Assembly: GCA_025964625.1 (NCBI GenBank)
Contig: JAOPYL010000262.1
Location: forward strand, 1 to 64,000
DNA length: 64,000 bases
Reading direction: 5' to 3'
Origin: Actinoallomurus sp.
Lineage (GTDB): Bacteria > Actinomycetota > Actinomycetes > Streptosporangiales > Streptosporangiaceae
In this document: in pieces, positions 1 through 64,000 of the stretch
How positions within the stretch are numbered: position 1 is the first letter of the stretch
Layout: the number at the start of each line of letters is the position of its first letter
Position numbers and translations under genes: made by a program
Notes under the pieces: model-generated
The model's input: only the letters and a program-made list of their open reading frames with translations
Database searches by the model: none
Told to the model about the DNA's origin: nothing

Positions 1-22
1 TCTTTCCCCCCAGGAGACAACA

Positions 23-727
23 ATGCGTATGCATCTCACCAAGTACGCCGCGATCGCCGGCGTGCTTGCCGTGCCCCTGGCCGTCGCCGCACCGGCGTCC
101 GCCACCAGCGGCGGCACCAGCGGCGGCACCGGCTCGGCCTTCGGCATCTCCGCCAGCGGCCTGGTGAACATCCCGGAGACCCCCGCGGTGACCTCCTCGG
201 CGCAGCCGAGCCACAAGAGCCTCGTCGAGGTGCCCGGCAACCCGCTGGTGCACCTGTCGATCCTCCGCACGCAGGCCACGCCCGGGCGCTCGGAGGCCAG
301 CGTGGTCGACCTGAAGGTCCTCAACGTGGTGCCCTCCTCTCAGCTCAAGCTGCCGCTCTCGTCCAAGGCGGTGCTCTCCGCCAAGCTGATCACCGCCAGG
401 TGCGTCGACGGCGCCGGCACGTCCCAGCTGGTCAAGGTGAAGCTGGCCGGCCAGAGCCTCATCGAGGCGGGCACCTCGCCGAACAGCACCCTCACGGTGC
501 CGGTCCAGGGGCTCGGCGACGTGCAGGTGACCATCAACAAGCAGGTCCGCAACGCCGACGGCAGCCTCACGGTGACCGCGCTCGAGCTGGCCGTGGCGGC
601 CCTGGGCAAGACCCAGCTGATCGACATCTCGTCCGCGACCTGCAGCGCCGGGGAGTCCACCCCGACGCCGCCGGGTGAGGCGCCGAAGCCCACCCCGGTG
701 CCGAGCGACCTGCCGGTGACCGGCTGA
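23..727 (+). CDS. secreted choice-of-anchor-type surface protein ending in LPVTG
   Basis: The 234-residue protein begins with a clear Sec signal peptide (basic MRMHLTKY, then a hydrophobic run, with likely cleavage after ASA near residue 27). The mature part is Ser/Thr/Val-rich and beta-strand-like, with two cysteines (in TARCVDG and SATCSAG). It starts with SAFGISASGLVNIPETP, a pattern seen in actinobacterial choice-of-anchor P proteins. A Pro-rich linker leads to the last residues DLPVTG. This is a sortase-like LPxTG box, but the usual hydrophobic helix and basic tail are absent because TGA follows at once. AGGAG lies six bases before the ATG. The role is unknown; a loosely associated or released envelope protein is inferred. 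The family call is from pattern memory. Confidence 0.75.
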   Translation: MRMHLTKYAAIAGVLAVPLAVAAPASATSGGTSGGTGSAFGISASGLVNIPETPAVTSSAQPSHKSLVEVPGNPLVHLSILRTQATPGRSEASVVDLKVLNVVPSSQLKLPLSSKAVLSAKLITARCVDGAGTSQLVKVKLAGQSLIEAGTSPNSTLTVPVQGLGDVQVTINKQVRNADGSLTVTALELAVAALGKTQLIDISSATCSAGESTPTPPGEAPKPTPVPSDLPVTG

Positions 728-745
728 CGGTGATGGCCCACTGAC

Positions 746-787
746 GGTCGCCGCAGGGGATCCATGCACGGATCCCCTGCGGCGACC
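746..787 (+). terminator. perfect 18-bp hairpin terminator
   Basis: Two perfectly complementary 18-base arms (746-763 and 770-787) enclose the six-base loop ATGCAC. The hairpin sits 18 bases after the stop of the secreted-protein gene and is followed by GCTTTG. It is an evident transcription end for that gene. Confidence 0.85.
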
Positions 788-796
788 GCGTGCTTT

Positions 797-829
797 GACG
801 GCCCCCGCCGACGCCGGCGCGGGGCCGTC
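797..829 (-). terminator. hairpin terminator of the sugar transporter operon
   Basis: GACGGCCCC (797-805) pairs with GGGGCCGTC (821-829) around a 15-base GC-rich loop. It lies four bases past the stop of the last permease gene of the leftward operon, in the convergent gap. It has no clear U-run, as is common in actinomycetes. Confidence 0.6.
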
Positions 830-833
830 GGCG

Positions 834-1853
834 TCACCGCAGGCGCTGCACCCGGCTCAGGTAGGTCTGCACGACCACGACGACCGCGAGAAACGCGCCG
901 CTCACGACCTGCTGGTACGACGAGGACAGGTCCCCGATCTGGTTGATGAGGTTCTGGATCACGCCGAGAAGGAGCACTCCCGCGATCGTTCCGCTCACCG
1001 ACCCGGCGCCGCCGGTGAGCAGTGTGCCGCCGATGACCACCGCGGCGATCACATCGAGTTCCATACCGGTGCCGAGGATCGTGACCCCCGACGACAGGCG
1101 GGCCGCGTTGAGCGCTCCGGCGAACCCTGCCAGCAGACCGGACATGACGTAGACGGTGACCTTGGTCCGCGTCACCGGCACGCCCATCAGCGCGGCCGCG
1201 TCCTGGCCTCCGCCGATGGCGTACACGGACTGACCGAACCGGGTCCGCTGGAGCAGGACCGCGCCGGCGAGGAAGAGCACGAGCGTCAGATAGACCGGGT
1301 AGCCGACGCCGAGGACACTGCCCTGGCCGATCCTGGCCAGGAGCGACGCGTGCGGGATGAGGTACGTCCTGGCGCCCTCGTCGGAGATCGACAGGAGCAG
1401 CCCGCGCGCGCCCAGCAGACCGGCGAGCGTGACGATGAACGGAGCGAGCCGCACTCTCGCGATGAGCAGCCCCTGCAGCAGGCCGATCGCCCCGCACACC
1501 GCCAGCGGCAGCAGCAGCGCGGCGAGCGACCCCCAGCGCACGCCGTACGCGGCCAGCACCCCGCCGAGTGCGAACACCGAGCCGACGGACAGGTCGATGC
1601 CACCCGTAATGATCACAAAGGTCATGCCGAGAGCCACCGTCGCCAGGAACGACGAGGTGATGGCGATGTTCCCGAGGTTGTCGCCGGTCGGGAACCGTTC
1701 GAAGGCGAGTGATCCGGTCACGAGCAGCAGCACCAGCACCGCGGCGGCGCCGTGCCGCTGCACCAGCCCGAACACGCGCTCGCGGCCGGCACCCGGCGGG
1801 GTCCCCTGGGGCGCGGTGACGGTCGTGCCCATGGCCGCCTGCTCCGATGTCAT
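834..1853 (-). CDS. yjfF: CUT2 sugar ABC transporter permease, YjfF-like
   Basis: This is an integral membrane permease of the RbsC/XylH (BPD_transp_2) family, 339 residues with about nine or ten hydrophobic segments. The family signature GMTFVIITGGIDLSVGSV follows the second segment, and AAVVIGGTLLTGGAGSVSG marks the later conserved loop. It is the last gene of the leftward operon. Its ATG overlaps the stop of the preceding permease by four bases (ATGA), so the two are translationally coupled and probably form the heterodimeric pore. Similarity to E. coli YjfF and the gene order suggest galactofuranose or a related pentose/hexose as substrate; the substrate is inferred. Confidence 0.88.
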   Translation of the reverse strand: MTSEQAAMGTTVTAPQGTPPGAGRERVFGLVQRHGAAAVLVLLLVTGSLAFERFPTGDNLGNIAITSSFLATVALGMTFVIITGGIDLSVGSVFALGGVLAAYGVRWGSLAALLLPLAVCGAIGLLQGLLIARVRLAPFIVTLAGLLGARGLLLSISDEGARTYLIPHASLLARIGQGSVLGVGYPVYLTLVLFLAGAVLLQRTRFGQSVYAIGGGQDAAALMGVPVTRTKVTVYVMSGLLAGFAGALNAARLSSGVTILGTGMELDVIAAVVIGGTLLTGGAGSVSGTIAGVLLLGVIQNLINQIGDLSSSYQQVVSGAFLAVVVVVQTYLSRVQRLR

Positions 1854-2815
1854 CGTCCGTCCTGCCCTCGCGCGGCGTACACGGCCGCGAGAATGATCAC
1901 TGCCTGCACCATCTGGGCGAGCGAGTCCGAGAGGTTGTGCTTGATGAGCGTCGCGCGGACGAGCTGGATCAGCAGCGCGCCCGCGACCGTGCCGAGCACT
2001 CGCACCCGGCCGCCCGTGAGCGGTGTCCCGCCCACCACGACCGCGGTGATCGCGGACAGCTCCATGAGGAGTCCCAGCGAGGATGGGTCGCTGGCCTGCA
2101 GCCGCGCGGTGGCGAGGATGCCCGCCGCCGCGGCGAGCAGGCCCGAGGCCACGTAAACCAGCAGCAGGATCCGCTTCACCGGCAGGCCCGACAGTTCGCT
2201 CGCCGTCCGGTTTCCGCCGATGGCGACGAGCCGCCGGCCGAACGTCGTACGGCGCACGACCGCCGTCACCGCGACGGTGAGAACGATCGCGACCACGACG
2301 GGCAGGGGAATGCCCGCCATGCTCGACGAGCCGAGGTTCAGCAGGTCCGGGTTGTGGATGTCCTTGAGCTGCCCGCCCGCCACCACGAGCGCGAGCCCGC
2401 GTCCGCCGACGAACAGCGCGAGCGTGGCGACGATCGGCTGCACGCCGACGAACGCCACGAGTGATCCGTTGACCAGCCCGACCGCCACGCCGCCGAGGAG
2501 GGCCACCACGATGGCGGGCACGACGCCGTACCCGAGATAGAGGGGGAGCAGGGCGGTGGCGAGCGCCATCACCGAGCCCACCGACAGGTCGACGCCCTCG
2601 GTGCCGATCACCAGCGCCATGCCCAGCGACACGATGACGATCGGCGCGACCTGGACGAGCTGCGTGCGGAGGTTCTCAAGCGTCAGGAAGTGCGGGGTGA
2701 TCGCCACGTTGACGAGGACGAGCGCGGCGATCGCGGCGTACACGCCGTAGTCCTGGAGCCAGGCGAGGACCCGGCCCCGGTCCAGCCGGGAGAGGGGCAC
2801 GGCGGCGTCGGTCAT
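1850..2815 (-). CDS. ytfT: CUT2 sugar ABC transporter permease, YtfT-like
   Basis: The second membrane subunit of the transporter has 321 residues and the same fold as its downstream partner. It carries GMALVIGTEGVDLSVGSVMA and LMELSAITAVVVGGTPLTGGR, which resemble E. coli YtfT more than YjfF. The start at 2815 is preceded by GGAGG five bases upstream. A gap of about 50 bases separates it from the ATPase gene, and it overlaps the next permease by four bases. The ligand is not shown by the sequence itself; identity rests on family resemblance plus operon order. Confidence 0.87.
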   Translation of the reverse strand: MTDAAVPLSRLDRGRVLAWLQDYGVYAAIAALVLVNVAITPHFLTLENLRTQLVQVAPIVIVSLGMALVIGTEGVDLSVGSVMALATALLPLYLGYGVVPAIVVALLGGVAVGLVNGSLVAFVGVQPIVATLALFVGGRGLALVVAGGQLKDIHNPDLLNLGSSSMAGIPLPVVVAIVLTVAVTAVVRRTTFGRRLVAIGGNRTASELSGLPVKRILLLVYVASGLLAAAAGILATARLQASDPSSLGLLMELSAITAVVVGGTPLTGGRVRVLGTVAGALLIQLVRATLIKHNLSDSLAQMVQAVIILAAVYAARGQDGR

Positions 2816-2867
2816 CCCTGCCTCCTTCCTGGGCGGTCGCCGGGTTCGGGTGCCCTGGGCCGTTCGG

Positions 2868-4406
2868 TCATCCGCCGTCGTCCTCCGCCCGGGAATGCGA
2901 CGCGATGGTGGTCATCACGCCCTCCTCGGTGAGCTCACTCCCGGTGAGTTCACCGACGACCGCGCCGTCCTTGAGCACCACGACCCGGTCCGAGCCCTCG
3001 ACCAGCTCCTCCAGGTCGGAGGAGATGAGCAGTACGCCGAGGCCCGCCTCGGCGAGCTCGTCGATCAGCGCCTGGACCTCCGCCTTCGCGCCGACGTCGA
3101 TGCCGCGGGTGGGCTCGTCCAGCAGCAGGATCCTGGGTTCGGTGGCGAGCCAGCGGGCGATGAGGACCTTCTGCTGGTTGCCGCCGGACAGCTCGGCGAC
3201 CCGCTGGTGCGGGCCGGACGCCTTGATGCGCAGCCGCTTCATGAAGGTTTCGACGATCCGGTCGATGCGCGCGTCCGAGACCACGCCGCCGCGGGAGAGG
3301 CGGGGCAGCGCCGCGAGCGCGATGTTCTCCCGTACCGACAGCGTCGGGATGATGCCCTCGGCCTTGCGGTCTTCTGGCAGCAGGGCCACGCCGGCCTTGA
3401 TGGCCGCGGCGGACCCGCGGCGCAGCGGCACGCCGGCCACCGTCACCCGCCCGCCGTCGAGCGGCAGCGCCCCGGCGATGGCCTTGGCGGTCTCCGTACG
3501 GCCCGCTCCGAGGAGGCCGCCCAGGCCGACGACCTCGCCGGGCCGGATCGCGACCGAGACGTCGTCGAGCATGTGCCGGCGGGTCAGGCCGCTGGCCTCG
3601 ACGACGGGTGCCTCATCGGCGGTGTCGTGCGCGCCGGAGAACTTGGTGACGCCTTGGGCGCGGACGTCGGAGACGGGGCGGCCGAGCATCAGCGAGACGA
3701 GCCGCAGCCGGTCCAACTCCGCGAGGGGGCCCTGATGGACGACCCGGCCGTCGCGCAGCACGGTGACACCGTCGCAGATCCGGTACAGCTCGTCCAGGCG
3801 GTGACTGACGTAGATCACCGAGATGCCCTGGGCACGGAGCCGGCCGATGACCTTGAAAAGGGTCTCCACCTCGCGGGATTCCAGGGACGAGGTCGGTTCG
3901 TCCATCACGACGACCCGTGCGTCGACCGAGACGGCACGGGCAAGTGCGATCATCTGCTGCGCGCCGACGCCCAGCGACCGCAACGGGCGCCGGACGTCGA
4001 CGCCGATGCCGTACGACTCCAGGGTCCGCGCCGCCTCGCGCTCCATGCGCCGGACATCGATGAGGCCGAAGCGGCGGCGCGGCTCCCGCCCGAGAAGCAG
4101 GTTGCGCCCCACGCTCATCGACGGCACCAGGCCGATCTCCTGGTGAACGGCCTGGATACCGGCGCGCTGGGCCTCCAGCGGGCTGGCGAACTCGGCTCGC
4201 AGCCCGGCCAGGCGCACCTCGCCCTCGTCGGGACGGTGCACGCCGGTGATCACCTTGATCAGCGTGGACTTGCCGGCGCCGTTCTCGCCGACCAGCGCGT
4301 GCACCTCGCCGGGCGCGAGCCGGACGGAGACCCGGTCGAGGGCGAGCACTCCGGTGAAGCGTTTGACGATGCCGCTCACCTCGAGCAGCGGACCGTCGTC
4401 GGTCAC
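2868..4406 (-). CDS. ytfR: sugar ABC transporter ATPase with two nucleotide-binding domains, YtfR-like
   Basis: This cytoplasmic energising subunit of 512 residues contains two fused ABC domains. The first has Walker A GENGAGKST (residues 40-48), Walker B VVVMDEPTSSL and a variant signature SLGVGAQQ. The second has the degenerate P-loop GLLGAGRTET and a standard LSGGNQQKV followed by LLLDEPTRGIDVG. That asymmetric pattern is normal for RbsA/MglA/YtfR proteins. The GTG start follows GAGGAG, 25 bases after the binding-protein stop. It is closely related to the orphan ATPase at 8403-9971, sharing long identical stretches such as IAGALxLDxGxVTVAG. Confidence 0.92.
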   Translation of the reverse strand: MTDDGPLLEVSGIVKRFTGVLALDRVSVRLAPGEVHALVGENGAGKSTLIKVITGVHRPDEGEVRLAGLRAEFASPLEAQRAGIQAVHQEIGLVPSMSVGRNLLLGREPRRRFGLIDVRRMEREAARTLESYGIGVDVRRPLRSLGVGAQQMIALARAVSVDARVVVMDEPTSSLESREVETLFKVIGRLRAQGISVIYVSHRLDELYRICDGVTVLRDGRVVHQGPLAELDRLRLVSLMLGRPVSDVRAQGVTKFSGAHDTADEAPVVEASGLTRRHMLDDVSVAIRPGEVVGLGGLLGAGRTETAKAIAGALPLDGGRVTVAGVPLRRGSAAAIKAGVALLPEDRKAEGIIPTLSVRENIALAALPRLSRGGVVSDARIDRIVETFMKRLRIKASGPHQRVAELSGGNQQKVLIARWLATEPRILLLDEPTRGIDVGAKAEVQALIDELAEAGLGVLLISSDLEELVEGSDRVVVLKDGAVVGELTGSELTEEGVMTTIASHSRAEDDGG

Positions 4407-4431
4407 GGAGACTCCTCGTTTCAGTACGCGG

Positions 4432-5508
4432 TCAGAACGCGGAGCCCACGGACTGCTGGGCGTTGGAGGAGTCGTATTCGCGGTCGGCGATGATGACCTT
4501 GTCGGGGATGGCGTCGCCGGCCAGGAACCTGCTCAGCGTCTGGAAGGCGAGCGGGCCGAACCGCGGGTTCGACTCCACGACCGCGGAGATCCAGCCGCTG
4601 CCGATCTGCGACACCGCGTCGCGGGTGCCGTCCACCGACACGATCTTGATCTGACCGGCCTTCTTGCCCGCGCCCTTGAGCGCGGTGACCGCGCCGAGCG
4701 CCATCTCGTCGTTCTCGGCGTAGAGACCGTTCACGTCCGGGTTGCTCTGGATCATCTGCTCGGTGACCTGCTGGCCCTTCTCGCGGGCGAACTCACCGGT
4801 CTGCTGGAAGGTGATCTGGATGCCGGGTGCCTTCTGCTTCAGCTCGTCCTTGAAGCCGTTGGTGCGATCCGTGGTGACGTTGTTGCCGGATGCGCCGAGC
4901 AGGATGGCGACCTTGCCCTTGCCGCCGAGCGCCTTGACCATCTGGTCGGCAGCCCGCTTGCCCTGCTGGTAGAAGTCGGACCCGATGAAGGTCACGTAGT
5001 CCTTGCACGGGGTGGCGTTGATCTTCCGGTCGACGGTGATGATCGGGATGTGCTTCGCCGAGGCCTGCTGCAGCACGGGCTCCCAGCCGTCGGAGTTGAG
5101 CGGCGCGATGATCAGCGCCTGTGCGCCCTGCGCGATGAGCTGCTGTACGTCGCTGATCTGCTTGTTGAACTGCGACTGGCCGTTGGTCGCCTTCAGGTTC
5201 GCGATGCCGGCCTTCTTGGCCTCGTCCTTGATCGACTTGGTCTCCGCGATCCGGAACGGGTTCGCCTCCTTCTCGGACTGGGAGAACCCCACCACGCCGC
5301 TCTTGAGGTCGAACTTCTTCCCCCCGAACTTGTCGATCGTGCAGGACGGGGCGTTGCCGGACGGCGTCTGGGCCACCTGCTGCTGGCCCTGGGTGTCCTG
5401 GGCGCCGGCCGGTTGCTTGTCCTCGGACTTGGCGCAGCCGGCGGCGGCCACGGTCAGCACGGCGAGGAGCGCGGCCGTACGTGCGCCGCGACGCGGGGGC
5501 ACGGTCAT
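4432..5508 (-). CDS. ytfQ: sugar-binding lipoprotein of the ABC transporter, YtfQ-like
   Basis: A substrate-binding lipoprotein of 358 residues. The leader MTVPPRRGART plus a hydrophobic stretch ends in the lipobox AAAGC (Cys25), so the protein is lipid-anchored outside the membrane. The periplasmic-binding-protein-I fold shows GVVGFSQSEKEANPF, NSDGWEPVLQQA and YAENDEMALGAV, which parallel E. coli YtfQ. The longer frame opens upstream at a TTG at 5574, but the ATG at 5508 has AAGGA seven bases upstream and gives a clean signal peptide, so it was chosen. It is first in the operon ytfQ-ytfR-ytfT-yjfF, the E. coli order. Galactofuranose as ligand is inferred. Confidence 0.9.
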   Translation of the reverse strand: MTVPPRRGARTAALLAVLTVAAAGCAKSEDKQPAGAQDTQGQQQVAQTPSGNAPSCTIDKFGGKKFDLKSGVVGFSQSEKEANPFRIAETKSIKDEAKKAGIANLKATNGQSQFNKQISDVQQLIAQGAQALIIAPLNSDGWEPVLQQASAKHIPIITVDRKINATPCKDYVTFIGSDFYQQGKRAADQMVKALGGKGKVAILLGASGNNVTTDRTNGFKDELKQKAPGIQITFQQTGEFAREKGQQVTEQMIQSNPDVNGLYAENDEMALGAVTALKGAGKKAGQIKIVSVDGTRDAVSQIGSGWISAVVESNPRFGPLAFQTLSRFLAGDAIPDKVIIADREYDSSNAQQSVGSAF

Positions 5509-5545
5509 GGGCGGGTCCTTCCCAAGCGGGGGTGAGGTTCCCGTA

Positions 5546-5585
5546 TTGAGCCACTTTCGATCGTCTTCTGTCAATAGCGATCAAA
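5546..5585 (-). promoter_or_regulatory. candidate promoter and DeoR-type operator of the transporter operon
   Basis: On the minus strand a TTGACA -35 box (5574-5569) precedes a weak -10-like CTCAAT 18 bases on. The spacer holds ACGATCGAAAGTG (5564-5552). Further upstream the minus strand has TTTGATCGCT (5585-5576), an approximate inverted partner. A 12-of-13 match of the first element lies before the DeoR gene at 10967-10979. Assignment to the local DeoR protein is inference. Confidence 0.45.
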
Positions 5586-5691
5586 TGGCCTGGTCGACCG
5601 GCGGCCCGGCGCGTCTCGTCTCCCGGCGTCATGCCGTCACACGCCCTCGTTCAGGTGTCCGGCCGGTGGTGACGCCCGCATGCGATCTCCT

Positions 5692-5701
5692 CCGATCGAA
5701 A
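5692..5701 (+). promoter_or_regulatory. candidate DeoR-type site upstream of the GH2 gene
   Basis: CCGATCGAAA, continuing into ATATTGCAATTACGG, lies about 80 bases before the GH2 start. It shares the TTTCGATCG core, in reverse complement, with the site before the transporter operon. The two divergent units share this roughly 270-base control region. Confidence 0.4.
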
Positions 5702-5778
5702 TATTGCAATTACGGTCATAGACGCTCATGCTGGGGCCTCTCCGCCAGTGCCCGCATCGGGCAGATTGGAGTTCGTCC

Positions 5779-8289
<2,511 letters not shown>

Positions 8290-8306
8290 TCCGGCGAATG
8301 TGGCGA

Positions 8307-8336
8307 GCGGGAGGGGCCGGCCGTGGCCCCTCCCGC
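8307..8336 (+). terminator. 12-bp hairpin terminator after the GH2 gene
   Basis: GCGGGAGGGGCC (8307-8318) pairs perfectly with GGCCCCTCCCGC (8325-8336) across GGCCGT, 18 bases after the GH2 stop codon. Confidence 0.8.
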
Positions 8337-8358
8337 ATCCCCGATACGGGAGTTCGGG

Positions 8359-8406
8359 GTGGAGCGACGAACCTTCCTCGGGCGGGGCCTGGCCGTCACC
8401 GGCTAA
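8359..8406 (+). pseudogene. 5' stub of a Tat-exported protein gene
   Basis: A GTG at 8359 has GGGAG six bases upstream and encodes VERRTFLGRGLAVTG followed by TAA. The RRTFLGRGLAVTG stretch is a typical twin-arginine signal peptide start. The frame ends where the 3' end of the opposing ATPase gene (stop at 8403) begins. It looks like the surviving beginning of a gene whose body was lost when the ATPase segment arrived or the region was deleted. It may be chance; the combination of ribosome site, start and Tat motif is the only support. Confidence 0.4.
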
Positions 8407-9971
8407 TGCGGCGACCGTTGAGCACGGGCATCTCGCGCCTCGGCCCGCGTGTCACCGTCACCGCGCCGGCCGGCGGGCGCCATCGCGGCGATGATGCGCT
8501 GCTCGGTGACGTCGGGCCCGGTGAGCTCGGCCGCGACCGCACCGTCACGGAGCACCACGACGCGGTCGCAGCCGCTCACCAGCTCCTCCAGGTCGGAGGA
8601 GATCAGCAGGATGGCGAGCCCGTTGACGGCCAGCTCGTCGAGGAGGTCCTGCAGCTCGGCCTTTGCGCCGACGTCGATGCCGCGGGTCGGCTCGTCGAGC
8701 AGCAGCACCTTCGGCTGCATGGCGAGCCAGCGGGCCAGCAGGACCTTCTGCTGGTTGCCGCTGGACAGCTCCGACACCTTCTGCTGCGGTGAGGTCGCCT
8801 TGATCCGCAGCCGGCGCATGAACGTCTCCACCACCCGGTCGATCCGGGCGTTGGACACCATTCCGAAGTACGACAGACGCGGCAACGCCGCGAGCGTGAT
8901 GTTGTCCCGGATCGACAGGCCGGGGATGATCCCCTCGGTCGTGCGGTTCTCCGGGAGCAGGCTGACGCCGGCCCTGATGGCGCCGGTGATGGACCGGTTG
9001 CGAAGCGGCGCGCCCGCGACGGTGACCTGTCCGGCGTCCAGTGTCAGCGCCCCGGCGATGGCCTTCGCGGTCTCCGTACGCCCGGCGCCGAGGAGCCCGC
9101 CAAGCCCGAGCACCTCGCCCTGGCGGAGCTCGATGGATACGTCGGCGAGAGCGTGCCGGCGGGTCAGTCCGGTGGCCTGGAGATAGGGCGGGTCGCCGGG
9201 TTGTTCGGGCGTTCCGCTGTGCTGTGCCGTCGACACCTGCACCGGCGTACGGCCGAGCATGAGCGACACCAGGGAGAGGCGGCCCAGACCGGTCAGCGGG
9301 CCGGTGTGCACGACCCTGCCCTCCCGGAGCAGGGTGACCTGGTCGCAGATCTCGTACAGCTCCTCCAGCCGGTGGCTCACGTAGAGGACCGACCGGCCGC
9401 GCTCCCGTTGCTCGGCGATGACCCGGAACAGCGTCTCGATCTCCGGTGGCTCCATCACCGCGGTCGGCTCGTCCATGATGATGACCTGCGCGCCCGCCGT
9501 CACCGCACGTGCCAGCGCGACCAGCTTCTGGGCACCCGGGCCGAGCGACCGCAGCGGCCGGCGGACGTCGGCGTTCACGCCGTGGTCACGCAGGATCTCG
9601 GCGGCCCGGTCATGCATCCGGCCGGCGTCGATCAGGCCGAGCCGGGTGCGGGGTTCGCCGCCGAGGAACAGGTTGCGGGCGATGCTCATGGAGGGGATCA
9701 GGTTGTCGTCCTGGTAGAGGGTCCTGATCCCGGCGCGCTGGGCGTCGAGGGGGCCGGCGAAACTCAGCCGCTCGCCCGGACGGCGGAGCTGGCCTGCTTC
9801 CGGCGGATAGACGCCGGACAGCACCTTGACCAGCGTGGACTTGCCGGCGCCGTTCTCACCGGCCAGCGCGTGCACCTCACCGCGGGCGAGGGTGAGCGAG
9901 ACGTGGTCGAGGGCGACAGCGCCCGAGAAGGTCTTCAGGATCGCGGCGGCTTCGAGGGCTCTTTCTGGCAC
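8403..9971 (-). CDS. orphan CUT2-type sugar ABC transporter ATPase
   Basis: This 522-residue two-domain ATPase is a paralogue of the subunit at 2868-4406. The first domain has Walker A GENGAGKST (38-46), Walker B VIIMDEPTAVMEPPE with a changed D-loop, and signature SLGPGAQK. The second has GLLGAGRTET, LSSGNQQKV and LLLDEPTRGIDVG. The C-terminus has an extra charged tail (RRGDGDTRAEARDARAQ). No permease or binding protein adjoins it; the nearest are those of the first transporter. It could share those permeases, serve a distant system, or be a decaying duplicate. Candidate regulator sites lie upstream. Confidence 0.87.
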   Translation of the reverse strand: MPERALEAAAILKTFSGAVALDHVSLTLARGEVHALAGENGAGKSTLVKVLSGVYPPEAGQLRRPGERLSFAGPLDAQRAGIRTLYQDDNLIPSMSIARNLFLGGEPRTRLGLIDAGRMHDRAAEILRDHGVNADVRRPLRSLGPGAQKLVALARAVTAGAQVIIMDEPTAVMEPPEIETLFRVIAEQRERGRSVLYVSHRLEELYEICDQVTLLREGRVVHTGPLTGLGRLSLVSLMLGRTPVQVSTAQHSGTPEQPGDPPYLQATGLTRRHALADVSIELRQGEVLGLGGLLGAGRTETAKAIAGALTLDAGQVTVAGAPLRNRSITGAIRAGVSLLPENRTTEGIIPGLSIRDNITLAALPRLSYFGMVSNARIDRVVETFMRRLRIKATSPQQKVSELSSGNQQKVLLARWLAMQPKVLLLDEPTRGIDVGAKAELQDLLDELAVNGLAILLISSDLEELVSGCDRVVVLRDGAVAAELTGPDVTEQRIIAAMAPAGRRGDGDTRAEARDARAQRSPH

Positions 9972-10002
9972 CGGAGTCCTCCCGCGTGTGCCCGGACCGG
10001 TT

Positions 10003-10012
10003 CACCGATCGT
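10003..10012. promoter_or_regulatory. candidate DeoR-type site upstream of the orphan ATPase
   Basis: CACCGATCGT lies 32 bases before the ATPase start, in the sequence TTCACCGATCGTGAT. The CGATCGT core and the preceding CAC match the sites at 5552-5564 and 10967-10979, but with shorter spacing, so this is the weakest of the four. Confidence 0.25.
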
Positions 10013-10101
10013 GATACCACGGCAGAACAATCTCATAACGGCATCGGCTCTATTCGGCCGCTTTTGCTCAGAACTGGTCTAAAGCAACCGGCAATAGACC
10101 G

Positions 10102-10131
10102 CGAGCCCGGCAGTCCTTGTGCCGGTCACTC
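10102..10131 (-). repeat. hairpin repeat, copy 1
   Basis: Read on the minus strand, this is a 30-base copy (27 of 30 identical) of the element at 62987-63018. It has stem CCGGCA / TGCCGG around CAAGGAC and flanks GAGT and GCTCG. It begins exactly at the stop codon of the DeoR gene and has that gene's orientation. A partial core, ACCGGCAATAGAC, lies just beside it at 10087-10099. Confidence 0.6.
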
Positions 10132-10937
10132 TAGAGGCGGGCGATGTGGAGGCGTACGCCCCGCGCGCTCAGCTCATGGAGTTCTTCCTGCGGCGCCGCG
10201 TCCCCGGTGACGAGGTGGTCGATCTGCTCCGAGGGCACCGTCTGCACCATGGTGTTAACGCCGATCTTGGTGTGGTCGGCGAGCACCACGACCTCCTCCG
10301 CGGATGCCGCGAGGGCCTTGTCGGTGCTGGCCACCTGCATGTTCGGCGTGGACAGCCCGCGCTCGGCGGTGAGCCCGTTGCCGGAGATGAAGGCGCGGCG
10401 CATCCGCAGCCCGGCGAGCGACCGCTCGGCGGCGCTGCCGACGAGGGCCTGGACGGGGCCGCGCAGGGTGCCGCCGGTCACGACCACCTCGATACGCGCG
10501 CACGCGCCCAGCGCCTGCGCCACGAGCAGCGAGTTGGTCACGACGGCGAGCTCGGTGTGGCCGGTCAGCCGCTGCGCCAGCGCGTGCGTCGTGGTGCCCG
10601 GCCCGATCGCGATGGCGTCGCCGTCCTCGACCAGCGCGGCGGCGAGCTCGGCGATCGCCGCCTTCTCGTCCTTGGCGACCTGGGCCTTCTGCAGATAGGT
10701 GGGTTCACGCGACAGCTCGCCGGGCAGCGACGCACCGCCGTGGTGACGGTCGAGCAGGCCATCCGCCTCGAGCGCGCGTACGTCCCGGCGCACGGTCACC
10801 TCAGAGGACTGCACCGCCTCGGCGAGCTGCCGGAGCGAGAGTGTGCCGTTGGCGCGGAGCAGCTCGAGAATTCGCATGCGGCGTTCGGCACCGAAGACGG
10901 GCTTGCGACCGTCCGCCGGTCCTTGGACGTCGCTCAC
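10131..10937 (-). CDS. DeoR/GlpR-family transcriptional regulator
   Basis: A 268-residue cytoplasmic DNA-binding repressor. Residues 18-72 form the DeoR winged helix (ERRMRILELLRANGTLSLRQLAEAVQSSEVTVRRDVRALE, shown with the standard LDRHHGGA end). The rest is the DeoRC sugar-phosphate sensor with AIGPGTTTHALAQ, VTNSLLVAQAL and a VLADHTKIG motif. The GTG start is preceded by GGGGAGG at short spacing. It closes the carbohydrate locus, and similar CGATCG-centred sites occur before ytfQ, the GH2 gene, the orphan ATPase and itself. It is likely the local regulator, induced by a phosphorylated sugar. The effector is unknown. Confidence 0.9.
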   Translation of the reverse strand: MSDVQGPADGRKPVFGAERRMRILELLRANGTLSLRQLAEAVQSSEVTVRRDVRALEADGLLDRHHGGASLPGELSREPTYLQKAQVAKDEKAAIAELAAALVEDGDAIAIGPGTTTHALAQRLTGHTELAVVTNSLLVAQALGACARIEVVVTGGTLRGPVQALVGSAAERSLAGLRMRRAFISGNGLTAERGLSTPNMQVASTDKALAASAEEVVVLADHTKIGVNTMVQTVPSEQIDHLVTGDAAPQEELHELSARGVRLHIARL

Positions 10938-10966
10938 GATCCTCCCCAGTCAGTGAAACATCCGAG

Positions 10967-10979
10967 CACTTCCGATCGT
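10967..10979. promoter_or_regulatory. candidate autoregulatory operator of the DeoR gene
   Basis: CACTTCCGATCGT lies 30 bases before the DeoR start and differs at one position from CACTTTCGATCGT at 5552-5564. DeoR-family proteins commonly bind TTTCG/CGAAA-type half sites, which fits the core. Confidence 0.45.
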
Positions 10980-11290
10980 AGTCAGTCATCGCGCTTTCCG
11001 GACGGACGGCCGTTCGTACGCCGGTAATCCCCTCTGGGCCGATCCGAGATGCGATCATGTGATTACGTAGAGTAAGGTCCGAACGTGAGTTCGCGGGGGT
11101 GCTGTCACCGGCCCACAGCCTGGAATTGATCCGGGCCGGGCCCGCGTCACTGATCCAGCGCCCCGCTGCGCGCTGACCTGCGGTCCTGCCCGGCTCCAGC
11201 CGGCGAAGCGTCGTCTCGCCGGCGGCCGGACCGCCCCCGCATGCCCGCAGAGCGGACACGCGGCGAGGCTCTCCTCGCTACGCTGCTGCC
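10980..11290. other. intergenic region without recognised gene
   Basis: Between the DeoR control region and the next rightward gene there are about 310 bases. A more AT-rich patch (GATCATGTGATTACGTAGAG, 11051-11070) could carry a promoter. I see no RNA gene or hairpin with a U-run here. Confidence 0.5.
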
Positions 11291-11737
11291 GTGGATGGCC
11301 GACGTGTGGATGCAGCGGGCTCGAGTCCGGTCGCCCTGGCGCGCCGCCTGTGGGGCTGGTTCGAACTCCTTCCGTTCCGTCGCGGGGTGGTGCTCCTGGC
11401 GGGCGCGCTGGTCGTCCCCGCCCTGGTGATCGGCGGGATCCTGACGCTGGGCACGGGGCCGCGCAAGGACACCTCGCCGGCCCTGCCCCCCCGCCACAGC
11501 CCCGTGCGGGCGGCAGCGCCGCCCGCACCGACCTGGGGCGAGTACGTCGCGCCGCGGCCCATCACGACCACTGAGGTGCCGCCCCGGCCGCGAAGTGCGC
11601 CGGTGAGCGCGAGCCCGCGGCCGACACATCCCGCCGCCCATCAGCCCTCCAGTCCCGCGTGTCCGCCCGAGCTGAAGAAGTGGCCGTGGATGTGGGCTAT
11701 GTGCATGCACAAACACGGCGGCCGAACCCATCCCTGA
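11291..11737 (+). CDS. small membrane-anchored proline-rich hypothetical protein
   Basis: I do not recognise a family. The frame (148 residues, GTG start) encodes a basic N-terminus with ELLPFRRG, one hydrophobic helix (VVLLAGALVVPALVIGGIL, about residues 33-51), a long Pro/Ala/Ser-rich stretch and a short C-terminal motif CPPELKKWPWMWAMCMHKH rich in Trp, Met and two cysteines. The shape suggests a single-pass protein with an extracytoplasmic tail; a metal- or thiol-related role for the tail is speculation. There is no good ribosome site before the GTG, so the start is uncertain. Confidence 0.5.
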   Translation: MDGRRVDAAGSSPVALARRLWGWFELLPFRRGVVLLAGALVVPALVIGGILTLGTGPRKDTSPALPPRHSPVRAAAPPAPTWGEYVAPRPITTTEVPPRPRSAPVSASPRPTHPAAHQPSSPACPPELKKWPWMWAMCMHKHGGRTHP

Positions 11738-11823
11738 CGCCACACCTGAGGCATTGAGCACACGGCCACCTCTAGTACCGTCGAGCAACCTCGCGTAGTC
11801 GCCAGCCCCCGGAGGAGCACCGC

Positions 11824-12882
11824 ATGCCAATCCCTCGGTCAGCGGCGCTGATCGCGGCGATCATGGTGGCCGCGCTGCTGTTGATGTCGACCGCCTCGGA
11901 TCGGTCTTCCGCTGCCCAGACGCCTTCGGCCGACAGCGTCAGCGCTCTCCGCCGGCAGGCCGAGCAGGCCAAGAACGAGCTGTCGAAGGCGACCAAGGTG
12001 TGGGAGGACCGGAGTAAACAGTTCAGCGCCTCCGAGGAGAAGCTTAAGAAGACGCTCGCGGACCTGGGCGCGGCCGACGCGCAGCTCAACCAGATTCGCG
12101 AGCCGCTGGCCCGCCTGGCCGCCACTGCCTACAAGGAGCCGGGCGTGCTCGGAGCGCCGGCACTGGTCGGCAGCGACGACCCAGAACAGGCGCTGGCCAC
12201 CGCGACCGACCTGACCCTGCTCTCCAACGAGCAGAAGGCGCTCATCGACAGGGCAGGCCAGCTGCTCAAGCAGCACGAGCAGCTCGCCGCCACGGCGCAG
12301 GATCTCCAGTCGCGCGATGCCGTCGAGCAGGCCCAGCTGCAGCAGGAGATGAGCGGCCTCAAGGACCGTGCCGGCCGCCTCACCGCGCAGCTGACCGCAG
12401 CGCTCAACAAGCTCGACCCGAACACGCGCCTGCGGCTCACCTGCCGGCTGAGCCTGGTGGCGGAGGCGCGCAGCTATCCGAACGGGCTGATCCCCGCACG
12501 TTACCTCTGCCCGCTGCCGCAGTCGGGCCGGATGCTCCGGGCCGACGCGGCGCTGGCGTTCTACAAGCTGAACGCCGCCTACAAGCGCCGGTTCGGCACG
12601 CAGATGTGTCTCACCGACTCGTACCGGCCGCTCGCGGAGCAGCAGCGGATCTACGCGAACCGCCCCGGCATGGCCGCCGTGCCGGGTCACAGCAACCACG
12701 GCTGGGGCACCGCCGTCGACCTTTGCGGCGGCGTCCAGAGCCAGGGGTCCGCGGAGTTCGACTGGCTGCAGTCCAACTCCAAGGCGTACGAGTGGTTCCA
12801 CCCGCCGTGGGCCTACAGCAGCCCCTTCGAGCCGTGGCACTGGGAGTACACCAAGGAGAACACGCCTACGAGCAATGACTGA
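11824..12882 (+). CDS. secreted D-alanyl-D-alanine carboxypeptidase, VanY/M15B family, with coiled coil
   Basis: A 352-residue exported cell-wall peptidase. After a signal segment (residues 5-23) comes a long heptad-rich coiled coil (about 38-195) and then an M15B catalytic domain. SNHGWGTAVD supplies zinc ligands His292 and Asp299. PWHWE supplies His339 and the catalytic Glu341. YRP holds the conserved Arg268. Paired cysteines (207/229 and 262/301) suggest disulfides. It should trim D-Ala from peptidoglycan stem peptides. The N-terminal coiled coil resembles the regulatory arms of other wall hydrolases. GGAGGAG six bases upstream fixes the ATG. Confidence 0.9.
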   Translation: MPIPRSAALIAAIMVAALLLMSTASDRSSAAQTPSADSVSALRRQAEQAKNELSKATKVWEDRSKQFSASEEKLKKTLADLGAADAQLNQIREPLARLAATAYKEPGVLGAPALVGSDDPEQALATATDLTLLSNEQKALIDRAGQLLKQHEQLAATAQDLQSRDAVEQAQLQQEMSGLKDRAGRLTAQLTAALNKLDPNTRLRLTCRLSLVAEARSYPNGLIPARYLCPLPQSGRMLRADAALAFYKLNAAYKRRFGTQMCLTDSYRPLAEQQRIYANRPGMAAVPGHSNHGWGTAVDLCGGVQSQGSAEFDWLQSNSKAYEWFHPPWAYSSPFEPWHWEYTKENTPTSND

Positions 12883-12933
12883 GCGCCCGGACGCCTAACC
12901 CGCCACCGCCGGACGGCCGGGCCGGCGGGCCGA

Positions 12934-12956
12934 CAGTCCTATTGCCGGTCGCTCCA
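12934..12956 (-). repeat. hairpin repeat, copy 2
   Basis: On the minus strand this is a 23-base exact match to 62987-63009, including GACCGGCAATAGGACTG. The downstream arm is TGTCGG instead of TGCCGG, which still pairs through a G-U wobble. It lies eight bases after the stop of the SAF-domain gene and has its orientation. Confidence 0.65.
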
Positions 12957-12963
12957 CGTCTCG

Positions 12964-13548
12964 TCAGTCTCCAAGGATCGTGACCGACAACCGGGAGTCG
13001 ACGGAGGCACGGGCGAGGGCGGCGGCCTGCTCGCGACCGGTGCGCAGCACCACGAGCGCCCCCTCGTCGGTCTCCGGGCCGGGCCGGGGAACGGCGACGA
13101 CCGGGACCGCCGTGGCGATCGTCCGCGCCGGGAGCGGCCCCTCGGCGCGCGCGGCCAGCACGTCGACGCGGTCGCCGATGTGCAGGAGGCGTACGACCGC
13201 GGCGTCGGCGAGCCGGACCGGAGTGGCCACGGCGGCCGGATCGTGGTCGTCGAGCAGGCCGCCGGAGCGCAGCCGCGCGTCGGTGAGCGGCTCACCGCGG
13301 CGGACCGGGCCGGACAGTGTCCGCCCGGCCGCGTGCCCGATGGCTCCGGCAGGCACCACCTGGGCGGGGAACGCCCGCACGATCACGTCGCCAGGGCCCA
13401 GCCGGGTGCCGCCCGCCAGGTCACGGGCGGCCACCAGCACGCGGACGCCGGGTGCGCGCGGACGCGCGGCCGCCAGGCCGAACGCCGCGGCGGCCGCCGC
13501 GAGCAGGGCGGCGAGCAGGCGGCGATGGCGGCTCAGCACCGATCTCAT
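12964..13548 (-). CDS. SAF-domain protein, CpaB/RcpC-like
   Basis: A 194-residue protein with an N-terminal membrane helix (RRLLAALLAAAAAAFGLAAA) followed by a SAF domain (VRVLVAARDLAGGTRLGPGDVIVR shown in part; GEPLTDARL) and a second beta domain. SAF domains of this size occur in CpaB/RcpC proteins of Tad/Flp pilus assembly; no other pilus gene is near, so the job is uncertain. The ATG at 13548 overlaps the stop of the phosphorylase gene by four bases (ATGA), which decides the start over a longer frame. Confidence 0.78.
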   Translation of the reverse strand: MRSVLSRHRRLLAALLAAAAAAFGLAAARPRAPGVRVLVAARDLAGGTRLGPGDVIVRAFPAQVVPAGAIGHAAGRTLSGPVRRGEPLTDARLRSGGLLDDHDPAAVATPVRLADAAVVRLLHIGDRVDVLAARAEGPLPARTIATAVPVVAVPRPGPETDEGALVVLRTGREQAAALARASVDSRLSVTILGD

Positions 13549-14345
13549 GGCAGCTCCAGGGGGAGTTTCAGGCCGTCGAGCGTGTGCGGGCAGGGGCATT
13601 CGCGCTCGGCGGGCAGCGCGGCGACGATGCCGGCGACGAGGGTGCGGAGCCGGTCGACGTTGGCGGCGAACACCCGCAGCACCTCCTCATGGGTCACGCC
13701 GGAGCCCTCCTCGACGCCGGCGTCGAGATCGGTGACCAGACAGGCCGGCGTGTAGCAGAGCCCGAGCTCGCGGGCGAGCACGGCCTCGGGATGCCCGGTC
13801 ATGCCGACGAGCGTCCAGCCCTGCGCGGCGAACCAGCGGGACTCCGCGCGGGTGGAGAAGCGCGGCCCCTCGATGATCACCAGGGTGCCGCCGTCGACCG
13901 GCTCCCAGCCCGCATCGCGCGCGGACCGCAGGGCGGTGCGCCGCCCGGCCGGGCAGTAGGGGTCGGCGAAGGAGACGTGCACGGCGCCGGTGTCGTAGAA
14001 GGTCTGCGTGCGCCCGCTGGTGCGGTCGACGAGCTGGTCGGGGACGGCGAGCGTGCCAGGACCGTGCGCCGGGGTGAGGGAGCCGACCGCGCTCGGTGCG
14101 ACGACCTGCCGGACGCCGAGGGACCGGAGGGCCCACAGGTTGGCCCGGTAGGGGATCTTGTGCGGCGGAAAGCGGTGGTCGCGGCCGTGACGGGGCACGA
14201 ACGCCACCCGCCGCCCGGTGGGCATCGTCCCGATCGCGATGGTGTCGCTGGGCGGGCCGTACGGGGTGGACACCTGGACCTCCTCGACCTTGTCGAGGAA
14301 GGAGTAGAAGCCGGAGCCGCCGATAACGCCGATCTCTGCATGCAT
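13545..14345 (-). CDS. mtnP: S-methyl-5'-thioadenosine phosphorylase
   Basis: A 266-residue cytosolic purine nucleoside phosphorylase of the MTAP family. It splits methylthioadenosine with phosphate into adenine and methylthioribose-1-phosphate, salvaging a by-product of polyamine or nicotianamine-type chemistry. IGVIGGSGFY starts the fold, PRHGRDHRFPPH binds phosphate, EGPRFSTRAESR and GMTGHPEAVLARELGLCY are family signatures, and VTDLDAGVE follows. The ATG at 14345 fits the conserved N-terminus; the frame is open further upstream but without similarity. It is translationally coupled to the SAF-domain gene. Confidence 0.92.
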   Translation of the reverse strand: MHAEIGVIGGSGFYSFLDKVEEVQVSTPYGPPSDTIAIGTMPTGRRVAFVPRHGRDHRFPPHKIPYRANLWALRSLGVRQVVAPSAVGSLTPAHGPGTLAVPDQLVDRTSGRTQTFYDTGAVHVSFADPYCPAGRRTALRSARDAGWEPVDGGTLVIIEGPRFSTRAESRWFAAQGWTLVGMTGHPEAVLARELGLCYTPACLVTDLDAGVEEGSGVTHEEVLRVFAANVDRLRTLVAGIVAALPAERECPCPHTLDGLKLPLELP

Positions 14346-14515
14346 GAGCGGGACCCTAACCGCCCGCCAGAACTTCACGCGAGATGCCCGCGCACCTGTG
14401 GAAAAGTCGTGGCGCCCCCGGAGACCGGACTCGCGACATGCCTTGACGTCCACGCAAACGCGTAATGTTCTCTGAAACAGAGATGAATGGTTCCGCGCAG
14501 CTCCGCGGGCCCGCC

Positions 14516-14547
14516 GGGCCCGCCGGGCCATCTGGTCCGGCGGGCCC
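14516..14547 (-). terminator. GC-rich hairpin after fmdB-like gene
   Basis: GGGCCCGCCGG (14516-14526) and CCGGCGGGCCC (14537-14547) form an 11-bp stem with a 10-base loop, 44 bases past the stop of the leftward FmdB gene. The upstream promoter of mtnP is presumably to the left of 14460. Confidence 0.6.
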
Positions 14548-14590
14548 GCTCAGCCTCTCGGGGCGCTACGGCCCTGAGCGAAGCTCTTGG

Positions 14591-14926
14591 TCAGGCGACC
14601 TTCTCGGAGGACGACGATCCGCCAGAAGACTCTGAGGACTTCGGGGAGGACTTGGACGAGGAGCCGGACGTGGACTCCTTCTTCGTCTCCGTCGTGGTCT
14701 CGCTCTTCTTGGCCGATTCCTTGGCCGGGGTGGTCGTCGCGGCGGAGCTCTTGCGGCTGTCGGTGCGGTAGAAGCCCGAGCCCCGGAACACGATCGCGGC
14801 GGGAGAGAAGATCTTGCGCAGACGCCCAGCGCATGCGGGGCACTCGGTCAGCGCCGCATCGGTGAACTTCTGCACGACCTCCAGAGGCTCACCGCATTCG
14901 GTGCAAGCGTACTGATACGTCGGCAC
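14591..14926 (-). CDS. FmdB-family zinc-ribbon protein
   Basis: A 111-residue protein. The N-terminal FmdB ribbon has CTEC (about residues 9-12) and CPAC (about 29-32) and ends in the typical IFSPAAIVFRGSGFYRTD. The last 55 residues are a low-complexity Ser/Lys/Glu/Thr tail. The ribbon should bind one zinc; the cellular role of FmdB proteins is poorly known, with nucleic-acid or regulatory binding suggested. The GTG at 14926 is preceded by AAGGAGG, which rules out a longer frame to 15013. Confidence 0.9.
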   Translation of the reverse strand: MPTYQYACTECGEPLEVVQKFTDAALTECPACAGRLRKIFSPAAIVFRGSGFYRTDSRKSSAATTTPAKESAKKSETTTETKKESTSGSSSKSSPKSSESSGGSSSSEKVA

Positions 14927-15022
14927 GAGCTCCTCCTTGCTGCACAGACCAGAATGGGCTGGCACTCTCACCTTTTGACTGCCAATGGTACCGGTCGCCG
15001 GAATATTCCCCACCAGGAGCTC

Positions 15023-16501
15023 TCACTCCCCGCGTTCGCCGTACCAACCGGCCAGCTTGCCGCGCCGGCTGACCGCGCGCAACCGGCGTTCGGTCGCCAC
15101 GCGGACGGCGTTCGTCGTCACGACCAGTAGCTCGTCTCCGGCCCGCAGCGCCGTGTCGTGCTCCGGCACGAAGCTCGTCCCCTCCCGTACGACGAGGGTG
15201 ATCGCCGCCCCCACCGGCAACCGGAGCTCGAAGATCTCTACTCCGTTGAGCCGGGACTTCGGGGGGATGCGGACCTCCAGCAGTTCCGCGTGAAGTTCCT
15301 CCAGCGGCGCGGCCTCGACGTCGATCTCGTGAGGGAGATCGGGGGCGGTCACCTTCAGGGCGCGCGCGAGCCACGGCAGGGTCGGTCCCTGCAGCATCGT
15401 CAGGACCACGACGATGATGAACACCTGTGCGAACACCGCGTCCGCGTCGCGCACGCCCGCTGTCATCGCCACGGTGGCCAGCACGACCGGCACCGCTCCG
15501 CGCAGGCCCGACCACGAGAGGAACAGCTTCTCCCGCCAGGAGAGCCCGAAGAAGGCGGTGGACAGCAGCACCGCGAGCGGGCGGGCCACCAGCAGCAGCA
15601 CGAAGCCGCAGACCAGGGCGGGGCCGATCTGCGCGGGCAGCATTGACGGGGAGGCCAGCAGGCCGAGCATGACGAACAGCCCGATCTGGGCGAGCCACGC
15701 CAGCCCTTCGGCGAAGCCTCGGGTCGCCGGGCGGTGCGGGAGCGGGCTGTTCCCCAGCACGAGCCCGGACAGGTAGGTGGCCAGGAACCCGCTGCCGTGC
15801 AGCATCGACGCAGCGCCGTACGAGCCGACGGTGAGCGCCAGGACCGCGATCGGATACAGACCCGACGCCGGCAGGGCCACGCGGCGGAGCCCGTACGCGC
15901 CGAGCCAGCCGACCACCAGCCCGATCACCGCGCCGAGGGCCAGCTGGTAGACCAGCTCACCGGCTATCCCGGGGGCACTCACCGTGTGCTTGAAACTGAG
16001 CGTGACGACCAGGATGACCACGGGGGCGTCGTTGAACCCGGACTCCGCCTCCAGGATGCCGGACAGGCGCGGCGGCAGCGACAGCCGCCGCAGCACCGAG
16101 AACACCGCCGCGGCGTCGGTCGGTGCCAGCACCGCGCCCAGCAGCGTGGCGACGCGCCAGTCCGAGCCGAGTAGCCAGTGAGCGGCGGCCGCGACCACCG
16201 CGATGCTGACGGCGGTGCCGACCGTGGCCAGGGAGATCGCCGCCGGCACGCCCTCCCGCACGTCCGACCAGCGGGTCGTGAGCCCGCCTTCGGCCAGGAT
16301 GAGGACCAGCGCCGCCAATCCCAGAGTCTCGGCGAGCAGCGGGTCGTCGAACCGGACCCCGAGGCCGGACTCGCCGAGCAGCAGGCCCAGCGCCAGGTAG
16401 AGGAGCAGGCTGGGCAGCCCGCTGCGGTGCGCCAGGCGTACGGCCACGATCGCCGCGATGACCATGGCCGAGCCGAGCAGCAGCCACAGGTCGAGTTTCA
16501 C
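15023..16501 (-). CDS. potassium (or sodium)/proton antiporter with TrkA-C domain, CvrA/NhaP2 type
   Basis: A 492-residue CPA1-type antiporter. About twelve hydrophobic segments contain the conserved LAPTDAAAVFSVLRR and ESGFNDAPVVIL motifs (ion-binding Asp). A C-terminal TrkA-C domain (about residues 395-480, RLNGVEIFELRLP... DELLVVTT) is a ligand-sensing regulator. It would exchange K+ or Na+ for H+ across the membrane for pH and volume control. The GTG at 16501 follows GGGAGG by five bases and was preferred to the longer frame at 16540. Confidence 0.88.
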   Translation of the reverse strand: MKLDLWLLLGSAMVIAAIVAVRLAHRSGLPSLLLYLALGLLLGESGLGVRFDDPLLAETLGLAALVLILAEGGLTTRWSDVREGVPAAISLATVGTAVSIAVVAAAAHWLLGSDWRVATLLGAVLAPTDAAAVFSVLRRLSLPPRLSGILEAESGFNDAPVVILVVTLSFKHTVSAPGIAGELVYQLALGAVIGLVVGWLGAYGLRRVALPASGLYPIAVLALTVGSYGAASMLHGSGFLATYLSGLVLGNSPLPHRPATRGFAEGLAWLAQIGLFVMLGLLASPSMLPAQIGPALVCGFVLLLVARPLAVLLSTAFFGLSWREKLFLSWSGLRGAVPVVLATVAMTAGVRDADAVFAQVFIIVVVLTMLQGPTLPWLARALKVTAPDLPHEIDVEAAPLEELHAELLEVRIPPKSRLNGVEIFELRLPVGAAITLVVREGTSFVPEHDTALRAGDELLVVTTNAVRVATERRLRAVSRRGKLAGWYGERGE

Positions 16502-16600
16502 CCGTACCTCCCATCCGCGGCGTCTATCAACCTGCCACATGTCATGGGCGGGGCGGCCACGGCCGGCGGCGATTCTGGAACGCGGCGACGCGCCGCGGGC

Positions 16601-17581
16601 CTACCGGTAGCGGATCAGCGGGTCGACGTCGTTGACGACGTTGACGACCGGGCGGCCCTCCACCGCGGCCCGCATGTTGTCGAGGACCATCGTGATGATG
16701 TTCAGCTGTGACTGCCGGGTGGCGCCCGCCGCGTGGGGTGACAGCACGACGTTCTCGTGCCGCCGGAGAGGGTGGCCGGCGGGCAGCGGCTCGCGCTCGT
16801 ACACGTCCAGTGCGGCGGCGGCCAGCCTGCCGCTCTCCAGCGCCGCGAGCACGGCGTCGTCCGGCGCGATCCCGCCGCGCGAGACATTGACGAGGAAGGC
16901 CCCGTCCGGCAGGAGCGCGAGCCGTCCGGCGTGCAGCAGCCCGCGTGTCTCCGGCGTGAGCGGCAGGCAGACGACGACGATGTCGGACGTGGCGAGCAGC
17001 TGGTCGAGCTCCTTGAACACTCCGGCGGGCCGTCGCCGCCGCGACCAGTACGCCACCTGGCAGCCGAGCGCCTCGAACAGCCGTGTCACCTCCGCGCCGA
17101 CCGCGCCCATGCCCAGCACGCCCACCCGGCGGTTCGCGAGTTCGTCGGCGCCGCGCGCGGCGGTCTCCATCTGCGGCCAGCGGCCCTCGCGCATCCGCCG
17201 GTCCGCCCAGGTGAGCCGCCGGGACAGGTCCAGGGCCGCCGCCAGCGCCCATTCGGCCACCGAGCGCGCGTTGGCGCCGGCCGTGTTCGCCACCGGCACT
17301 CCCGCCGCGGTCAGCGCGCCGAGGTCACAGGAGTCCACGCCGACCTGCGGCATCTGCACGAACGCCAGGCGCGGGGCCGCCGCCACGGCCGCCGCGTCGA
17401 GCGTGAGTTCGCCGGTGAAGTCACCGACGACGAGATCCGCGTCCGCCAGTGCGGCGCGCAGCCCTTCCGGATCACGGCGGGCGGGGACGGTGACGTCGGC
17501 GCCCAACGGCCCGAAGACGTGGTGGATGACGTCCTCGCCGAGCGGTGGCAGGGCGAGCAGCCGCCATGGCGTGCCGGTCAT
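16601..17581 (-). CDS. D-isomer-specific 2-hydroxyacid dehydrogenase
   Basis: A 326-residue NAD(P)-dependent oxidoreductase. The Rossmann core shows GVLGMGAVGAEV (near residue 152). Catalytic residues are the Arg in NVSRGG, a Glu in the DVYEREPLPAGHPLR region and the His in LSPHAAG. It interconverts a 2-keto acid and a D-2-hydroxy acid; the substrate is not evident. The basic run SRRRRP after the second beta strand may favour NADP. No clear ribosome site precedes the ATG. It lies 42 bases after the leftward cyclo-ligase gene and may be co-transcribed. Confidence 0.88.
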   Translation of the reverse strand: MTGTPWRLLALPPLGEDVIHHVFGPLGADVTVPARRDPEGLRAALADADLVVGDFTGELTLDAAAVAAAPRLAFVQMPQVGVDSCDLGALTAAGVPVANTAGANARSVAEWALAAALDLSRRLTWADRRMREGRWPQMETAARGADELANRRVGVLGMGAVGAEVTRLFEALGCQVAYWSRRRRPAGVFKELDQLLATSDIVVVCLPLTPETRGLLHAGRLALLPDGAFLVNVSRGGIAPDDAVLAALESGRLAAAALDVYEREPLPAGHPLRRHENVVLSPHAAGATRQSQLNIITMVLDNMRAAVEGRPVVNVVNDVDPLIRYR

Positions 17582-17623
17582 GAGGTGGACCCGGTCATTC
17601 CGAACTCCTCAGATCTGTGGGGG

Positions 17624-18208
17624 TCAGGCGAAGCGGACGAGGCCTCGTGACGGCGTGACGGCCGCGCGGACCGGCCGGTCGTGCGGCTCGGCGGGCAGCG
17701 ACTCGACGAGCTCGGAGTCGTACACGGGCGCGATCGTCAGGATGCCGGGGTCCACGCGGGCCAGCACCCGGTCGTACGAGCCGCCGCCGCGTCCGAGCCG
17801 CGCGCCGGTGGAGGACACCGCCAGGGCGGGCACGATCATCAGGTCGGCGCTCCGGACCGCGTCCGGGCCCCGCAGCGGCTCCGTGGGCTGCAGGAGGCCG
17901 TACGGCCCGGGCCGGAGGGACTCGGGGCCCTCGTAGGAGGCCCAGTCCAGGTCGCCGCCCGGCAGCAGTTTCGGCACGAGGACGTACGTGCCGCGCTTCC
18001 ACAGGGCGAACAGCAGGCCGTGGGTGCCGGGCTCGGTGCCGATCGAGACGTAGGCGGCGACCGTGCCGGCCATCTCCGCCTCGGGCAGGGTCAGCAGCGC
18101 GTCGCGCAGCGTTCGCGCCGTGCCGGCCCGCTCCTCATCGGCCAGGCGGGCACGCGCGGCCAGCAACCCGGCGCGCAGGGCGGTCTTGTCCTCGGCGATG
18201 TCGCGCAC
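17624..18208 (-). CDS. 5-formyltetrahydrofolate cyclo-ligase
   Basis: A 194-residue cytosolic enzyme converting 5-formyl-THF and ATP to 5,10-methenyl-THF. The family motifs are present: Arg/Lys-rich helix 1, YVSIGTEPGTHGLLFALW, VPKLLPGGDLDW, and the ATP-binding GARLGRGGGSYDRVLAR near residue 135. The C-terminal VYDSELVESLPAEPHDRPV is also typical. It starts with GTG and is divergent from galU across 101 bases, so both promoters lie in that gap. Confidence 0.92.
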   Translation of the reverse strand: MRDIAEDKTALRAGLLAARARLADEERAGTARTLRDALLTLPEAEMAGTVAAYVSIGTEPGTHGLLFALWKRGTYVLVPKLLPGGDLDWASYEGPESLRPGPYGLLQPTEPLRGPDAVRSADLMIVPALAVSSTGARLGRGGGSYDRVLARVDPGILTIAPVYDSELVESLPAEPHDRPVRAAVTPSRGLVRFA

Positions 18209-18309
18209 CGCCCCATTCTCCCGTGACGGCGGACTGAAAGTCGCATGAAGATACCTGTCGTGTGGACTCCGTCCGCGGATTACGACCAGCCGGAGGTTAG
18301 GGTCTTCTC

Positions 18310-19221
18310 ATGGCCGACCACGCACCCGTAACCAAGGCGGTCGTCCCCGCGGCCGGTCTTGGAACGCGTTTCCTGCCCGCTACGAAGGCGACGCCCAAGG
18401 AAATGCTGCCCATCGTCGACAAGCCGGCGATCCAATACGTCGTCGAGGAGGCCGTCGGAGCCGGCCTCGACGACGTTCTCGTCGTCACCGGGCGCGGCAA
18501 GCGTCCGATCGAGGACCACTTCGACCGGGCGTACGAACTCGAGGAGGCGCTTCGCGCCAAGGACGATCCCGAACGCCTGGCCGCCGTCCGCGAGTCCAGC
18601 GATCTCGCCGTCGTGCACTACGTACGGCAGGGCGAGCCGAAGGGCCTCGGGCACGCCGTCTACTGCGCTCGCCAGCACGTCGGCCACGAGCCGTTCGCGG
18701 TGCTCCTCGGTGACGACCTGATCGACGCGCGCGATCCGCTGCTCCAGCGCATGCTGGAGGTCCGGGAGAAGTTCGGCGGCAGCGTCGTCGCGCTGATGGA
18801 GGTCGAGCCGGAGCAGGTGTCGCTGTACGGCTGCGCCGCGATCGAGCCCACCGATGAGGACGACGTCGTCAAGGTGACCAACCTCGTCGAGAAGCCGGTG
18901 CCGGGCGAGGCACCCAGCCGGTGGATCGTCATCGGCCGCTACGTCTGCGACCCCGCCATCTTCGACGTGCTGGAGAAGACCGCGCCCGGCCGGGGCGGCG
19001 AGATCCAGCTCACCGACGCGCTGATGACCCTGGCCCAGCGGGACCGCTCACAGGGCGGCCCGGTGCACGGCGTGCTGTTCCGTGGCCGGCGCTACGACAC
19101 CGGCAACAAGCTCGACTACCTGCGCACGGTCGTCCAGTTCGCGGCCGACCGGCCCGACCTGGCGACGGAGTTCGTGCCCTGGCTCCGAGAGTTCGTGGCG
19201 AAACATGATGAAGACAGTTGA
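18310..19221 (+). CDS. galU: UTP-glucose-1-phosphate uridylyltransferase
   Basis: A 303-residue nucleotidyltransferase making UDP-glucose for glycans and trehalose. It has the N-terminal AAGLGTRFLPATKATPKEML, the sugar-binding VEKPVPGEAPS and GGEIQLTDAL, and the catalytic Asp in LLGDDLID. It heads a rightward cluster and overlaps the MoeA-like gene by 17 bases; galU-moeA/glp-moaC-mog-GNAT-sepX is a conserved actinobacterial order. GGAGG sits 13 bases before the ATG, farther than usual. Confidence 0.95.
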   Translation: MADHAPVTKAVVPAAGLGTRFLPATKATPKEMLPIVDKPAIQYVVEEAVGAGLDDVLVVTGRGKRPIEDHFDRAYELEEALRAKDDPERLAAVRESSDLAVVHYVRQGEPKGLGHAVYCARQHVGHEPFAVLLGDDLIDARDPLLQRMLEVREKFGGSVVALMEVEPEQVSLYGCAAIEPTDEDDVVKVTNLVEKPVPGEAPSRWIVIGRYVCDPAIFDVLEKTAPGRGGEIQLTDALMTLAQRDRSQGGPVHGVLFRGRRYDTGNKLDYLRTVVQFAADRPDLATEFVPWLREFVAKHDEDS

Positions 19222-20416
19222 TGAGCACCTGGCGGACATCCTGGCGTCGACGCAGGAGCTGCCCCCGCTGGACCTGGCGCTGCTGGACGCCGGGAACGGC
19301 GTGCTGGCCGAGCCGGTCACCGCACCGGTCGACCTGCCGCCGTTCGACAACTCCGCCATGGACGGCTACGCCGTGCTCGCCGCGGACGTCGCCGGCGCGT
19401 CCGACACCTCGCCGGTGACATTGTCGGTCGTCGGCGACATCGCCGCCGGCGACTCGGACGCACACGGCATCCGCGCGGGTCTGTGCGCCCGGATCATGAC
19501 GGGCGCGCCGGTGCCGGCCGGCGCCGACGCCATCGTGCCGGTCGAGTGGACCGACGGTGGCACGGCCAAGGTGGTGATCCGGCGGTCCGCGACCGCCGGC
19601 CACTACGTCCGGCGGAGCGGCGAGGACGTCACCGCCGGGCAGACCGTGCTCGACGCGGGCACCCGCCTCGGCGCCGCTCAGATCGGCATGCTCGCCGCTA
19701 TCGGCCGCGCCCGCGTCCTCGTACGCCCCCGGCCTCGCGTCGTCGTGCTCTCCACCGGCAGTGAGCTGGTCGAGCCGGGCCGGCCGGTCGGGCCTGGCCA
19801 GATCTGGGACTCCAACAGCTTCGCGCTGACCGCCGCCGCGACCGAGGCGGGCGCCATCGGTTTCCGCCACGGTATGGTCGGCGACGATCCGGGGCAGGTG
19901 CTCGCCACCATCGAGGAGCAGCTCGGTTCCGCCGATCTGATCATCACGTCCGGCGGGGTCAGCATGGGAGCCCGCGACGTCGTGAAGGAAGTGCTGTCCG
20001 GGCTCGGCACGATGAGATTCGACAAGATCGCGATGCGGCCGGGCAAGCCCCAGGGGTTCGGCCTCCTCGACGGCCGTACCCCCGTGTTCACGCTGCCCGG
20101 CAACCCGGTCAGCGCGTACGTCTCCTTCCAGGTGTTCGTGCGGCCGGCGCTGCGCGCCCTGCAGGGACTGCCGCCCGAGCCCGCGCCCACCGTCGTGGCA
20201 CGGCTGACGGCCCCGGCGACGTCGCCCGCGGGCCTGCGGCATTACCTCCGTGGCGTGCTGGAGTACCGCGACGGCGAATACCAGGTCACGCTCGCCGAAG
20301 GGCAGGGCTCCCATCAGGTGTTCTCGCTCGCCTCGTCCAACTGCCTGATCGTGGTCGCCGAGGACGTCACCGAGCTGGCGGCGGGCGACCCGGTGAGCGT
20401 CATGAGGCTGCCGTGA
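19205..20416 (+). CDS. moeA: MoeA/gephyrin-like molybdotransferase (Glp)
   Basis: A 403-residue protein starting at tandem ATGs (19205/19208) inside the end of galU. The four MoeA domains are visible: DNSAMDGYAV near residue 47, MTGAPVPAGADAIVPVE, the MoaB-like core STGSELVEPG...SNSFAL...DLIITSGGVSMGARD, and PGKPQGFG...LPGNPVSA. The enzyme inserts molybdate into adenylated molybdopterin. In Corynebacterium the MoeA homologue next to galU (Glp) binds FtsZ and a membrane receptor at the divisome. The same neighbourhood here, with the receptor-like gene at 22255, suggests that role too; sequence alone cannot separate the two. Confidence 0.93.
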   Translation: MMKTVDEHLADILASTQELPPLDLALLDAGNGVLAEPVTAPVDLPPFDNSAMDGYAVLAADVAGASDTSPVTLSVVGDIAAGDSDAHGIRAGLCARIMTGAPVPAGADAIVPVEWTDGGTAKVVIRRSATAGHYVRRSGEDVTAGQTVLDAGTRLGAAQIGMLAAIGRARVLVRPRPRVVVLSTGSELVEPGRPVGPGQIWDSNSFALTAAATEAGAIGFRHGMVGDDPGQVLATIEEQLGSADLIITSGGVSMGARDVVKEVLSGLGTMRFDKIAMRPGKPQGFGLLDGRTPVFTLPGNPVSAYVSFQVFVRPALRALQGLPPEPAPTVVARLTAPATSPAGLRHYLRGVLEYRDGEYQVTLAEGQGSHQVFSLASSNCLIVVAEDVTELAAGDPVSVMRLP

Positions 20417-20886
20417 GCGGTTTCTCCCACCTCGACGAGTCCGGGGCGGCCCGCATGGTCGACGTCTCGGGCAAGGACGTGTCGGCCCGTACGGCGACGG
20501 CGACCGGCTTCGTACGGCTGTCGGCGGAGTGCGTCGCGGCGTTGCGCGCCGGCAACGTGCCCAAGGGCGATGCCCTGGCCGTGGCCCGCATCGCCGGCAT
20601 CCAGGCGGCCAAGCGCACTCCCGATCTCGTGCCGCTGTGCCACCCGATCGCGATCCACGGCGTGACAGTGGACCTCTCCGTGCTGGAGGATGGCGTCTCG
20701 ATCAAGGCCCAGGTGCGCACCGCGGACCGTACGGGCGTCGAGATGGAGGCGCTCACGTGCGTGTCCGTCGCAGGCCTGGCCCTGATCGACATGGTGAAGG
20801 CCGTCGACCCTGGCGCGGTCATCACCGACGTGCGGGTGGAGGAGAAGACCGGGGGCAAGACCGGCGTCTGGCGGCGGAGCTCCTGA
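20413..20886 (+). CDS. moaC: cyclic pyranopterin monophosphate synthase
   Basis: A 157-residue enzyme of the first molybdenum-cofactor step, working after MoaA. It has FSHLDESGAARMVDVSGK at the N-terminus, AAKRTPDLVPLCHPI with the conserved His, GVEMEALT and the catalytic DMVKAVDPG. Its GTG start overlaps the MoeA stop by four bases, so translation is coupled. MoaA itself is not in the window. Confidence 0.95.
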   Translation: MSGFSHLDESGAARMVDVSGKDVSARTATATGFVRLSAECVAALRAGNVPKGDALAVARIAGIQAAKRTPDLVPLCHPIAIHGVTVDLSVLEDGVSIKAQVRTADRTGVEMEALTCVSVAGLALIDMVKAVDPGAVITDVRVEEKTGGKTGVWRRSS

Positions 20887-20926
20887 TCTCCGCGGGAGCG
20901 GCGGACGAGGCACTGTTGGAGGACAG

Positions 20927-21409
20927 ATGATCCGGGCGATGGCGGTGACCGTGTCGAACCGTGCCTCGGCCGGTGTCTATGAGGACACCTCCGGGCCGGT
21001 GCTCGCCGAACGGCTCCGGGAACTGGGCTGCGAGGTGGACGGCCCGGTGGTCATCCCCGACGGCGAGCCCGTCGAGAAGGTCCTGCGGGACGCCGTCGCG
21101 AAGGGGTACGACGCCGTCGTCACGAGCGGGGGCACCGGGCTCACCCCGACCGACCGGACACCGGAGATGACCCGCCGCGTGATCGAGCGCGAGGTCCCCG
21201 GCATCGCGGAGGCGATCCGGCTGACCGGCCGCGAGAAGGTGCCGGCCGCGATCCTCTCCCGCGGCCTCGCGGGCGTCGCCGGCCGCACCCTGATCGTCAA
21301 CCTGCCCGGCTCGACCGGCGGCGTCCGCGACGGCATGGATGTTCTCGCGGGCGTGCTGAGGCACGCGATCGACCAGATCGGCGGCGGCGACCACCCGCGC
21401 GCGCCCTGA
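20927..21409 (+). CDS. mog: molybdenum cofactor biosynthesis protein MogA/MoaB
   Basis: A 160-residue molybdopterin adenylyltransferase-type protein. AVTVSNRASAGVYEDTSGPVLA, TSGGTGLTPTDRTPE and LIVNLPGSTGGVRDG are the diagnostic motifs, covering the nucleotide and pterin sites. It follows moaC by 40 bases, with GGAGG four bases before the ATG, and belongs to the same cluster. Confidence 0.94.
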   Translation: MIRAMAVTVSNRASAGVYEDTSGPVLAERLRELGCEVDGPVVIPDGEPVEKVLRDAVAKGYDAVVTSGGTGLTPTDRTPEMTRRVIEREVPGIAEAIRLTGREKVPAAILSRGLAGVAGRTLIVNLPGSTGGVRDGMDVLAGVLRHAIDQIGGGDHPRAP

Positions 21410-21461
21410 GGGGACCGTCCCAGGATGGCGCGGAGCGGGTCCCGGGGGGAATCATGGAGGG

Positions 21462-22085
21462 GTGGAACGCATGCGGGGTTGGCCCGCGAGCCTGGCGGAG
21501 GGGCCGGTCGGGCTTCGCCCCCTGCGCCTTCGGGACGCCTCGATGTGGCGGGACGTGAGAATCCGCAACGCCGAATGGCTGCGCCCCTGGGAACCGACCA
21601 ACCCGGAGACGCCGCTGTTCCGTAGCGGCGTCGGGCCCTACCTCGGCATGGTGCAGACGATGCGCCGCGAGGCCCGGCAGGGGCTCGCCCTGCCCTGGGT
21701 GGTCACCTATGACGGCGATTTCGCCGGGCAGCTGACCATCGGCGCGATCGTGTGGGGTTCCGCCCGCTCGGCGCAGGTCGGCTACTGGGTCGACAAGACC
21801 GTCGCCGGCCGTGGCGTGATGCCGACCGCCGTCGCCCTCGCCGTCGACCACTGTTTCTTCAATGTCGGGCTGCACCGCGTCGAGGCCAACATCCGCCCGG
21901 AGAACACCGCCAGCCGCCGCGTCGTCGAGAAGCTCGGCTTCCGCGAGGAGGGCGTACGCCGGCGCCACCTGCACATCGACGGCGCCTGGCGCGACCACAT
22001 CTGTTACGCGCTGACCGCCGAGGACGTGCCCGGCGGTCTGGTCTCCCGCTGGCGGGCCAGCGCACGGCAGGCCTTCCCCCGCTGA
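21462..22085 (+). CDS. GNAT acetyltransferase, RimJ/RimL type
   Basis: A 207-residue member of the GCN5-related N-acetyltransferases (Acetyltransf_3). It has VGLRPLRLRDA, the acetyl-CoA-binding beta-alpha element with VAGRGVMPTAVAL, and GLHRVEANIRPENTASRRVVEKLGF, which is standard for RimJ/RimL proteins that acetylate protein N-termini. It lies between mog and sepX in the conserved cluster; the substrate is unknown. GTG start. Confidence 0.9.
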   Translation: MERMRGWPASLAEGPVGLRPLRLRDASMWRDVRIRNAEWLRPWEPTNPETPLFRSGVGPYLGMVQTMRREARQGLALPWVVTYDGDFAGQLTIGAIVWGSARSAQVGYWVDKTVAGRGVMPTAVALAVDHCFFNVGLHRVEANIRPENTASRRVVEKLGFREEGVRRRHLHIDGAWRDHICYALTAEDVPGGLVSRWRASARQAFPR

Positions 22086-22254
22086 CCCGGCGGAAGGCAA
22101 AAGCGCGGTCAGCAGGCGCCCACGTGGAACCCGATCTCGCGACACACCGCCCCGAATGCTCGTCAACCACTGTCTGTGGGTCTTAGCGTGCGGGACGTGA
22201 GCGCGCGCGTATCCAAGGTCGGCGCGGGCCTGGCCGCCGCTGTGAGGGGGACTG

Positions 22255-22851
22255 ATGAGCAGCGCAGTCCTCTATCTCGCGATCGTAGCCGTCTGGGGCA
22301 TCGTCCTGGTTCCGATGTGGCTGCGCCGCGACAGCGACGGTATCTCCCGTTTGCTGCGCCGCAACGACACCGCTGAGCAACTGGTCGAGCCGGCCGAGCC
22401 GGCCGAGCCGGCCGAGCCGGCCGCGCCGCTCGCCGAGGACGACGACGTCCCGTTCGCAGAGCCCGCCGAGCCGGTCCGCAGGCGTCGCGCCACCCGCGGC
22501 GCCATCATCGCCCGCCGCCGCCGTCGCACGCTCGGGCTCGGCCTGCTGACGGTCGGCGCGGTCGTCACCGTGATCACAGGCGCCACGCCCTGGTGGTTCG
22601 TGCTTCCCCCGGTCCTGCTGCTCGGCGGCCACCTGTCGCTGCTGCGCGTCGCCGTGCAGATGGACGCTGTCCGCCGGCGGCAACGGCGCGCGGCCGCCAT
22701 CCGCGCCGCGGAGGCCGAGCGCGCCCGCGAAGAGCTCGAGGCACGGGAGGCCGAGGAGGCCACACGAATCGCCGAAGTGATCGAACTGCCCGGATGGTCG
22801 CGTGAAGAGGTCTACGACCAGTACACCGACCTGCGCGCGGTCGGCGACTGA
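22255..22851 (+). CDS. sepX: divisome membrane protein SepX/GlpR
   Basis: A 198-residue membrane protein. An N-terminal helix (VLYLAIVAVWGIVLVPMWL) is followed by an acidic Pro-Ala-Glu linker with EPA repeated four times. Two close hydrophobic segments (GLGLLTVGAVVTVITG and WWFVLPPVLLLGGHLSLL) and a charged helical tail rich in Arg/Glu/Ala complete it. This architecture and its place in the galU-moeA cluster just before a tRNA match SepX of Streptomyces, needed for hyphal septa, and GlpR of Corynebacterium, the Glp receptor. The function is inferred from family and synteny. Confidence 0.82.
   Translation: MSSAVLYLAIVAVWGIVLVPMWLRRDSDGISRLLRRNDTAEQLVEPAEPAEPAEPAAPLAEDDDVPFAEPAEPVRRRRATRGAIIARRRRRTLGLGLLTVGAVVTVITGATPWWFVLPPVLLLGGHLSLLRVAVQMDAVRRRQRRAAAIRAAEAERAREELEAREAEEATRIAEVIELPGWSREEVYDQYTDLRAVGD
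22387..22422 (+). repeat. four tandem 9-bp repeats inside sepX
   Basis: GAGCCGGCC is repeated four times without change and encodes Glu-Pro-Ala units in the linker after the first membrane helix. Copy number could vary by slippage without shifting the frame. Confidence 0.9.
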
Positions 22852-22916
22852 ACGAGGGGACGCGACGCCCGGATGCGCGAGAAGTCCCCAAGGTTTGCTA
22901 GCCTTACTCCGTCCTT

Positions 22917-23163
<247 letters not shown>

Positions 23164-23244
23164 TCAAGCCGCAGGCTTGAGTCGTGCTCGGGCGATGTAG
23201 TCGTCGATGTGGTCGTTTTCAGTCGGCCCCAACCATCCGCTCAT
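23164..23244 (-). CDS. possible 26-residue small protein beside the IS110 remnant
   Basis: The ATG at 23244 has GAGGGG four bases upstream and encodes MSGWLGPTENDHIDDYIARA plus six residues (RLKPAA). It starts ten bases after the IS110 transposase stop and has the same direction. It could be a passenger peptide or the decayed end of another gene. I do not recognise it. Confidence 0.25.
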   Translation of the reverse strand: MSGWLGPTENDHIDDYIARARLKPAA

Positions 23245-23253
23245 GGCACCCCT

Positions 23254-24319
23254 CTATGTGAAGGGGCTGGCTTCTCCCGCTTTGGTAAGGGTGGTCTGCT
23301 GGGCTCGTGTGTCCGCGATGAGCTGCCGGTAGGGGACGTCGCTGAGGCGGCGTTTCAGGCTGCGGATTGCTTCCATCGGGGTTTTGCCTTCAGCGAGTTT
23401 GCGCTGGTAGAAGGCGCGGCCTTCGGTGTCGTTGCGGATCTGGACGATCGCCATGATGTGCAGCACCCGGTTGATACGCCGGTTGCCTGCGCGGGAGAGC
23501 CGGTGGCGGTTGTGATCGCCGCTGGAGGCGTCCAACGGGGCGGTGCCGTTCCAGCTCGCGAAGTGGTTGCGGGTGGTAAAGCGGGCGACGTCGAGGACCT
23601 CACCCAGGACACGGGCAGCTCCGACCGGGCCGAGACCATACAGGTCCATCAGGCCGGTGCCGGTTGCCTTGACCGCCTCGCGTAGCTGCTTGTCGCTGTC
23701 TTTGAGCTTGCGGTCCAGGGCGGCCAGTTCGGTGATGAGTTCAGCGGCGAGCCGGCGGCGGGTGCGTCCTGCGATATCGCGGGGACGAACCGTGGCCAGC
23801 AGCTCACGGGCTTGGGGGGTGGACAGGAACCTCGGGGCACCGGCCGGGATCAGCTCGGTGAGCAGCCGGTGCAGCCGGTTGACGGTCTGGGTGCGAGCCC
23901 GCGCGAGTTCATCGCGCCGGTCGGCCAAGCCGCAGCGCGATGTGTTCCTCGTCCTGGGTGACCTGCTGCAGGCCGGCGGTGCGCACTGCAACGACCGCGA
24001 TCGAATGCGCATCGGTGGCGTCGGTCTTGCGGCCGTTACCGGTGGAGAACACTCGTGCCCGGGCGGACAGTTTCGCTGGCACGTCCACGACGGTTTCCCC
24101 GTCGGCGACCAGCCGTTGCGCGAGGGGACGGCCGACCCCGCCGCATCCCTCGACCGCCCACACCCGGTCCTTGTATCGCCGGCCGGGCGCCAGCATCTGC
24201 CGGTAGCCGTCGCGGTCGGTGCCGCACCGGCCGCCGCCCAGGACCTGCTCGCCTCCATCCAGCACCTCGATGGTGGCCGACCGCTTGTGCGGGTCCATTC
24301 CGATCACCACACGACCCAT
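23254..24319 (-). pseudogene. IS110-family transposase, frameshifted
   Basis: Two frames together make one IS110 (DEDD) recombinase. The first (24319-23909) carries GMDPHKRS, AVEGCGGVG and KTDATDAHSIAV, giving all four acidic residues. The second continues with ADRRDELARARTQTVNRLHR, the Transposase_20 part LYGLGPVGAARVLGEV, FASWNGTAPLDASSG with the expected serine, and NRRINRVLHIMA. The switch is near 23925-23935, where HIALRL should run on into ADRR, so one base has been lost. IS110 elements do not normally use programmed frameshifting, so this copy is probably dead. Ends of the element are not resolved. Confidence 0.85.
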
Positions 24320-24596
24320 GCCGCATCCTCGCCTTCGAATCGACTTCTCGGGGGGAAGGCGAGGAGGGCAACGCTACTTTGAGCTGGGCAGACCCCTCTT
24401 GAGCCACAGCCTCGCCGCGGTGCCCAGCGGGAGCGCATGCCATGAGTGAGCCACACCCCAAACAGCCATGGTGGGCAGCCGATGAGAGAGCGTCCCGCCG
24501 AGCACCTCGACCAACCCTGCCGGATCAGCCGTGACTCAAGTGAACAAGTAGCCGATGAGCGGATGGTGGTCGCGGCGGCTCCATGTCGCGTGATGG
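24320..24596 (-). other. non-coding segment upstream of the IS110 transposase
   Basis: In IS110 elements the non-coding left end before the recombinase encodes a bridge RNA, so this 277-base gene-free stretch, read leftward, is the place to look. I did not find a clear two-loop fold by eye and cannot fix the outer edge of the element. The remainder belongs to the 3' flank of the hydrolase pseudogene. Confidence 0.3.
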
Positions 24597-25828
24597 TTAC
24601 GAGCCGAGTGTGTCGTCGAGCCAGTCGTAGATACGGGCCATCGCCAGTCGCTGTGCTCCGGCGTGGCAGTGTGCGTCGGCGCCCTGCTCGGCGGTGAACT
24701 CCACCAGGGTCTTTGGGCAGGCGAGGTGGTCGTAGAGCTGTTGGGGCTGGGGGGTGTGGCGGTCGTTTCCGGCGAAGAACAGATCGTTGGCCGCGGAGCA
24801 GACCAGAGTCGGACAGGTGATCCGTTCCGCAACGTCGTTCCGGAGGTGGTAGTCCAGGTAGGTGGCCAGGAACTGGCGAGGTGTGGCGGCGGCCATCACA
24901 TAGCGGCCGTGGCCGAAGGCCCAGCGCAGGGTGGGATTGGTGTCGATGGCGTCGTCCAGGATGCGGTCGAGTTCCTCGTCCTGGGGCGCGCGGGCCCGGC
25001 GGGCCACCTCGTCGGGATCCAGCGGGAGCAGGTCGGTGATGGCTGTGCCGGCGTGGTATACGCCGTCGACCGCGACGAGAGCGGCGATGCGCGGCTCGAA
25101 CGCGGCGGCTCTCGGAGCCAGCATCCCGCCGAGGCTGAGCCCGAGCAGGGCGATGCGCCGCGGGTCGACCTCCGGCCGGGTGGCCAGGAAGTCCAGCACC
25201 GGGCCGACGACGTTCTCCCAGTCGAGCCGGAACGGCAGGCGGTGTTCGTGAACGGCGCTGGGCTGGCCGGGACCGTCGAAAGTGAGCACGTGGTAGCCGC
25301 GCTCGACTCCGGCCGATGCCCCGAAAAAGTGCATCTCCTCCGCGCTGCCGTCGAACCCGTTATGCATCACCACGGTCGGGCGCGGTCGACCGCTGTCGTC
25401 TGCCCGGTAGAAGTAGCCGCGCAGCAGGATGCCTTCGTACGGGATCTCCACCGGTTCCACGGCCGGCCGGAATAGCCTTGCCGCCGCACGGAAGTGCCGC
25501 ACGCCGCAGTGATAGGCGTGCGCGATGCGTGGGTCGTCTGGGTTGTCATGTAGAAAAAACTCGGCCGAGCGGTAGTAGGTGGCGGCGCGCAGGTGGCTGT
25601 CGCGAGCACTGACGAGGTGCCCGGCGGCCTCGCTGCGCGTGGCGTCTGCGGCGATCCGCTCGGCCGTGCTCAGCCATGCGTCATGCCAGCTGTCGTAGTC
25701 ACCCGGGTGATCCGCTCAGCGGTGGCAACGACCTCGCCGAAGTCGGAGCCGCCGTAACTGGCGTGGCCGAGCACGCGCAGCGTCTCGAACCAGAACTGCT
25801 CGTTGTCGCGGAACAGCAGGGCACGCAT
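24597..25828 (-). pseudogene. alpha/beta hydrolase broken by a one-base frameshift
   Basis: Two frames form one alpha/beta hydrolase of about 410 residues. The start at 25828 (GGAGG four bases upstream) encodes MRALLFRDNEQFWFETLRVL and runs to ERIT. The next frame continues YDSWHDAWLSTAERIA, then LLRGYFYRADD, the nucleophile elbow GLSLGGML and C-terminal catalytic residues. The break is at ATCACCCGGGTGACTACG (25709-25692, minus strand), where one extra C would restore ITPGDYDSW. The family (FrsA/pseudooxynicotine-hydrolase-like esterases) acts on small molecules; the substrate is unknown. It is third in the operon behind the NmrA gene (25-base gap). A sequencing error cannot be excluded. Confidence 0.8.
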
Positions 25829-25853
25829 GAATCCTCCGGTGGTTGTGGCGCTG

Positions 25854-26705
25854 TCACGCGGTAAAGGCGTCGCGGTGAGCCGCCATGAACTCGGCGAACG
25901 ACCGCGCGGGGCGACCTGTGATGTTGGGAACGGTGGAGGTGACGCGGTTCTCCGCACCGTGCCGGATGTCCTCGTCGAGACCGGCGAGCATGGCGGCGAA
26001 CTCCACGGGAATGCCGGCGGCGACGAACCGGTCCGTCATCTCGGCCGTGCTGACGGGTCGGTGCCGCACAGGGCGACCGGTGGCCTCGGTGATGACGGCG
26101 GCGGCATCGGCGTAGCTGAGCGCTTCCGGGCCGGTGATCACGTGATCGGTGTTGTGCGGCACGGCGTCCAGCAGCGCCCGCACGGCGACCGCGGCGATGT
26201 CGGCCGCGTCCACGAACGCCACCCGGCCCGCGCCGGTCGCGGTGACGATCTCGCCCTGAACGCGGATGCCGTCCGCGACGGGGTGCTCGCCGATGAAGTT
26301 CTGCATGAACCAGGACGGCCGCAGAACCGCCCATTCCGGCGCCATCGCACGCACCATCCGGGGGAGCACTCCCACTCCGGGCGCGTCTTCGGGTGTGGCG
26401 GACGAACTGAGCAGCACGACCCGCCGTACCCCGGCGCGGAACGCAGCGGCCAGGAACGGTTCGACCAGCGGCGCCGGCTCGGCCACACTGATCGGGGCGA
26501 CGAGGTAAATGCGGTCCACTCCGGCCACGGCCGGGCCGTGTGTGGCCGGTTCGCTCCAGTCGAACCGCACATGTGCGGCATTCCCGTCGGCAGGCGTCCT
26601 GGTGCCGATCCGCACCGTGGCTGCCTGCTCACGCAGCAAGGCGGCGACCCGGCTGCCGGTGGTTCCGGTCCCGCCGATGACCAACACGCCGGCCTGGGCG
26701 TTCAT
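25854..26705 (-). CDS. NmrA-like NAD(P)-binding oxidoreductase
   Basis: A 283-residue atypical short-chain dehydrogenase. The dinucleotide motif GVLVIGGTGTTGSRV is at residues 6-20. LRPSWFMQNFIGEH and the FVDAADIAAVAVRALL segment are typical of NmrA/SDRa5 proteins such as NAD(P)H-dependent quinone or redox sensors. It overlaps the SnoaL-like gene by four bases (ATGA) and is followed by the hydrolase pseudogene, all leftward from the twin TetR operators. Confidence 0.87.
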   Translation of the reverse strand: MNAQAGVLVIGGTGTTGSRVAALLREQAATVRIGTRTPADGNAAHVRFDWSEPATHGPAVAGVDRIYLVAPISVAEPAPLVEPFLAAAFRAGVRRVVLLSSSATPEDAPGVGVLPRMVRAMAPEWAVLRPSWFMQNFIGEHPVADGIRVQGEIVTATGAGRVAFVDAADIAAVAVRALLDAVPHNTDHVITGPEALSYADAAAVITEATGRPVRHRPVSTAEMTDRFVAAGIPVEFAAMLAGLDEDIRHGAENRVTSTVPNITGRPARSFAEFMAAHRDAFTA

Positions 26706-27157
26706 GCGTTCGCCTCCCCACTGGCGAAAGCCGCCGTCAGCTCGTCCAGCCCGCCCATCACCTCGGCACCGGCCAGGGGGCTCCAGTAGTCGCGGTAATG
26801 CACGATCTCGCCGTCACGTGCGACGACGACCGCGACGTAGCGCATCTGGTAGGGCTGGCCGGTGGCCACCACCACGCCCGCCGCCTCGAACTCGGCGACG
26901 ACGACGTCGGGGTCGGCCGTCTCGTGCACGGTCTGCTCGGTGATCGCCTGCACGTCCAGCAGGTCGGGATAGCCCCTCAAGTAGTCCCGGATGGCGGCGC
27001 GGCCGTCCAGCCGTGACGGATAGTTGGACGGAGCGAACGGGAACTCGATGCTCCCGTCGACGGCCCACAGCTCGGCGTAGCCGGTCATGTCTTTGGCCAG
27101 CAGGAGCCGAAGCGTTTCAGCAAAGAGATCACGCGCGGTGCGGCGCGGTTCAGGCAT
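26702..27157 (-). CDS. SnoaL/NTF2-like protein
   Basis: A 151-residue protein with the NTF2 cone fold: an N-terminal helix (ARDLFAETLRLLLAKDMTGYAELW), VDGSIEFPFAPSNYP, DGRAAIRDYLRGYP, and a strand with RYVAVVVARDGEIVHYRDYWSP. Members act as small cyclases, isomerases or binding proteins; the substrate is unknown. The ATG at 27157 has GGAGAG seven bases upstream and excludes a longer frame that would run through the operators. It is first in a three-gene operon with the NmrA and hydrolase genes. Confidence 0.85.
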   Translation of the reverse strand: MPEPRRTARDLFAETLRLLLAKDMTGYAELWAVDGSIEFPFAPSNYPSRLDGRAAIRDYLRGYPDLLDVQAITEQTVHETADPDVVVAEFEAAGVVVATGQPYQMRYVAVVVARDGEIVHYRDYWSPLAGAEVMGGLDELTAAFASGEANA

Positions 27158-27183
27158 GGTGCAACTCTCCTTCCGCACGAAAT

Positions 27184-27202
27184 GGACGGTACGGAACCGT
27201 CC
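27184..27202. promoter_or_regulatory. TetR operator O1
   Basis: GGACGGT-ACGGA-ACCGTCC is a palindrome with perfect 7-bp arms. It lies between the divergent SnoaL-like and TetR genes. Confidence 0.6.
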
Positions 27203-27220
27203 CGGCCATGAGCTTATACG

Positions 27221-27239
27221 GGACGAGACCGTACCGTCC
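27221..27239. promoter_or_regulatory. TetR operator O2
   Basis: GGACGAG-ACCGT-ACCGTCC has the same length and spacing as O1, with 5-bp outer arms intact. The two centres are 37 bp apart. It ends 18 bases before the TetR start codon, so binding should shut off its own gene as well. Confidence 0.55.
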
Positions 27240-27257
27240 ACGCGCTATGCTGCCGGC

Positions 27258-27902
27258 ATGACCGAGCGCACCCGGCGCACCCCGACCGGTGCCGCCGTCC
27301 TCCAGCCGCAGATCACCTCAGCCATCGCCGAAGCCGTGCTGGACGAACTGGCCGAGCACGGCTACGGACGGCTGTCGATGGAGGCCGTGGCCAAGCGCGC
27401 GGGGGTGGGCAAGAGCGCTCTGTACCGACGCTGGCCGTCCAAACAGGACATGGTGATCTCGGTGCTGTCGGAATTCAGCGTCCCCCTCGCCGAGATCCCG
27501 GACACCGGGACACTGCGCCAAGACCTGCTCGCGACGCTGCGGGCGCTCCACGACTGGCTCACCCATCCCCGCATCGCCACGATCCTGCCCGACCTGACCG
27601 CCGAAGCCGGGCGCAACCCGACGCTGGCCGAGGCGATCGCGGTCACCATCGGTCAACCCCGCCGAGCACTCGGCACGGTCACCCTGCGCCGCGCGATCGA
27701 CCGCGGCGAGCTACCCGCCGATCTGAATCTCGAACTCGCCCTCGACCTGATCGCCGCGCCCGTCTACTGGCGACTGAGCGTCCGTCATGCCACCATCGAG
27801 CCCGGCTACCTCCACGACCTCGCCGAGCACATCCTGCGTGCGCTCAACGCCCAGCCCGCGCGCCCCGCGCCGATCACCGACCACGCTGACCGGACACGAT
27901 GA
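27258..27902 (+). CDS. TetR/AcrR-family regulator
   Basis: A 214-residue repressor. Residues 14-62 form the helix-turn-helix (ITSAIAEAVLDELAEHGYGRLSM...GVGKSALYRRWPSKQDMV), followed by a TetR_C-type ligand domain (ILPDLTAEAGRNPTLAEAI). The ATG at 27258 was chosen because the conserved N-terminus starts there and the longer frame would run through the operators. It is divergent from the SnoaL-NmrA-hydrolase operon and most likely represses it through the paired palindromes; the ligand is unknown. Confidence 0.9.
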   Translation: MTERTRRTPTGAAVLQPQITSAIAEAVLDELAEHGYGRLSMEAVAKRAGVGKSALYRRWPSKQDMVISVLSEFSVPLAEIPDTGTLRQDLLATLRALHDWLTHPRIATILPDLTAEAGRNPTLAEAIAVTIGQPRRALGTVTLRRAIDRGELPADLNLELALDLIAAPVYWRLSVRHATIEPGYLHDLAEHILRALNAQPARPAPITDHADRTR

Positions 27903-28175
27903 CCGCGGCATCCGTTCATGCCGCTGATCGTACGCACGTGTCGCGATTCACCTGACGATCGTCCAGCGTGATCAACGCCGAGTCGGAACCACACGCTCGT
28001 GCCGATGACAGCGCGTTCGGCGGAACCCGCACCCGCGGCCTTACGGCCGGGGTGATCAGCGCGGCGGAGCGCACGACCGGCAGCAATGGTTCGATCCGCC
28101 CCGTATCTCGTCGGGCACGACCCACGGAGGCTGCTGTCCCTTCCTCACGACCTGACCGACAACCCCAAGATCAAC
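27903..28175. other. gene-free stretch between two convergent TetR genes
   Basis: I see no credible gene. Short frames here have arginine-rich, low-information translations. The right part (CCCAAGATCAACCTATTCCAAG region, 28160-28190) is markedly lower in GC than its surroundings, which suggests foreign or decayed DNA. Confidence 0.4.
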
Positions 28176-28796
28176 CTATTCCAAGATCATTCTTGTAGGA
28201 GTTCCAAGCGCCCGGCGCCAGTGCTCGGTGACGGTGTGACGCAGCCGTTCGGTGTCGACGGCGCGCGGGTCGAGCAGCCGCTGCAGCCCGATCCCGCGGA
28301 GCTGCCCGACGACCGCGACCGCGACCTCGGCCGGGATGAGGTCGGGGCGGATGGTGCCGTCCGCGATGCCGGCATGGACGTCGTCGCGCAGGTCGGCGCG
28401 GAAGGCGTCGTCCCGGCCGCGGAAGATCGGCGCCAGCTCCGACGTCGTGGCGGCCTCGGCCCACAGCAGCAGAAAGGCCCGGTTGAACACGCCGACCTGC
28501 CCGAGTGCGCCGACGTAGCCGTCGATCAGCCGCAGGAGACGGTCCAGCCCGGGCGGCAGGCCTCCCAGGCCCGGCACGAACCCGGCCTGCGTGGCGCGGG
28601 CGAGGCGTTCGAGCAGTGCCTGCTTGGAGCCGAAGTGGTGCGTGACGATGCCCCGGCTGTAGCCGGCCCGTTCCCCGACCCGGGCCAAGATCAGCGAGCG
28701 GACGCCGTGCTCGACGACCAGTTCGGCGGCGGCGGTCAGCAGTGCGGCCTCGGCGTGGTCCCGGCGTTCCCGCTGGGTGCGGCGTGCGGTGGTCAT
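28176..28796 (-). CDS. TetR-family regulator
   Basis: A 206-residue protein. The N-terminal helix-turn-helix reads AALLTAAAELVVEHG...VGERAGYSRGIVTHHFGSKQALLERLA (about residues 15-62). The C-terminal helical domain has the LLLWAEAATT segment usual for the AcrR type. A start at 28796 is chosen; an ATG at 28808 is also possible. It is divergent from the DUF1330-hydrolase pair, which it probably controls from the 88-base gap. Confidence 0.88.
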   Translation of the reverse strand: MTTARRTQRERRDHAEAALLTAAAELVVEHGVRSLILARVGERAGYSRGIVTHHFGSKQALLERLARATQAGFVPGLGGLPPGLDRLLRLIDGYVGALGQVGVFNRAFLLLWAEAATTSELAPIFRGRDDAFRADLRDDVHAGIADGTIRPDLIPAEVAVAVVGQLRGIGLQRLLDPRAVDTERLRHTVTEHWRRALGTPTRMILE

Positions 28797-28817
28797 GGAC
28801 CGGAGCATAGCAACGCT

Positions 28818-28840
28818 AACTTGCGTGTCGGCCAACAAGT
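28818..28840. promoter_or_regulatory. possible operator in the divergent TetR/DUF1330 gap
   Basis: ACTTG (28819-28823) and CAAGT (28836-28840) are inverted around 12 bases. The arms are short, so this is only a candidate. Confidence 0.25.
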
Positions 28841-28884
28841 ATGTGACAGTGAGGGCGTCGCTTGCCCACCGCTTGGAGGTTCCG

Positions 28885-29253
28885 ATGATCGAGATCGACG
28901 ACCGTGATCTGGATGTCCTGCTCGCCGACGACCCCGGCGGCCCGGTGGTGATGCTCAACCTGCTGCGGTTCCGACCAGACGGCGGCCGCGAGAGCTACCA
29001 GCGCTACGCGGAGGCGCTCGGCGGCTCGGTCAACGCCCGCTACGGCGTGGCCGTGGAGTACCTGGGTGAGGGCGGGCGCGCGCTGGTCGCCGAGGACGGG
29101 CAGGCCTGGGACATGGTGGTGCTGGTGCGCTACCCCAACCGGCGGGCGTTCGCCGACATGATCCGGGACCCCGACTACCGCGCGATCTCCCACCTGCGCA
29201 GCGAGGCGCTCGTGGAGTCGGTCCTGCAGCCGACCATGCCGATCGCGGTCTGA
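28885..29253 (+). CDS. DUF1330-family protein
   Basis: A 122-residue dimeric alpha-beta-barrel (EthD-like) protein. GGPVVMLNLLRFRPDGGRESYQRYAEALGG is characteristic and is followed by YPNRRAFADMIRDPDYR. The function of the family is not settled; several members sit beside oxidoreductases or hydrolases. GGAGG five bases upstream fixes the ATG at 28885. It is followed after five bases by an alpha/beta hydrolase, so the two are co-translated. Confidence 0.88.
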   Translation: MIEIDDRDLDVLLADDPGGPVVMLNLLRFRPDGGRESYQRYAEALGGSVNARYGVAVEYLGEGGRALVAEDGQAWDMVVLVRYPNRRAFADMIRDPDYRAISHLRSEALVESVLQPTMPIAV

Positions 29254-29258
29254 GCCCG

Positions 29259-30011
29259 ATGCCCGCGATCTTCGTCCACGGGAACCCGGAGACGGCGGCG
29301 GTCTGGGAGCCGCTGCTGGCCGAACTGGAGCAGTCCCGATCCGACCTGGTCTGCCTGTCGCCGCCCGGGTTCGGGGCGCCGCTGCCCGCCGGGTTCGGCG
29401 CCACCCATGGCGAGTACCGGGACTGGCTCGCCGGTGAGCTGACGGCCTTCGGGGAGCCGGTCGACCTGGTGGGCCACGACGTGGGCGGCGGCCACGTCGT
29501 GAACGTCGTGCTGAGCCGTCCGGACCTCGTCCGCAGCTGGGTCAGCGACGTACTCGGAATCTACGACCCCGAGTACGAGTGGCACGAGCTCGCCCGCCGT
29601 TGGCAGACACCGGGCATCGGCGAGACCGACGTCGCCGCGCGGTTCGGCGGGACCGTCGAGGAGCGGACCGCGGTGCTCGTCGAACGGGGCATGGGCCGAC
29701 AGGTCGCCGCCTGCGTCGCCGCCGGGCAGGACGAGGCGATGGGCCGGGCCGTGCTCGCGCTCTATCGGTCCGCCGCCAAGTCGGGCATGGCCGGCCTCGG
29801 CTTGGAGCTGGAGCGTGCGGCAGCGCGGCCGGGACTCGCGCTCCTCGCCACCGCCGACCACGCCGTCGGGACCGAGGAGCAACGGCGTCGCGCCGCCCGC
29901 CGAGCAGGGGCGCGAGTGGAGGTCCTCAGTGGACTCGGCCACTGGTGGATGACCGAAGACCCCGCCCGCGGCGCCTCGGCCCTGCGCGCGTTCTGGGCGA
30001 CGCTCCACTGA
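29259..30011 (+). CDS. alpha/beta hydrolase with Asp nucleophile, dehalogenase/epoxide hydrolase-like
   Basis: A 250-residue protein. The oxyanion motif HGNPETAAVW is at residues 7-16. The nucleophile elbow GHDVGGGH carries Asp rather than Ser, as in haloalkane dehalogenases and epoxide hydrolases. A late catalytic His is in GLGHWWM. The substrate is unknown. Co-transcribed with the DUF1330 gene and probably under the divergent TetR protein. Confidence 0.85.
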   Translation: MPAIFVHGNPETAAVWEPLLAELEQSRSDLVCLSPPGFGAPLPAGFGATHGEYRDWLAGELTAFGEPVDLVGHDVGGGHVVNVVLSRPDLVRSWVSDVLGIYDPEYEWHELARRWQTPGIGETDVAARFGGTVEERTAVLVERGMGRQVAACVAAGQDEAMGRAVLALYRSAAKSGMAGLGLELERAAARPGLALLATADHAVGTEEQRRRAARRAGARVEVLSGLGHWWMTEDPARGASALRAFWATLH

Positions 30012-30357
30012 GGACATCACCGGGGGCGGGATTCTCGATCGTGTCATGGTGCCTGGTGCCAGAATCCGCTGCCCTCGCACCGGCGGGCATTCGGACAGCG
30101 GAGAACAAGCATGTTCCTCGCATTGCGCGAGCACGAGTACACAGAGCTCCACTTCCGCCCGCGGGTGGTCCGCCGGAAGCGGCCACGCCTGGCGCCGGTC
30201 CTGTTCCTGGGCGGCCCGGCATGTGGTCCTGTATCAGCTGTGCGCGGTGCGTCGGAATTCGTCAACTGTCGAACATGCTCTTCTGCCGCTGATGGGACTT
30301 TGTGAATCGACAGTTGCCTCTGTCCTCGCCCGGCCCGGTGTGTGGACGTTGGCATGG
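30012..30357. other. gene-free stretch in the accessory region
   Basis: About 345 bases with mixed composition. Short frames on both strands have no recognisable motif or ribosome site. It is probably eroded sequence between the hydrolase gene and the leftward nucleotidyltransferase gene. Confidence 0.4.
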
Positions 30358-30951
30358 TCATGCGGGCGGAATTACCCGTACTGCGGGCCAGCGCTCGCCG
30401 GGCTTGTGGCGGGCGAGCCGGGCGAGGGAAACGTGCAGGCTGGCCCGACGAGGATTACGGCGCCACACGCCAGCCAGCAGATCGGTCAGGCCGAGCGGAG
30501 CACACACCCCGATCTGGCCGGCAGGATCGAGTCGTACCGCCACCGCGGTAGCCGTCTCGGGCCACGTCGCGATCGCGTCCGCGACCGATGAGAAGGGGCA
30601 GACTGGATCACCACCGAATTTGCTGGCGTACCACGTATGGACGGCAGCCTGGTTGCGGGCCTGCCAGGGCACCTGAGCCCAAGCGTCACAAAGTACCCGG
30701 GTGGCTTGTGCATCACGGTCGCGACTGAGGTCGTCCGGGTCGAAGAACACCACGTCGACGTCGTGAACGTCGCCGGGGTCAAAACCCGACCCGTAAAGCT
30801 GACCCCAGACCAGATCGCGAACAGCGCCGGCACCGACCCACGCATTCGGTAGGCCAACGTCACGCACCGTCATCAGGACGCGCATCAACCATGCGCAGGA
30901 CCGGATCATGCGACGCAGACGGTCGTCGTTGTCCGTCCCCTCCGTCGTCAT
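30358..30951 (-). CDS. nucleotidyltransferase-family protein (DUF925/NTP_transf_6 type)
   Basis: A 197-residue protein. NAWVGAGAVRDLVWGQLYG (about 36-54) and DVDVVFFDPDDLSRDRD (64-80) are the two halves of a minimal nucleotidyltransferase site, with paired Asp residues for metal. WYASKFGGDPVCPFSSVADAIATWPETATAVAVR follows in two steps, as in this family. Its biological role is unknown. The open frame extends upstream through the TnpB right-end scar into the DUF6504 remnant; the ATG at 30951 is the likely true start. Confidence 0.82.
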   Translation of the reverse strand: MTTEGTDNDDRLRRMIRSCAWLMRVLMTVRDVGLPNAWVGAGAVRDLVWGQLYGSGFDPGDVHDVDVVFFDPDDLSRDRDAQATRVLCDAWAQVPWQARNQAAVHTWYASKFGGDPVCPFSSVADAIATWPETATAVAVRLDPAGQIGVCAPLGLTDLLAGVWRRNPRRASLHVSLARLARHKPGERWPAVRVIPPA

Positions 30952-31013
30952 CCCGCACCCTATCCACAGGGCGAACGCCCTCAACTGCCGCGATGAGGGC
31001 GGCGCGCGACGTC

Positions 31014-31142
31014 GGGGCGGACGGTGACCGCGCGGGGAGGCCGGCCGATGGGCGGGCCTGTGAACCGCGAACCTCAACCCGTTCCCTCCTCCGGGTAGGG
31101 ACGGGTTGGAATCCCCCGCCTTCAGGCGGGGGAGGACGTCAA
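31014..31142 (+). mobile_element. 129-bp right-end scar of the TnpB (IS605/IS1341-type) element
   Basis: This segment is identical to 55074-55202 at 128 of 129 positions; the only change is C at 31084 for A at 55144. It covers the last codons of tnpB, the hairpin CCCCCGCC-TTCA-GGCGGGGG (31113-31132) and the terminal TCAA. No left end or transposase precedes it. To its right it abuts a truncated DUF6504 gene. Confidence 0.9.
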
Positions 31143-31359
31143 AGACGCCGGTCTCCGTGTCGGGACTCGCCTCGACCCGCCAGAACTCGCGTTCGGTCGC
31201 CTCCTCGGCGTCGGGGTGCCGGTCACGCCACCAGTCACGGGTGGTCACCCAGTGCTCGAGCACCCGCCGCACCGTGTAGAGGCGGCCGTCCCACACGAAA
31301 CGCCAGGGCCGTCCGTCGACGACCCAGACGTCCACCGGGTCGCCGTAGACCCGGCTCAC
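31143..31359 (-). pseudogene. DUF6504 protein gene truncated by the TnpB right end
   Basis: The GTG at 31359 (GAGG seven bases upstream) encodes VSRVYGDPVDVWVVDGRPW, then a further block with WVTTRDWWRDRHPDAEEA and EREFWRVEASPDTETGVFDV. This is a close match to the small actinobacterial DUF6504 family. Homologues continue for roughly 20 more residues ending near LLSRVWD. Here the frame passes straight into the 129-bp scar at 31142, so the C-terminus is lost. Function of the family is unknown. Confidence 0.75.
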
Positions 31360-31530
31360 GAGGACGCCTCGGCGCGTCGCCCGTGCCTCGGCCAACCGCT
31401 CACTCCGCCCACGCGGGCTTCCCGCCTTCCCGAGTAGGTGCTGCCGGCGCGCCCAGGGGAAGGCAGGCGACTCAGTCGAACATACGTTCGCACGCGCGAT
31501 TCGGGAAGCCCCCGGCGAGGCCATGCGATC

Positions 31531-31806
31531 TCAGCCGCCCAGAGATGCGGCGATCAGGTCGGCGGCGCGCGAGGGGTCGGCGGCGCTGGCCAAGCCTCCG
31601 CCGCTCCAGAGGTAGGACCAGGTGACCGGGGAGGACGGCATGGCGACGACCGTCGCGGTGCGCCCGGTCGACGGGTCGGTGATTCGCAGCACGTCCTCGC
31701 GGGGACCCAGCAGCCGGCAGCCCAGGCCGCGCACCTCCGCCTCGTACGACAGCGCGGCCAGGTAGTGCCGGCGAGACTCCGCGATCGGATCGACGGCACC
31801 GGCCAT
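31531..31806 (-). CDS. small hypothetical protein
   Basis: A 91-residue frame starting MAGAVDPIAESRRHYLAAL and ending AADLIAASLGG. Its middle reads RITDPSTGRTATVVAMPSSP and WSYLWSGGGLAS. AAAGGGGCGG precedes the ATG. The amphipathic helix and short beta section look like a real small soluble protein, but I do not recognise a family. Confidence 0.55.
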   Translation of the reverse strand: MAGAVDPIAESRRHYLAALSYEAEVRGLGCRLLGPREDVLRITDPSTGRTATVVAMPSSPVTWSYLWSGGGLASAADPSRAADLIAASLGG

Positions 31807-32095
31807 GAGGGACCGCCCCTTTCGGGGTTGGCCATACGCCCCAAAAGGGTAGGTCGCATGGCATTCAACAGGTAGGGTGCCATCCCGTAGCAAATGGTGC
31901 CCAGGCGGCAACGATGAGTGACCTTAATTGTCAGGATGACCTGCATAAATGAGGCACGCAAGTACCTCGCACGAAAACTTCGGACGCACTCGGCAGATGC
32001 TGTACACACTTCAGCGTCGAGCGGGCGTTCCGGGTGAGCGTTTCGCCGCACCCGGCTCGGTTACGGCCGAGCCGTACCCGATCGAAGGAGATCAC

Positions 32096-33130
32096 ATGCT
32101 GCCCTGGTCGGCCGCGCTCGCCGGACGCATCGACGAACATCACTTCACCAGCGAGCTGCTGCGCGGCAACCCCCTCGGCGACCCGCACGAGCGGCCGCTG
32201 TGGGTGTACGTCCCGCCGGGGTACGGCGACGAGCCGGATCGGCACTACCCGTCCGTCTACGTGATCCAGGGGTACACCGGCCACATCGGGATGTGGTGCA
32301 ACCGTACGCCGTGGCGGCAGCCGTACCCAGAGCTGGCCGACCAGGTCTTCGCGCGCGGCGACACCCCACCGGCGATCGTGGTCTACGTGGACGCGTGGAC
32401 GTCGCTGGGCGGCAGCCAGTACCTCGACTCGCCGGGCACCGGGCGCTACCACTCGTACCTGTGCGAGGAGATCGTGCCGTGGGTCGACGCGCACTACCGG
32501 ACGCTGCCCGGCCGCGATCACCGGGCGATCACCGGGAAGTCCAGCGGCGGCTACGGCGCGATGATCACTCCGATGCTGCGGCCGGACGTGTTCGGCGCGC
32601 TCGCCACGCACGCCGGCGACGCGCTCTTCGACGTCTGTTACCGACCGGAGTTCCCTCACGTCGCACGGTTGCTGCGCGACTCCTACGAGGGGTCCTACGA
32701 CACGTTCGTCGCCGACTTCGGCAGCCGCGTCGTGGGCACCAGGGAGACCGACTTCCCGCTCATCGAGATGTACGGCTACGCCGCCGCGTACTCGGCCGAG
32801 GACGACGGCACCGTGCGGCTGCCCTTCGACGACACCGGCAACGTGGTCCCCGAGGTGTGGGAGCGCTGGCTGGCATGCGACCCGGTGCTGATGGCCGCCG
32901 AACCGGAGTACGCCGAGGCGCTGCGGTCCCTGAAGGCCATCTGGATCGACGCGGGCACCAAGGATGAGTACCACCTGGACTTCGGCGCGGTCGCCTTCCA
33001 GCGAGCGGTCGCGGCCGCGGGCGTCGGCGACGACGTGGTCCGCTTCGAGTTGTTCGACGCGAAACACGGCGCGATCGAGTACCGCTATCCGCTCGCCCTC
33101 GCCTGGCTCGCCGAACGCCTGACGCCCTGA
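32096..33130 (+). CDS. putative esterase (antigen 85/esterase D-like)
   Basis: A 344-residue alpha/beta hydrolase of the Esterase (PF00756) family. RPLWVYVPPGYGDEPDRHYPSVYVIQGYTG is split by the usual fold; the nucleophile elbow is GKSSGGYGAM (near residue 160), with a late DAGTKDEYHLDFG supplying Asp and FDAKHGAIEYR supplying His. It resembles enzymes hydrolysing S-formyl or siderophore-type esters; the substrate is unknown. GGAG five bases before the ATG at 32096 decides the start. There is no signal peptide. Confidence 0.87.
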   Translation: MLPWSAALAGRIDEHHFTSELLRGNPLGDPHERPLWVYVPPGYGDEPDRHYPSVYVIQGYTGHIGMWCNRTPWRQPYPELADQVFARGDTPPAIVVYVDAWTSLGGSQYLDSPGTGRYHSYLCEEIVPWVDAHYRTLPGRDHRAITGKSSGGYGAMITPMLRPDVFGALATHAGDALFDVCYRPEFPHVARLLRDSYEGSYDTFVADFGSRVVGTRETDFPLIEMYGYAAAYSAEDDGTVRLPFDDTGNVVPEVWERWLACDPVLMAAEPEYAEALRSLKAIWIDAGTKDEYHLDFGAVAFQRAVAAAGVGDDVVRFELFDAKHGAIEYRYPLALAWLAERLTP

Positions 33131-33177
33131 AGACACCAGCGCCACCTGGTGAGGGCCCCATCAGGCTTTTCGGGCTC

Positions 33178-33208
33178 CCGTCCGGTGGGGGCACCCTCAC
33201 CGGACGGG
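33178..33208. terminator. bidirectional hairpin between esterase and manA
   Basis: CCCGTCCGGTG (33178-33188 region) pairs with CACCGGACGGG (33198-33208) as an 11-bp stem with a 10-base loop. It overlaps the manA stop codon and lies behind the esterase, so it can serve both convergent genes. Confidence 0.65.
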
Positions 33209-34309
33209 CAGGCTGGCGCGGAAGACCGTGCCGGACCCGGCCAGCTCGATCGGCCCACCCTGGTGGCGGGCGAAGACGGCTTCGCCGCGGCTCAGCTCCA
33301 CCGTCCGCTCGCCGCGGCGCAGGCGTACGAGGCCCTCGGTGCACAGCAGCAGCTGCGGGCCGGCCGGGGGCAGCACGGCTCCTTCACCGGCATCGAGGCG
33401 GGAAAGCCGGAACTCCGCCACCGGGGCCGGGTAGACGTCCTCGCCGCCATGGCGGACCGGGTCGAGCACGGCCGGCGGGCCTGGCTCGAACGACGCGACC
33501 GACAGCAGCTCGGCCACGTCGACGTGCTTGGGAGTGAGCCCGGCCCGCAGCACGTTGTCCGAACCGGCCATGAGCTCGACTCCGGTGCCGCTGAGGTAGG
33601 CGTGCGGCAGGCGCGGCGGGACGTACAGCGCCTGGCCCGGCGCCAGCCGGACCTCGTTCATCAGCATGGCGACGATGACGCCCATGTCGCCGGGATGGCT
33701 CGCCGCCAGCGAGGCGTACGGCTCCGGTGCCACGGCGCCGGCCTCGGCCACCGCGTCCTTGGGAGACGGCCAGGTCAGCAACGTCTCCACGGCGGCGCGG
33801 ATGTCGCCACGGGACAGCAGGGCGGCCACCGGCCCCAGCCCCGGGATGCCCGCCAGCAGCTCCGCGCTGACGCTCGGGTCGCGCAGGCCGCACAGCGCGT
33901 GGAAGTCGGTCAGGGCGCAGAGGATCTCGGGCTTGGGCCAGGAGTCCTTGTAGTTCCGCGCCGGGTCGCCGAGGGGGGCCCGCTCCGCGGCGAAGCCGCG
34001 TTCGGCCTGCTCCCGGTCCGGGTGGACCTGCAGGGACAGCGGCTCGGCCACGGCGAGGATCTTCAGCAGGAACGGCAGCCGCGGTCCGAACGCGGCCACC
34101 GCCCGCGGCCCCAGTGCCGCGTCCGGGTCGGCCCCGATGTGGTCGTCCAGGGGCGGCCCCGAACGCAGCCGGGACGGTGCGGCGGGATGCGCCCCGATCC
34201 AGAGCTCGGCCTGCGGGCGGGAGGTGGGTGCGGGCCGCCCGAGGAAGTCGGCGAGCACGGTGTGCGATCCCCAGGCGTACTCGCGGATCGGGTTGTCGAG
34301 AAGTTCCAA
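33197..34309 (-). CDS. manA: mannose-6-phosphate isomerase, class I
   Basis: A 370-residue zinc enzyme interconverting mannose-6-phosphate and fructose-6-phosphate. It has LDNPIREYAWGSH at the start, QAELWIGAHPAAPS, LSLQVHPDREQAERGF, YKDSWPKPEILCALT, the metal-binding ALYVPPRLPHAYLSG with His, and TPKHVDVAELLSV. The best start is a TTG at 34309, two bases past the ROK stop; no strong ribosome site is seen, so coupling to the ROK gene is likely. Confidence 0.93.
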   Translation of the reverse strand: MELLDNPIREYAWGSHTVLADFLGRPAPTSRPQAELWIGAHPAAPSRLRSGPPLDDHIGADPDAALGPRAVAAFGPRLPFLLKILAVAEPLSLQVHPDREQAERGFAAERAPLGDPARNYKDSWPKPEILCALTDFHALCGLRDPSVSAELLAGIPGLGPVAALLSRGDIRAAVETLLTWPSPKDAVAEAGAVAPEPYASLAASHPGDMGVIVAMLMNEVRLAPGQALYVPPRLPHAYLSGTGVELMAGSDNVLRAGLTPKHVDVAELLSVASFEPGPPAVLDPVRHGGEDVYPAPVAEFRLSRLDAGEGAVLPPAGPQLLLCTEGLVRLRRGERTVELSRGEAVFARHQGGPIELAGSGTVFRASLPVR

Positions 34310-34311
34310 TG

Positions 34312-35289
34312 TCAGACCAGTTCGGGGTCGCGGATGAGAGCGGCGGCGCCCAGAAAGGCCGCCCGCGTGTCGAGTTCGGAGGGGACGACCTCGGCGCGGC
34401 GCACGAATGCCAGACCGGCGTACGCGCGCAGCGCCCGGCTCAGCGGGGGCTCCAGAACGTCCCAGGCCCGCGCCACACCGCCGCCGATCACCACGCGGTC
34501 GAGGTCGCACAGCGCGGAGGCGGACGCGATCGCCGCGGCCAGCGCCCGCGCGGACCGCTCGAACGCCGCCCGGGCCACCGGATGCCCGTCGCGGGCTCCG
34601 GACGCGAGGGCGGCGGCGTCGGGGGATGCGCATGTCCAGCCATTGCGAAGCGCCCATCGCACCATCGCTGGGCCGGACGTGATCGTCTCGACGCAACCGC
34701 GTGCGCCGCACGGGCAGGGCTCCCCATCGAGGTCGACGATGGTGTGCCCGATGTGGCCCGCGTTGCCGGTGGCCCCGGCGTGCACACGGCCGCCGAGGAT
34801 GAGGCCGCCGCCGACGCCCGTCGACACGACCATCCCCAGCATGGCCCGGCTGCCGCGGCCGGCGCCGTAGTGGTACTCCCCCACCGCGGCCGCCACCGCG
34901 TCGTTGACGAGGACCGCGGGCCGGCCGAGTACGCCGGCGAGCCGGTCCCGCACCGGGAAGCCCCGCCACGCGGGAATGTTGACCGGGCTGACCGTGCCCG
35001 CCACCGCGTCCAGGGGACCGGCCGAGCCGATCCCCGCTCCTTCGATGTCGTCGTCACCCACCGCCTCGGCGACGGCGACGGCGAGGGCCGCCCAGACCGC
35101 CTCGGCGTCGCCGGGCGGGGTGGGGCGGGTCACGCGGCTGCGCAGACCGCCCCCCGGATCCACCAGTGCGGCGGCCAGTTTGGTGCCGCCGATGTCCACG
35201 GCGAGGACGCTCCTGCCAGGAGTCACCGCGGCCACGGTGACTCGCGCGGCCGCGGTGACTCCCGCAGCCGCCTCCTTGACGCCGCTCAT
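34312..35289 (-). CDS. ROK-family sugar kinase
   Basis: A 325-residue kinase. The phosphate motif DIGGTKLAAALVD is at residues 32-44, the catalytic Asp in VLVNDAVAAAVGEYHYG, GVGGGLILGG, GHIGHTIVDLDG, and the zinc-binding CPCGARGCVE. It phosphorylates a hexose such as glucose, mannose or N-acetylmannosamine. Being coupled to manA, mannose or a related sugar is likely. The start ATG overlaps an upstream stop by four bases. Confidence 0.92.
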   Translation of the reverse strand: MSGVKEAAAGVTAAARVTVAAVTPGRSVLAVDIGGTKLAAALVDPGGGLRSRVTRPTPPGDAEAVWAALAVAVAEAVGDDDIEGAGIGSAGPLDAVAGTVSPVNIPAWRGFPVRDRLAGVLGRPAVLVNDAVAAAVGEYHYGAGRGSRAMLGMVVSTGVGGGLILGGRVHAGATGNAGHIGHTIVDLDGEPCPCGARGCVETITSGPAMVRWALRNGWTCASPDAAALASGARDGHPVARAAFERSARALAAAIASASALCDLDRVVIGGGVARAWDVLEPPLSRALRAYAGLAFVRRAEVVPSELDTRAAFLGAAALIRDPELV

Positions 35290-35418
35290 GGTTCAAGCTC
35301 CAGCACCCGCACACCATACGGCTCCAGCACGGCGAACCGGGCCCCGTCGGCACGGTCGAGGACGTCGGCCGATACCCGCGGGTCTCGACGGTATGTTCCG
35401 GCCGGCGCCCGTCTCAGG
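35286..35418 (-). pseudogene. 3' remnant of a gene once coupled to the ROK gene
   Basis: In the frame reading into the ROK start, the minus strand encodes about 40 residues ending FAVLEPYGVRVLELEP and a TGA that overlaps the ROK ATG as ATGA. Such coupling and the protein-like tail suggest the C-terminus of an upstream operon gene, possibly a glycosidase. The rest is gone: the rightward NUDIX gene begins at 35432. Evidence is modest. Confidence 0.4.
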
Positions 35419-35431
35419 GCATCCTGACGGT

Positions 35432-35833
35432 ATGCGGGTCCGCTGTGTCGGAGCGATCGTCCATGACGGCGAAGGCCGGCTGCTGGTCATCCGGCGGGGC
35501 CATCCGCCCGGCGAGGGGCTCTGGTCGCTGCCGGGCGGGCGGGTCGAGCCGGGAGAGTCCGACGCCGCCGCCCTCGCACGGGAACTGGCCGAGGAGACCG
35601 GCCTGCGCGTCGAACCGGGCCGGCTGATCGGGTCCGTGGAGCGCCCGGGCGCAGGCGGAGCGACGTACGACATCCACGACTACGCGGCGACGGTCACGGG
35701 CGGCACGCTGCGACCCGGCGACGACGCGCGCGCAGCCCGGTGGGCCGGCTCCGCCGAGCTGCGCCGCCTGCCCACCACCCCCGGGCTGATCGAGGCCCTG
35801 ACCGCCTGGGGAGTCCTGCCCACCACCGGCTGA
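35432..35833 (+). CDS. NUDIX hydrolase
   Basis: A 133-residue pyrophosphohydrolase. The Nudix box is clear: GGRVEPGESDAAALARELAEE followed by TGL (residues 35-58), preceded by GLWSLP. It would hydrolyse a nucleoside diphosphate derivative; the short MutT-like size suggests oxidised nucleotides or ADP-sugars. There is only a weak ribosome site (AGGG), so the ATG at 35432 is chosen from the conserved VRCVGAIVHD start. Confidence 0.9.
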   Translation: MRVRCVGAIVHDGEGRLLVIRRGHPPGEGLWSLPGGRVEPGESDAAALARELAEETGLRVEPGRLIGSVERPGAGGATYDIHDYAATVTGGTLRPGDDARAARWAGSAELRRLPTTPGLIEALTAWGVLPTTG

Positions 35834-35849
35834 GGCCGAAGCGGCCTCA
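35831..35849. terminator. bidirectional 7-bp hairpin
   Basis: TGAGGCC-GAAGC-GGCCTCA is a perfect stem overlapping both stop codons of the convergent NUDIX and MFS genes. Confidence 0.55.
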
Positions 35850-37181
35850 GGCGTAGGCGGCCTCGTCGGCGATATCGGCGTGCGATCGATCGGGCAGCAG
35901 GGCGGTCGCCGCCAAAGTGAGCACCGCGGCCAGGACCATCATCGCCGAGATCGCCCACCAGTCGTAGTCGTGCAGCAGCCACGTCGCCAGCAACGGCGCC
36001 GGCCCTCCGGCGATCACCGAGGCCAGCTGGTAGCCGATGCCCGCGCCGCCGTAGCGGAGCCTTGTCGGGAAGACCTCGGCGATGAGCGAGGCCTGCGGTC
36101 CGTACTGCATGGCGTGCGGCACCTGGGCCAGCACCACGGTGAAGAAGACGACGGTGCCGATGCCGGTGTTGATCAGCGCGAAGTAGGGAAAGGCGATGAT
36201 CCCGAGCACCAGCGCACCGGCGGCGTAGACCCGTTTTCGGCCCAGAGTGTCACTGAGATGCCCGAAGAGCGGGATGAGGATCAGCTCGAGCGCGGCGGCG
36301 ACGGCGACCGCGTTCAGCGCGAAGGTCTTCGACTGCCCGGCGTTCTTCACGACGTAGGTGAGGGCGAACGAGGTGAAGATGTAGAACGGCATCTGCTCCG
36401 AGCAGCGCAGCAGCGCGCTGAGCAGGATCTCCTTGGGGTGCCGCTTGATGACCTCCATCACCGGCACCTTCGCCACGTCCCGTCGCTGGACGACCTCCGC
36501 GAAGAGCGGCGTCTCGAGGACGCGGAGCCGTACCCACAGCCCGATCCCGACGAGCACCAGGCTGAACAGGAACGGAAGCCGCCAGCCCCAGTTCTTGAAC
36601 GCGTCCCCGCTCGCCGTGGCCACGGACGACATGGCGACCGTGCCGAGGATGAGGCCGATGGGCACGCCGATCTGCGGCCAGCTGGCCATCAGCCCGCGCC
36701 GCCGCGGGTTGCCCCATTCCATGGAAAGGAGGACGGACCCGCTCCACTCGCCGCCGACCGCGATGCCCTGCAGCACCCGTAGCGCGACGAGCAGGATCGG
36801 CGCGGCGACGCCGATCGAGTCGGTGCCGGGCAGGACGCCTATGAGCGCGCTCGAGACGCCCATGAGCAGCAGCGTGACGATGAGGGTGGCCTTGCGGCCG
36901 AGCCGGTCGCCCCAGTGCCCGAAGATCGCCGCGCCGACCGGGCGGGCGGCGAACCCGACGGCGTACGTCGCGAACGACGACAGCGTTCCGACGTAGTCGG
37001 TCGACTTGGGGAAGAAGACGTCCTTGAAGACGACGGCCGCAGCCGTGTTGTAGAGGAAGAAGTCGTACCACTCGATCGAGGTGCCCACCACGCTGGCGAC
37101 GGCCGCCATGCGAACCTGCGCCCCGCGCTCGGTGTCATCGATGGATCGTACGCGCCGCGCCTCACCCGGCTCCAGGACCAT
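35847..37181 (-). CDS. MHS-family MFS transporter (metabolite:H+ symporter)
   Basis: A 444-residue permease with about twelve membrane helices. SVVGTSIEWYDFFLYNTAAA in helix 1 and FGHWGDRLGRKATLI, RVLQGIAVGGEWSGSVLL and RLRVLETPLFAEV are strong MHS markers (ProP, KgtP and ShiA relatives). It imports an organic acid, betaine or proline with protons; the exact substrate is open. GGAGGG precedes the ATG. No regulator or catabolic partner adjoins it. Confidence 0.9.
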   Translation of the reverse strand: MVLEPGEARRVRSIDDTERGAQVRMAAVASVVGTSIEWYDFFLYNTAAAVVFKDVFFPKSTDYVGTLSSFATYAVGFAARPVGAAIFGHWGDRLGRKATLIVTLLLMGVSSALIGVLPGTDSIGVAAPILLVALRVLQGIAVGGEWSGSVLLSMEWGNPRRRGLMASWPQIGVPIGLILGTVAMSSVATASGDAFKNWGWRLPFLFSLVLVGIGLWVRLRVLETPLFAEVVQRRDVAKVPVMEVIKRHPKEILLSALLRCSEQMPFYIFTSFALTYVVKNAGQSKTFALNAVAVAAALELILIPLFGHLSDTLGRKRVYAAGALVLGIIAFPYFALINTGIGTVVFFTVVLAQVPHAMQYGPQASLIAEVFPTRLRYGGAGIGYQLASVIAGGPAPLLATWLLHDYDWWAISAMMVLAAVLTLAATALLPDRSHADIADEAAYA

Positions 37182-37262
37182 AGGACCCTCCTGTCGCCCC
37201 CGATCTTCAGTAATAGAGGACGGTTACCCGGTTTACGAGCGACAGAACGGGCGAGATGTGAC

Positions 37263-37339
37263 GAAAAAGGCCGCGCGGTCCCGGAGCCGGCGGCAGGCGC
37301 GTACGGCGACTGCCACCCGGCATCCCGGGACCGCGCGGC
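37263..37339 (-). terminator. intrinsic terminator of the DHA2 efflux gene
   Basis: A perfect 15-bp inverted repeat (37270-37284 with 37325-37339) brackets a 40-base GC-rich loop. On the minus strand it ends in CCTTTTTCG, one of the few real U-runs in the window. It follows the efflux gene stop by about 35 bases. Confidence 0.75.
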
Positions 37340-37374
37340 GCCCCCGGATCTGGTGGGCGTCCGCGGCGAACGCC

Positions 37375-38964
37375 TCAGGCGTGAACCGCGGCGGCCTCGA
37401 CCTGACGGCCCGCCCTGACGAGCAGGCTCAGCAGCGCGGCGGCGAACGCGATACCGGCGCTGGCCATGAACGCCAGGTGCATGCCGTCGATGAAGGACAG
37501 GTTGCTGACCTTCGTGATCAGCTGGACGACCTGCGGCGGTGCGTTCCTGGGCACCGGCGGGACGCCCTGGGAGATCGCCCCCTTCATCAGGTCGACCTGC
37601 GCACCCGTCGGGACGGGCAGGCCGGCGTCCTTCATGTGGCCGGGCAGGACCCCGGCGACCTTCGCGGTCATCACCGCGCCCAGAACCGATGTGCCGAGCG
37701 CACCGCCGACCTGCATGGCCACCTGCTGCAGGCCGCCCGCGACCCCGGCGAGGGCGACGGGTGCGTTGCCCACGATGATGTCGGTCGCGGCCACCATCAC
37801 CGGGCTGAGGCCGATGCCGAGCATCGCGAACCACGGGGCCATGCCCGTGAAGCTCGCGTCCGTGCCGAGACGGGACAGCCCGAGGAACGCGACGCCGGCG
37901 AGGGCCATGCCCACGACCAGCGGCACGCGCGGCCCCGCCTTGGAGATCACGCCGCCGGCGATCGGTGAGGCCACCATCATCGCGAGCATCATCGGCAGCA
38001 GCCGTACGCCCGTCGCCACCGGCGTCAGGCCGTGCACGCTCTGCAGATAGAAGGTCAAGAAGAACATCCCGCCGAACAGGCCGAACGCCATCAGGACCAT
38101 GAGGACGACGCCCACGGACAGCGGCACGGACCGGAACAGCCCGAGTGGCAGCAGTGGCTGGCGGGTGTTCATCTCGCGCAGCACGAAGAGGGCCAGCAGC
38201 ACGATCGCCGCGCCGAAGAAGGCCAGGGTCTTGACGTCCGCCCAGCCGTAGGACGGCGCCTTGATGACGGCCCAGACGAGCGAGAAGAGCATTCCGGACA
38301 GCAGCAGGATGCCGAGGACGTCGAAGCTGGACGCCCCGGGCTCACCCCGGGCGTTGAGCAGGAACAGGCCGCCGACGACCAGCGCGACGATGCCGACCGG
38401 AACGTTGATGAAGAACACCGACTGCCAGTTGACGTGCTGCACCAGCAGACCGCCGATGATGGGTCCCGAGGCGGTCGAGGCCGCGATGCACGCGCCCCAG
38501 ATGCCGATGGCCATGTTGAGGCGCTCGGCCGGGAACGCGGCACGCAGGAGACCCAGCGCGGTCGGCTGGAGCATCGCCCCGAACACCCCCTGGAGCACGC
38601 GCAGGGCGATCAGCAACCCGATGTCCTTGGACAGCCCGATGCCGGCCGACGTGAGCGCGAAGCCGACCACGCCGATCAGGAAGACCGGTTTGTGGCCGAT
38701 CCGGTCGCCGAGCTTGCCGGCGGTGATGAGCGACACCGCGAGCGCCAGAAGGTACCCGTTGGTCACCCACTGCAGGTCCGACAGTGACGCCCCGAGGTCC
38801 TTCGAGATCGCCGGGTTGGCGATCGCGACCACCGTGCTGTCGAGCGTCACCATGATGACGCCGAGCGCGACGGCGACCAGCGTCAGCCATGGACTGCCGA
38901 CCCCGCGTCGCCGTGAGGCCCCCGGCTCAGCGGCTGGTCGCTCCTGTACGACCGGTTGAGTCAT
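37375..38964 (-). CDS. DHA2-family MFS multidrug efflux transporter
   Basis: A 529-residue drug:H+ antiporter with about fourteen membrane helices. Motif A-like GKLGDRIGHKPVFL, motif D1 VALGVIMVTLDSTVVAIANPAI and motif C SGPIIGGLLVQHVNWQSVFFI mark the EmrB/QacA type. It pumps hydrophobic compounds outward. GGGGG precedes the ATG. A divergent TetR gene at 39095 is the evident local repressor. Confidence 0.92.
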   Translation of the reverse strand: MTQPVVQERPAAEPGASRRRGVGSPWLTLVAVALGVIMVTLDSTVVAIANPAISKDLGASLSDLQWVTNGYLLALAVSLITAGKLGDRIGHKPVFLIGVVGFALTSAGIGLSKDIGLLIALRVLQGVFGAMLQPTALGLLRAAFPAERLNMAIGIWGACIAASTASGPIIGGLLVQHVNWQSVFFINVPVGIVALVVGGLFLLNARGEPGASSFDVLGILLLSGMLFSLVWAVIKAPSYGWADVKTLAFFGAAIVLLALFVLREMNTRQPLLPLGLFRSVPLSVGVVLMVLMAFGLFGGMFFLTFYLQSVHGLTPVATGVRLLPMMLAMMVASPIAGGVISKAGPRVPLVVGMALAGVAFLGLSRLGTDASFTGMAPWFAMLGIGLSPVMVAATDIIVGNAPVALAGVAGGLQQVAMQVGGALGTSVLGAVMTAKVAGVLPGHMKDAGLPVPTGAQVDLMKGAISQGVPPVPRNAPPQVVQLITKVSNLSFIDGMHLAFMASAGIAFAAALLSLLVRAGRQVEAAAVHA

Positions 38965-39006
38965 CCCATCCCCCTTAGTGCATACGTCACGAGCACCTCG
39001 AAGTTA

Positions 39007-39021
39007 TGACAGTCGCTGACA
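39007..39021. promoter_or_regulatory. candidate operator of the efflux TetR regulator
   Basis: TGACAGTCGCTGACA is a palindrome apart from the A/T pair at the third position of each arm. A second short palindrome, CAGT-CAGTT-ACTG, lies at 39041-39053. Both are in the unusually AT-rich divergent gap. Confidence 0.4.
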
Positions 39022-39094
39022 AATGACAAATGGTTTTAACAGTCAGTTACTGCCTTATGGCACACTCTGAACCATAATGTGAGCTGGAGGTGAC

Positions 39095-39736
39095 ATGTCT
39101 GGAGAGTTCGAGGAGCGCGCGGGCGGCCTGCGCGAACGCAAGAAACAGCGGACACGCTGGGCGTTGATCGATACCGCGCTCGACCTGTTCCTCGCCAAGG
39201 GGTACGAGGCGACCACGATCGATGAGATCGTCGCGGCGGTCGATGTGTCGCAACGCACATTCTTCCGGTACTTCGCCGGCAAGGAGGACGTCGCCCTCTC
39301 GTTCCTGGCCGAATACGACCAGATCCTCATAACCGTGCTGGCCGAGCGCCCCCCGGCGGAGCCGCCCATCGTCGCGCTGCGGGCCGCACTGCACGTCTCG
39401 CTCGGCGCGGTCCAGGACAGCGATGAGGAGCACACCGCCCGGTTCCGCAAGCTCCGCCGCCTCATCGACGGAACGCCCCCACTCGCGGCCGGCCAGCTGC
39501 GCCGGTTCTTCGAGACGGAGCAGAAGCTCGCAACGATCATGGCCCGCCGGATGGGCGCCGGCCTCGCCGACATGCGCCCGTATCTGCTGGTCGCATCGTT
39601 CCTGACGGTGGTACGCGTGGCGTTCGACGGCTGCGCGCGCGACGAGGTCATCGACCCGGCCGCGGTCGTGCTCCGTGTCGAGGAGCTGGTCGCCCTGGCC
39701 ATCGAGACACTCCCCGGCGCCTGGTCCGCCGGCTGA
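39095..39736 (+). CDS. TetR/AcrR-family regulator of the efflux gene
   Basis: A 213-residue repressor. The helix-turn-helix reads ALIDTALDLFLAKGYEATTIDEIVAAVDVSQRTFFRYFAGK in sections between residues 23 and 64; the FFRYFAGKED pattern is typical of the SCO-type TetR group. The C-terminal half is all-helical. GGAGG four bases before the ATG. It is divergent from the DHA2 transporter, so ligand-released repression of efflux is expected. Confidence 0.9.
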   Translation: MSGEFEERAGGLRERKKQRTRWALIDTALDLFLAKGYEATTIDEIVAAVDVSQRTFFRYFAGKEDVALSFLAEYDQILITVLAERPPAEPPIVALRAALHVSLGAVQDSDEEHTARFRKLRRLIDGTPPLAAGQLRRFFETEQKLATIMARRMGAGLADMRPYLLVASFLTVVRVAFDGCARDEVIDPAAVVLRVEELVALAIETLPGAWSAG

Positions 39737-39764
39737 GCGGCCGGCCGGCGCGACCCGCCGCGGC

Positions 39765-41771
39765 TCAGCGCAAAGGGGCGGGCAGGTCGCGGGCGTGCAG
39801 GACCGTGAGCCGGGAGACCGCGCGGGTGAGCACGACATAGAGCCGGCGCAGCCCGGGTGCCCGCTCGTCCCCCGGCTCCGCCTCGACGATCTCGGCGGGC
39901 TCCACGACGATCACCTGGTCGAACTCCAGGCCCTTGGCCTGCGTCGCCGGAGTCACCACGAGCCGGGCGCCGTCCATCCCGTCCGCGAGGCGTACGTACT
40001 CGAGGCCCTCGGCGGCCAGCCGCTCGAGAAGGCCGGGCACGGCGGACTCGGCGGCGATGAGCCCGACCGAACCCTCCCCCTTCAGCGCCTCCCGGCAGGC
40101 GTCCGGCACCGCCGCGTGGATCTCCGCGACGCGACGGACGTCGAGCGAGCCGGGCGCGGACCGCACGGACGTCGGCGGGGCCAGCCCGGGGGCGATGGAG
40201 GGCAGCAGGCGGCTCGCGAAGTCGATGATCTGGCGCGGCACGCGGTACCCCCGGTCCAGCACGGTCCGCTCCGCGTCCGGCTTGCCGAGATGGCCGAGCA
40301 GCGCCGGCCAGTCGCCGACCGCCCACGGCGTCGTGCCCTGCGCGATGTCGCCGAGCACGGTGGCAGATCCGGTCTCGCAGCGCCGCCCGACCGCCCGGCA
40401 CTCCATCGCCGACAGGTCCTGCGCCTCGTCCAGCACGACGTGGCCGAGGCTGGGCGTGCGGCTGATGAGGTCGGTGGCCTCGTCGACGAGCACGGCGTCC
40501 GCCTGGGACCAGCGCGCCGACTTCGGGCCCTTCGGGGGCTTGGCCCACAGCAGCGCGCCCTGCTCCGCGGGGTCGAGCAGGCCCTCGGCGGACTCGGCGA
40601 GGAACGCGGCGTCGGACAGCAGGCGCATCACCACGCGGACCGGGTCCAGTGCGGGCCAGACCTGGTCGACCACTGCCTTCACCGGCCGGGTACGGCGCAC
40701 GGCCTCGTGCGTACGGTCGTCGCAGACCTCCCCCGCCGACTCGATCCGGACCAGGATGGCGTGCGCGATGCGGTGGGACAGCAGGTCGCGCCCCGCGCCG
40801 TACCGCACGCCACGGGATCGCAGCTCCTCGGCCAGCTCGGTTATCTCATACGCCGGGACCCGCCAGCGCCGGGTGCCGCGCGGCAGCACGAGCGCCTCGG
40901 ACGGCTCCCCCAGGTGGCTCCAGACCGCGCGGCGCAGTACCGCGGCCATCCGTGCGTCGCCCTTGACCCGGCCGGGGCCGGGCTCGTCCCGCGCCGTGAC
41001 GGGCACGGCGTCGAGCATTCCGTCGAGCGTCCGCTGCTTGACGTTCACCTCGCCGAGCGCGGGCAGCACTCCCCGGATGTAGTCGAGGAACGACGCGCTG
41101 GGCCCGATGACCAGCACGCCACCGCGGCGGATCCGCTCGCGGTGGGCGTACAGGAGATAGGCCACCCGGTGGAGTCCGACGGCGGTCTTGCCGGTGCCGG
41201 GAGCACCCTGCACGCACAGCGTGTGGTCGGCGTCCGCGCGGACGATGTCGTCCTGCTCCGGCTGGATCGTGGCGACGATGTCGCGCATCGGGCCGACGCG
41301 TGGCCGTTCGATCTCCTGGATCAGGATCCGCGACTCCGCCGGGGCGGTGAAGTCCTCGTCCTCGAACGCGGTGAGCTCTCCGCCGGAAAAGCCGAACCGG
41401 CGGCGCATCGCGAGGCCCATCGGATCGGCCGTACTCGCCTGGTAGAACGGCCGCGACATGGGCGCCCGCCAGTCGATGACCAGCGGCTCACCGTCTTCGT
41501 CGTGCACGTGCCTCCGCCCGACGTACAGGCGCTCTTCGTGGTAGTCGAGGCGGCCGAAGAACAGCGCGGTCGAGGGATCGTCGCGCAGGGCCTCGGCTCT
41601 GCGGGCGAGGTCCGCGCCGAGCACCTGGGCCGACACCCGGTCCCCTGCCGCCGACGCGTCCAGGGAGAGCACATTCCGCCGCATGCGCCGCAGCGCCTCC
41701 CGTGAAACGCTCAGATGCGCTCGCTCCGCCGCTATGACCGAGTCGGTGTCCTCCGTTTCGAGAGCCGACAT
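39765..41771 (-). CDS. HelD/HelR-like UvrD-family helicase acting on RNA polymerase
   Basis: A 668-residue superfamily-1 ATPase. An N-terminal coiled-coil arm (about 5-65) is followed by FFGRLDYHEERLYVGRRHV and VIDWRAPMSRPFYQA, hallmarks of HelD proteins. Walker A GAPGTGKT is at 189-196, Walker B VVLDEAQDLS near 425, with late motifs TQAKGLEFDQVIVVEP and YVVLTRA. HelD clears stalled RNA polymerase from DNA; the Streptomyces relative HelR also releases rifamycin from polymerase. No rifamycin-associated element is seen upstream, so a resistance role is only possible. AAGGGG precedes the ATG. Confidence 0.87.
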   Translation of the reverse strand: MSALETEDTDSVIAAERAHLSVSREALRRMRRNVLSLDASAAGDRVSAQVLGADLARRAEALRDDPSTALFFGRLDYHEERLYVGRRHVHDEDGEPLVIDWRAPMSRPFYQASTADPMGLAMRRRFGFSGGELTAFEDEDFTAPAESRILIQEIERPRVGPMRDIVATIQPEQDDIVRADADHTLCVQGAPGTGKTAVGLHRVAYLLYAHRERIRRGGVLVIGPSASFLDYIRGVLPALGEVNVKQRTLDGMLDAVPVTARDEPGPGRVKGDARMAAVLRRAVWSHLGEPSEALVLPRGTRRWRVPAYEITELAEELRSRGVRYGAGRDLLSHRIAHAILVRIESAGEVCDDRTHEAVRRTRPVKAVVDQVWPALDPVRVVMRLLSDAAFLAESAEGLLDPAEQGALLWAKPPKGPKSARWSQADAVLVDEATDLISRTPSLGHVVLDEAQDLSAMECRAVGRRCETGSATVLGDIAQGTTPWAVGDWPALLGHLGKPDAERTVLDRGYRVPRQIIDFASRLLPSIAPGLAPPTSVRSAPGSLDVRRVAEIHAAVPDACREALKGEGSVGLIAAESAVPGLLERLAAEGLEYVRLADGMDGARLVVTPATQAKGLEFDQVIVVEPAEIVEAEPGDERAPGLRRLYVVLTRAVSRLTVLHARDLPAPLR

Positions 41772-41907
41772 GACGAAACCCCTTCGGTCGGTGTGGGCGC
41801 AAAGTCGTTAACTTAGTACGGAGCGGTGTTCGGCTCATCCGAATTTTCGGCGCCCCGCCCGGGTGCGCTAGCGTTCGACATAGATCGAACTGCCCTAGGA
41901 GGTCACA

Positions 41908-42861
41908 ATGCGCGCGATCGTCGTCACCGAGCCCGGCGGACCCGAGGTGCTGAACCCCACGGAGTACGAGGACCCGCAGCCGGGCCAGGGCGAGATCGTC
42001 ATCGACATCGCCGCGAGCGGGGTCAACTACCGAGACGTGTACGAGCGGATGGGCACCTACCGGAAGCCGCTGCCGTTCATCCCCGGCGCCGAGGGCGCGG
42101 GCCGGGTGACGGCCGTCGGCGCGGGAGTGACCGGCGTACAGGTCGGCGACGTGGTCGGCTCCGCCGAGCTGAAGGGCGCCTACGCGGAGCGCGCCGCCGT
42201 GGCCGCCGACCGGGCCGTGCCGGTCGGGGAGGCCGGGCCGGAGCTGGCCGCCGCGGTGCTGCTGCAGGGCATGACCGCGCACTACCTGAGCCACTCGACG
42301 TACGCCGTCAAGCCGGGTGACATCGCGCTCGTGCACGCCGCCGCGGGCGGGGTGGGCCTGCTGCTCACCCAGATGGTCAAGCTGCGCGGCGGCCGGGTCA
42401 TCGCCACCGTCTCCACGGCGGAGAAGGAGAAGCTGGCCCGCGACGCCGGGGCCGACGAGGTCGTGCGTTACGACAACTTCGCCGAGGAGGTCCGCCGCCT
42501 CACCGGTGGCGTGCACGTCGTGTACGACGGCGTCGGCAGGACGACGTTCGACGGCAGCCTCAGCACGCTACGCCCGCGGGGCATGCTCGCCCTGTACGGC
42601 GCCGCCAGCGGCCCGGTCCCCCCGGTGGACCCGCAGCGGCTCAACGCCGCCGGGTCGCTCTTTTTGACCCGGCCCACCCTCGGCCACTACGTCGCCACCC
42701 GCGAGGAGCTGCTCTGGCGCACCGGCGACCTGTTCAGCTGGATCGCCGCCGGTGACCTCTCGGTGCACATCGGCGGCCGTTACCCCCTCGAGGAGGCCCG
42801 GAAGGCCCACGAGGACCTGGAGGGCCGCCGGACGACCGGCAAACTCCTCCTGATCCCATAA
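41908..42861 (+). CDS. quinone oxidoreductase (zinc-free MDR family)
   Basis: A 317-residue NADPH-dependent reductase. It has GVNYRDVYERMGTY, FIPGAEGAGRVTAVG, LQGMTAHYLSHSTY and the cofactor motif HAAAGGVGLLLTQM; the structural zinc cysteines are missing, as in Qor. It reduces quinones, probably limiting one-electron cycling. AGGAGG before the ATG gives a strong start. Confidence 0.92.
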   Translation: MRAIVVTEPGGPEVLNPTEYEDPQPGQGEIVIDIAASGVNYRDVYERMGTYRKPLPFIPGAEGAGRVTAVGAGVTGVQVGDVVGSAELKGAYAERAAVAADRAVPVGEAGPELAAAVLLQGMTAHYLSHSTYAVKPGDIALVHAAAGGVGLLLTQMVKLRGGRVIATVSTAEKEKLARDAGADEVVRYDNFAEEVRRLTGGVHVVYDGVGRTTFDGSLSTLRPRGMLALYGAASGPVPPVDPQRLNAAGSLFLTRPTLGHYVATREELLWRTGDLFSWIAAGDLSVHIGGRYPLEEARKAHEDLEGRRTTGKLLLIP

Positions 42862-43076
42862 AGCGGGAACCGGCCCGGCCCTGGAGCGGGAGTCTCGATC
42901 ACCACCACCGTGACGGTGGCACTGCGCGTGTGGGTCACCGAGTTGGCGACCGCCTCGCCCGTCGGCAGCACCGCCGCGCCCCGTCGGCCCCCATATCACT
43001 ATCTCCGGGTAACCGAATGCTGTTTCGCTCATTGCTGGAAACCCTCTCGGGCGGGGTTCAGGGGGCCTAAAGCAGC

Positions 43077-43091
43077 TATGCTGTGAGCATA
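43077..43091. promoter_or_regulatory. perfect palindrome upstream of the UTRA regulator
   Basis: TATGCT-GTG-AGCATA is perfectly self-complementary in its arms and lies 67 bases before the UTRA gene. The 297-base gap 42862-43158 holds nothing else I recognise. It is a good candidate autoregulatory site. Confidence 0.5.
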
Positions 43092-43158
43092 CGACCACGA
43101 TGCGTAATCAGGCAACCGGGGGACTCGACTACATCTCCAAGACCGGAGCGCCGACGCC

Positions 43159-43965
43159 GTGAACCTCAGCACCCTCCATGAGATCGCCGCCATCGCCGAC
43201 CCGATCGAGCGCGCCCGCGCACTGGGCCGTGCCATGACCGAACAGCAAGGCCTGGTCGAAGAGGCCGCCCGCATGCGGCGACAGGCGATCGCCGAGGCGC
43301 GCCAGACGGGTCACCGGCTCGAAGAGATCGCCAACGTTCTCGGGGTGTCGCCCGGCCGTATCTCGCAGATGCGCAAAGGCGCCACCGCCCGGGCGCCCGA
43401 GCCGTCGGCCGAGCCGGCACCGCAGGTGATCGTGCACCGCGCCCTGCCCACCGAAAGGGGTCCGCGCGGCCCCGCGCACACGTTCATCACCCTGGCCGAA
43501 CGACAGGGCATCCGGCCCGCCATGCGCGTCCTCTACGTCGGGACGGAGCCCTGCAGCGAGCACGTCGCCACGTGCCTTCGGGTGCAGGCCGGCGACGAGG
43601 TCATCGCCCACCGCAGGCTGATACTCGCCGACGAGGTGCCCGTGCGGATCGTCAGCTCCTACTTCCGCGCCGATCTGTTCGCCGGCACGCCCATCGCCGG
43701 ACCCGAGCTCGTGACACCCTCGCTGCAGGCCGGCCTCGAGGCCCTCGGCCACACGTTCGGGCACGCCGAGGAGACGCTCGTGGCGCGCCCGGCCACCCGT
43801 TCCGAGGCCGGCACTCTGACGCTCGACCCGGGCGAATGGATCGTCCAGGTGCTGCGGGCGTCCTACTCGACGCAGGACACCCCCGTGCACATGCTCGAGA
43901 CGATCTGCGCGGCCAGCCGCCACATCTTCACGGTGAGCCAGGCGGGCGGGCTCGACGAGTTCTGA
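43159..43965 (+). CDS. UTRA-domain regulator with an atypical helix-turn-helix
   Basis: A 268-residue protein. The first 45 residues are helical (ERARALGRAMTEQQGLVEEAARMRR in part), then a sigma-4/Xre-like helix-turn-helix RLEEIANVLGVSPGRISQM (53-71). Residues 105-262 form a UTRA ligand domain (RVLYVGTEPCSEHVATCLRV, RRLILADEVPVRIVSSYF, ADLFAGTPI, GEWIVQVLRASYS). UTRA normally follows a GntR winged helix, which is absent here. It overlaps the convergent hydrolase gene by 38 bases at the 3' end. The effector is probably a small metabolite. Confidence 0.8.
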   Translation: MNLSTLHEIAAIADPIERARALGRAMTEQQGLVEEAARMRRQAIAEARQTGHRLEEIANVLGVSPGRISQMRKGATARAPEPSAEPAPQVIVHRALPTERGPRGPAHTFITLAERQGIRPAMRVLYVGTEPCSEHVATCLRVQAGDEVIAHRRLILADEVPVRIVSSYFRADLFAGTPIAGPELVTPSLQAGLEALGHTFGHAEETLVARPATRSEAGTLTLDPGEWIVQVLRASYSTQDTPVHMLETICAASRHIFTVSQAGGLDEF

Positions 43966-44935
43966 CGACGTCCCCGTCCGCCGCGCCGCTCACCGGAACC
44001 GCGGCGGGCGGCTCCAGGTACGCCGACATCCACCGGTCGAGCTCGTCGAAGACCTTGGCGCGCACCGGGCCCGGGGACAGCACCAGGTCGTGCAGGCCAC
44101 CGTCCACCCGCACACACGTCACGTGCCGCCCGAGCCGCGTCGACCAGCGGGCGATGTCGTCGGCGTTCAGCACCCCGTCCGCGCTCGTGAGGTCGCCTTT
44201 CTTCCCGCGCGCGCTGCGGGCCGAGGCCATCACCAGGATCGGCACGTCGATGCCGAGCCCGGCCTGCACCTGGTGGTGCGCCCGCGTCACCGCGGCCAGC
44301 CAGCCCAACCGTACGGGGAACCCCCTCGCCGGCTTCCACGCCAGGTCGAAATCCCACTCGCCGTCGTGGTCGCGGTGGATACTCCGGACGTACGCCTCCG
44401 ACACCCCGGCCGGGAACACCATGGTCGGGCGGCCCTTGGCCAGGGCGCGGACGAGCGGGCCGGCGACCCTGCGGACGGCCGCCGGGACGTTCAGCTCCAG
44501 GAAGGGGCTGTTGAGGAACAGGCCGTCGATGAGCCCCTGTCCGCGAACGCGGTCCGCCCACACCGCCGCGATCAGGCCCCCGGTCGAATGCCCGTTGAGC
44601 AGCAGCACGTCGTTGTCCTCCCGGATGAGGCGCACCGCCTCGTCGATCTCCGGGAAGTAGTCGGACATGCTGTGGGCGAAGTTCGGCGTCTGGTGCTCGA
44701 GCAGCGACCGCCCGTACTTCCGCAGGTCGAGTGCGTAGAAGCTGTAGCCGCGCTCGACGTAGAAGTCGGCGAGGTGAGTCTGGAAGAAGTAGTCGACGAA
44801 GCCGTGCAGGTACAGCACGGCCTTCCGGCCCGGGGCCTGGCGCCGGACCAGCGTGGCGACGACCTCACCCTCGGCGTCGTCGTCGAGGGGCAGCCGGATC
44901 GACTGGTAGTCCGCGCCCAGCACATCCTGTTCCAT
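43928..44935 (-). CDS. alpha/beta hydrolase, monoacylglycerol lipase/S33-like
   Basis: A 335-residue protein. LYLHGFVDYFFQTHLADFYVERGYSFYALD is split by the fold; the nucleophile is Ser in LLNGHSTGGLIAAVW (near 117); catalytic His is in GLHDLVLS. The cap has KGRPTMVFPAGVSEAYVRSIH. It probably hydrolyses a lipid ester. There is no signal peptide. The ATG at 44935 is preferred; the long frame upstream lies antisense in cobN. The gene converges with the UTRA gene. Confidence 0.87.
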   Translation of the reverse strand: MEQDVLGADYQSIRLPLDDDAEGEVVATLVRRQAPGRKAVLYLHGFVDYFFQTHLADFYVERGYSFYALDLRKYGRSLLEHQTPNFAHSMSDYFPEIDEAVRLIREDNDVLLLNGHSTGGLIAAVWADRVRGQGLIDGLFLNSPFLELNVPAAVRRVAGPLVRALAKGRPTMVFPAGVSEAYVRSIHRDHDGEWDFDLAWKPARGFPVRLGWLAAVTRAHHQVQAGLGIDVPILVMASARSARGKKGDLTSADGVLNADDIARWSTRLGRHVTCVRVDGGLHDLVLSPGPVRAKVFDELDRWMSAYLEPPAAVPVSGAADGDVVRTRRARPPGSP

Positions 44936-45000
44936 GGCCGATGAGAGTACGGTCCGGCCCGCACCTGCGCCACGGCGGGTACGCCGGATGCGTGGGACGT

Positions 45001-48000
45001 TCACTCGGCCTCGAGGTCGCCCTCGAGCCGGAGATAGGTCTGGCGGAGCCGCTCCATGGTGGTGGCGTCGGGCTCGGCCCAGAGCCCGCGGCCGGCCGCC
45101 TCCAGGAGGCGCTCGGTGATGCCGCGCAGCGCCCATGGGTTCGAGCGCTCCATGAACTCCCGGTTCTCGGCGTCGAAGACGTACTCCTGGGCCAGCGTCT
45201 CGTACATCCAGTCGTCGACGACACCGGCCGTCGCGTCGTAGCCGAACAGGTAGTCGACGGTGGCGGCGAGTTCGAAGGCGCCCTTGTAGCCGTGCCGGCG
45301 CATGGCCGCGATCCAGCGCGGGTTGACCACGCGGGCGCGGAACACCCGGTGGGTCTCCTCGCCGAGGGTCCGCGTCCGTACCTGGTCGGGAAGGGCGGAG
45401 TCGCCCACGTACGCCGCCGGGCTCTCCCCCGTCAGCGCGCGGACCGTCGCGACCATGCCGCCGTGGTACTGGAAGTAGTCGTCGGAGTCGACGATGTCGT
45501 GTTCGCGGGTGTCCTGGTTCTTGGCCGCGACCGCGATCCGCCGGAACGCCGCCTCCATGTCGGTACGCGCCTCGCGCCCGTCCAGCCCGCGCCCGTACGC
45601 GTAGCCGCCCCACACGGCGTACACCTCGGCGAGGTCCCGGTCGTCGCGCCAGTTGCGGGAGTCGATCAGCGGCAGCAGGCCCGCGCCGTACGCCCCCGGC
45701 TTCGATCCGAAGATCCGGCTCGTCGCCCGCCGCCAGTCGCCGTGGGACTTCGCGTCCTCGAGGGCATGGGCGCGCAGGTGGTTCTCCGGTTCGTCCAGCT
45801 CGGCGACGGCCGCGATCGCGTCGTCCATCAGCCCGATGACGTGCGGGAACGCGTCGCGGAAGAAGCCGGAGATCCGCACGGTCACATCGATGCGCGGGCG
45901 CCCCAGCTCTTCGCGCGAGATCACCTCGAAGCCGGTGACCCGGCGCGAGGCCTGGTCCCACACCGGCCGGACGCCGATCAACGCGAGTACCTCGGCGATG
46001 TCGTCACCCTGCGTCCGCATCGCGGACGTCCCCCACACGGTGAGGCCGACGCTCCGCGGATACTCGCCGGTGTCGCGGAGATGCCGCTCGACCAGCGACT
46101 CGGCGAGGGACACCCCGACGTCCCAGGAGTTGCGGGACGGGATCGCCTTCGGGTCCACGGAGTAGAAGTTGCGCCCGGTGGGCAGCACGTTGACCAGGCC
46201 GCGCGTCGGCGAGCCGGAGGGCCCGGCCGGCACGTACCCTCCGTCCAGGGCGTGCAGCACGGCGTCGATCTCACCGGAGGTGGCGTTCAGCCGCGGCACC
46301 ACCTCACGCGCCGCGAACTCCAGCAGAGCCACGACCTCCGGCGCGTCACATCCCAGCACCTCGGCGCAGACCACCGCGGCCTTGGACACGTCCCAGCCGA
46401 GCGTCTCCATGCCGACGACGAGCCTGCGCGCCACCGCCTCGAGGAGGTCGATGACGTCGGAGGCGGTCCGCGCCGGCCCGTCCGCGATCTCGGTCAGCGC
46501 CTTGGCGTCCGTCTCCGCGCCCGGGGCCGCGAGCAGCGCCTTCTCGTCGAGCCCGTACGTCGCCGCGATCGCGGCGCGCAGGCCGGGGAGAGCGCCGGAC
46601 CGCCCGGCCCAGACCTGCGCGGCCCGCAGGATGGCGAGCACGAGGTTGACCCGCTGCCCGGCGTCCGGCGCCTCGCCGAGGATGTGCAGGCCGTCACGGA
46701 TCTGGACGTCCTTCACCTCGCAGAGGTACCCGTCGACGTGCAGGATGAATTCGTCGAAGTCGTCCTCACCCGGCTGGTCGGCCACGTGCAGGTCGTGGTG
46801 GAGCTGGGCGGCCTGCACGAGCGACCAGATCTGCGCCCGCACCACCGGCAGCTTCGACGGGTCCAGCGCCTGCACCGTGGCGTACTCATCGAGCAGCTGC
46901 TCCAGCTTGGCCATGTCGCCGTACGTCTCCGCGCGCGCCATCGGCGGCACCAGATGGTCGACGATGGTGGCGTGCCCGCGCCGTTTGGCCTGGGTCCCCT
47001 CGCCCGGGTCGTTGACGATGAAGGGATAGACCAGCGGCAGGTCGCCGAGGACCGCGTCGGGAGCGCATGAGGCCGACAGGCCGAGGCCCTTGCCGGGGAG
47101 CCATTCCAGGGTGCCGTGCTTGCCGAGGTGGATGACGGCGTCGGCCTGGAACACCTCGTCGAGCCAGCGGTAGGCCGCCAGGTAGTGATGCGACGGCGGC
47201 AGGTCCGGGTCGTGGTAGATGGCGACCGGGTTCTCGCCGAATCCCCGCGGCGGCTGGATCATCAACAGCACGTTCCCGAACCGCAGCGACGCCAGCACGA
47301 TGTCGTCCCCGTCGGTGTAGAGCTCGCCCGGCGGTTCGCCCCAGTGCTCGCGTACGCCCTCGCGCAGGGCCTCCGGCAGTGCCGCGAACCACCGCCCGTA
47401 CTCCTCCAGCGGGACCCTGGCGGTCGCGGCGCGCAGCTGGTCCTCGGTCAGCCACTCCACGTCGTGCCCGCCCGCCGCGATCAGTGAGTGGATCAGCACG
47501 TCGCCATCGCGGGGATGGTCGCCGACCAGGTAACCGGCCTCTTCCAGCGCGTTCAGCAGGCGTACCGCCGACACCGGGGTGTCCAGGCCGACCGCGTTGC
47601 CGACGCGTGAGTGCCTGGTCGGGTACGAGGACAGCACGATCGCCAGCTTGCGGTCGCCGACCGGCGTGTGCCGCAGCCGGGCATGACGCACGGCGATACG
47701 GGCGACGCGGGCGGCGCGCTCCGGGTCGGCGGCGTACACCGGGATGCCGTCCGGGCCCTCCTCCTTGAAGGAGAACGGCACCGAGATGAGGCGCCCGTCG
47801 AACTCGGGGATGGCGACCTGCATCACCGCGTCCATGGGGGTCAGCGCCGCGTCCGACGCCTCCCAGACGTCGCGAGAGGTCGTCAGGCAGAGCCCCTGGA
47901 TCACCGGGACGTCCAGCGTGGCCAGCGCACCGGCGTCCCAGGCGTCCTCGTCACCGAGCTCCCCGGTCGCGCTCACTCGTCGGCTCGCCGCTCCGCCGGC

Positions 48001-48723
48001 CGACGCGCCGGCGGCCACCGATCCCCCGGCCGCGAGCACGGTCACGATGAGCGCGTCCGCCCGTCCCAGCAGCTCCAGCAGCCCCTCGTCGGCGGCGCGG
48101 AGCGAACCGCAGAAGACCGGCAGCGCCCTGCCGCCCGCGGCCTCGATCCGCTCGCACAGCGTGTCGACGAACGCGGTGTTCCCGGACAGCTCGTGCGCCC
48201 GGTAGAAGACCACGCCCACGGTCGGCCGCCCGCCGGCCTCCGGCGCCGCCCCGTCGCGCGCCCGGGGGACGACGCCGTGCACGCCGTACGCCGGCATCCG
48301 CTCCGGTGGCGCCCAGGGCTCCTCGTCCGCGCGTCCGGCCTCACCCTCACCGCCGGGCAGCAGCATTCCAGCCAGGAACCGGGCGAGCTGCCGCAGGTTG
48401 CCGGCGCCACCCTCACGGAGATAGTCCAAGGCCTCCGCCGCCACGCCCGCGGGGACGGTGGAGAGCGCCATCAGCTCGGCGTCCGGCGTCGCCTCGCCGC
48501 CCAGCACGATGAGCGGCAGGCCCCGGCGGCGCAGGTCTTCGACGCCCTCCCGCCAGGTGCTGAGGCCGCCGAGGAGCCGTACGACGACGACGTCGGCGCC
48601 CTCGCACAGCGCGTCGAGGTCGGCGACGCCGAGCCGTGAGGGGTTGCCGGTCAGGTATCCGGCGCCGGCGGAGCGGGCGGCCAGAAGTTCGGTGTCGGCC
48701 GTGGACAGCAGGAGTACACGCAC
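45001..48723 (-). CDS. cobN: cobaltochelatase subunit CobN
   Basis: A 1240-residue large subunit of the ATP-dependent chelatase that inserts cobalt into hydrogenobyrinate a,c-diamide in aerobic cobalamin synthesis. Features include GVVFYRAHELSGNTAFVD, VFCGSLR, IQGLCLTTSRDVWE, LPGKGLGLSASC, VDGYLCEVKDVQIRDGLH and the C-terminal RIFGSKPGAYGAGLLPLI with WGGYAYG. Length is normal. The GTG start follows AAGGAA and is directly behind a cobalamin riboswitch. CobS and CobT partners are not nearby. Confidence 0.95.
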   Translation of the reverse strand: MRVLLLSTADTELLAARSAGAGYLTGNPSRLGVADLDALCEGADVVVVRLLGGLSTWREGVEDLRRRGLPLIVLGGEATPDAELMALSTVPAGVAAEALDYLREGGAGNLRQLARFLAGMLLPGGEGEAGRADEEPWAPPERMPAYGVHGVVPRARDGAAPEAGGRPTVGVVFYRAHELSGNTAFVDTLCERIEAAGGRALPVFCGSLRAADEGLLELLGRADALIVTVLAAGGSVAAGASAGGAASRRVSATGELGDEDAWDAGALATLDVPVIQGLCLTTSRDVWEASDAALTPMDAVMQVAIPEFDGRLISVPFSFKEEGPDGIPVYAADPERAARVARIAVRHARLRHTPVGDRKLAIVLSSYPTRHSRVGNAVGLDTPVSAVRLLNALEEAGYLVGDHPRDGDVLIHSLIAAGGHDVEWLTEDQLRAATARVPLEEYGRWFAALPEALREGVREHWGEPPGELYTDGDDIVLASLRFGNVLLMIQPPRGFGENPVAIYHDPDLPPSHHYLAAYRWLDEVFQADAVIHLGKHGTLEWLPGKGLGLSASCAPDAVLGDLPLVYPFIVNDPGEGTQAKRRGHATIVDHLVPPMARAETYGDMAKLEQLLDEYATVQALDPSKLPVVRAQIWSLVQAAQLHHDLHVADQPGEDDFDEFILHVDGYLCEVKDVQIRDGLHILGEAPDAGQRVNLVLAILRAAQVWAGRSGALPGLRAAIAATYGLDEKALLAAPGAETDAKALTEIADGPARTASDVIDLLEAVARRLVVGMETLGWDVSKAAVVCAEVLGCDAPEVVALLEFAAREVVPRLNATSGEIDAVLHALDGGYVPAGPSGSPTRGLVNVLPTGRNFYSVDPKAIPSRNSWDVGVSLAESLVERHLRDTGEYPRSVGLTVWGTSAMRTQGDDIAEVLALIGVRPVWDQASRRVTGFEVISREELGRPRIDVTVRISGFFRDAFPHVIGLMDDAIAAVAELDEPENHLRAHALEDAKSHGDWRRATSRIFGSKPGAYGAGLLPLIDSRNWRDDRDLAEVYAVWGGYAYGRGLDGREARTDMEAAFRRIAVAAKNQDTREHDIVDSDDYFQYHGGMVATVRALTGESPAAYVGDSALPDQVRTRTLGEETHRVFRARVVNPRWIAAMRRHGYKGAFELAATVDYLFGYDATAGVVDDWMYETLAQEYVFDAENREFMERSNPWALRGITERLLEAAGRGLWAEPDATTMERLRQTYLRLEGDLEAE

Positions 48724-48774
48724 GTGTCGTTCCTTCCCTCGGGGGTCCTCGCCCCGGCTCGGGTGAAAGCACCG

Positions 48775-48962
48775 ACAGCGGGAAGTCTCCTGACTCTCAG
48801 GTCATCGCCATGGTGGCCCGGCCCTCTCATGAGGTCCGTTCCACCACCCGCGGCCTTCCAGCTCGTCGCCGTGGCCGTACGCGCGGGCTCGCTACCTGAT
48901 CACAGTTGCGGGACAGCCCCGGAATCGCACCGGGTTCCTTCCCTGCCGTCGCCCGGACAGTC
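48775..48962 (-). promoter_or_regulatory. cobalamin (B12) riboswitch
   Basis: Read on the minus strand, the leader contains GAACCCGGTGCGATTCCGGG, then GCTGTCCCGCAACTGTGA, and near its 3' end the B12 box GAGTCAGGAGACTTCCCGC. These conserved blocks in this order define the AdoCbl riboswitch. It ends about 50 bases before cobN and should reduce its expression when cobalamin is plentiful. Confidence 0.93.
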
Positions 48963-49106
48963 TAGAGAACGGCACCGCGAGCAACGGCACGAGACGCGCC
49001 AAGGTCAAAGCCACACAAAGCCTTGACACCCTCTCGCGGCGGATGTTGCCGTCGTCTTCCCTGGTCAGCAGGGTGACGAACGCCGTCACCTACGTTCGGG
49101 GGCAAC

Positions 49107-50606
49107 ATGGTCGAGACCTGGCGTCCGGTTCTCCTGCCGGGGCACGCGAAGGTGCCGTCTTTCGGTGAGGCGTACGAGAGCACGGCGCTGCTGGACGAAC
49201 TGCGCGCCACCGAGTACGCCTACCTCGACGCGACCAGGCACGTCTATCTCGACTACACGGGTGCCGGGCTGCCGGCCGCGGCGCAGCTCCGCGTGCACGC
49301 CGAGCGGCTACGGGGCGGCTGTTTCGGCGACCCGTACGCCGACGGCCCGGCGTCGCCGAAGGCGCGCCGGGCCGTCGACCAGGCCCGGGACACGGTGCTC
49401 GCCTTCTTCAACGCCGACCCCGACGAGTACGCGGTGATCTTCACGCCGAACGCGACCGGAGCCTGCCGGCTCGTCGGGGAGGCGTATCCGTTCCGGCCGG
49501 GCTCCCGGCTGCTGCTCACCTCCGACAACCACAACTCCGTGAACGGCATCCGGGAGTACGCCAGGCGCGCGGGCGCCAAAGTCGGCCGGATCCCGCCGAG
49601 GGCGCGCGAGATGCGCGTGCCCGACGCGGACGTGGCGCGTGCGCTGCGCCGCGGGGAACGGGTCCGGCCCGCCCGCTGGGCCGAGGCCGCCGCGCTGAAG
49701 GCACCGGGGCGGCGCGGCCTGTTCGCCTACCCGGCACAGAGCAACTTCACCGGCGTGCACCATCCCCTGGAATGGGTCGAGCTCGCCCAGCGGCACGGCT
49801 ACGACGTGCTGCTCGACGCGGCCGCGTACGTGCCGTCGAACGTCTTGGACCTCGCCGTCGTCCATCCCGACTTCGTGCCGGTCAGCTGGTACAAGGTGTT
49901 CGGATATCCGACCGGGATCGGCTGCCTGGTCGCCCGGCACGAGGCACTGGAGCGCCTGCGCCGCCCCTGGTTCGCGGGCGGCAGCGCGCAGGCGGCGAGC
50001 GTCCGCGCCCGCTGGGCGCTGCTCGCGGGCGACGAGACCGCGTTCGAGGACGGCACGCTGAACTTCCTGTCCATCCCCGACGTGGAGGCCGGCATCTCCT
50101 GGGTCTCCGAGATCGGCATGGACGTCATCCACCGGCGAGTGATGTGCCTCACCGCGTACCTGCTCGACCGCCTCCGCTCGCTGCGGCACGGCGACGAGCG
50201 TCCGCTCGTCCGGTTGCACGGCCCGCTGTCCACCCGGATGCGCGGCGGCACGGTCGCGTTCAACCTGCTGGACCCGCAGGGCGACGTGGTGGACGAGCGG
50301 GCGGTCGGGCGGGACGCCGCCGCGGCCGGGATCTCCCTGCGCACCGGCTGCTTCGGCAACCCCGGAGCGGCCGAGAACGCCTTCGGCCTCGACCGCCGGC
50401 GGGTGACCGGCGCGATCCGGCAGGGCCCCGCCACCGCCGACGAGTACCTGGACCTGCTCGGACTGCCGGCGAGCGGCACAGTCCGGGCGTCGCTCGGCGT
50501 CGTCTCGACCATCGGGGACGTCGATCGCCTCATCGAGTTCGTCGAGAGCACATACGCGGACCGGCTGCCCGACCTCACCGGCCTGGAGCCCCGCCTCCAC
50601 TTCTGA
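49107..50606 (+). CDS. class V aminotransferase-fold PLP enzyme, MoCo sulfurase-like
   Basis: A 499-residue PLP-dependent protein. VYLDYTGAGLPAAAQL opens the fold, FTPNATGACRLVGEAY binds PLP phosphate, the PLP lysine is in PVSWYKVFGYPTGIG, and ISLRTGCFGNPGAAE holds the cysteine that carries persulfide in MoCo sulfurases. It may sulfurate a cofactor or act as a cysteine desulfurase-type enzyme; it lacks the C-terminal MOSC domain of true MoCo sulfurases. GGGGG precedes the ATG. It is divergent from the riboswitch/cobN unit. Confidence 0.85.
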   Translation: MVETWRPVLLPGHAKVPSFGEAYESTALLDELRATEYAYLDATRHVYLDYTGAGLPAAAQLRVHAERLRGGCFGDPYADGPASPKARRAVDQARDTVLAFFNADPDEYAVIFTPNATGACRLVGEAYPFRPGSRLLLTSDNHNSVNGIREYARRAGAKVGRIPPRAREMRVPDADVARALRRGERVRPARWAEAAALKAPGRRGLFAYPAQSNFTGVHHPLEWVELAQRHGYDVLLDAAAYVPSNVLDLAVVHPDFVPVSWYKVFGYPTGIGCLVARHEALERLRRPWFAGGSAQAASVRARWALLAGDETAFEDGTLNFLSIPDVEAGISWVSEIGMDVIHRRVMCLTAYLLDRLRSLRHGDERPLVRLHGPLSTRMRGGTVAFNLLDPQGDVVDERAVGRDAAAAGISLRTGCFGNPGAAENAFGLDRRRVTGAIRQGPATADEYLDLLGLPASGTVRASLGVVSTIGDVDRLIEFVESTYADRLPDLTGLEPRLHF

Positions 50607-50638
50607 CCGACTGACCGCGGCGCCGGGCCGAGCCACTC

Positions 50639-51448
50639 CTACGGCGTCACCACCGGGCAGCCCAGCCGCTCCTCCACGTGCCTGGGTGGTGGCGCCGTGC
50701 CGTGTGACACCGCCATCCGCAGCCCCCCGAACGTCTCGCCGGGCCCCTCCGCGGCGAGTCGCGTGAAGAAGGCCGAGGTGGAGAACAGGACGCTCGCCCG
50801 GTGCCGGCGCACCCGCTCGGCCACGCCCGAGATCGAGCGGCGGCCGGAGTCGAGCACCGCGCTGGCGCCGGAGAAGAGAGGCAGGAACACGGTGGTGCCG
50901 AGACCGACCGGGTCGTAGGTCTTCGGCACCGAGAGGAGCACGTCGTTCTCGCGCACCCCGAGGGACTCCATGGCGAGGAACGCCGTCTCCGGATCGCCGT
51001 GGGCGTACATGGAGCTGTACTGCGCGAAGGCCGGCGTGCCGGGGAGGACGGGATGCGCTCCGGCGGACCTGGCACCGGGCATTCCGGCGATCAACTCGGC
51101 CGGGGTGATCGCGTGCCTGTGGCGCCCCGCCGCGCACACCGCCATCTCTCCCGGCGGCAGCGCGGACGCCTCCGGATCCGCGAGCATCGCGATGGCGCCC
51201 AGGCGTATCGCGCCGAGGAACGCCCAGACGAACTCGATCGAGCCGGGCAGCGCGATCACCACCCGGTCGCCCGGACCCGCGCCGCGCGCGCCCAGCAACG
51301 TCGCCATGCGGGTCGCCCCGCGGTGCACCTCGCCGTGGGTGTAGACGTCGTCGCCGCACAGGAACGCAGCCCGGTCGCGCCAGCCGAACGTATTCGTCCA
51401 CTGGCTGAGCAGCTCCGCCAGATTGGCGTCCGGCGACGGTCCGGACAT
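50639..51448 (-). CDS. half-length, degenerate AMP-ligase-like protein
   Basis: A 269-residue protein related to the N-terminal half of adenylate-forming enzymes of the benzoate-CoA ligase type (GPGDRVVIALPGSIEFVWAFLGAIRLGAIAML shown by its sections). The P-loop (normally YSSGSTGxPK) reads YSSMYAHGDPETAFLA (144-158), so the ATP-binding Gly/Thr/Lys are lost. The protein stops at RLGCPVVTP, just before the usual DGIGSTE motif and the C-terminal lid. It begins at an ATG with GGGGGAG five bases upstream. It is either a substrate-binding relic or a pseudo-enzyme. Confidence 0.8.
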   Translation of the reverse strand: MSGPSPDANLAELLSQWTNTFGWRDRAAFLCGDDVYTHGEVHRGATRMATLLGARGAGPGDRVVIALPGSIEFVWAFLGAIRLGAIAMLADPEASALPPGEMAVCAAGRHRHAITPAELIAGMPGARSAGAHPVLPGTPAFAQYSSMYAHGDPETAFLAMESLGVRENDVLLSVPKTYDPVGLGTTVFLPLFSGASAVLDSGRRSISGVAERVRRHRASVLFSTSAFFTRLAAEGPGETFGGLRMAVSHGTAPPPRHVEERLGCPVVTP

Positions 51449-51550
51449 GCGTTCTCCCCCCGTATGCGGGCTCTGACGCGACATTAGGCCGGACCGGCGG
51501 TGTCGGGACAGCCCCGGAGCGTGATCAAATGGTTCTTAGGGAGGCCATCT

Positions 51551-52564
51551 GTGGACAGCGTTCGTGTCGCCCTGATCGGGTATGGCACCGGAGGCGCTGT
51601 CTTTCACGGCCCGCTGATCTCTGCCACGCCCGGCCTGGAGCTCGCCGCGGTCGTGACGGGCGATCCGGAGCGGCGGGCGGGCGTGCGCGGCCGTTACCCG
51701 GAGGCCGAGATCCTCGACGCGCCCGACGACGTGTGGTCCGGTGGGTACGACCTCGCCGTCATCACGACACCGAACCGGCAGCATGTCCCGCTGGCCCGCG
51801 CCGCGCTCGACGCCGGCATGCCGGTCGTGCTGGACAAGCCGGTCGCGCCGACGGCCGCCGAGGCCAGGTCGCTCGCCGGCGGCCCGCCGGTGATCCCGTT
51901 CCACAACCGGCGCTGGGACGGGGACTTTCGCACCATCGCACGGCTGGCCCGTGACGGCGCGCTGGGCCGGGTGCTGCGGTTCGAGTCGCGGTTCACCCGC
52001 TGGCGACCCCAGATCAAGCCCGGGTGGAAGGAGACCACCGACCCCGCCGACGCGGGCGGCGTGCTCTACGACCTCGGCTCTCACCTGATCGACCAGGCGA
52101 TCACGCTGTTCGGGCCGCCTACGGACGTCTATGCCGAGCTGGACCTGCGCCGGCCCGGCGCGAAGGCGGTCGATGACGCGTTCGTGGCCCTGACCCACGC
52201 CGACGGGGTCCGCTCTCACCTGTGGATGAGCGCGATCAGCTCCGACCTGGGACCGCGCTTCCGCGTCCTCGGCGACCGCGCCGCCTACGTCACGTACGGC
52301 CTCGACCGCCAGGAGGAGCAGCTCCGCGACGGCCTCACTCCTTCCGACAGCGGCTACGGCGCGACGCCGCCGGAGTCGTACGGCCTGCTCGGCACCCCGG
52401 GGAGCATGCGGCCCGTGCCCAGCCGGCCAGGCCGTTACCAGGACTTCTACTCCCAGGTGGCCGCCGCGGTCAGAGGCGAGGCGCCCCCACCGGTGACCCT
52501 TGGTGACGCCGTCACCGGACTCGAGGTCATCGAGACCGCCCTGCGGCGCGCCCGGAACGGCTGA
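51551..52564 (+). CDS. Gfo/Idh/MocA-family oxidoreductase
   Basis: A 337-residue NAD(P)-dependent sugar or polyol dehydrogenase. The Rossmann motif VALIGYGTGGAVFHGPL is at the start, followed by VLDKPVAPTAAEARSL with the conserved Lys-Pro and GGVLYDLGSHLIDQA with catalytic Asp/His. The substrate is unknown. The GTG at 51551 has GGGAGG six bases upstream, preferred over the in-frame start at 51500. Confidence 0.9.
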   Translation: MDSVRVALIGYGTGGAVFHGPLISATPGLELAAVVTGDPERRAGVRGRYPEAEILDAPDDVWSGGYDLAVITTPNRQHVPLARAALDAGMPVVLDKPVAPTAAEARSLAGGPPVIPFHNRRWDGDFRTIARLARDGALGRVLRFESRFTRWRPQIKPGWKETTDPADAGGVLYDLGSHLIDQAITLFGPPTDVYAELDLRRPGAKAVDDAFVALTHADGVRSHLWMSAISSDLGPRFRVLGDRAAYVTYGLDRQEEQLRDGLTPSDSGYGATPPESYGLLGTPGSMRPVPSRPGRYQDFYSQVAAAVRGEAPPPVTLGDAVTGLEVIETALRRARNG

Positions 52565-52594
52565 CGGACCCGGCCCGGCCGGCACGGCCCGTGC

Positions 52595-54127
52595 TCACAC
52601 GCCCGGCCCCCCGGGCGGCACGAGCGGGAGGCCCGCCGGGGCGCCGGACTCGATGAGACGCCGGAGCGCCTCGGTGTCGAGGTGGCGTTCGACGAGGTCG
52701 CCGAGGGCGTCGAGCTGGGCCTCGCGCAGCGCGGCGAAGTCGGTGTCCGGCGCGGGGGTGAAGGCCCGCCCGGCGGTCCCGGCGACGTCCGCGAGGAACG
52801 CGCGGCGGAAGGCGTCGTTCTCCAGCGCACCGTGCCAGGTCGTTCCCCACACGGCGCCGTCGCGGCACCCGTCGAGGAACGGCTCGCCGCCCTCCACCGC
52901 GACGGTCCCGTGGTGGATCTCGTAGGCGCGCACCGGTTCGCCGTAGGCCGTACCGGTGGGGCGACGCAGGGTCTTCTCCGGCGCGAACTCGACGCGCGCC
53001 GGCAGCAGGCCGAGGCCGTCGACACCACCCGCGCACGACTCGACGTCGTCGAGGATCTCCCGGGCGAGCATCTGGTAGCCGCCGCAGATCCCGAGGACCG
53101 GCCGGCCGTCGCGGGCCCGCCGTACGATCTCCGCGGCCAGCCCGCGTTCGTGCAGCCAGCCCAGGTCGGCGACGGTCGCCCGTGAACCGGGCAGCACGAC
53201 CAGATCCGCGTCGGCGAGCTCGCCCGGCGTGGTCGCGAACCGCACGGTCACGCCCGGCTCGGACGCCAGCGCGTCGGTGTCGGTGAAATTGGAGATCCGC
53301 GGCAGCCGCACGACCACGACGCGCAGTACTTCACCGTCGTGACCCCGCCCTGCCGCCTGCGAGCCCCCGCGCCCCGCGCCGTACGGCGGGTTCGCACGGC
53401 CGGCGTCCAGAGCCAGGGAGTCCTCGACGTCCAGCCAGAGCCCCTCGAGCCAGGGCAGCACGCCATAGACCTTCCGCCCGGTCAGCGCGGTGATCTGCGC
53501 CAGGCCCGGAGCGAGCAGTTCGGGCGCGCCGCGGAACTTGTTGATGACGAAGCCAGCGATCAGTTTCTGGTCGCCGGGGTCCAGCAGGCCGACCGTGCCG
53601 TACAGGGCCGCGAACACCCCGCCACGGTCGATGTCACCGACGACGATCACCGGGAGGTCCGCGGCGCGCGCGAGGCCCATGTTCGCGATGTCGCCCGCCC
53701 GCAGGTTGATCTCCGTGGGGCTGCCTGCGCCCTCGCAGATCACGACGTCGTACTCGGCGCGCAGCGTGGCCAGGCTGGTTCCGACCACCTCGCGGAGGCG
53801 GCTCTTGTGCGCGCCGTACTGCATGGCGTCCACCTCGGCGACCGGGTGGCCGAGCACGACGACCTGGCTACGCCGGTCGGTGCCGGGCTTCAGCAGCACG
53901 GGGTTCATGTGGGCGGATGGCTCGACGCGTGCGGCGGCGGCCTGCATGGCCTGCGCCCGGCCGATCTCCGCGCCGTCGGCGGTGACCATCGAGTTCAGCG
54001 ACATGTTCTGCGCCTTGAACGGCGCGACCTTGACGCCCTGGCGGACCAGCCAGCGGCACAGCCCGGCGGTGAGAATGCTCTTGCCCGCGTCCGAGGTCGT
54101 TCCCGCGACCAGCAGCGCACCGTTCAT
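52595..54127 (-). CDS. cobQ: cobyric acid synthase
   Basis: A 510-residue glutamine-dependent amidotransferase that amidates four carboxyls of adenosylcobyrinate diamide. The N-terminal P-loop [25 protein letters not shown] and [12 protein letters not shown] form the ATPase part. The C-terminal GATase_3 has GICGGYQM with the catalytic Cys, and a [12 protein letters not shown] His region. The ATG at 54127 has no obvious ribosome site; the left end of a TnpB element lies against it, so native upstream control may be displaced. It belongs with cobN to cobalamin synthesis. Confidence 0.94.
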
Positions 54128-55202
54128 CAGATGCGCGGTGTGGAGACCCCGGTCTTCAGGCCGGGGAGGAAACGCCGCTCCCTCCTCGAAATGTCGGTGG
54201 TGGTCGATAGCGTGTTCGCATGCGGTTTCGTCTTCAGCCCACACCCGCCCAAGAGCGGGTGTTGCTGGAGCACTGCGCGCATGCCCGTTTTGTGTGGAAT
54301 CTTGCGGTGGAGCAGCATCAGCATTGGCGGCCGGGGCGTGCGGGTGCGCCGGGCTATGGGGAGCAGTCTGGGCAGTTGACCGAGGCGCGGAAGGAGTTCG
54401 GGTGGTTGGCGGCCGGGTCGCAGACGGTGCAGCAGCAGGCGTTGCGGGACTTCGCCCAGGCCATGAGCAACTTCTTCGCCGGTACGCACCGCAGGCCCAC
54501 CTGGCGCAAAGCCGGCCGGCATGAGGGGTTCCGGATCGTCGGGCAGCGCGGCAGCCACTGGGATGTGCGCCGGCTGTCCCGCAAGGTCGGTGAGGTGAAG
54601 ATCCCGAAGGTCGGCTGGGTACGGTTCCGCTGGTCCCGTCAGATTCCCGATCAGGTCAAGTCGTTCCGTGTCACCCGGGACCGGGCGGCGCGCTGGCATG
54701 CCGGGTTCGCCGCCATCCCCCCACCGGTCAACGGACCCGGTACGGGGGCGGTCGTCGGGGTGGATCGGGGTGTGGCCGTGTCCGCCGCGCTTTCGACCGG
54801 CGAGCTTCTGTCCGTACCCGGCCTGCGCGCGGCCGAGGCCAAGCGACTCCTGCGCCTGCAACGGAAGCTGGCACGCGCTAAGCGCGGCTCGAATCGGCTG
54901 GAGCAGAAGGCTTCTGGGCGGGTGGAGAGGGTCGATCCCGCGTACACGTCCCAGACCTGCAACCTCTGCGGGTATCGCGACCCGAGAAACCGTCAGAGTC
55001 AAGCGGTCTTCCGGTGTCGCGTCTGCGGGCATGTAGATCACGCGGGTGTGAACGCGGCCAAGAACATCGCCGTGGGGCGGACGGTGACCGCGCGGGGAGG
55101 CCGGCCGATGGGCGGGCCTGTGAACCGCGAACCTCAACCCGTTACCTCCTCCGGGTAGGGACGGGTTGGAATCCCCCGCCTTCAGGCGGGGGAGGACGTC
55201 AA
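54128..55202 (+). mobile_element. IS605/IS1341-type element with TnpB only
   Basis: The element holds a tnpB gene and no Y1 transposase. The left hairpin CCCCGGTC-TTCA-GGCCGGGG (54147-54166) and right hairpin CCCCCGCC-TTCA-GGCGGGGG (55173-55192) share loop TTCA and a following GGAGGA. The right end closes in TCAA, as in IS608-like elements. TTCAT directly left of it (54123-54127) could be the target motif and includes the cobQ start codon complement. The exact left edge is inferred. A second right end lies at 31014-31142. Confidence 0.75.
54220..55158 (+). CDS. tnpB: TnpB with an internal deletion, probably nuclease-dead
   Basis: A 312-residue relative of RNA-guided TnpB nucleases, which are usually near 370-400 residues. 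The N-terminal OrfB helix-turn-helix (1-36), the RuvC-I Asp182 ([12 protein letters not shown]), the zinc ribbon CNLC/CRVC (247-250, 266-269) and RuvC-III Asp273 are intact. Between KRGSNR (226) and [19 protein letters not shown] the usual 70-80 residues are missing, including the RuvC-II Glu block (normally near VEDL). The frame is preserved, so it may still bind its RNA and DNA but should not cleave. This could be decay or a dead binding protein. Confidence 0.85.
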
Positions 55203-55249
55203 CTCGTTGGACACGGTGTGCGACAGCAGGCGTCGATCCGGGGAGTGAG

Positions 55250-55861
55250 ATGGCCTTGAAGCGTGAATGGCGGCGCGTCGGCGCGGCGTCGGCGACGGTG
55301 TCCGCCGGTGCTCTGGTGTTCTTCGCCGCGGGCACCGGCCCCGCCTCGGCGGAAACCCGCCTCAACGTCCAGAGCAGCGGCGACTGCAAGCTCGGCGGCC
55401 TGCTGTGCGGCATCCTCGGCGGCGGCAAGGGCAAGCCGGCGACACCGCCCAAGCCCTCCGGCGGCCAGACCGGCAAGCCCAAGTCCAAGCCCAGGCCCAA
55501 ATCCGCTCCCGCCCATCCCGAGCACGGTGGTTCTGGTTCCGGCTCTGGCAGCGGATCCGCCCCGATCCGGCAGCCGATGGCACCGCCCGCCGCCGACACC
55601 GGCCCCGCGGCCGCCGAGGTGACGTCGCCACAGCGGACACCGCCCGCGCTGCCCGACATCACGTCGCAGAACCCGGTCGTCTTCCCCGAGGCGGCGCCCG
55701 GCGAGCAGCCGTCGCAGGCGCACCTCGTCGCGGCGACGGCACCGGCCGACGGCACGATGCCGCCCCTGCTGGTCGCGACCGCGTCGGGCATCATCGGCGC
55801 CGTGGCCGCACTCAACCTGAGCGTACTGAACCGCCGCCTGCGCCGCCCGCGGCACCGCTGA
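55250..55861 (+). CDS. secreted proline/glycine-rich protein with C-terminal membrane helix
   Basis: A 203-residue protein without a recognised family. A signal peptide (MALKREWRRVGAAS, hydrophobic GALVFFAAGTGPASA) is followed by two nearby cysteines in DCKLGGLLCGILGGG, a Lys/Pro-rich segment, a GSGSGSGSGS stretch and a long Pro/Ala linker. The last 35 residues form a hydrophobic helix with a basic tail (LLVATASGIIGAVAALNL, RRLRRPRHR), so it may be membrane-held. GGGAG precedes the ATG at 55250, 48 bases after the TnpB element. Confidence 0.65.
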   Translation: MALKREWRRVGAASATVSAGALVFFAAGTGPASAETRLNVQSSGDCKLGGLLCGILGGGKGKPATPPKPSGGQTGKPKSKPRPKSAPAHPEHGGSGSGSGSGSAPIRQPMAPPAADTGPAAAEVTSPQRTPPALPDITSQNPVVFPEAAPGEQPSQAHLVAATAPADGTMPPLLVATASGIIGAVAALNLSVLNRRLRRPRHR

Positions 55862-55899
55862 CCGCGAGGGCGGCAACGGCAGCGGCAGCGGGCGCCCGC

Positions 55900-56664
55900 T
55901 CAGCCGCCGACGGCGTGAAATCCGCCGTCGACGTGCACGATCTCGCCGGTCGTCGCGGGGAACCAGTCGGACAGCAGCGCCACGCAGGCCTTCGCGGTGG
56001 GCTCGGGATCGGCGACGTCCCAGCCTAGCGGGGCCTTCTCCGGCCAGAGGTCGGTGAACTCCTGGAAGCCGGGGATGCTCTTGGCCGCCATCGTCTTGAG
56101 CGGACCGGCCGCCACGAGGTTGACGCGCACGCCGTCCGGGCCGAGGTACTTGGCGAGGTAACGGGCCGTTGACTCCAGGCCCGCCTTCGCCACGCCCATC
56201 CAGTCGTACACCGGCCAGGCCTGGGTGGCGTCGAAGTCGAGCCCGACCACGGATCCGCCGTTCTTCATGAGCGGCAGGCAGGCGGCCGTCAGCGACTTGA
56301 GGGAGTACGCCGAGATCTGCATGGCGGTCGCCACGTCGTCCCACGGCGTGTTCATGAAGTTGCCGCCGAGCGCGGTCTGCGGCGCGAACCCGATGGAGTG
56401 CACGACGCCGTCGAGGCCGTCGACGTGCTCCCCCACCCGGTCGGCCAGGCCGTCGAGGTGCTCGGTGCTGGTCACGTCGAGCTCGATCACCGGCGCGGTG
56501 TCCGGGAGCCGCTTGGCGATGCGCTCCACGAGCGACATACGGCCGAACCCCGTCAGCACGACGGTGGCACCCTCCTGCTGGGCCAGCCGCGCGATGTGAA
56601 AGCCGATGGAGGCGTCGGTGAGGACGCCGGTGACGAGGATCCGTTTGTCGTCGAGAATGCCCAT
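55900..56664 (-). CDS. inhA: enoyl-ACP reductase (NADH)
   Basis: A 254-residue FabI/InhA-type reductase of type II fatty acid synthesis. GILDDKRILVTGVLTDASIGFHIA gives the dinucleotide motif in two parts, HSIGFAP the substrate region, and YDWMGVAKAGLESTARYLA the Tyr-x6-Lys catalytic pair. It follows fabG without a gap in the fabG-inhA order known from mycobacteria, so the two probably act together on elongation. Confidence 0.94.
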   Translation of the reverse strand: MGILDDKRILVTGVLTDASIGFHIARLAQQEGATVVLTGFGRMSLVERIAKRLPDTAPVIELDVTSTEHLDGLADRVGEHVDGLDGVVHSIGFAPQTALGGNFMNTPWDDVATAMQISAYSLKSLTAACLPLMKNGGSVVGLDFDATQAWPVYDWMGVAKAGLESTARYLAKYLGPDGVRVNLVAAGPLKTMAAKSIPGFQEFTDLWPEKAPLGWDVADPEPTAKACVALLSDWFPATTGEIVHVDGGFHAVGG

Positions 56665-57408
<744 letters not shown>

Positions 57409-57484
57409 CTACCGGCAGGTAGCACGATGACGCCACCGCCAATGGTGACCGGCCGGTCTTTGTAGGACGCGATAGGTTGCAGCA

Positions 57485-58984
57485 GTGCGAGAGATCGATC
57501 CAGACTTTGCCGCCCTGCCGATGCGCGCGCTCGCCGACGCCGCGCTGTCCAGAGCGCGGGAGCTCGGCGCCGAGCACGTCGACTTCCGCCTCGAACGGAT
57601 CCGCCATCAGACCCTTCGCCTGTCCGACGGCCGCCTGGAGACCGCGATCGACGCCGACGACATCGGCTTCGCCGTGCGCGTCGTCAAGGACGGCACGTGG
57701 GGATTCGCCGCGGGAATCGACCTGACGACCGGTGCGGCCGCCCGCGTGGCCGAACAGGCGGTCGAGGTCGCCAAGGTGTCCGCCGCCATCAACCGGGAAC
57801 GCATCGAGCTCGCCGCCGAACCGGCGCACGGCGAGCGGGTCTGGACCTCCTCCTACGTCATCGATCCGTTCACCGTGCCCATCCGTGACAAGGTCGCCCT
57901 GCTGGCCGACTGGAGCGGGCGGCTGCTGTCCGACGACCGGGTCGCCCACGTCGACGCCTCGCTGCTGCAGGTGAAGGAGTACAAGTTCTACGCCGACGCG
58001 GCGGGCACCGTCACCACCCAGCAGCGGGTGCGGCTGCACCCCGTCCTCAACGCGGTCGGCATCCGGGACGGTGGGTTCGACACGATGCGCACGCTCGCCC
58101 CGCCGGTGGGCCGGGGCTATGAGTACCTCACCGGCTCCGGGTGGGAATGGGACGACGAGCTGGCCCGGATCCCCGAGCACCTCGCCGAGAAGCTGGCCGC
58201 GCCGTCGGTCGAGGCGGGTGTGTACGACCTCATCGTCGACCCGTCCAACCTGTGGCTGACGATCCACGAGTCGATCGGGCACGCCACCGAGCTGGACCGG
58301 GCCCTGGGGTACGAGGCGGCATACGCCGGGACGTCGTTCGCCACCCCCGACAAGCTCGGCACGCTGCAGTACGGCTCGAAGATCATGAACATCGTGGGCG
58401 ACCGCACGGCCGAGCACGGCCTCGCGACCATCGGCTACGACGACGAGGGCGTCGAGACGCAGCGCTGGGACATCATCCGCGACGGCCGGTTCGTCGGCTA
58501 CCAGCTCGACCGGCGGATCGCGCACCTGACCGGGCAGAAGCGCTCGAACGGCTGCGCGTTCGCCGACTCCCCGTCCAGCATGCCGCTGCAGCGCATGGCG
58601 AACGTCTCCCTGGAGGCAGCCACGGACGGCCCGTCCACCGAGGAGCTGATCTCCGGGGTCGACCGCGGCATCTATGTCGTCGGTGACAAGAGCTGGTCGA
58701 TCGACATGCAGCGCTACAACTTCCAGTTCACCGGCCAGCGTTTCTACAAGATCGAGAACGGCCGGCTCGCCGGCCAGCTGCGCGACGCCGCCTACCAGGC
58801 GAACACCACCGACTTCTGGAACTCGATGGAGGCCGTGGGCGGCCCGGAGACGTACGTCCTCGGCGGCGCCTTCAACTGCGGCAAGGGCCAGCCCGGTCAG
58901 GTCGCGCCGGTCAGCCACGGAACGCCCTCCGCCCTGTTCCGCGGCGTCAACATCCTCAACGCGGTCAAGGAGGCCGGTCAGTGA
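57485..58984 (+). CDS. tldD: metalloprotease subunit TldD
   Basis: A 499-residue TldD protein of the TldD/TldE peptidase. The zinc motif HESIGHATELD (near residue 260) is intact. YGSKIMNIVGDRTAEHGLA, DDEGVETQRWDIIRDGRFVGY and SNGCAFADSPSSMPLQRMANV are typical. TldD/E degrade unfolded peptides and mature some RiPP toxins. It overlaps tldE by four bases. The GTG start lies about 115 bases from the divergent fabG. Confidence 0.94.
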   Translation: MREIDPDFAALPMRALADAALSRARELGAEHVDFRLERIRHQTLRLSDGRLETAIDADDIGFAVRVVKDGTWGFAAGIDLTTGAAARVAEQAVEVAKVSAAINRERIELAAEPAHGERVWTSSYVIDPFTVPIRDKVALLADWSGRLLSDDRVAHVDASLLQVKEYKFYADAAGTVTTQQRVRLHPVLNAVGIRDGGFDTMRTLAPPVGRGYEYLTGSGWEWDDELARIPEHLAEKLAAPSVEAGVYDLIVDPSNLWLTIHESIGHATELDRALGYEAAYAGTSFATPDKLGTLQYGSKIMNIVGDRTAEHGLATIGYDDEGVETQRWDIIRDGRFVGYQLDRRIAHLTGQKRSNGCAFADSPSSMPLQRMANVSLEAATDGPSTEELISGVDRGIYVVGDKSWSIDMQRYNFQFTGQRFYKIENGRLAGQLRDAAYQANTTDFWNSMEAVGGPETYVLGGAFNCGKGQPGQVAPVSHGTPSALFRGVNILNAVKEAGQ

Positions 58985-60372
58985 GTACCCCGCAGGAGAC
59001 GGTCGAACGGGCGCTGCGGTTCTCCCGCGCGGACGACTGCACCGTCATCGCCGACGAGTCCACCGGCGCCAACCTGCGCTGGGCGGGCAATACGCTCACC
59101 ACCAACGGCGTCACCCGGTCCCGGCGGCTCACCGTCATCGCCATCGTCCACAAGGCCGAAGGCGTCTCCGCGGGCGTGGTGTCGCGGGCCGGGGTCGCCC
59201 CGGATCAGGTCGAGGACCTCGTCCGCGCCGCGGAGCGCGCTGCGGCGCAGAGCGGTCCGGCCGAGGACGCCGCGCCCCTCATCGACGCGGCCCACTCGGG
59301 CCACGGCAGCGCGTGGGACGACCCTCCGGCCGAGACTTCGGTCGGCGTCTTCGAGGGGTTCGCCCCCAGTCTCGGCGAGGCGTTCGCCGCGGCCGAGGGC
59401 GACGCCCAGCGGCTGTACGGCTTCGCCCAGCACGAGATGAACTCCACGTTCGTGGGCACGTCCACGGGGCTGCGGCTGCGTTTTGACGAGCCGACCGGCA
59501 AGGTCGAGCTGAACGCGAAGACGGCCGACATGTCCCGGTCCGCGTGGGCCGGCGCCGGTACCCCCGACTTCCGCGACGTCGACGTCGCGGCGCTGACCGG
59601 CGAGCTGGCCCGCCGCCTGAAGTGGGGCGAACGGCGCATCGAGCTGCCCGCCGGCCGCTACGAGACGCTGCTGCCGCCGAGCGCCGTCTCGGACCTGATG
59701 ACCTACCTGTACTGGTCGGCCGGTGCCCGCGACGCCCATGACGGCCGCACCGTCTTCAGCAGGCCCGGAGGCGGCACGCGGGTCGGCGAGACGCTGTCCG
59801 GGCTGCCGGTCCGGCTTTACAGCGACCCGGCCGCGCCGGGACTCGAGTGCACACCGTTCGTGGTCGCCCACGCCTCCAGCCGCGACTCCTCGGTCTTCGA
59901 GAACGGTCTGGCGTTGCGCGGCGCGGACTGGATCTCCGACGGAAAGCTCGCCGCCCTCCTTCAGACCCGCCAGTCGGCCGCGCTCACCGGCCTGCCGCTC
60001 ACGCCCGGAGTCGACAACCTCCTGATGGAGCTGCCCGGCGCGACGGCCACCCTCGACGAGATGGTCGCCAGGACCCGGCGCGGGCTGCTGCTCACCTGCC
60101 TGTGGTACATCCGCGAGGTCGATCCGCAGTCGCTGCTGCTGACCGGGCTCACGCGCGACGGCGTCTACCTCGTCGAGGACGGCGAGGTCGTCGGCGAGGT
60201 GAACAACTTCCGGTTCAACGAGAGCCCGGTCGGCCTGCTGTCCCGGCTGGCGGAGGCGGGCGGTACGCAGCGCACCCTCGGACGGGAGTGGTCGGACTAC
60301 TTCACCCGCACCGCGATGCCGCCGCTCCGCGTCGCCGACTTCAACATGTCGACGGTCAGCAAGGCGAGCTGA
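58981..60372 (+). CDS. tldE: metalloprotease subunit TldE/PmbA
   Basis: A 463-residue partner of TldD. It has the PmbA/TldD fold with [46 protein letters not shown] and [18 protein letters not shown] but no HExxxH motif, as expected for the regulatory subunit. The GTG start is coupled to tldD by a four-base overlap. No RiPP precursor gene was noticed nearby. Confidence 0.92.
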
Positions 60373-60385
60373 GCTCCACCGGTCG

Positions 60386-60404
60386 CGCCGGCATTGAGCC
60401 GGCG
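60386..60404. terminator. hairpin after tldE
   Basis: CGCCGGC-ATTGA-GCCGGCG is a perfect 7-bp stem in the 49-base gap between the convergent tldE and HAD genes. Confidence 0.6.
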
Positions 60405-60421
60405 TGCCGGGCCGTGCTCGC

Positions 60422-61090
60422 TCACGCGGTCAGCCTGGCCGTGAGCTCCTCCAGGCCGGCCACGATCAGGTCCGGCCCAGGCCCCACGGGCAGCGGGGCC
60501 TGGCCGGGCCGGCGGACGAACGCCGCGCGTGCCCCGGCCGCCTGGGCGCCCGCACAGTCCCAGCCGTGCGCGGCGACCAGCAGTAGGTCGCCGATGCCTG
60601 CTCCCAGGCGGTCCGCCGCGTGGTGGTACGGCTCCGCCGCGGGCTTCAGCCGGCGTACCTCGTCCGCCGACACCACCTCGTCGAAGAGGGGCGCCAGGTT
60701 CGCGTTCCGAAGCTGCGACCGTACGACGGCGAGCGGGTTGTTGGTGAGGGCGGCGATCCGGAAGCCGTGATCGCGGAGGGTCGTGAGTGCCTCCGGCACG
60801 TCGGGGTGGGGCGGCAGATGGACGAACTCCCGTGCGAGTCGGTCCCGGTCGCCGGGGCCGATCCGCCGCCCCAGCCGGTGGGCCAGAGATTCGAGACAGG
60901 CGACGCCGAGGTCGGCGAAGTTCTCGTAGCGGCCGGTGATGGTGGTCACCATCGCGGCCTGCAGCAGAGTGGCGAACCACTCACCGCGGGCGGCCACGGC
61001 GCCCAGGATCTCTTCGAAGCAGGGGTCGAGCGCGGTCAGGTCCAGCAGTGTCTCGTTGACGTCGAAGACGATCGCCTGGGGTGAGGTCAC
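60422..61090 (-). CDS. haloacid dehalogenase, type II (HAD family)
   Basis: A 222-residue HAD hydrolase. Motif I is AIVFDVNETLLDLTAL with nucleophile Asp9, motif II AALTNNPLAVV, motif III Lys in RRLKPAAEPY, and motif IV VAAHGWDCAGAQAAGARAAFV with the type II Asp. It hydrolyses small haloacids or an unknown phosphate-free substrate. A GTG at 61090 fits the conserved start; the longer upstream frame lies antisense in other genes. Confidence 0.9.
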   Translation of the reverse strand: MTSPQAIVFDVNETLLDLTALDPCFEEILGAVAARGEWFATLLQAAMVTTITGRYENFADLGVACLESLAHRLGRRIGPGDRDRLAREFVHLPPHPDVPEALTTLRDHGFRIAALTNNPLAVVRSQLRNANLAPLFDEVVSADEVRRLKPAAEPYHHAADRLGAGIGDLLLVAAHGWDCAGAQAAGARAAFVRRPGQAPLPVGPGPDLIVAGLEELTARLTA

Positions 61091-61104
61091 GCCGCCAGTC
61101 TGGC

Positions 61105-61317
61105 TCAGGAGTCCTCGAGGCGGAACCCGACCTTGAGCCCGACCTGGTAGTGCGCCACGTCGCCGTCGACGATCTGGCCCCGCACCTCGGTGATCTCGAA
61201 CCAGTCGAGGTGACGGAGCGTCTGACCGGCCCTCCTGATCGCGTTGCGGACGGCCGCGTCCACGCTGTCCGGCGAGGTTCCGACGATCTCCGTCACGCGG
61301 TAAGTGCGCTCCGACAT
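61105..61317 (-). CDS. dodecin
   Basis: A 70-residue flavin-storage protein. TYRVTEIVGTSPDSVDAAVR, then HLDWFEITEVRGQIVDGDVA and a VGLKVGFRLE end match dodecins; Trp in LDWFE is the flavin-stacking residue. GGAGG four bases before the ATG at 61317 fixes the start. It precedes the leftward HAD gene by 14 bases and may be co-transcribed. Twelve copies would form a hollow shell binding FMN or related flavins. Confidence 0.93.
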   Translation of the reverse strand: MSERTYRVTEIVGTSPDSVDAAVRNAIRRAGQTLRHLDWFEITEVRGQIVDGDVAHYQVGLKVGFRLEDS

Positions 61318-61411
61318 GGTGCCTCCTGTGGCCGTGATGAACAGGTGATGATCGTCCTTCCCACCCTCCCCGCCGCCATGCGACGGAGTCCGTTCGGGCA
61401 AGCTGACAGCC

Positions 61412-62470
61412 GTGTTCTCCAGTCACGCGGACTACCGGAAGCTCGAGGACAGGGCCCGGCGGGTCCTGGACCCGGGCGTCTTCGACTTCTACGCGGGGGG
61501 CTCCGGCGACGAGACGACGCTCGCCGCCAACGAGGCCGCCTGGGGCCGGATATCGCTGCGCCCGCACGTGCTCCGCGACGTTTCCGGAGTCGACATCCGC
61601 ACGCGAGTGCTCGGCCAGGAGCTCGCCGGCCCGGTGTGCGTGGCGCCGGTGGGCTATCAGACGCTCGCGCATCCGGAGGGAGAGCTCGTGACGGCCCGCG
61701 GCGCGCGGCGGGCCGGCGCGCTGCTGACGGTGTCCTCACGCAGTTCGCGGAGGATCGAGGACGTGGCCGCCGAGGCGGGACCCTGGTGGTTCCAGGCGTA
61801 CGTGCTGCGTGACCGCGGGCTGACCCGGGAGCTCGTGTGCCGTGCGGCGGCCGCGGGGGCGACGGCGCTCACCCTCACCGGCGACACCCCCTACCTGGGC
61901 CGGCGGAGACGCGACCGCGATCCCGGGTTGATCCCGGACGAGATCTTCCGCGTGAACCTCGGCGACGGGTTCGACCGGGCACTGGCCGAGCAGGCGTCCG
62001 ACGTCACCTACGACGACATCGCGTGGCTCCGTGAGGTCTCCGGGCTTCCGGTCGTGGTCAAGGGTGTGCTGCGCGGCGACGACGCGCGGGAATGCGCCGC
62101 CGCGGGCGCGTCGGGGGTGTGGGTGTCGAACCACGGCGGGCGGCAGCTCGACGGCGCGGTGGCGACCGCCGAGGCGCTGCCGGAGGTGGCCGCCGCCGTG
62201 GGCGACCTGGTGGAGGTCTACGCCGACGGCGGCGTGCGTACCGGCGTCGACGTGCTCCGCGCGCTGGCTCTCGGCGCCAGGGCGGTGTTCGTGGGCCGTC
62301 CGGTGCTGTGGTGCCTGGCCACGGGCGGCGAGGATGGTGTGGCAGCCGGCCTGGCCGAGCTGTCCGAAGGACTCGCGCACGCGATGGGGCTGGCCGGCGT
62401 GACCGTGATCGCGGAGATCACCGGGGGCTTGTGCCATCCCGCCGCCGGGAGGAATAACGTGGAGGGGTGA
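61412..62470 (+). CDS. FMN-dependent alpha-hydroxy-acid oxidase
   Basis: A 352-residue TIM-barrel flavoenzyme (lactate/glycolate oxidase family). VFDFYAGGSGDETTLAANEAAW near the start, LTLTGDTPYLGRRRRD, VVVKGVLRGDDARE with the flavin Lys, and SNHGGRQLDGAVATAEALPE with the catalytic His/Arg are conserved. It oxidises a 2-hydroxy acid; the substrate is unknown. GTG start; the DUF3099 gene overlaps by four bases. Confidence 0.92.
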   Translation: MFSSHADYRKLEDRARRVLDPGVFDFYAGGSGDETTLAANEAAWGRISLRPHVLRDVSGVDIRTRVLGQELAGPVCVAPVGYQTLAHPEGELVTARGARRAGALLTVSSRSSRRIEDVAAEAGPWWFQAYVLRDRGLTRELVCRAAAAGATALTLTGDTPYLGRRRRDRDPGLIPDEIFRVNLGDGFDRALAEQASDVTYDDIAWLREVSGLPVVVKGVLRGDDARECAAAGASGVWVSNHGGRQLDGAVATAEALPEVAAAVGDLVEVYADGGVRTGVDVLRALALGARAVFVGRPVLWCLATGGEDGVAAGLAELSEGLAHAMGLAGVTVIAEITGGLCHPAAGRNNVEG

Positions 62471-62820
62471 GGGTCCCATCCCGGCGCCGGCGGCGCGACA
62501 GGCCGGCCGTCTACACCGTCACCGACGCGCACAGGCCGCTGTCGGAGGACATCGGCTACCGCGAGCGGCGCTATCTCATCACGATGGGCGTCCGCGCTCT
62601 GTGCTTCGTGCTGAGCATCGTGTTCGCGGTGACGCTGCACGGCCCCTGGCGATGGCTGGCGGTCGTCGCTCTGCTCGGCGCGGTGATCCTGCCTTATGTT
62701 GCGGTCATCTTTGCCAACGGCGGACGCGAGCCGGACAGCAGTGCCCGGTTCGCCCCGTATGATCCGAAATCACCGCCCGAGAAACGGATTTCCGGGCCCC
62801 GGGACCAAATCGGCCCGTGA
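62467..62820 (+). CDS. DUF3099 membrane protein
   Basis: A 117-residue actinobacterial protein. A basic start leads to AVYTVTDAHRPLSEDIGYRE with RRYLI, then two helices (ALCFVLSIVFAVTL and WLAVVALLGAVILPYVAVIFAN) and a polar tail. The function of DUF3099 is unknown. The GTG overlaps the oxidase stop (GTGA), so translation is coupled. Confidence 0.9.
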   Translation: MRVPSRRRRRDRPAVYTVTDAHRPLSEDIGYRERRYLITMGVRALCFVLSIVFAVTLHGPWRWLAVVALLGAVILPYVAVIFANGGREPDSSARFAPYDPKSPPEKRISGPRDQIGP

Positions 62821-62827
62821 CAAGCTC

Positions 62828-62859
62828 TTGACTAACTGAGGGGGGGTTCGGTGTACGAT
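62828..62859 (+). promoter_or_regulatory. candidate promoter of the three-hairpin RNA
   Basis: TTGACT (62828-62833) and TACGAT (62854-62859) resemble -35 and -10 boxes, with a longer than usual 20-base spacer. A start seven bases on would begin the transcript at the first hairpin. Confidence 0.4.
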
Positions 62860-62866
62860 TTGTACC

Positions 62867-62974
62867 GGCGCTCTGGTCCCCCGTCGGGGCGCCCGTGCCG
62901 GTGTTCCGGGCCCCCGTCGGAACACCGATGATCGCGACGCCGGGAGGATTGCCCCCGTATCCTCCCGGCGTCGC
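62867..62974 (+). ncRNA. candidate 6C-like small RNA with three C-loop hairpins
   Basis: Three consecutive stem-loops fill this gap. Hairpin 1 is GGCGCTC/GGGCGCC (62867-62893, one G-U pair) with loop TGGTCCCCCGTCG. Hairpin 2 is CGGTGTTCC/GGAACACCG (62899-62927) with loop GGGCCCCCGTC. Hairpin 3 is GCGACGCCGGGAGGA with its perfect complement (62934-62974) and loop TTGCCCCCGTA. All loops expose CCCCCGT. Actinobacterial 6C RNAs carry C-rich hairpin loops that pair with G-rich ribosome sites. No gene fits here. The 6C assignment is inference; the repeated loop is directly visible. Confidence 0.6.
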
Positions 62975-62986
62975 CATTCTCCGACT

Positions 62987-63018
62987 TGGAGCGACCGGCA
63001 ATAGGACTGCCGGGCTCG
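62987..63018 (+). repeat. hairpin repeat, copy 3 (reference copy)
   Basis: The element has the stem CCGGCA-ATAGGAC-TGCCGG with outer GAGC and GCTC able to extend the stem around a GA bulge. It lies 13 bases behind the three-hairpin RNA and on the same strand. Other copies are at 12934-12956 and 10102-10131. Confidence 0.65.
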
Positions 63019-63078
63019 AGATTCCCGGTCGGCCTGCGATAGCCGATAACGCGGCCGAGGCCCCCGAAACGCTGGCGT

Positions 63079-63102
63079 GGGCCCGGTCCTGGGACCGGGC
63101 CC
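63079..63102. terminator. palindromic hairpin before the ABC permease stop
   Basis: GGGCCCGGTCC and GGACCGGGCCC (63079-63089, 63092-63102) are perfect 11-base arms with only two bases between. It lies 19 bases past the stop of the leftward permease gene and probably ends that transcript. Confidence 0.6.
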
Positions 63103-63120
63103 GCGCGTGATCAGCGTCTG

Positions 63121-63951
63121 TCAGGCGTCGCGGCGTTTCAGCAGTACCGCGGCGATCAGCAGGAGCACCGCGGTCCAGATCGCGAAGACTCCGTAGCCCT
63201 GCCAGGGGGTGAGCAGGTCGTGCTGGCCCTGACGTGCCTGGGAGATGAGGTGGCCGGCCTCGGACGGCAGGTAGGCGTGCACGTGCTTGCCGACGCTGCC
63301 CGGGAGGAGCTGGGCCAGCGGCGCGAGCACGAGGACGAACCCGATCACTCCGGTGATGCCGGCCGCCGTGTGCCGGATGATGCCCCCGAGGGCGAGGGCG
63401 AACAGGCCGAGCATGGCCAGGTACAGGCCGCCGCCCAGGACCGCCCGAAGGACACCGGGGTCACTGAGCGCGACCGGCGCCTTGGCGTGCAGCATGGGGG
63501 CGCCGATGAAGAAGGAGGCGAAGGAGACCGCCGTGCCGAGCACGAGGATCAGCAACCCGAACACCACGGCCTTGGCCGCGAGCATCGGCAGCCGCCGCGG
63601 CACCGCCAGCAGGCTGGCCCGGATCATGCCGGTGGAGTACTCCGAAGCGATCACCATGACGCCCAGGACGCAGACGGTCAGCTGACTGAGGAAGAACCCG
63701 GTGCCCAGGATCGTGCTCGTGGGATCGGCGATGATCGACGCCCGTGCCGCGGGATCGCTCTTGTTCCACTGCGCCGCGGTCAGTGCCGTGAACAGCGCGG
63801 TGAACCCAAGGTCGAGCACGACCAGCAGGACCAGCGACCAGACGGTCGACCGTACCGAACGGATCTTGGTCCATTCGGAGAGCATCAGCCGGCCGAAACC
63901 GGGCTTTCGAGCCTGCTTCGCCGCCTCAGGGGCGGTTGTCTCGGTCGTCAT
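63121..63951 (-). CDS. ABC-2 type transporter permease
   Basis: A 276-residue membrane subunit. A cytoplasmic start with RLMLSEWTKIRSVRSTVWSL is followed by six hydrophobic segments, including FFLSQLTVCVLGVMVIASEYSTGMIRASLL (shown by its two halves) and a late TGVIGFVLVLAPLAQLLPG. The EYSTGMIR motif is common in actinobacterial exporters of this family, many of which act in drug or peptide export. Its ATG shares one base with the stop of the upstream gene (TGATG). Confidence 0.88.
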   Translation of the reverse strand: MTTETTAPEAAKQARKPGFGRLMLSEWTKIRSVRSTVWSLVLLVVLDLGFTALFTALTAAQWNKSDPAARASIIADPTSTILGTGFFLSQLTVCVLGVMVIASEYSTGMIRASLLAVPRRLPMLAAKAVVFGLLILVLGTAVSFASFFIGAPMLHAKAPVALSDPGVLRAVLGGGLYLAMLGLFALALGGIIRHTAAGITGVIGFVLVLAPLAQLLPGSVGKHVHAYLPSEAGHLISQARQGQHDLLTPWQGYGVFAIWTAVLLLIAAVLLKRRDA

Positions 63952-64000
63952 CAGGCGCCTCCCTGCGCGTCCGGAGCGACACCGGCGCCGTACTCGACAC
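63951..64000 (-). CDS. C-terminal end of an upstream gene, probably the ABC ATPase (partial)
   Basis: The last 15 codons of a leftward gene, VEYGAGVAPDAQGGA and TGA (63953-63951), enter from the window edge and overlap the permease ATG by one base. ATPase partners usually precede such permeases, so this is the likely identity, but too little is visible to test it. Confidence 0.5.
   Translation of the reverse strand, partial: VEYGAGVAPDAQGGA

Follow-up and report, generated by a model that had tools for sequence, protein, structure and literature searches.

A locus with three C-rich hairpin loops lies directly downstream of a DUF3099 gene in the 64-kb stretch of DNA analysed here (hereafter the window), and comparative sequence analysis indicates that it is a real RNA locus and represents a new RNA family, which is not a member of the 6C RNAs. 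The gene order comprises a dodecin gene (minus strand), an FMN-dependent dehydrogenase gene, the DUF3099 gene (62467-62820, plus strand; PF11298, E = 4.1e-24), the small RNA locus and an ABC-2-type permease gene (minus strand). Since the permease gene is convergent, the RNA locus is not the leader of the gene downstream. The same locus is present in Actinoallomurus purpureus and A. spadix.

The RNA contains three adjacent hairpins on the plus strand: hairpin 1 (62867-62893) has a 9-bp stem and the loop GUCCCCCGU at 62876-62884, hairpin 2 (62899-62927) a 10-bp stem and the loop GGCCCCCGU at 62909-62917, and hairpin 3 (62934-62974), the putative terminator, a 16-bp stem and the loop UGCCCCCGU at 62950-62958. 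All three loops are exactly 9 nt long and end in CCCCCGU. The first-pass annotation of this DNA had described three adjacent hairpins with a common CCCCCGT loop and stems of 7, 9 and 15 bp; we recovered all three hairpins at 62867-62974, but the stem lengths had to be corrected to those given above, which include G-U pairs. Both strands of the window were scanned for 9-nt loops ending in CCCCCGT on stems of at least 8 bp, with 41 permuted 7-mers as controls: three such hairpins were found, all of them in the RNA locus, whereas the permuted 7-mers gave no hairpin at all. The same scan of 1.2 Mb from a related genome (G200) gave four hairpins, of which the orthologous locus accounts for three; with permuted loops the mean was 0.44. 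The three-hairpin observation holds well above chance expectation, and the folding energy of the segment is 4.3 standard deviations below that of its own dinucleotide shuffles. Exact-pattern matches in Streptomyces noursei, Blastococcus, Roseicyclus, Paractinoplanes and Paenibacillus (L071, L119, L129, L134 and L144) were rejected as repeats unrelated to the RNA. Tandem repeats with CCCCCGT units can mimic the loop pattern, as at positions 6792-6883 of the Roseicyclus locus L129 and in the Paenibacillus locus L144.

A DNA search recovered the locus in 40 of 60 relatives and in 34 of 36 family members, and 33 relatives were aligned. The loops are nearly unchanged across the rows: the C-run and the GU that follows it are invariant in most of them, and the stems vary. 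Overall, 99.8% of the cells are paired and 16 of 35 pairs show double changes versus 6.5 in shuffles, a count that is not a probability because the aligned rows are related. For hairpins 1, 2 and 3, respectively, 99.3%, 100% and 100% of the cells are paired, and four, five and seven pairs have changed on both sides. Sliding the partner by 1 to 3 columns as a control reduced pairing to 37-54%; these controls and a separate two-hairpin set of 27 rows (97.9% of cells paired, 11 of 21 pairs with double changes versus 2.4 in shuffles) agree with the three-hairpin covariation. Loops that remain almost constant while the stems covary are what the proposed selection on exposed C-rich loops predicted. 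Stems and loops are also kept in relatives beside DUF3099, the point on which the first-pass annotation had made its reading depend beforehand.

The promoter-like boxes that had been noticed before hairpin 1 proved to be conserved in the 33 aligned relatives. The -35-like box TTGACT (62828-62833, plus strand; CTTGAC invariant in 33 of 33) is followed by the -10-like region GTGTACGAT (62851-62859, plus strand), which contains TACGAT (TAnnnT) at 62854-62859 and in which GTGTA is invariant and TAnnnT kept among the 33 relatives. CTTGAC and GTGTA are 18 nt apart and TAnnnT is kept, so the gap between TTGACN and TAnnnT is 20 nt, as it is between TTGACT and TACGAT in the window. A generic σ70 scan, restricted to spacers of 16-18 nt, did not list the two boxes. 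In many relatives a U-tract follows hairpin 3 itself, the tail of the window's own copy (CATTCT) being weak, and the hairpin repeat further downstream that had been put forward as the terminator is not needed. From the conserved promoter and terminator hairpin we infer a discrete transcript of about 110-115 nt (62866-62980, plus strand; 128 bits with covariance model R1), its start placed by the -10 box and its end by the terminator hairpin. In the lowest-energy fold of the isolated window RNA, some C-runs are paired with a G-run of the promoter spacer; as the spacer is upstream of the predicted start, this G-run would be outside the transcript.

Model R1 identified full-length three-hairpin copies in 40 of 40 other family genomes sampled and gave weaker matches in other families. 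A two-hairpin form, with the first hairpin CGCUCCG-CAUCCCCCGU-CGGAGCG and the terminator hairpin loop (U/C)CCCCCGU, takes the same place in many further families of this class, as in a genus whose gene order is Streptomyces-like. A second model, R2, was built from two-hairpin rows only and detects the window locus as a single copy in its genome (E = 2.3e-8 genome-wide) as well as loci in a total of 155 of 395 sampled genomes of the class, with every family genome among the matches listed at E values of about 1e-8 to 1e-10; E-values of these home-made models are rough. A phylum sample of 296 genomes yielded 11 matches, all in the same class. In some families (G048, G051, G073 and G108) the terminator loop is the only one kept. 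The first hairpin of the two-hairpin form has its counterpart in hairpin 1 of the window, whereas hairpin 2 (GUUCCGGGCCCCCGUCGGAAC) is missing from two-hairpin relatives and is very similar to hairpin 1; on both counts, duplication in Streptosporangiales would be the simplest origin of hairpin 2. The one-, two- and three-loop forms offer a natural series for understanding why C-loops repeat. With this distribution, a hitherto unlisted RNA family joins a group that has very few understood trans-acting RNAs and no Hfq homologue by sequence searches (PMC6789036).

DUF3099 is the conserved upstream neighbour of the RNA. Among 37 distant loci that were picked by the RNA models, with neighbours ignored in the choice, 35 have a same-strand DUF3099 gene immediately upstream; the other two are weak matches in which the first hairpin has no C-loop. 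Two weak model matches, neither of them beside DUF3099, were discarded: L201 as a chance match and L190, whose first hairpin has no C-loop. In Streptomyces-like genomes (a label inferred for these relatives), the order is tyrS, a small membrane protein gene, DUF3099, the RNA and moaA, with names taken from the translations. The two-hairpin loci of this type (L198, L199, L202 and L203) have a different RNA promoter, GTGACATACT, preceded by a conserved AAGCTCA-AGCTCAGATCAAT element, which may be a regulator binding site.

How could such an RNA act? The reading we favour, with moderate confidence, is a free-standing trans-acting small RNA, whose CCCCCGU seeds would pair with G-rich mRNA sites and thereby block translation or destabilise the mRNA. 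RNA polymerase would start near 62866 from the TTGAC-N18-GTGTAnnnT promoter and stop past hairpin 3, and the transcript would present three identical seeds in rigid 9-nt loops. Each seed could pair with ACGGGGG-like sites or G-runs near the ribosome binding sites of target mRNAs, with an outcome as for 6C/B11, and several loops would allow either redundant binding or a joint grip on several sites of one mRNA. In B11/6C, base pairing to guanine tracts next to ribosome sites involves the C-rich loops, the terminator loop among them (PMC12395582), and in M. abscessus either loop suffices (PMC10470900). By this analogy, the RNA described here probably works like 6C, through C-rich loops on G-rich sites near start codons. 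The invariant GU after the C-run suggests a recognition that is more specific than that of any G-run. ACGGGGG is not enriched near the starts of 977 predicted genes of G200 (5 occurrences versus a mean of 10 for permuted 7-mers; the starts are approximate, coming from a simple home-made gene caller), which argues for a target set that is small at most. One candidate target, the mycothiol conjugate amidase gene mca with the ribosome site ACGGGGGA in G200, was dropped as the site is not conserved in 18 relatives.

The same lack of enrichment would fit a different mode of action, in which mRNA pairing is unnecessary. CsrB/RsmZ sponge RNAs repeat a GGA motif in several hairpin loops and bind CsrA; similarly, a C-binding protein could read the CCCCCGU loop here, and the number of copies, one to three by clade, would set the sequestering capacity. 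One loop sequence of constant size in three hairpins with differing stems is consistent with this idea, as is the variation in loop number between families, which is also seen in sponge RNAs. It stays in play because the GU and the loop length of 9 nt vary hardly more than the C-run itself. The repeated motif, however, is CCCCCGU and not GGA, the partner is putative and without a candidate protein, and the closest functional precedents (6C/B11) use base pairing. We therefore regard protein sequestration as rather unlikely.

Much less probable is a divergent 6C RNA or a 6C paralogue, as had first been considered for this locus. 6C (RF01066; B11 in mycobacteria and scr3558 in Streptomyces coelicolor) is of the same general build: small and actinobacterial, with C-rich hairpin loops and a terminator as its last hairpin. 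However, 6C has two hairpins with at least six C in each loop, whereas the window RNA has three, with five C followed by GU, and is found at the DUF3099 locus. The Rfam 6C model gave no match in the window even at E values up to 10. Both RNAs coexist in one genome: the canonical 6C of the window genome (59 bits) is located on another contig, C366, in line with the earlier remark that the locus beside DUF3099 is distinct from the standard 6C location, and it is matched by neither R1 nor R2. The lack of an RF01066 match, the separate 6C and the failure of R1 and R2 to detect it lead us to conclude that the RNA may work like 6C without being a member. The features found here are instead those of a class of its own, namely a terminator hairpin with a CCCCCGU loop 3′ of DUF3099, on the same strand and with its own promoter, and they support the three-loop class with selected C-rich loops that the first-pass annotation had offered as its other option. 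No Rfam family matches the window RNA at the gathering threshold, and none matches the two-hairpin distant homologues.

Two Streptomyces RNAs, scr5583 and scr1434, resemble it in that they are expressed and conserved RNAs of actinobacteria whose terminal loop is C-rich (PMC3765725). Their names take the number of the right flanking gene, which places both elsewhere, whereas the homologue of the window RNA sits between DUF3099 and moaA (naming rule from PMC3765725; SCO1821 is moaA, PMC4021200). A literature search, with supplementary survey tables outside its scope, found no paper on DUF3099 and none that names an RNA between DUF3099 and moaA or at SCO1819-SCO1821. The two-hairpin homologue may already stand as an unnamed transcript in published Streptomyces RNA surveys.

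The location just 3′ of DUF3099, in the same orientation, and the terminator shape of hairpin 3 could also mark a mere conserved terminator or processed 3′ end of the DUF3099 mRNA without a function of its own, but an invariant promoter separates the DUF3099 stop codon from hairpin 1, three identical invariant loops would be superfluous for a terminator, and Nocardiopsis-type genomes (e.g. L074 and L082) keep the RNA although DUF3099 was not found within 1.4 to 7 kb upstream, so that the RNA is more than a DUF3099 3′ end and we give this explanation hardly any credence.

For a trans-acting RNA that pairs with mRNAs, as preferred here, the leading candidate target would be the whiB mRNA, whose gene has the same promoter architecture. 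We searched 25 genomes for TTGAC-N18-GTGTAnnnT and found exactly two sites in 14 of them, one at the RNA and one at the promoter of a WhiB-type gene; the pattern read backwards, as a control, gave 11 matches across all 25 genomes. In three genomes (G010-G012) only the RNA site is present, and their whiB promoters read GTGTAATTA, with the final T missing. PF02467 identifies the encoded protein as a WhiB, and in structure it is closest to the chains named “Transcriptional regulator WhiB” in 8dy7 and 8dy9. A promoter type common to the RNA and whiB is well supported by these sequence comparisons; should it be confirmed, a small RNA would be linked directly to the WhiA-WhiB sporulation-septation switch. 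The whiB promoter TTGACG-N17-GTGTAATTT (G000:C88:621-652, L307) is conserved across the class with an unusual 20-nt spacer, and a second GTGT-GTT element usually follows about 15 nt beyond it.

Immediately before its ribosome site, the whiB leader has G-runs, e.g. AGGGGGGCUCCACGGGG. A loop-complementary 6-mer was found in the whiB leaders of 27 of 30 genomes versus 11.9% of background leaders, and ACGGGG in four of the four Streptomyces-like whiB leaders read versus 3% of the background. We hypothesize from these matches that the RNA regulates whiB. By predicted duplex energy whiB mostly ranks among the best 5-30% of leaders, the rows being related; such ranks are not decisive, and whiB was not accepted as a target from duplex energy alone. 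Beyond the family and the Streptomyces-like genomes, the occurrence of the whiB G-runs is not in step with that of the RNA. A more far-reaching scenario, which we consider doubtful, is an ancient Actinomycetia-wide RNA that expanded from one or two loops to three in Streptosporangiales, where it would have combined a whiB-type promoter with direct multi-loop repression of whiB in a two-gene developmental circuit for cell division.

Three further elements were observed in the window. A strong inverted repeat (GGGCCCGGTCCTGGGACCGGGCCC region, 63078-63106) between the small RNA and the convergent permease gene is probably a terminator for the convergent transcripts. A tRNA gene is located at 22917-22990 (plus strand), and a cobalamin riboswitch (69.5 bits) at 48763-48994 (minus strand).
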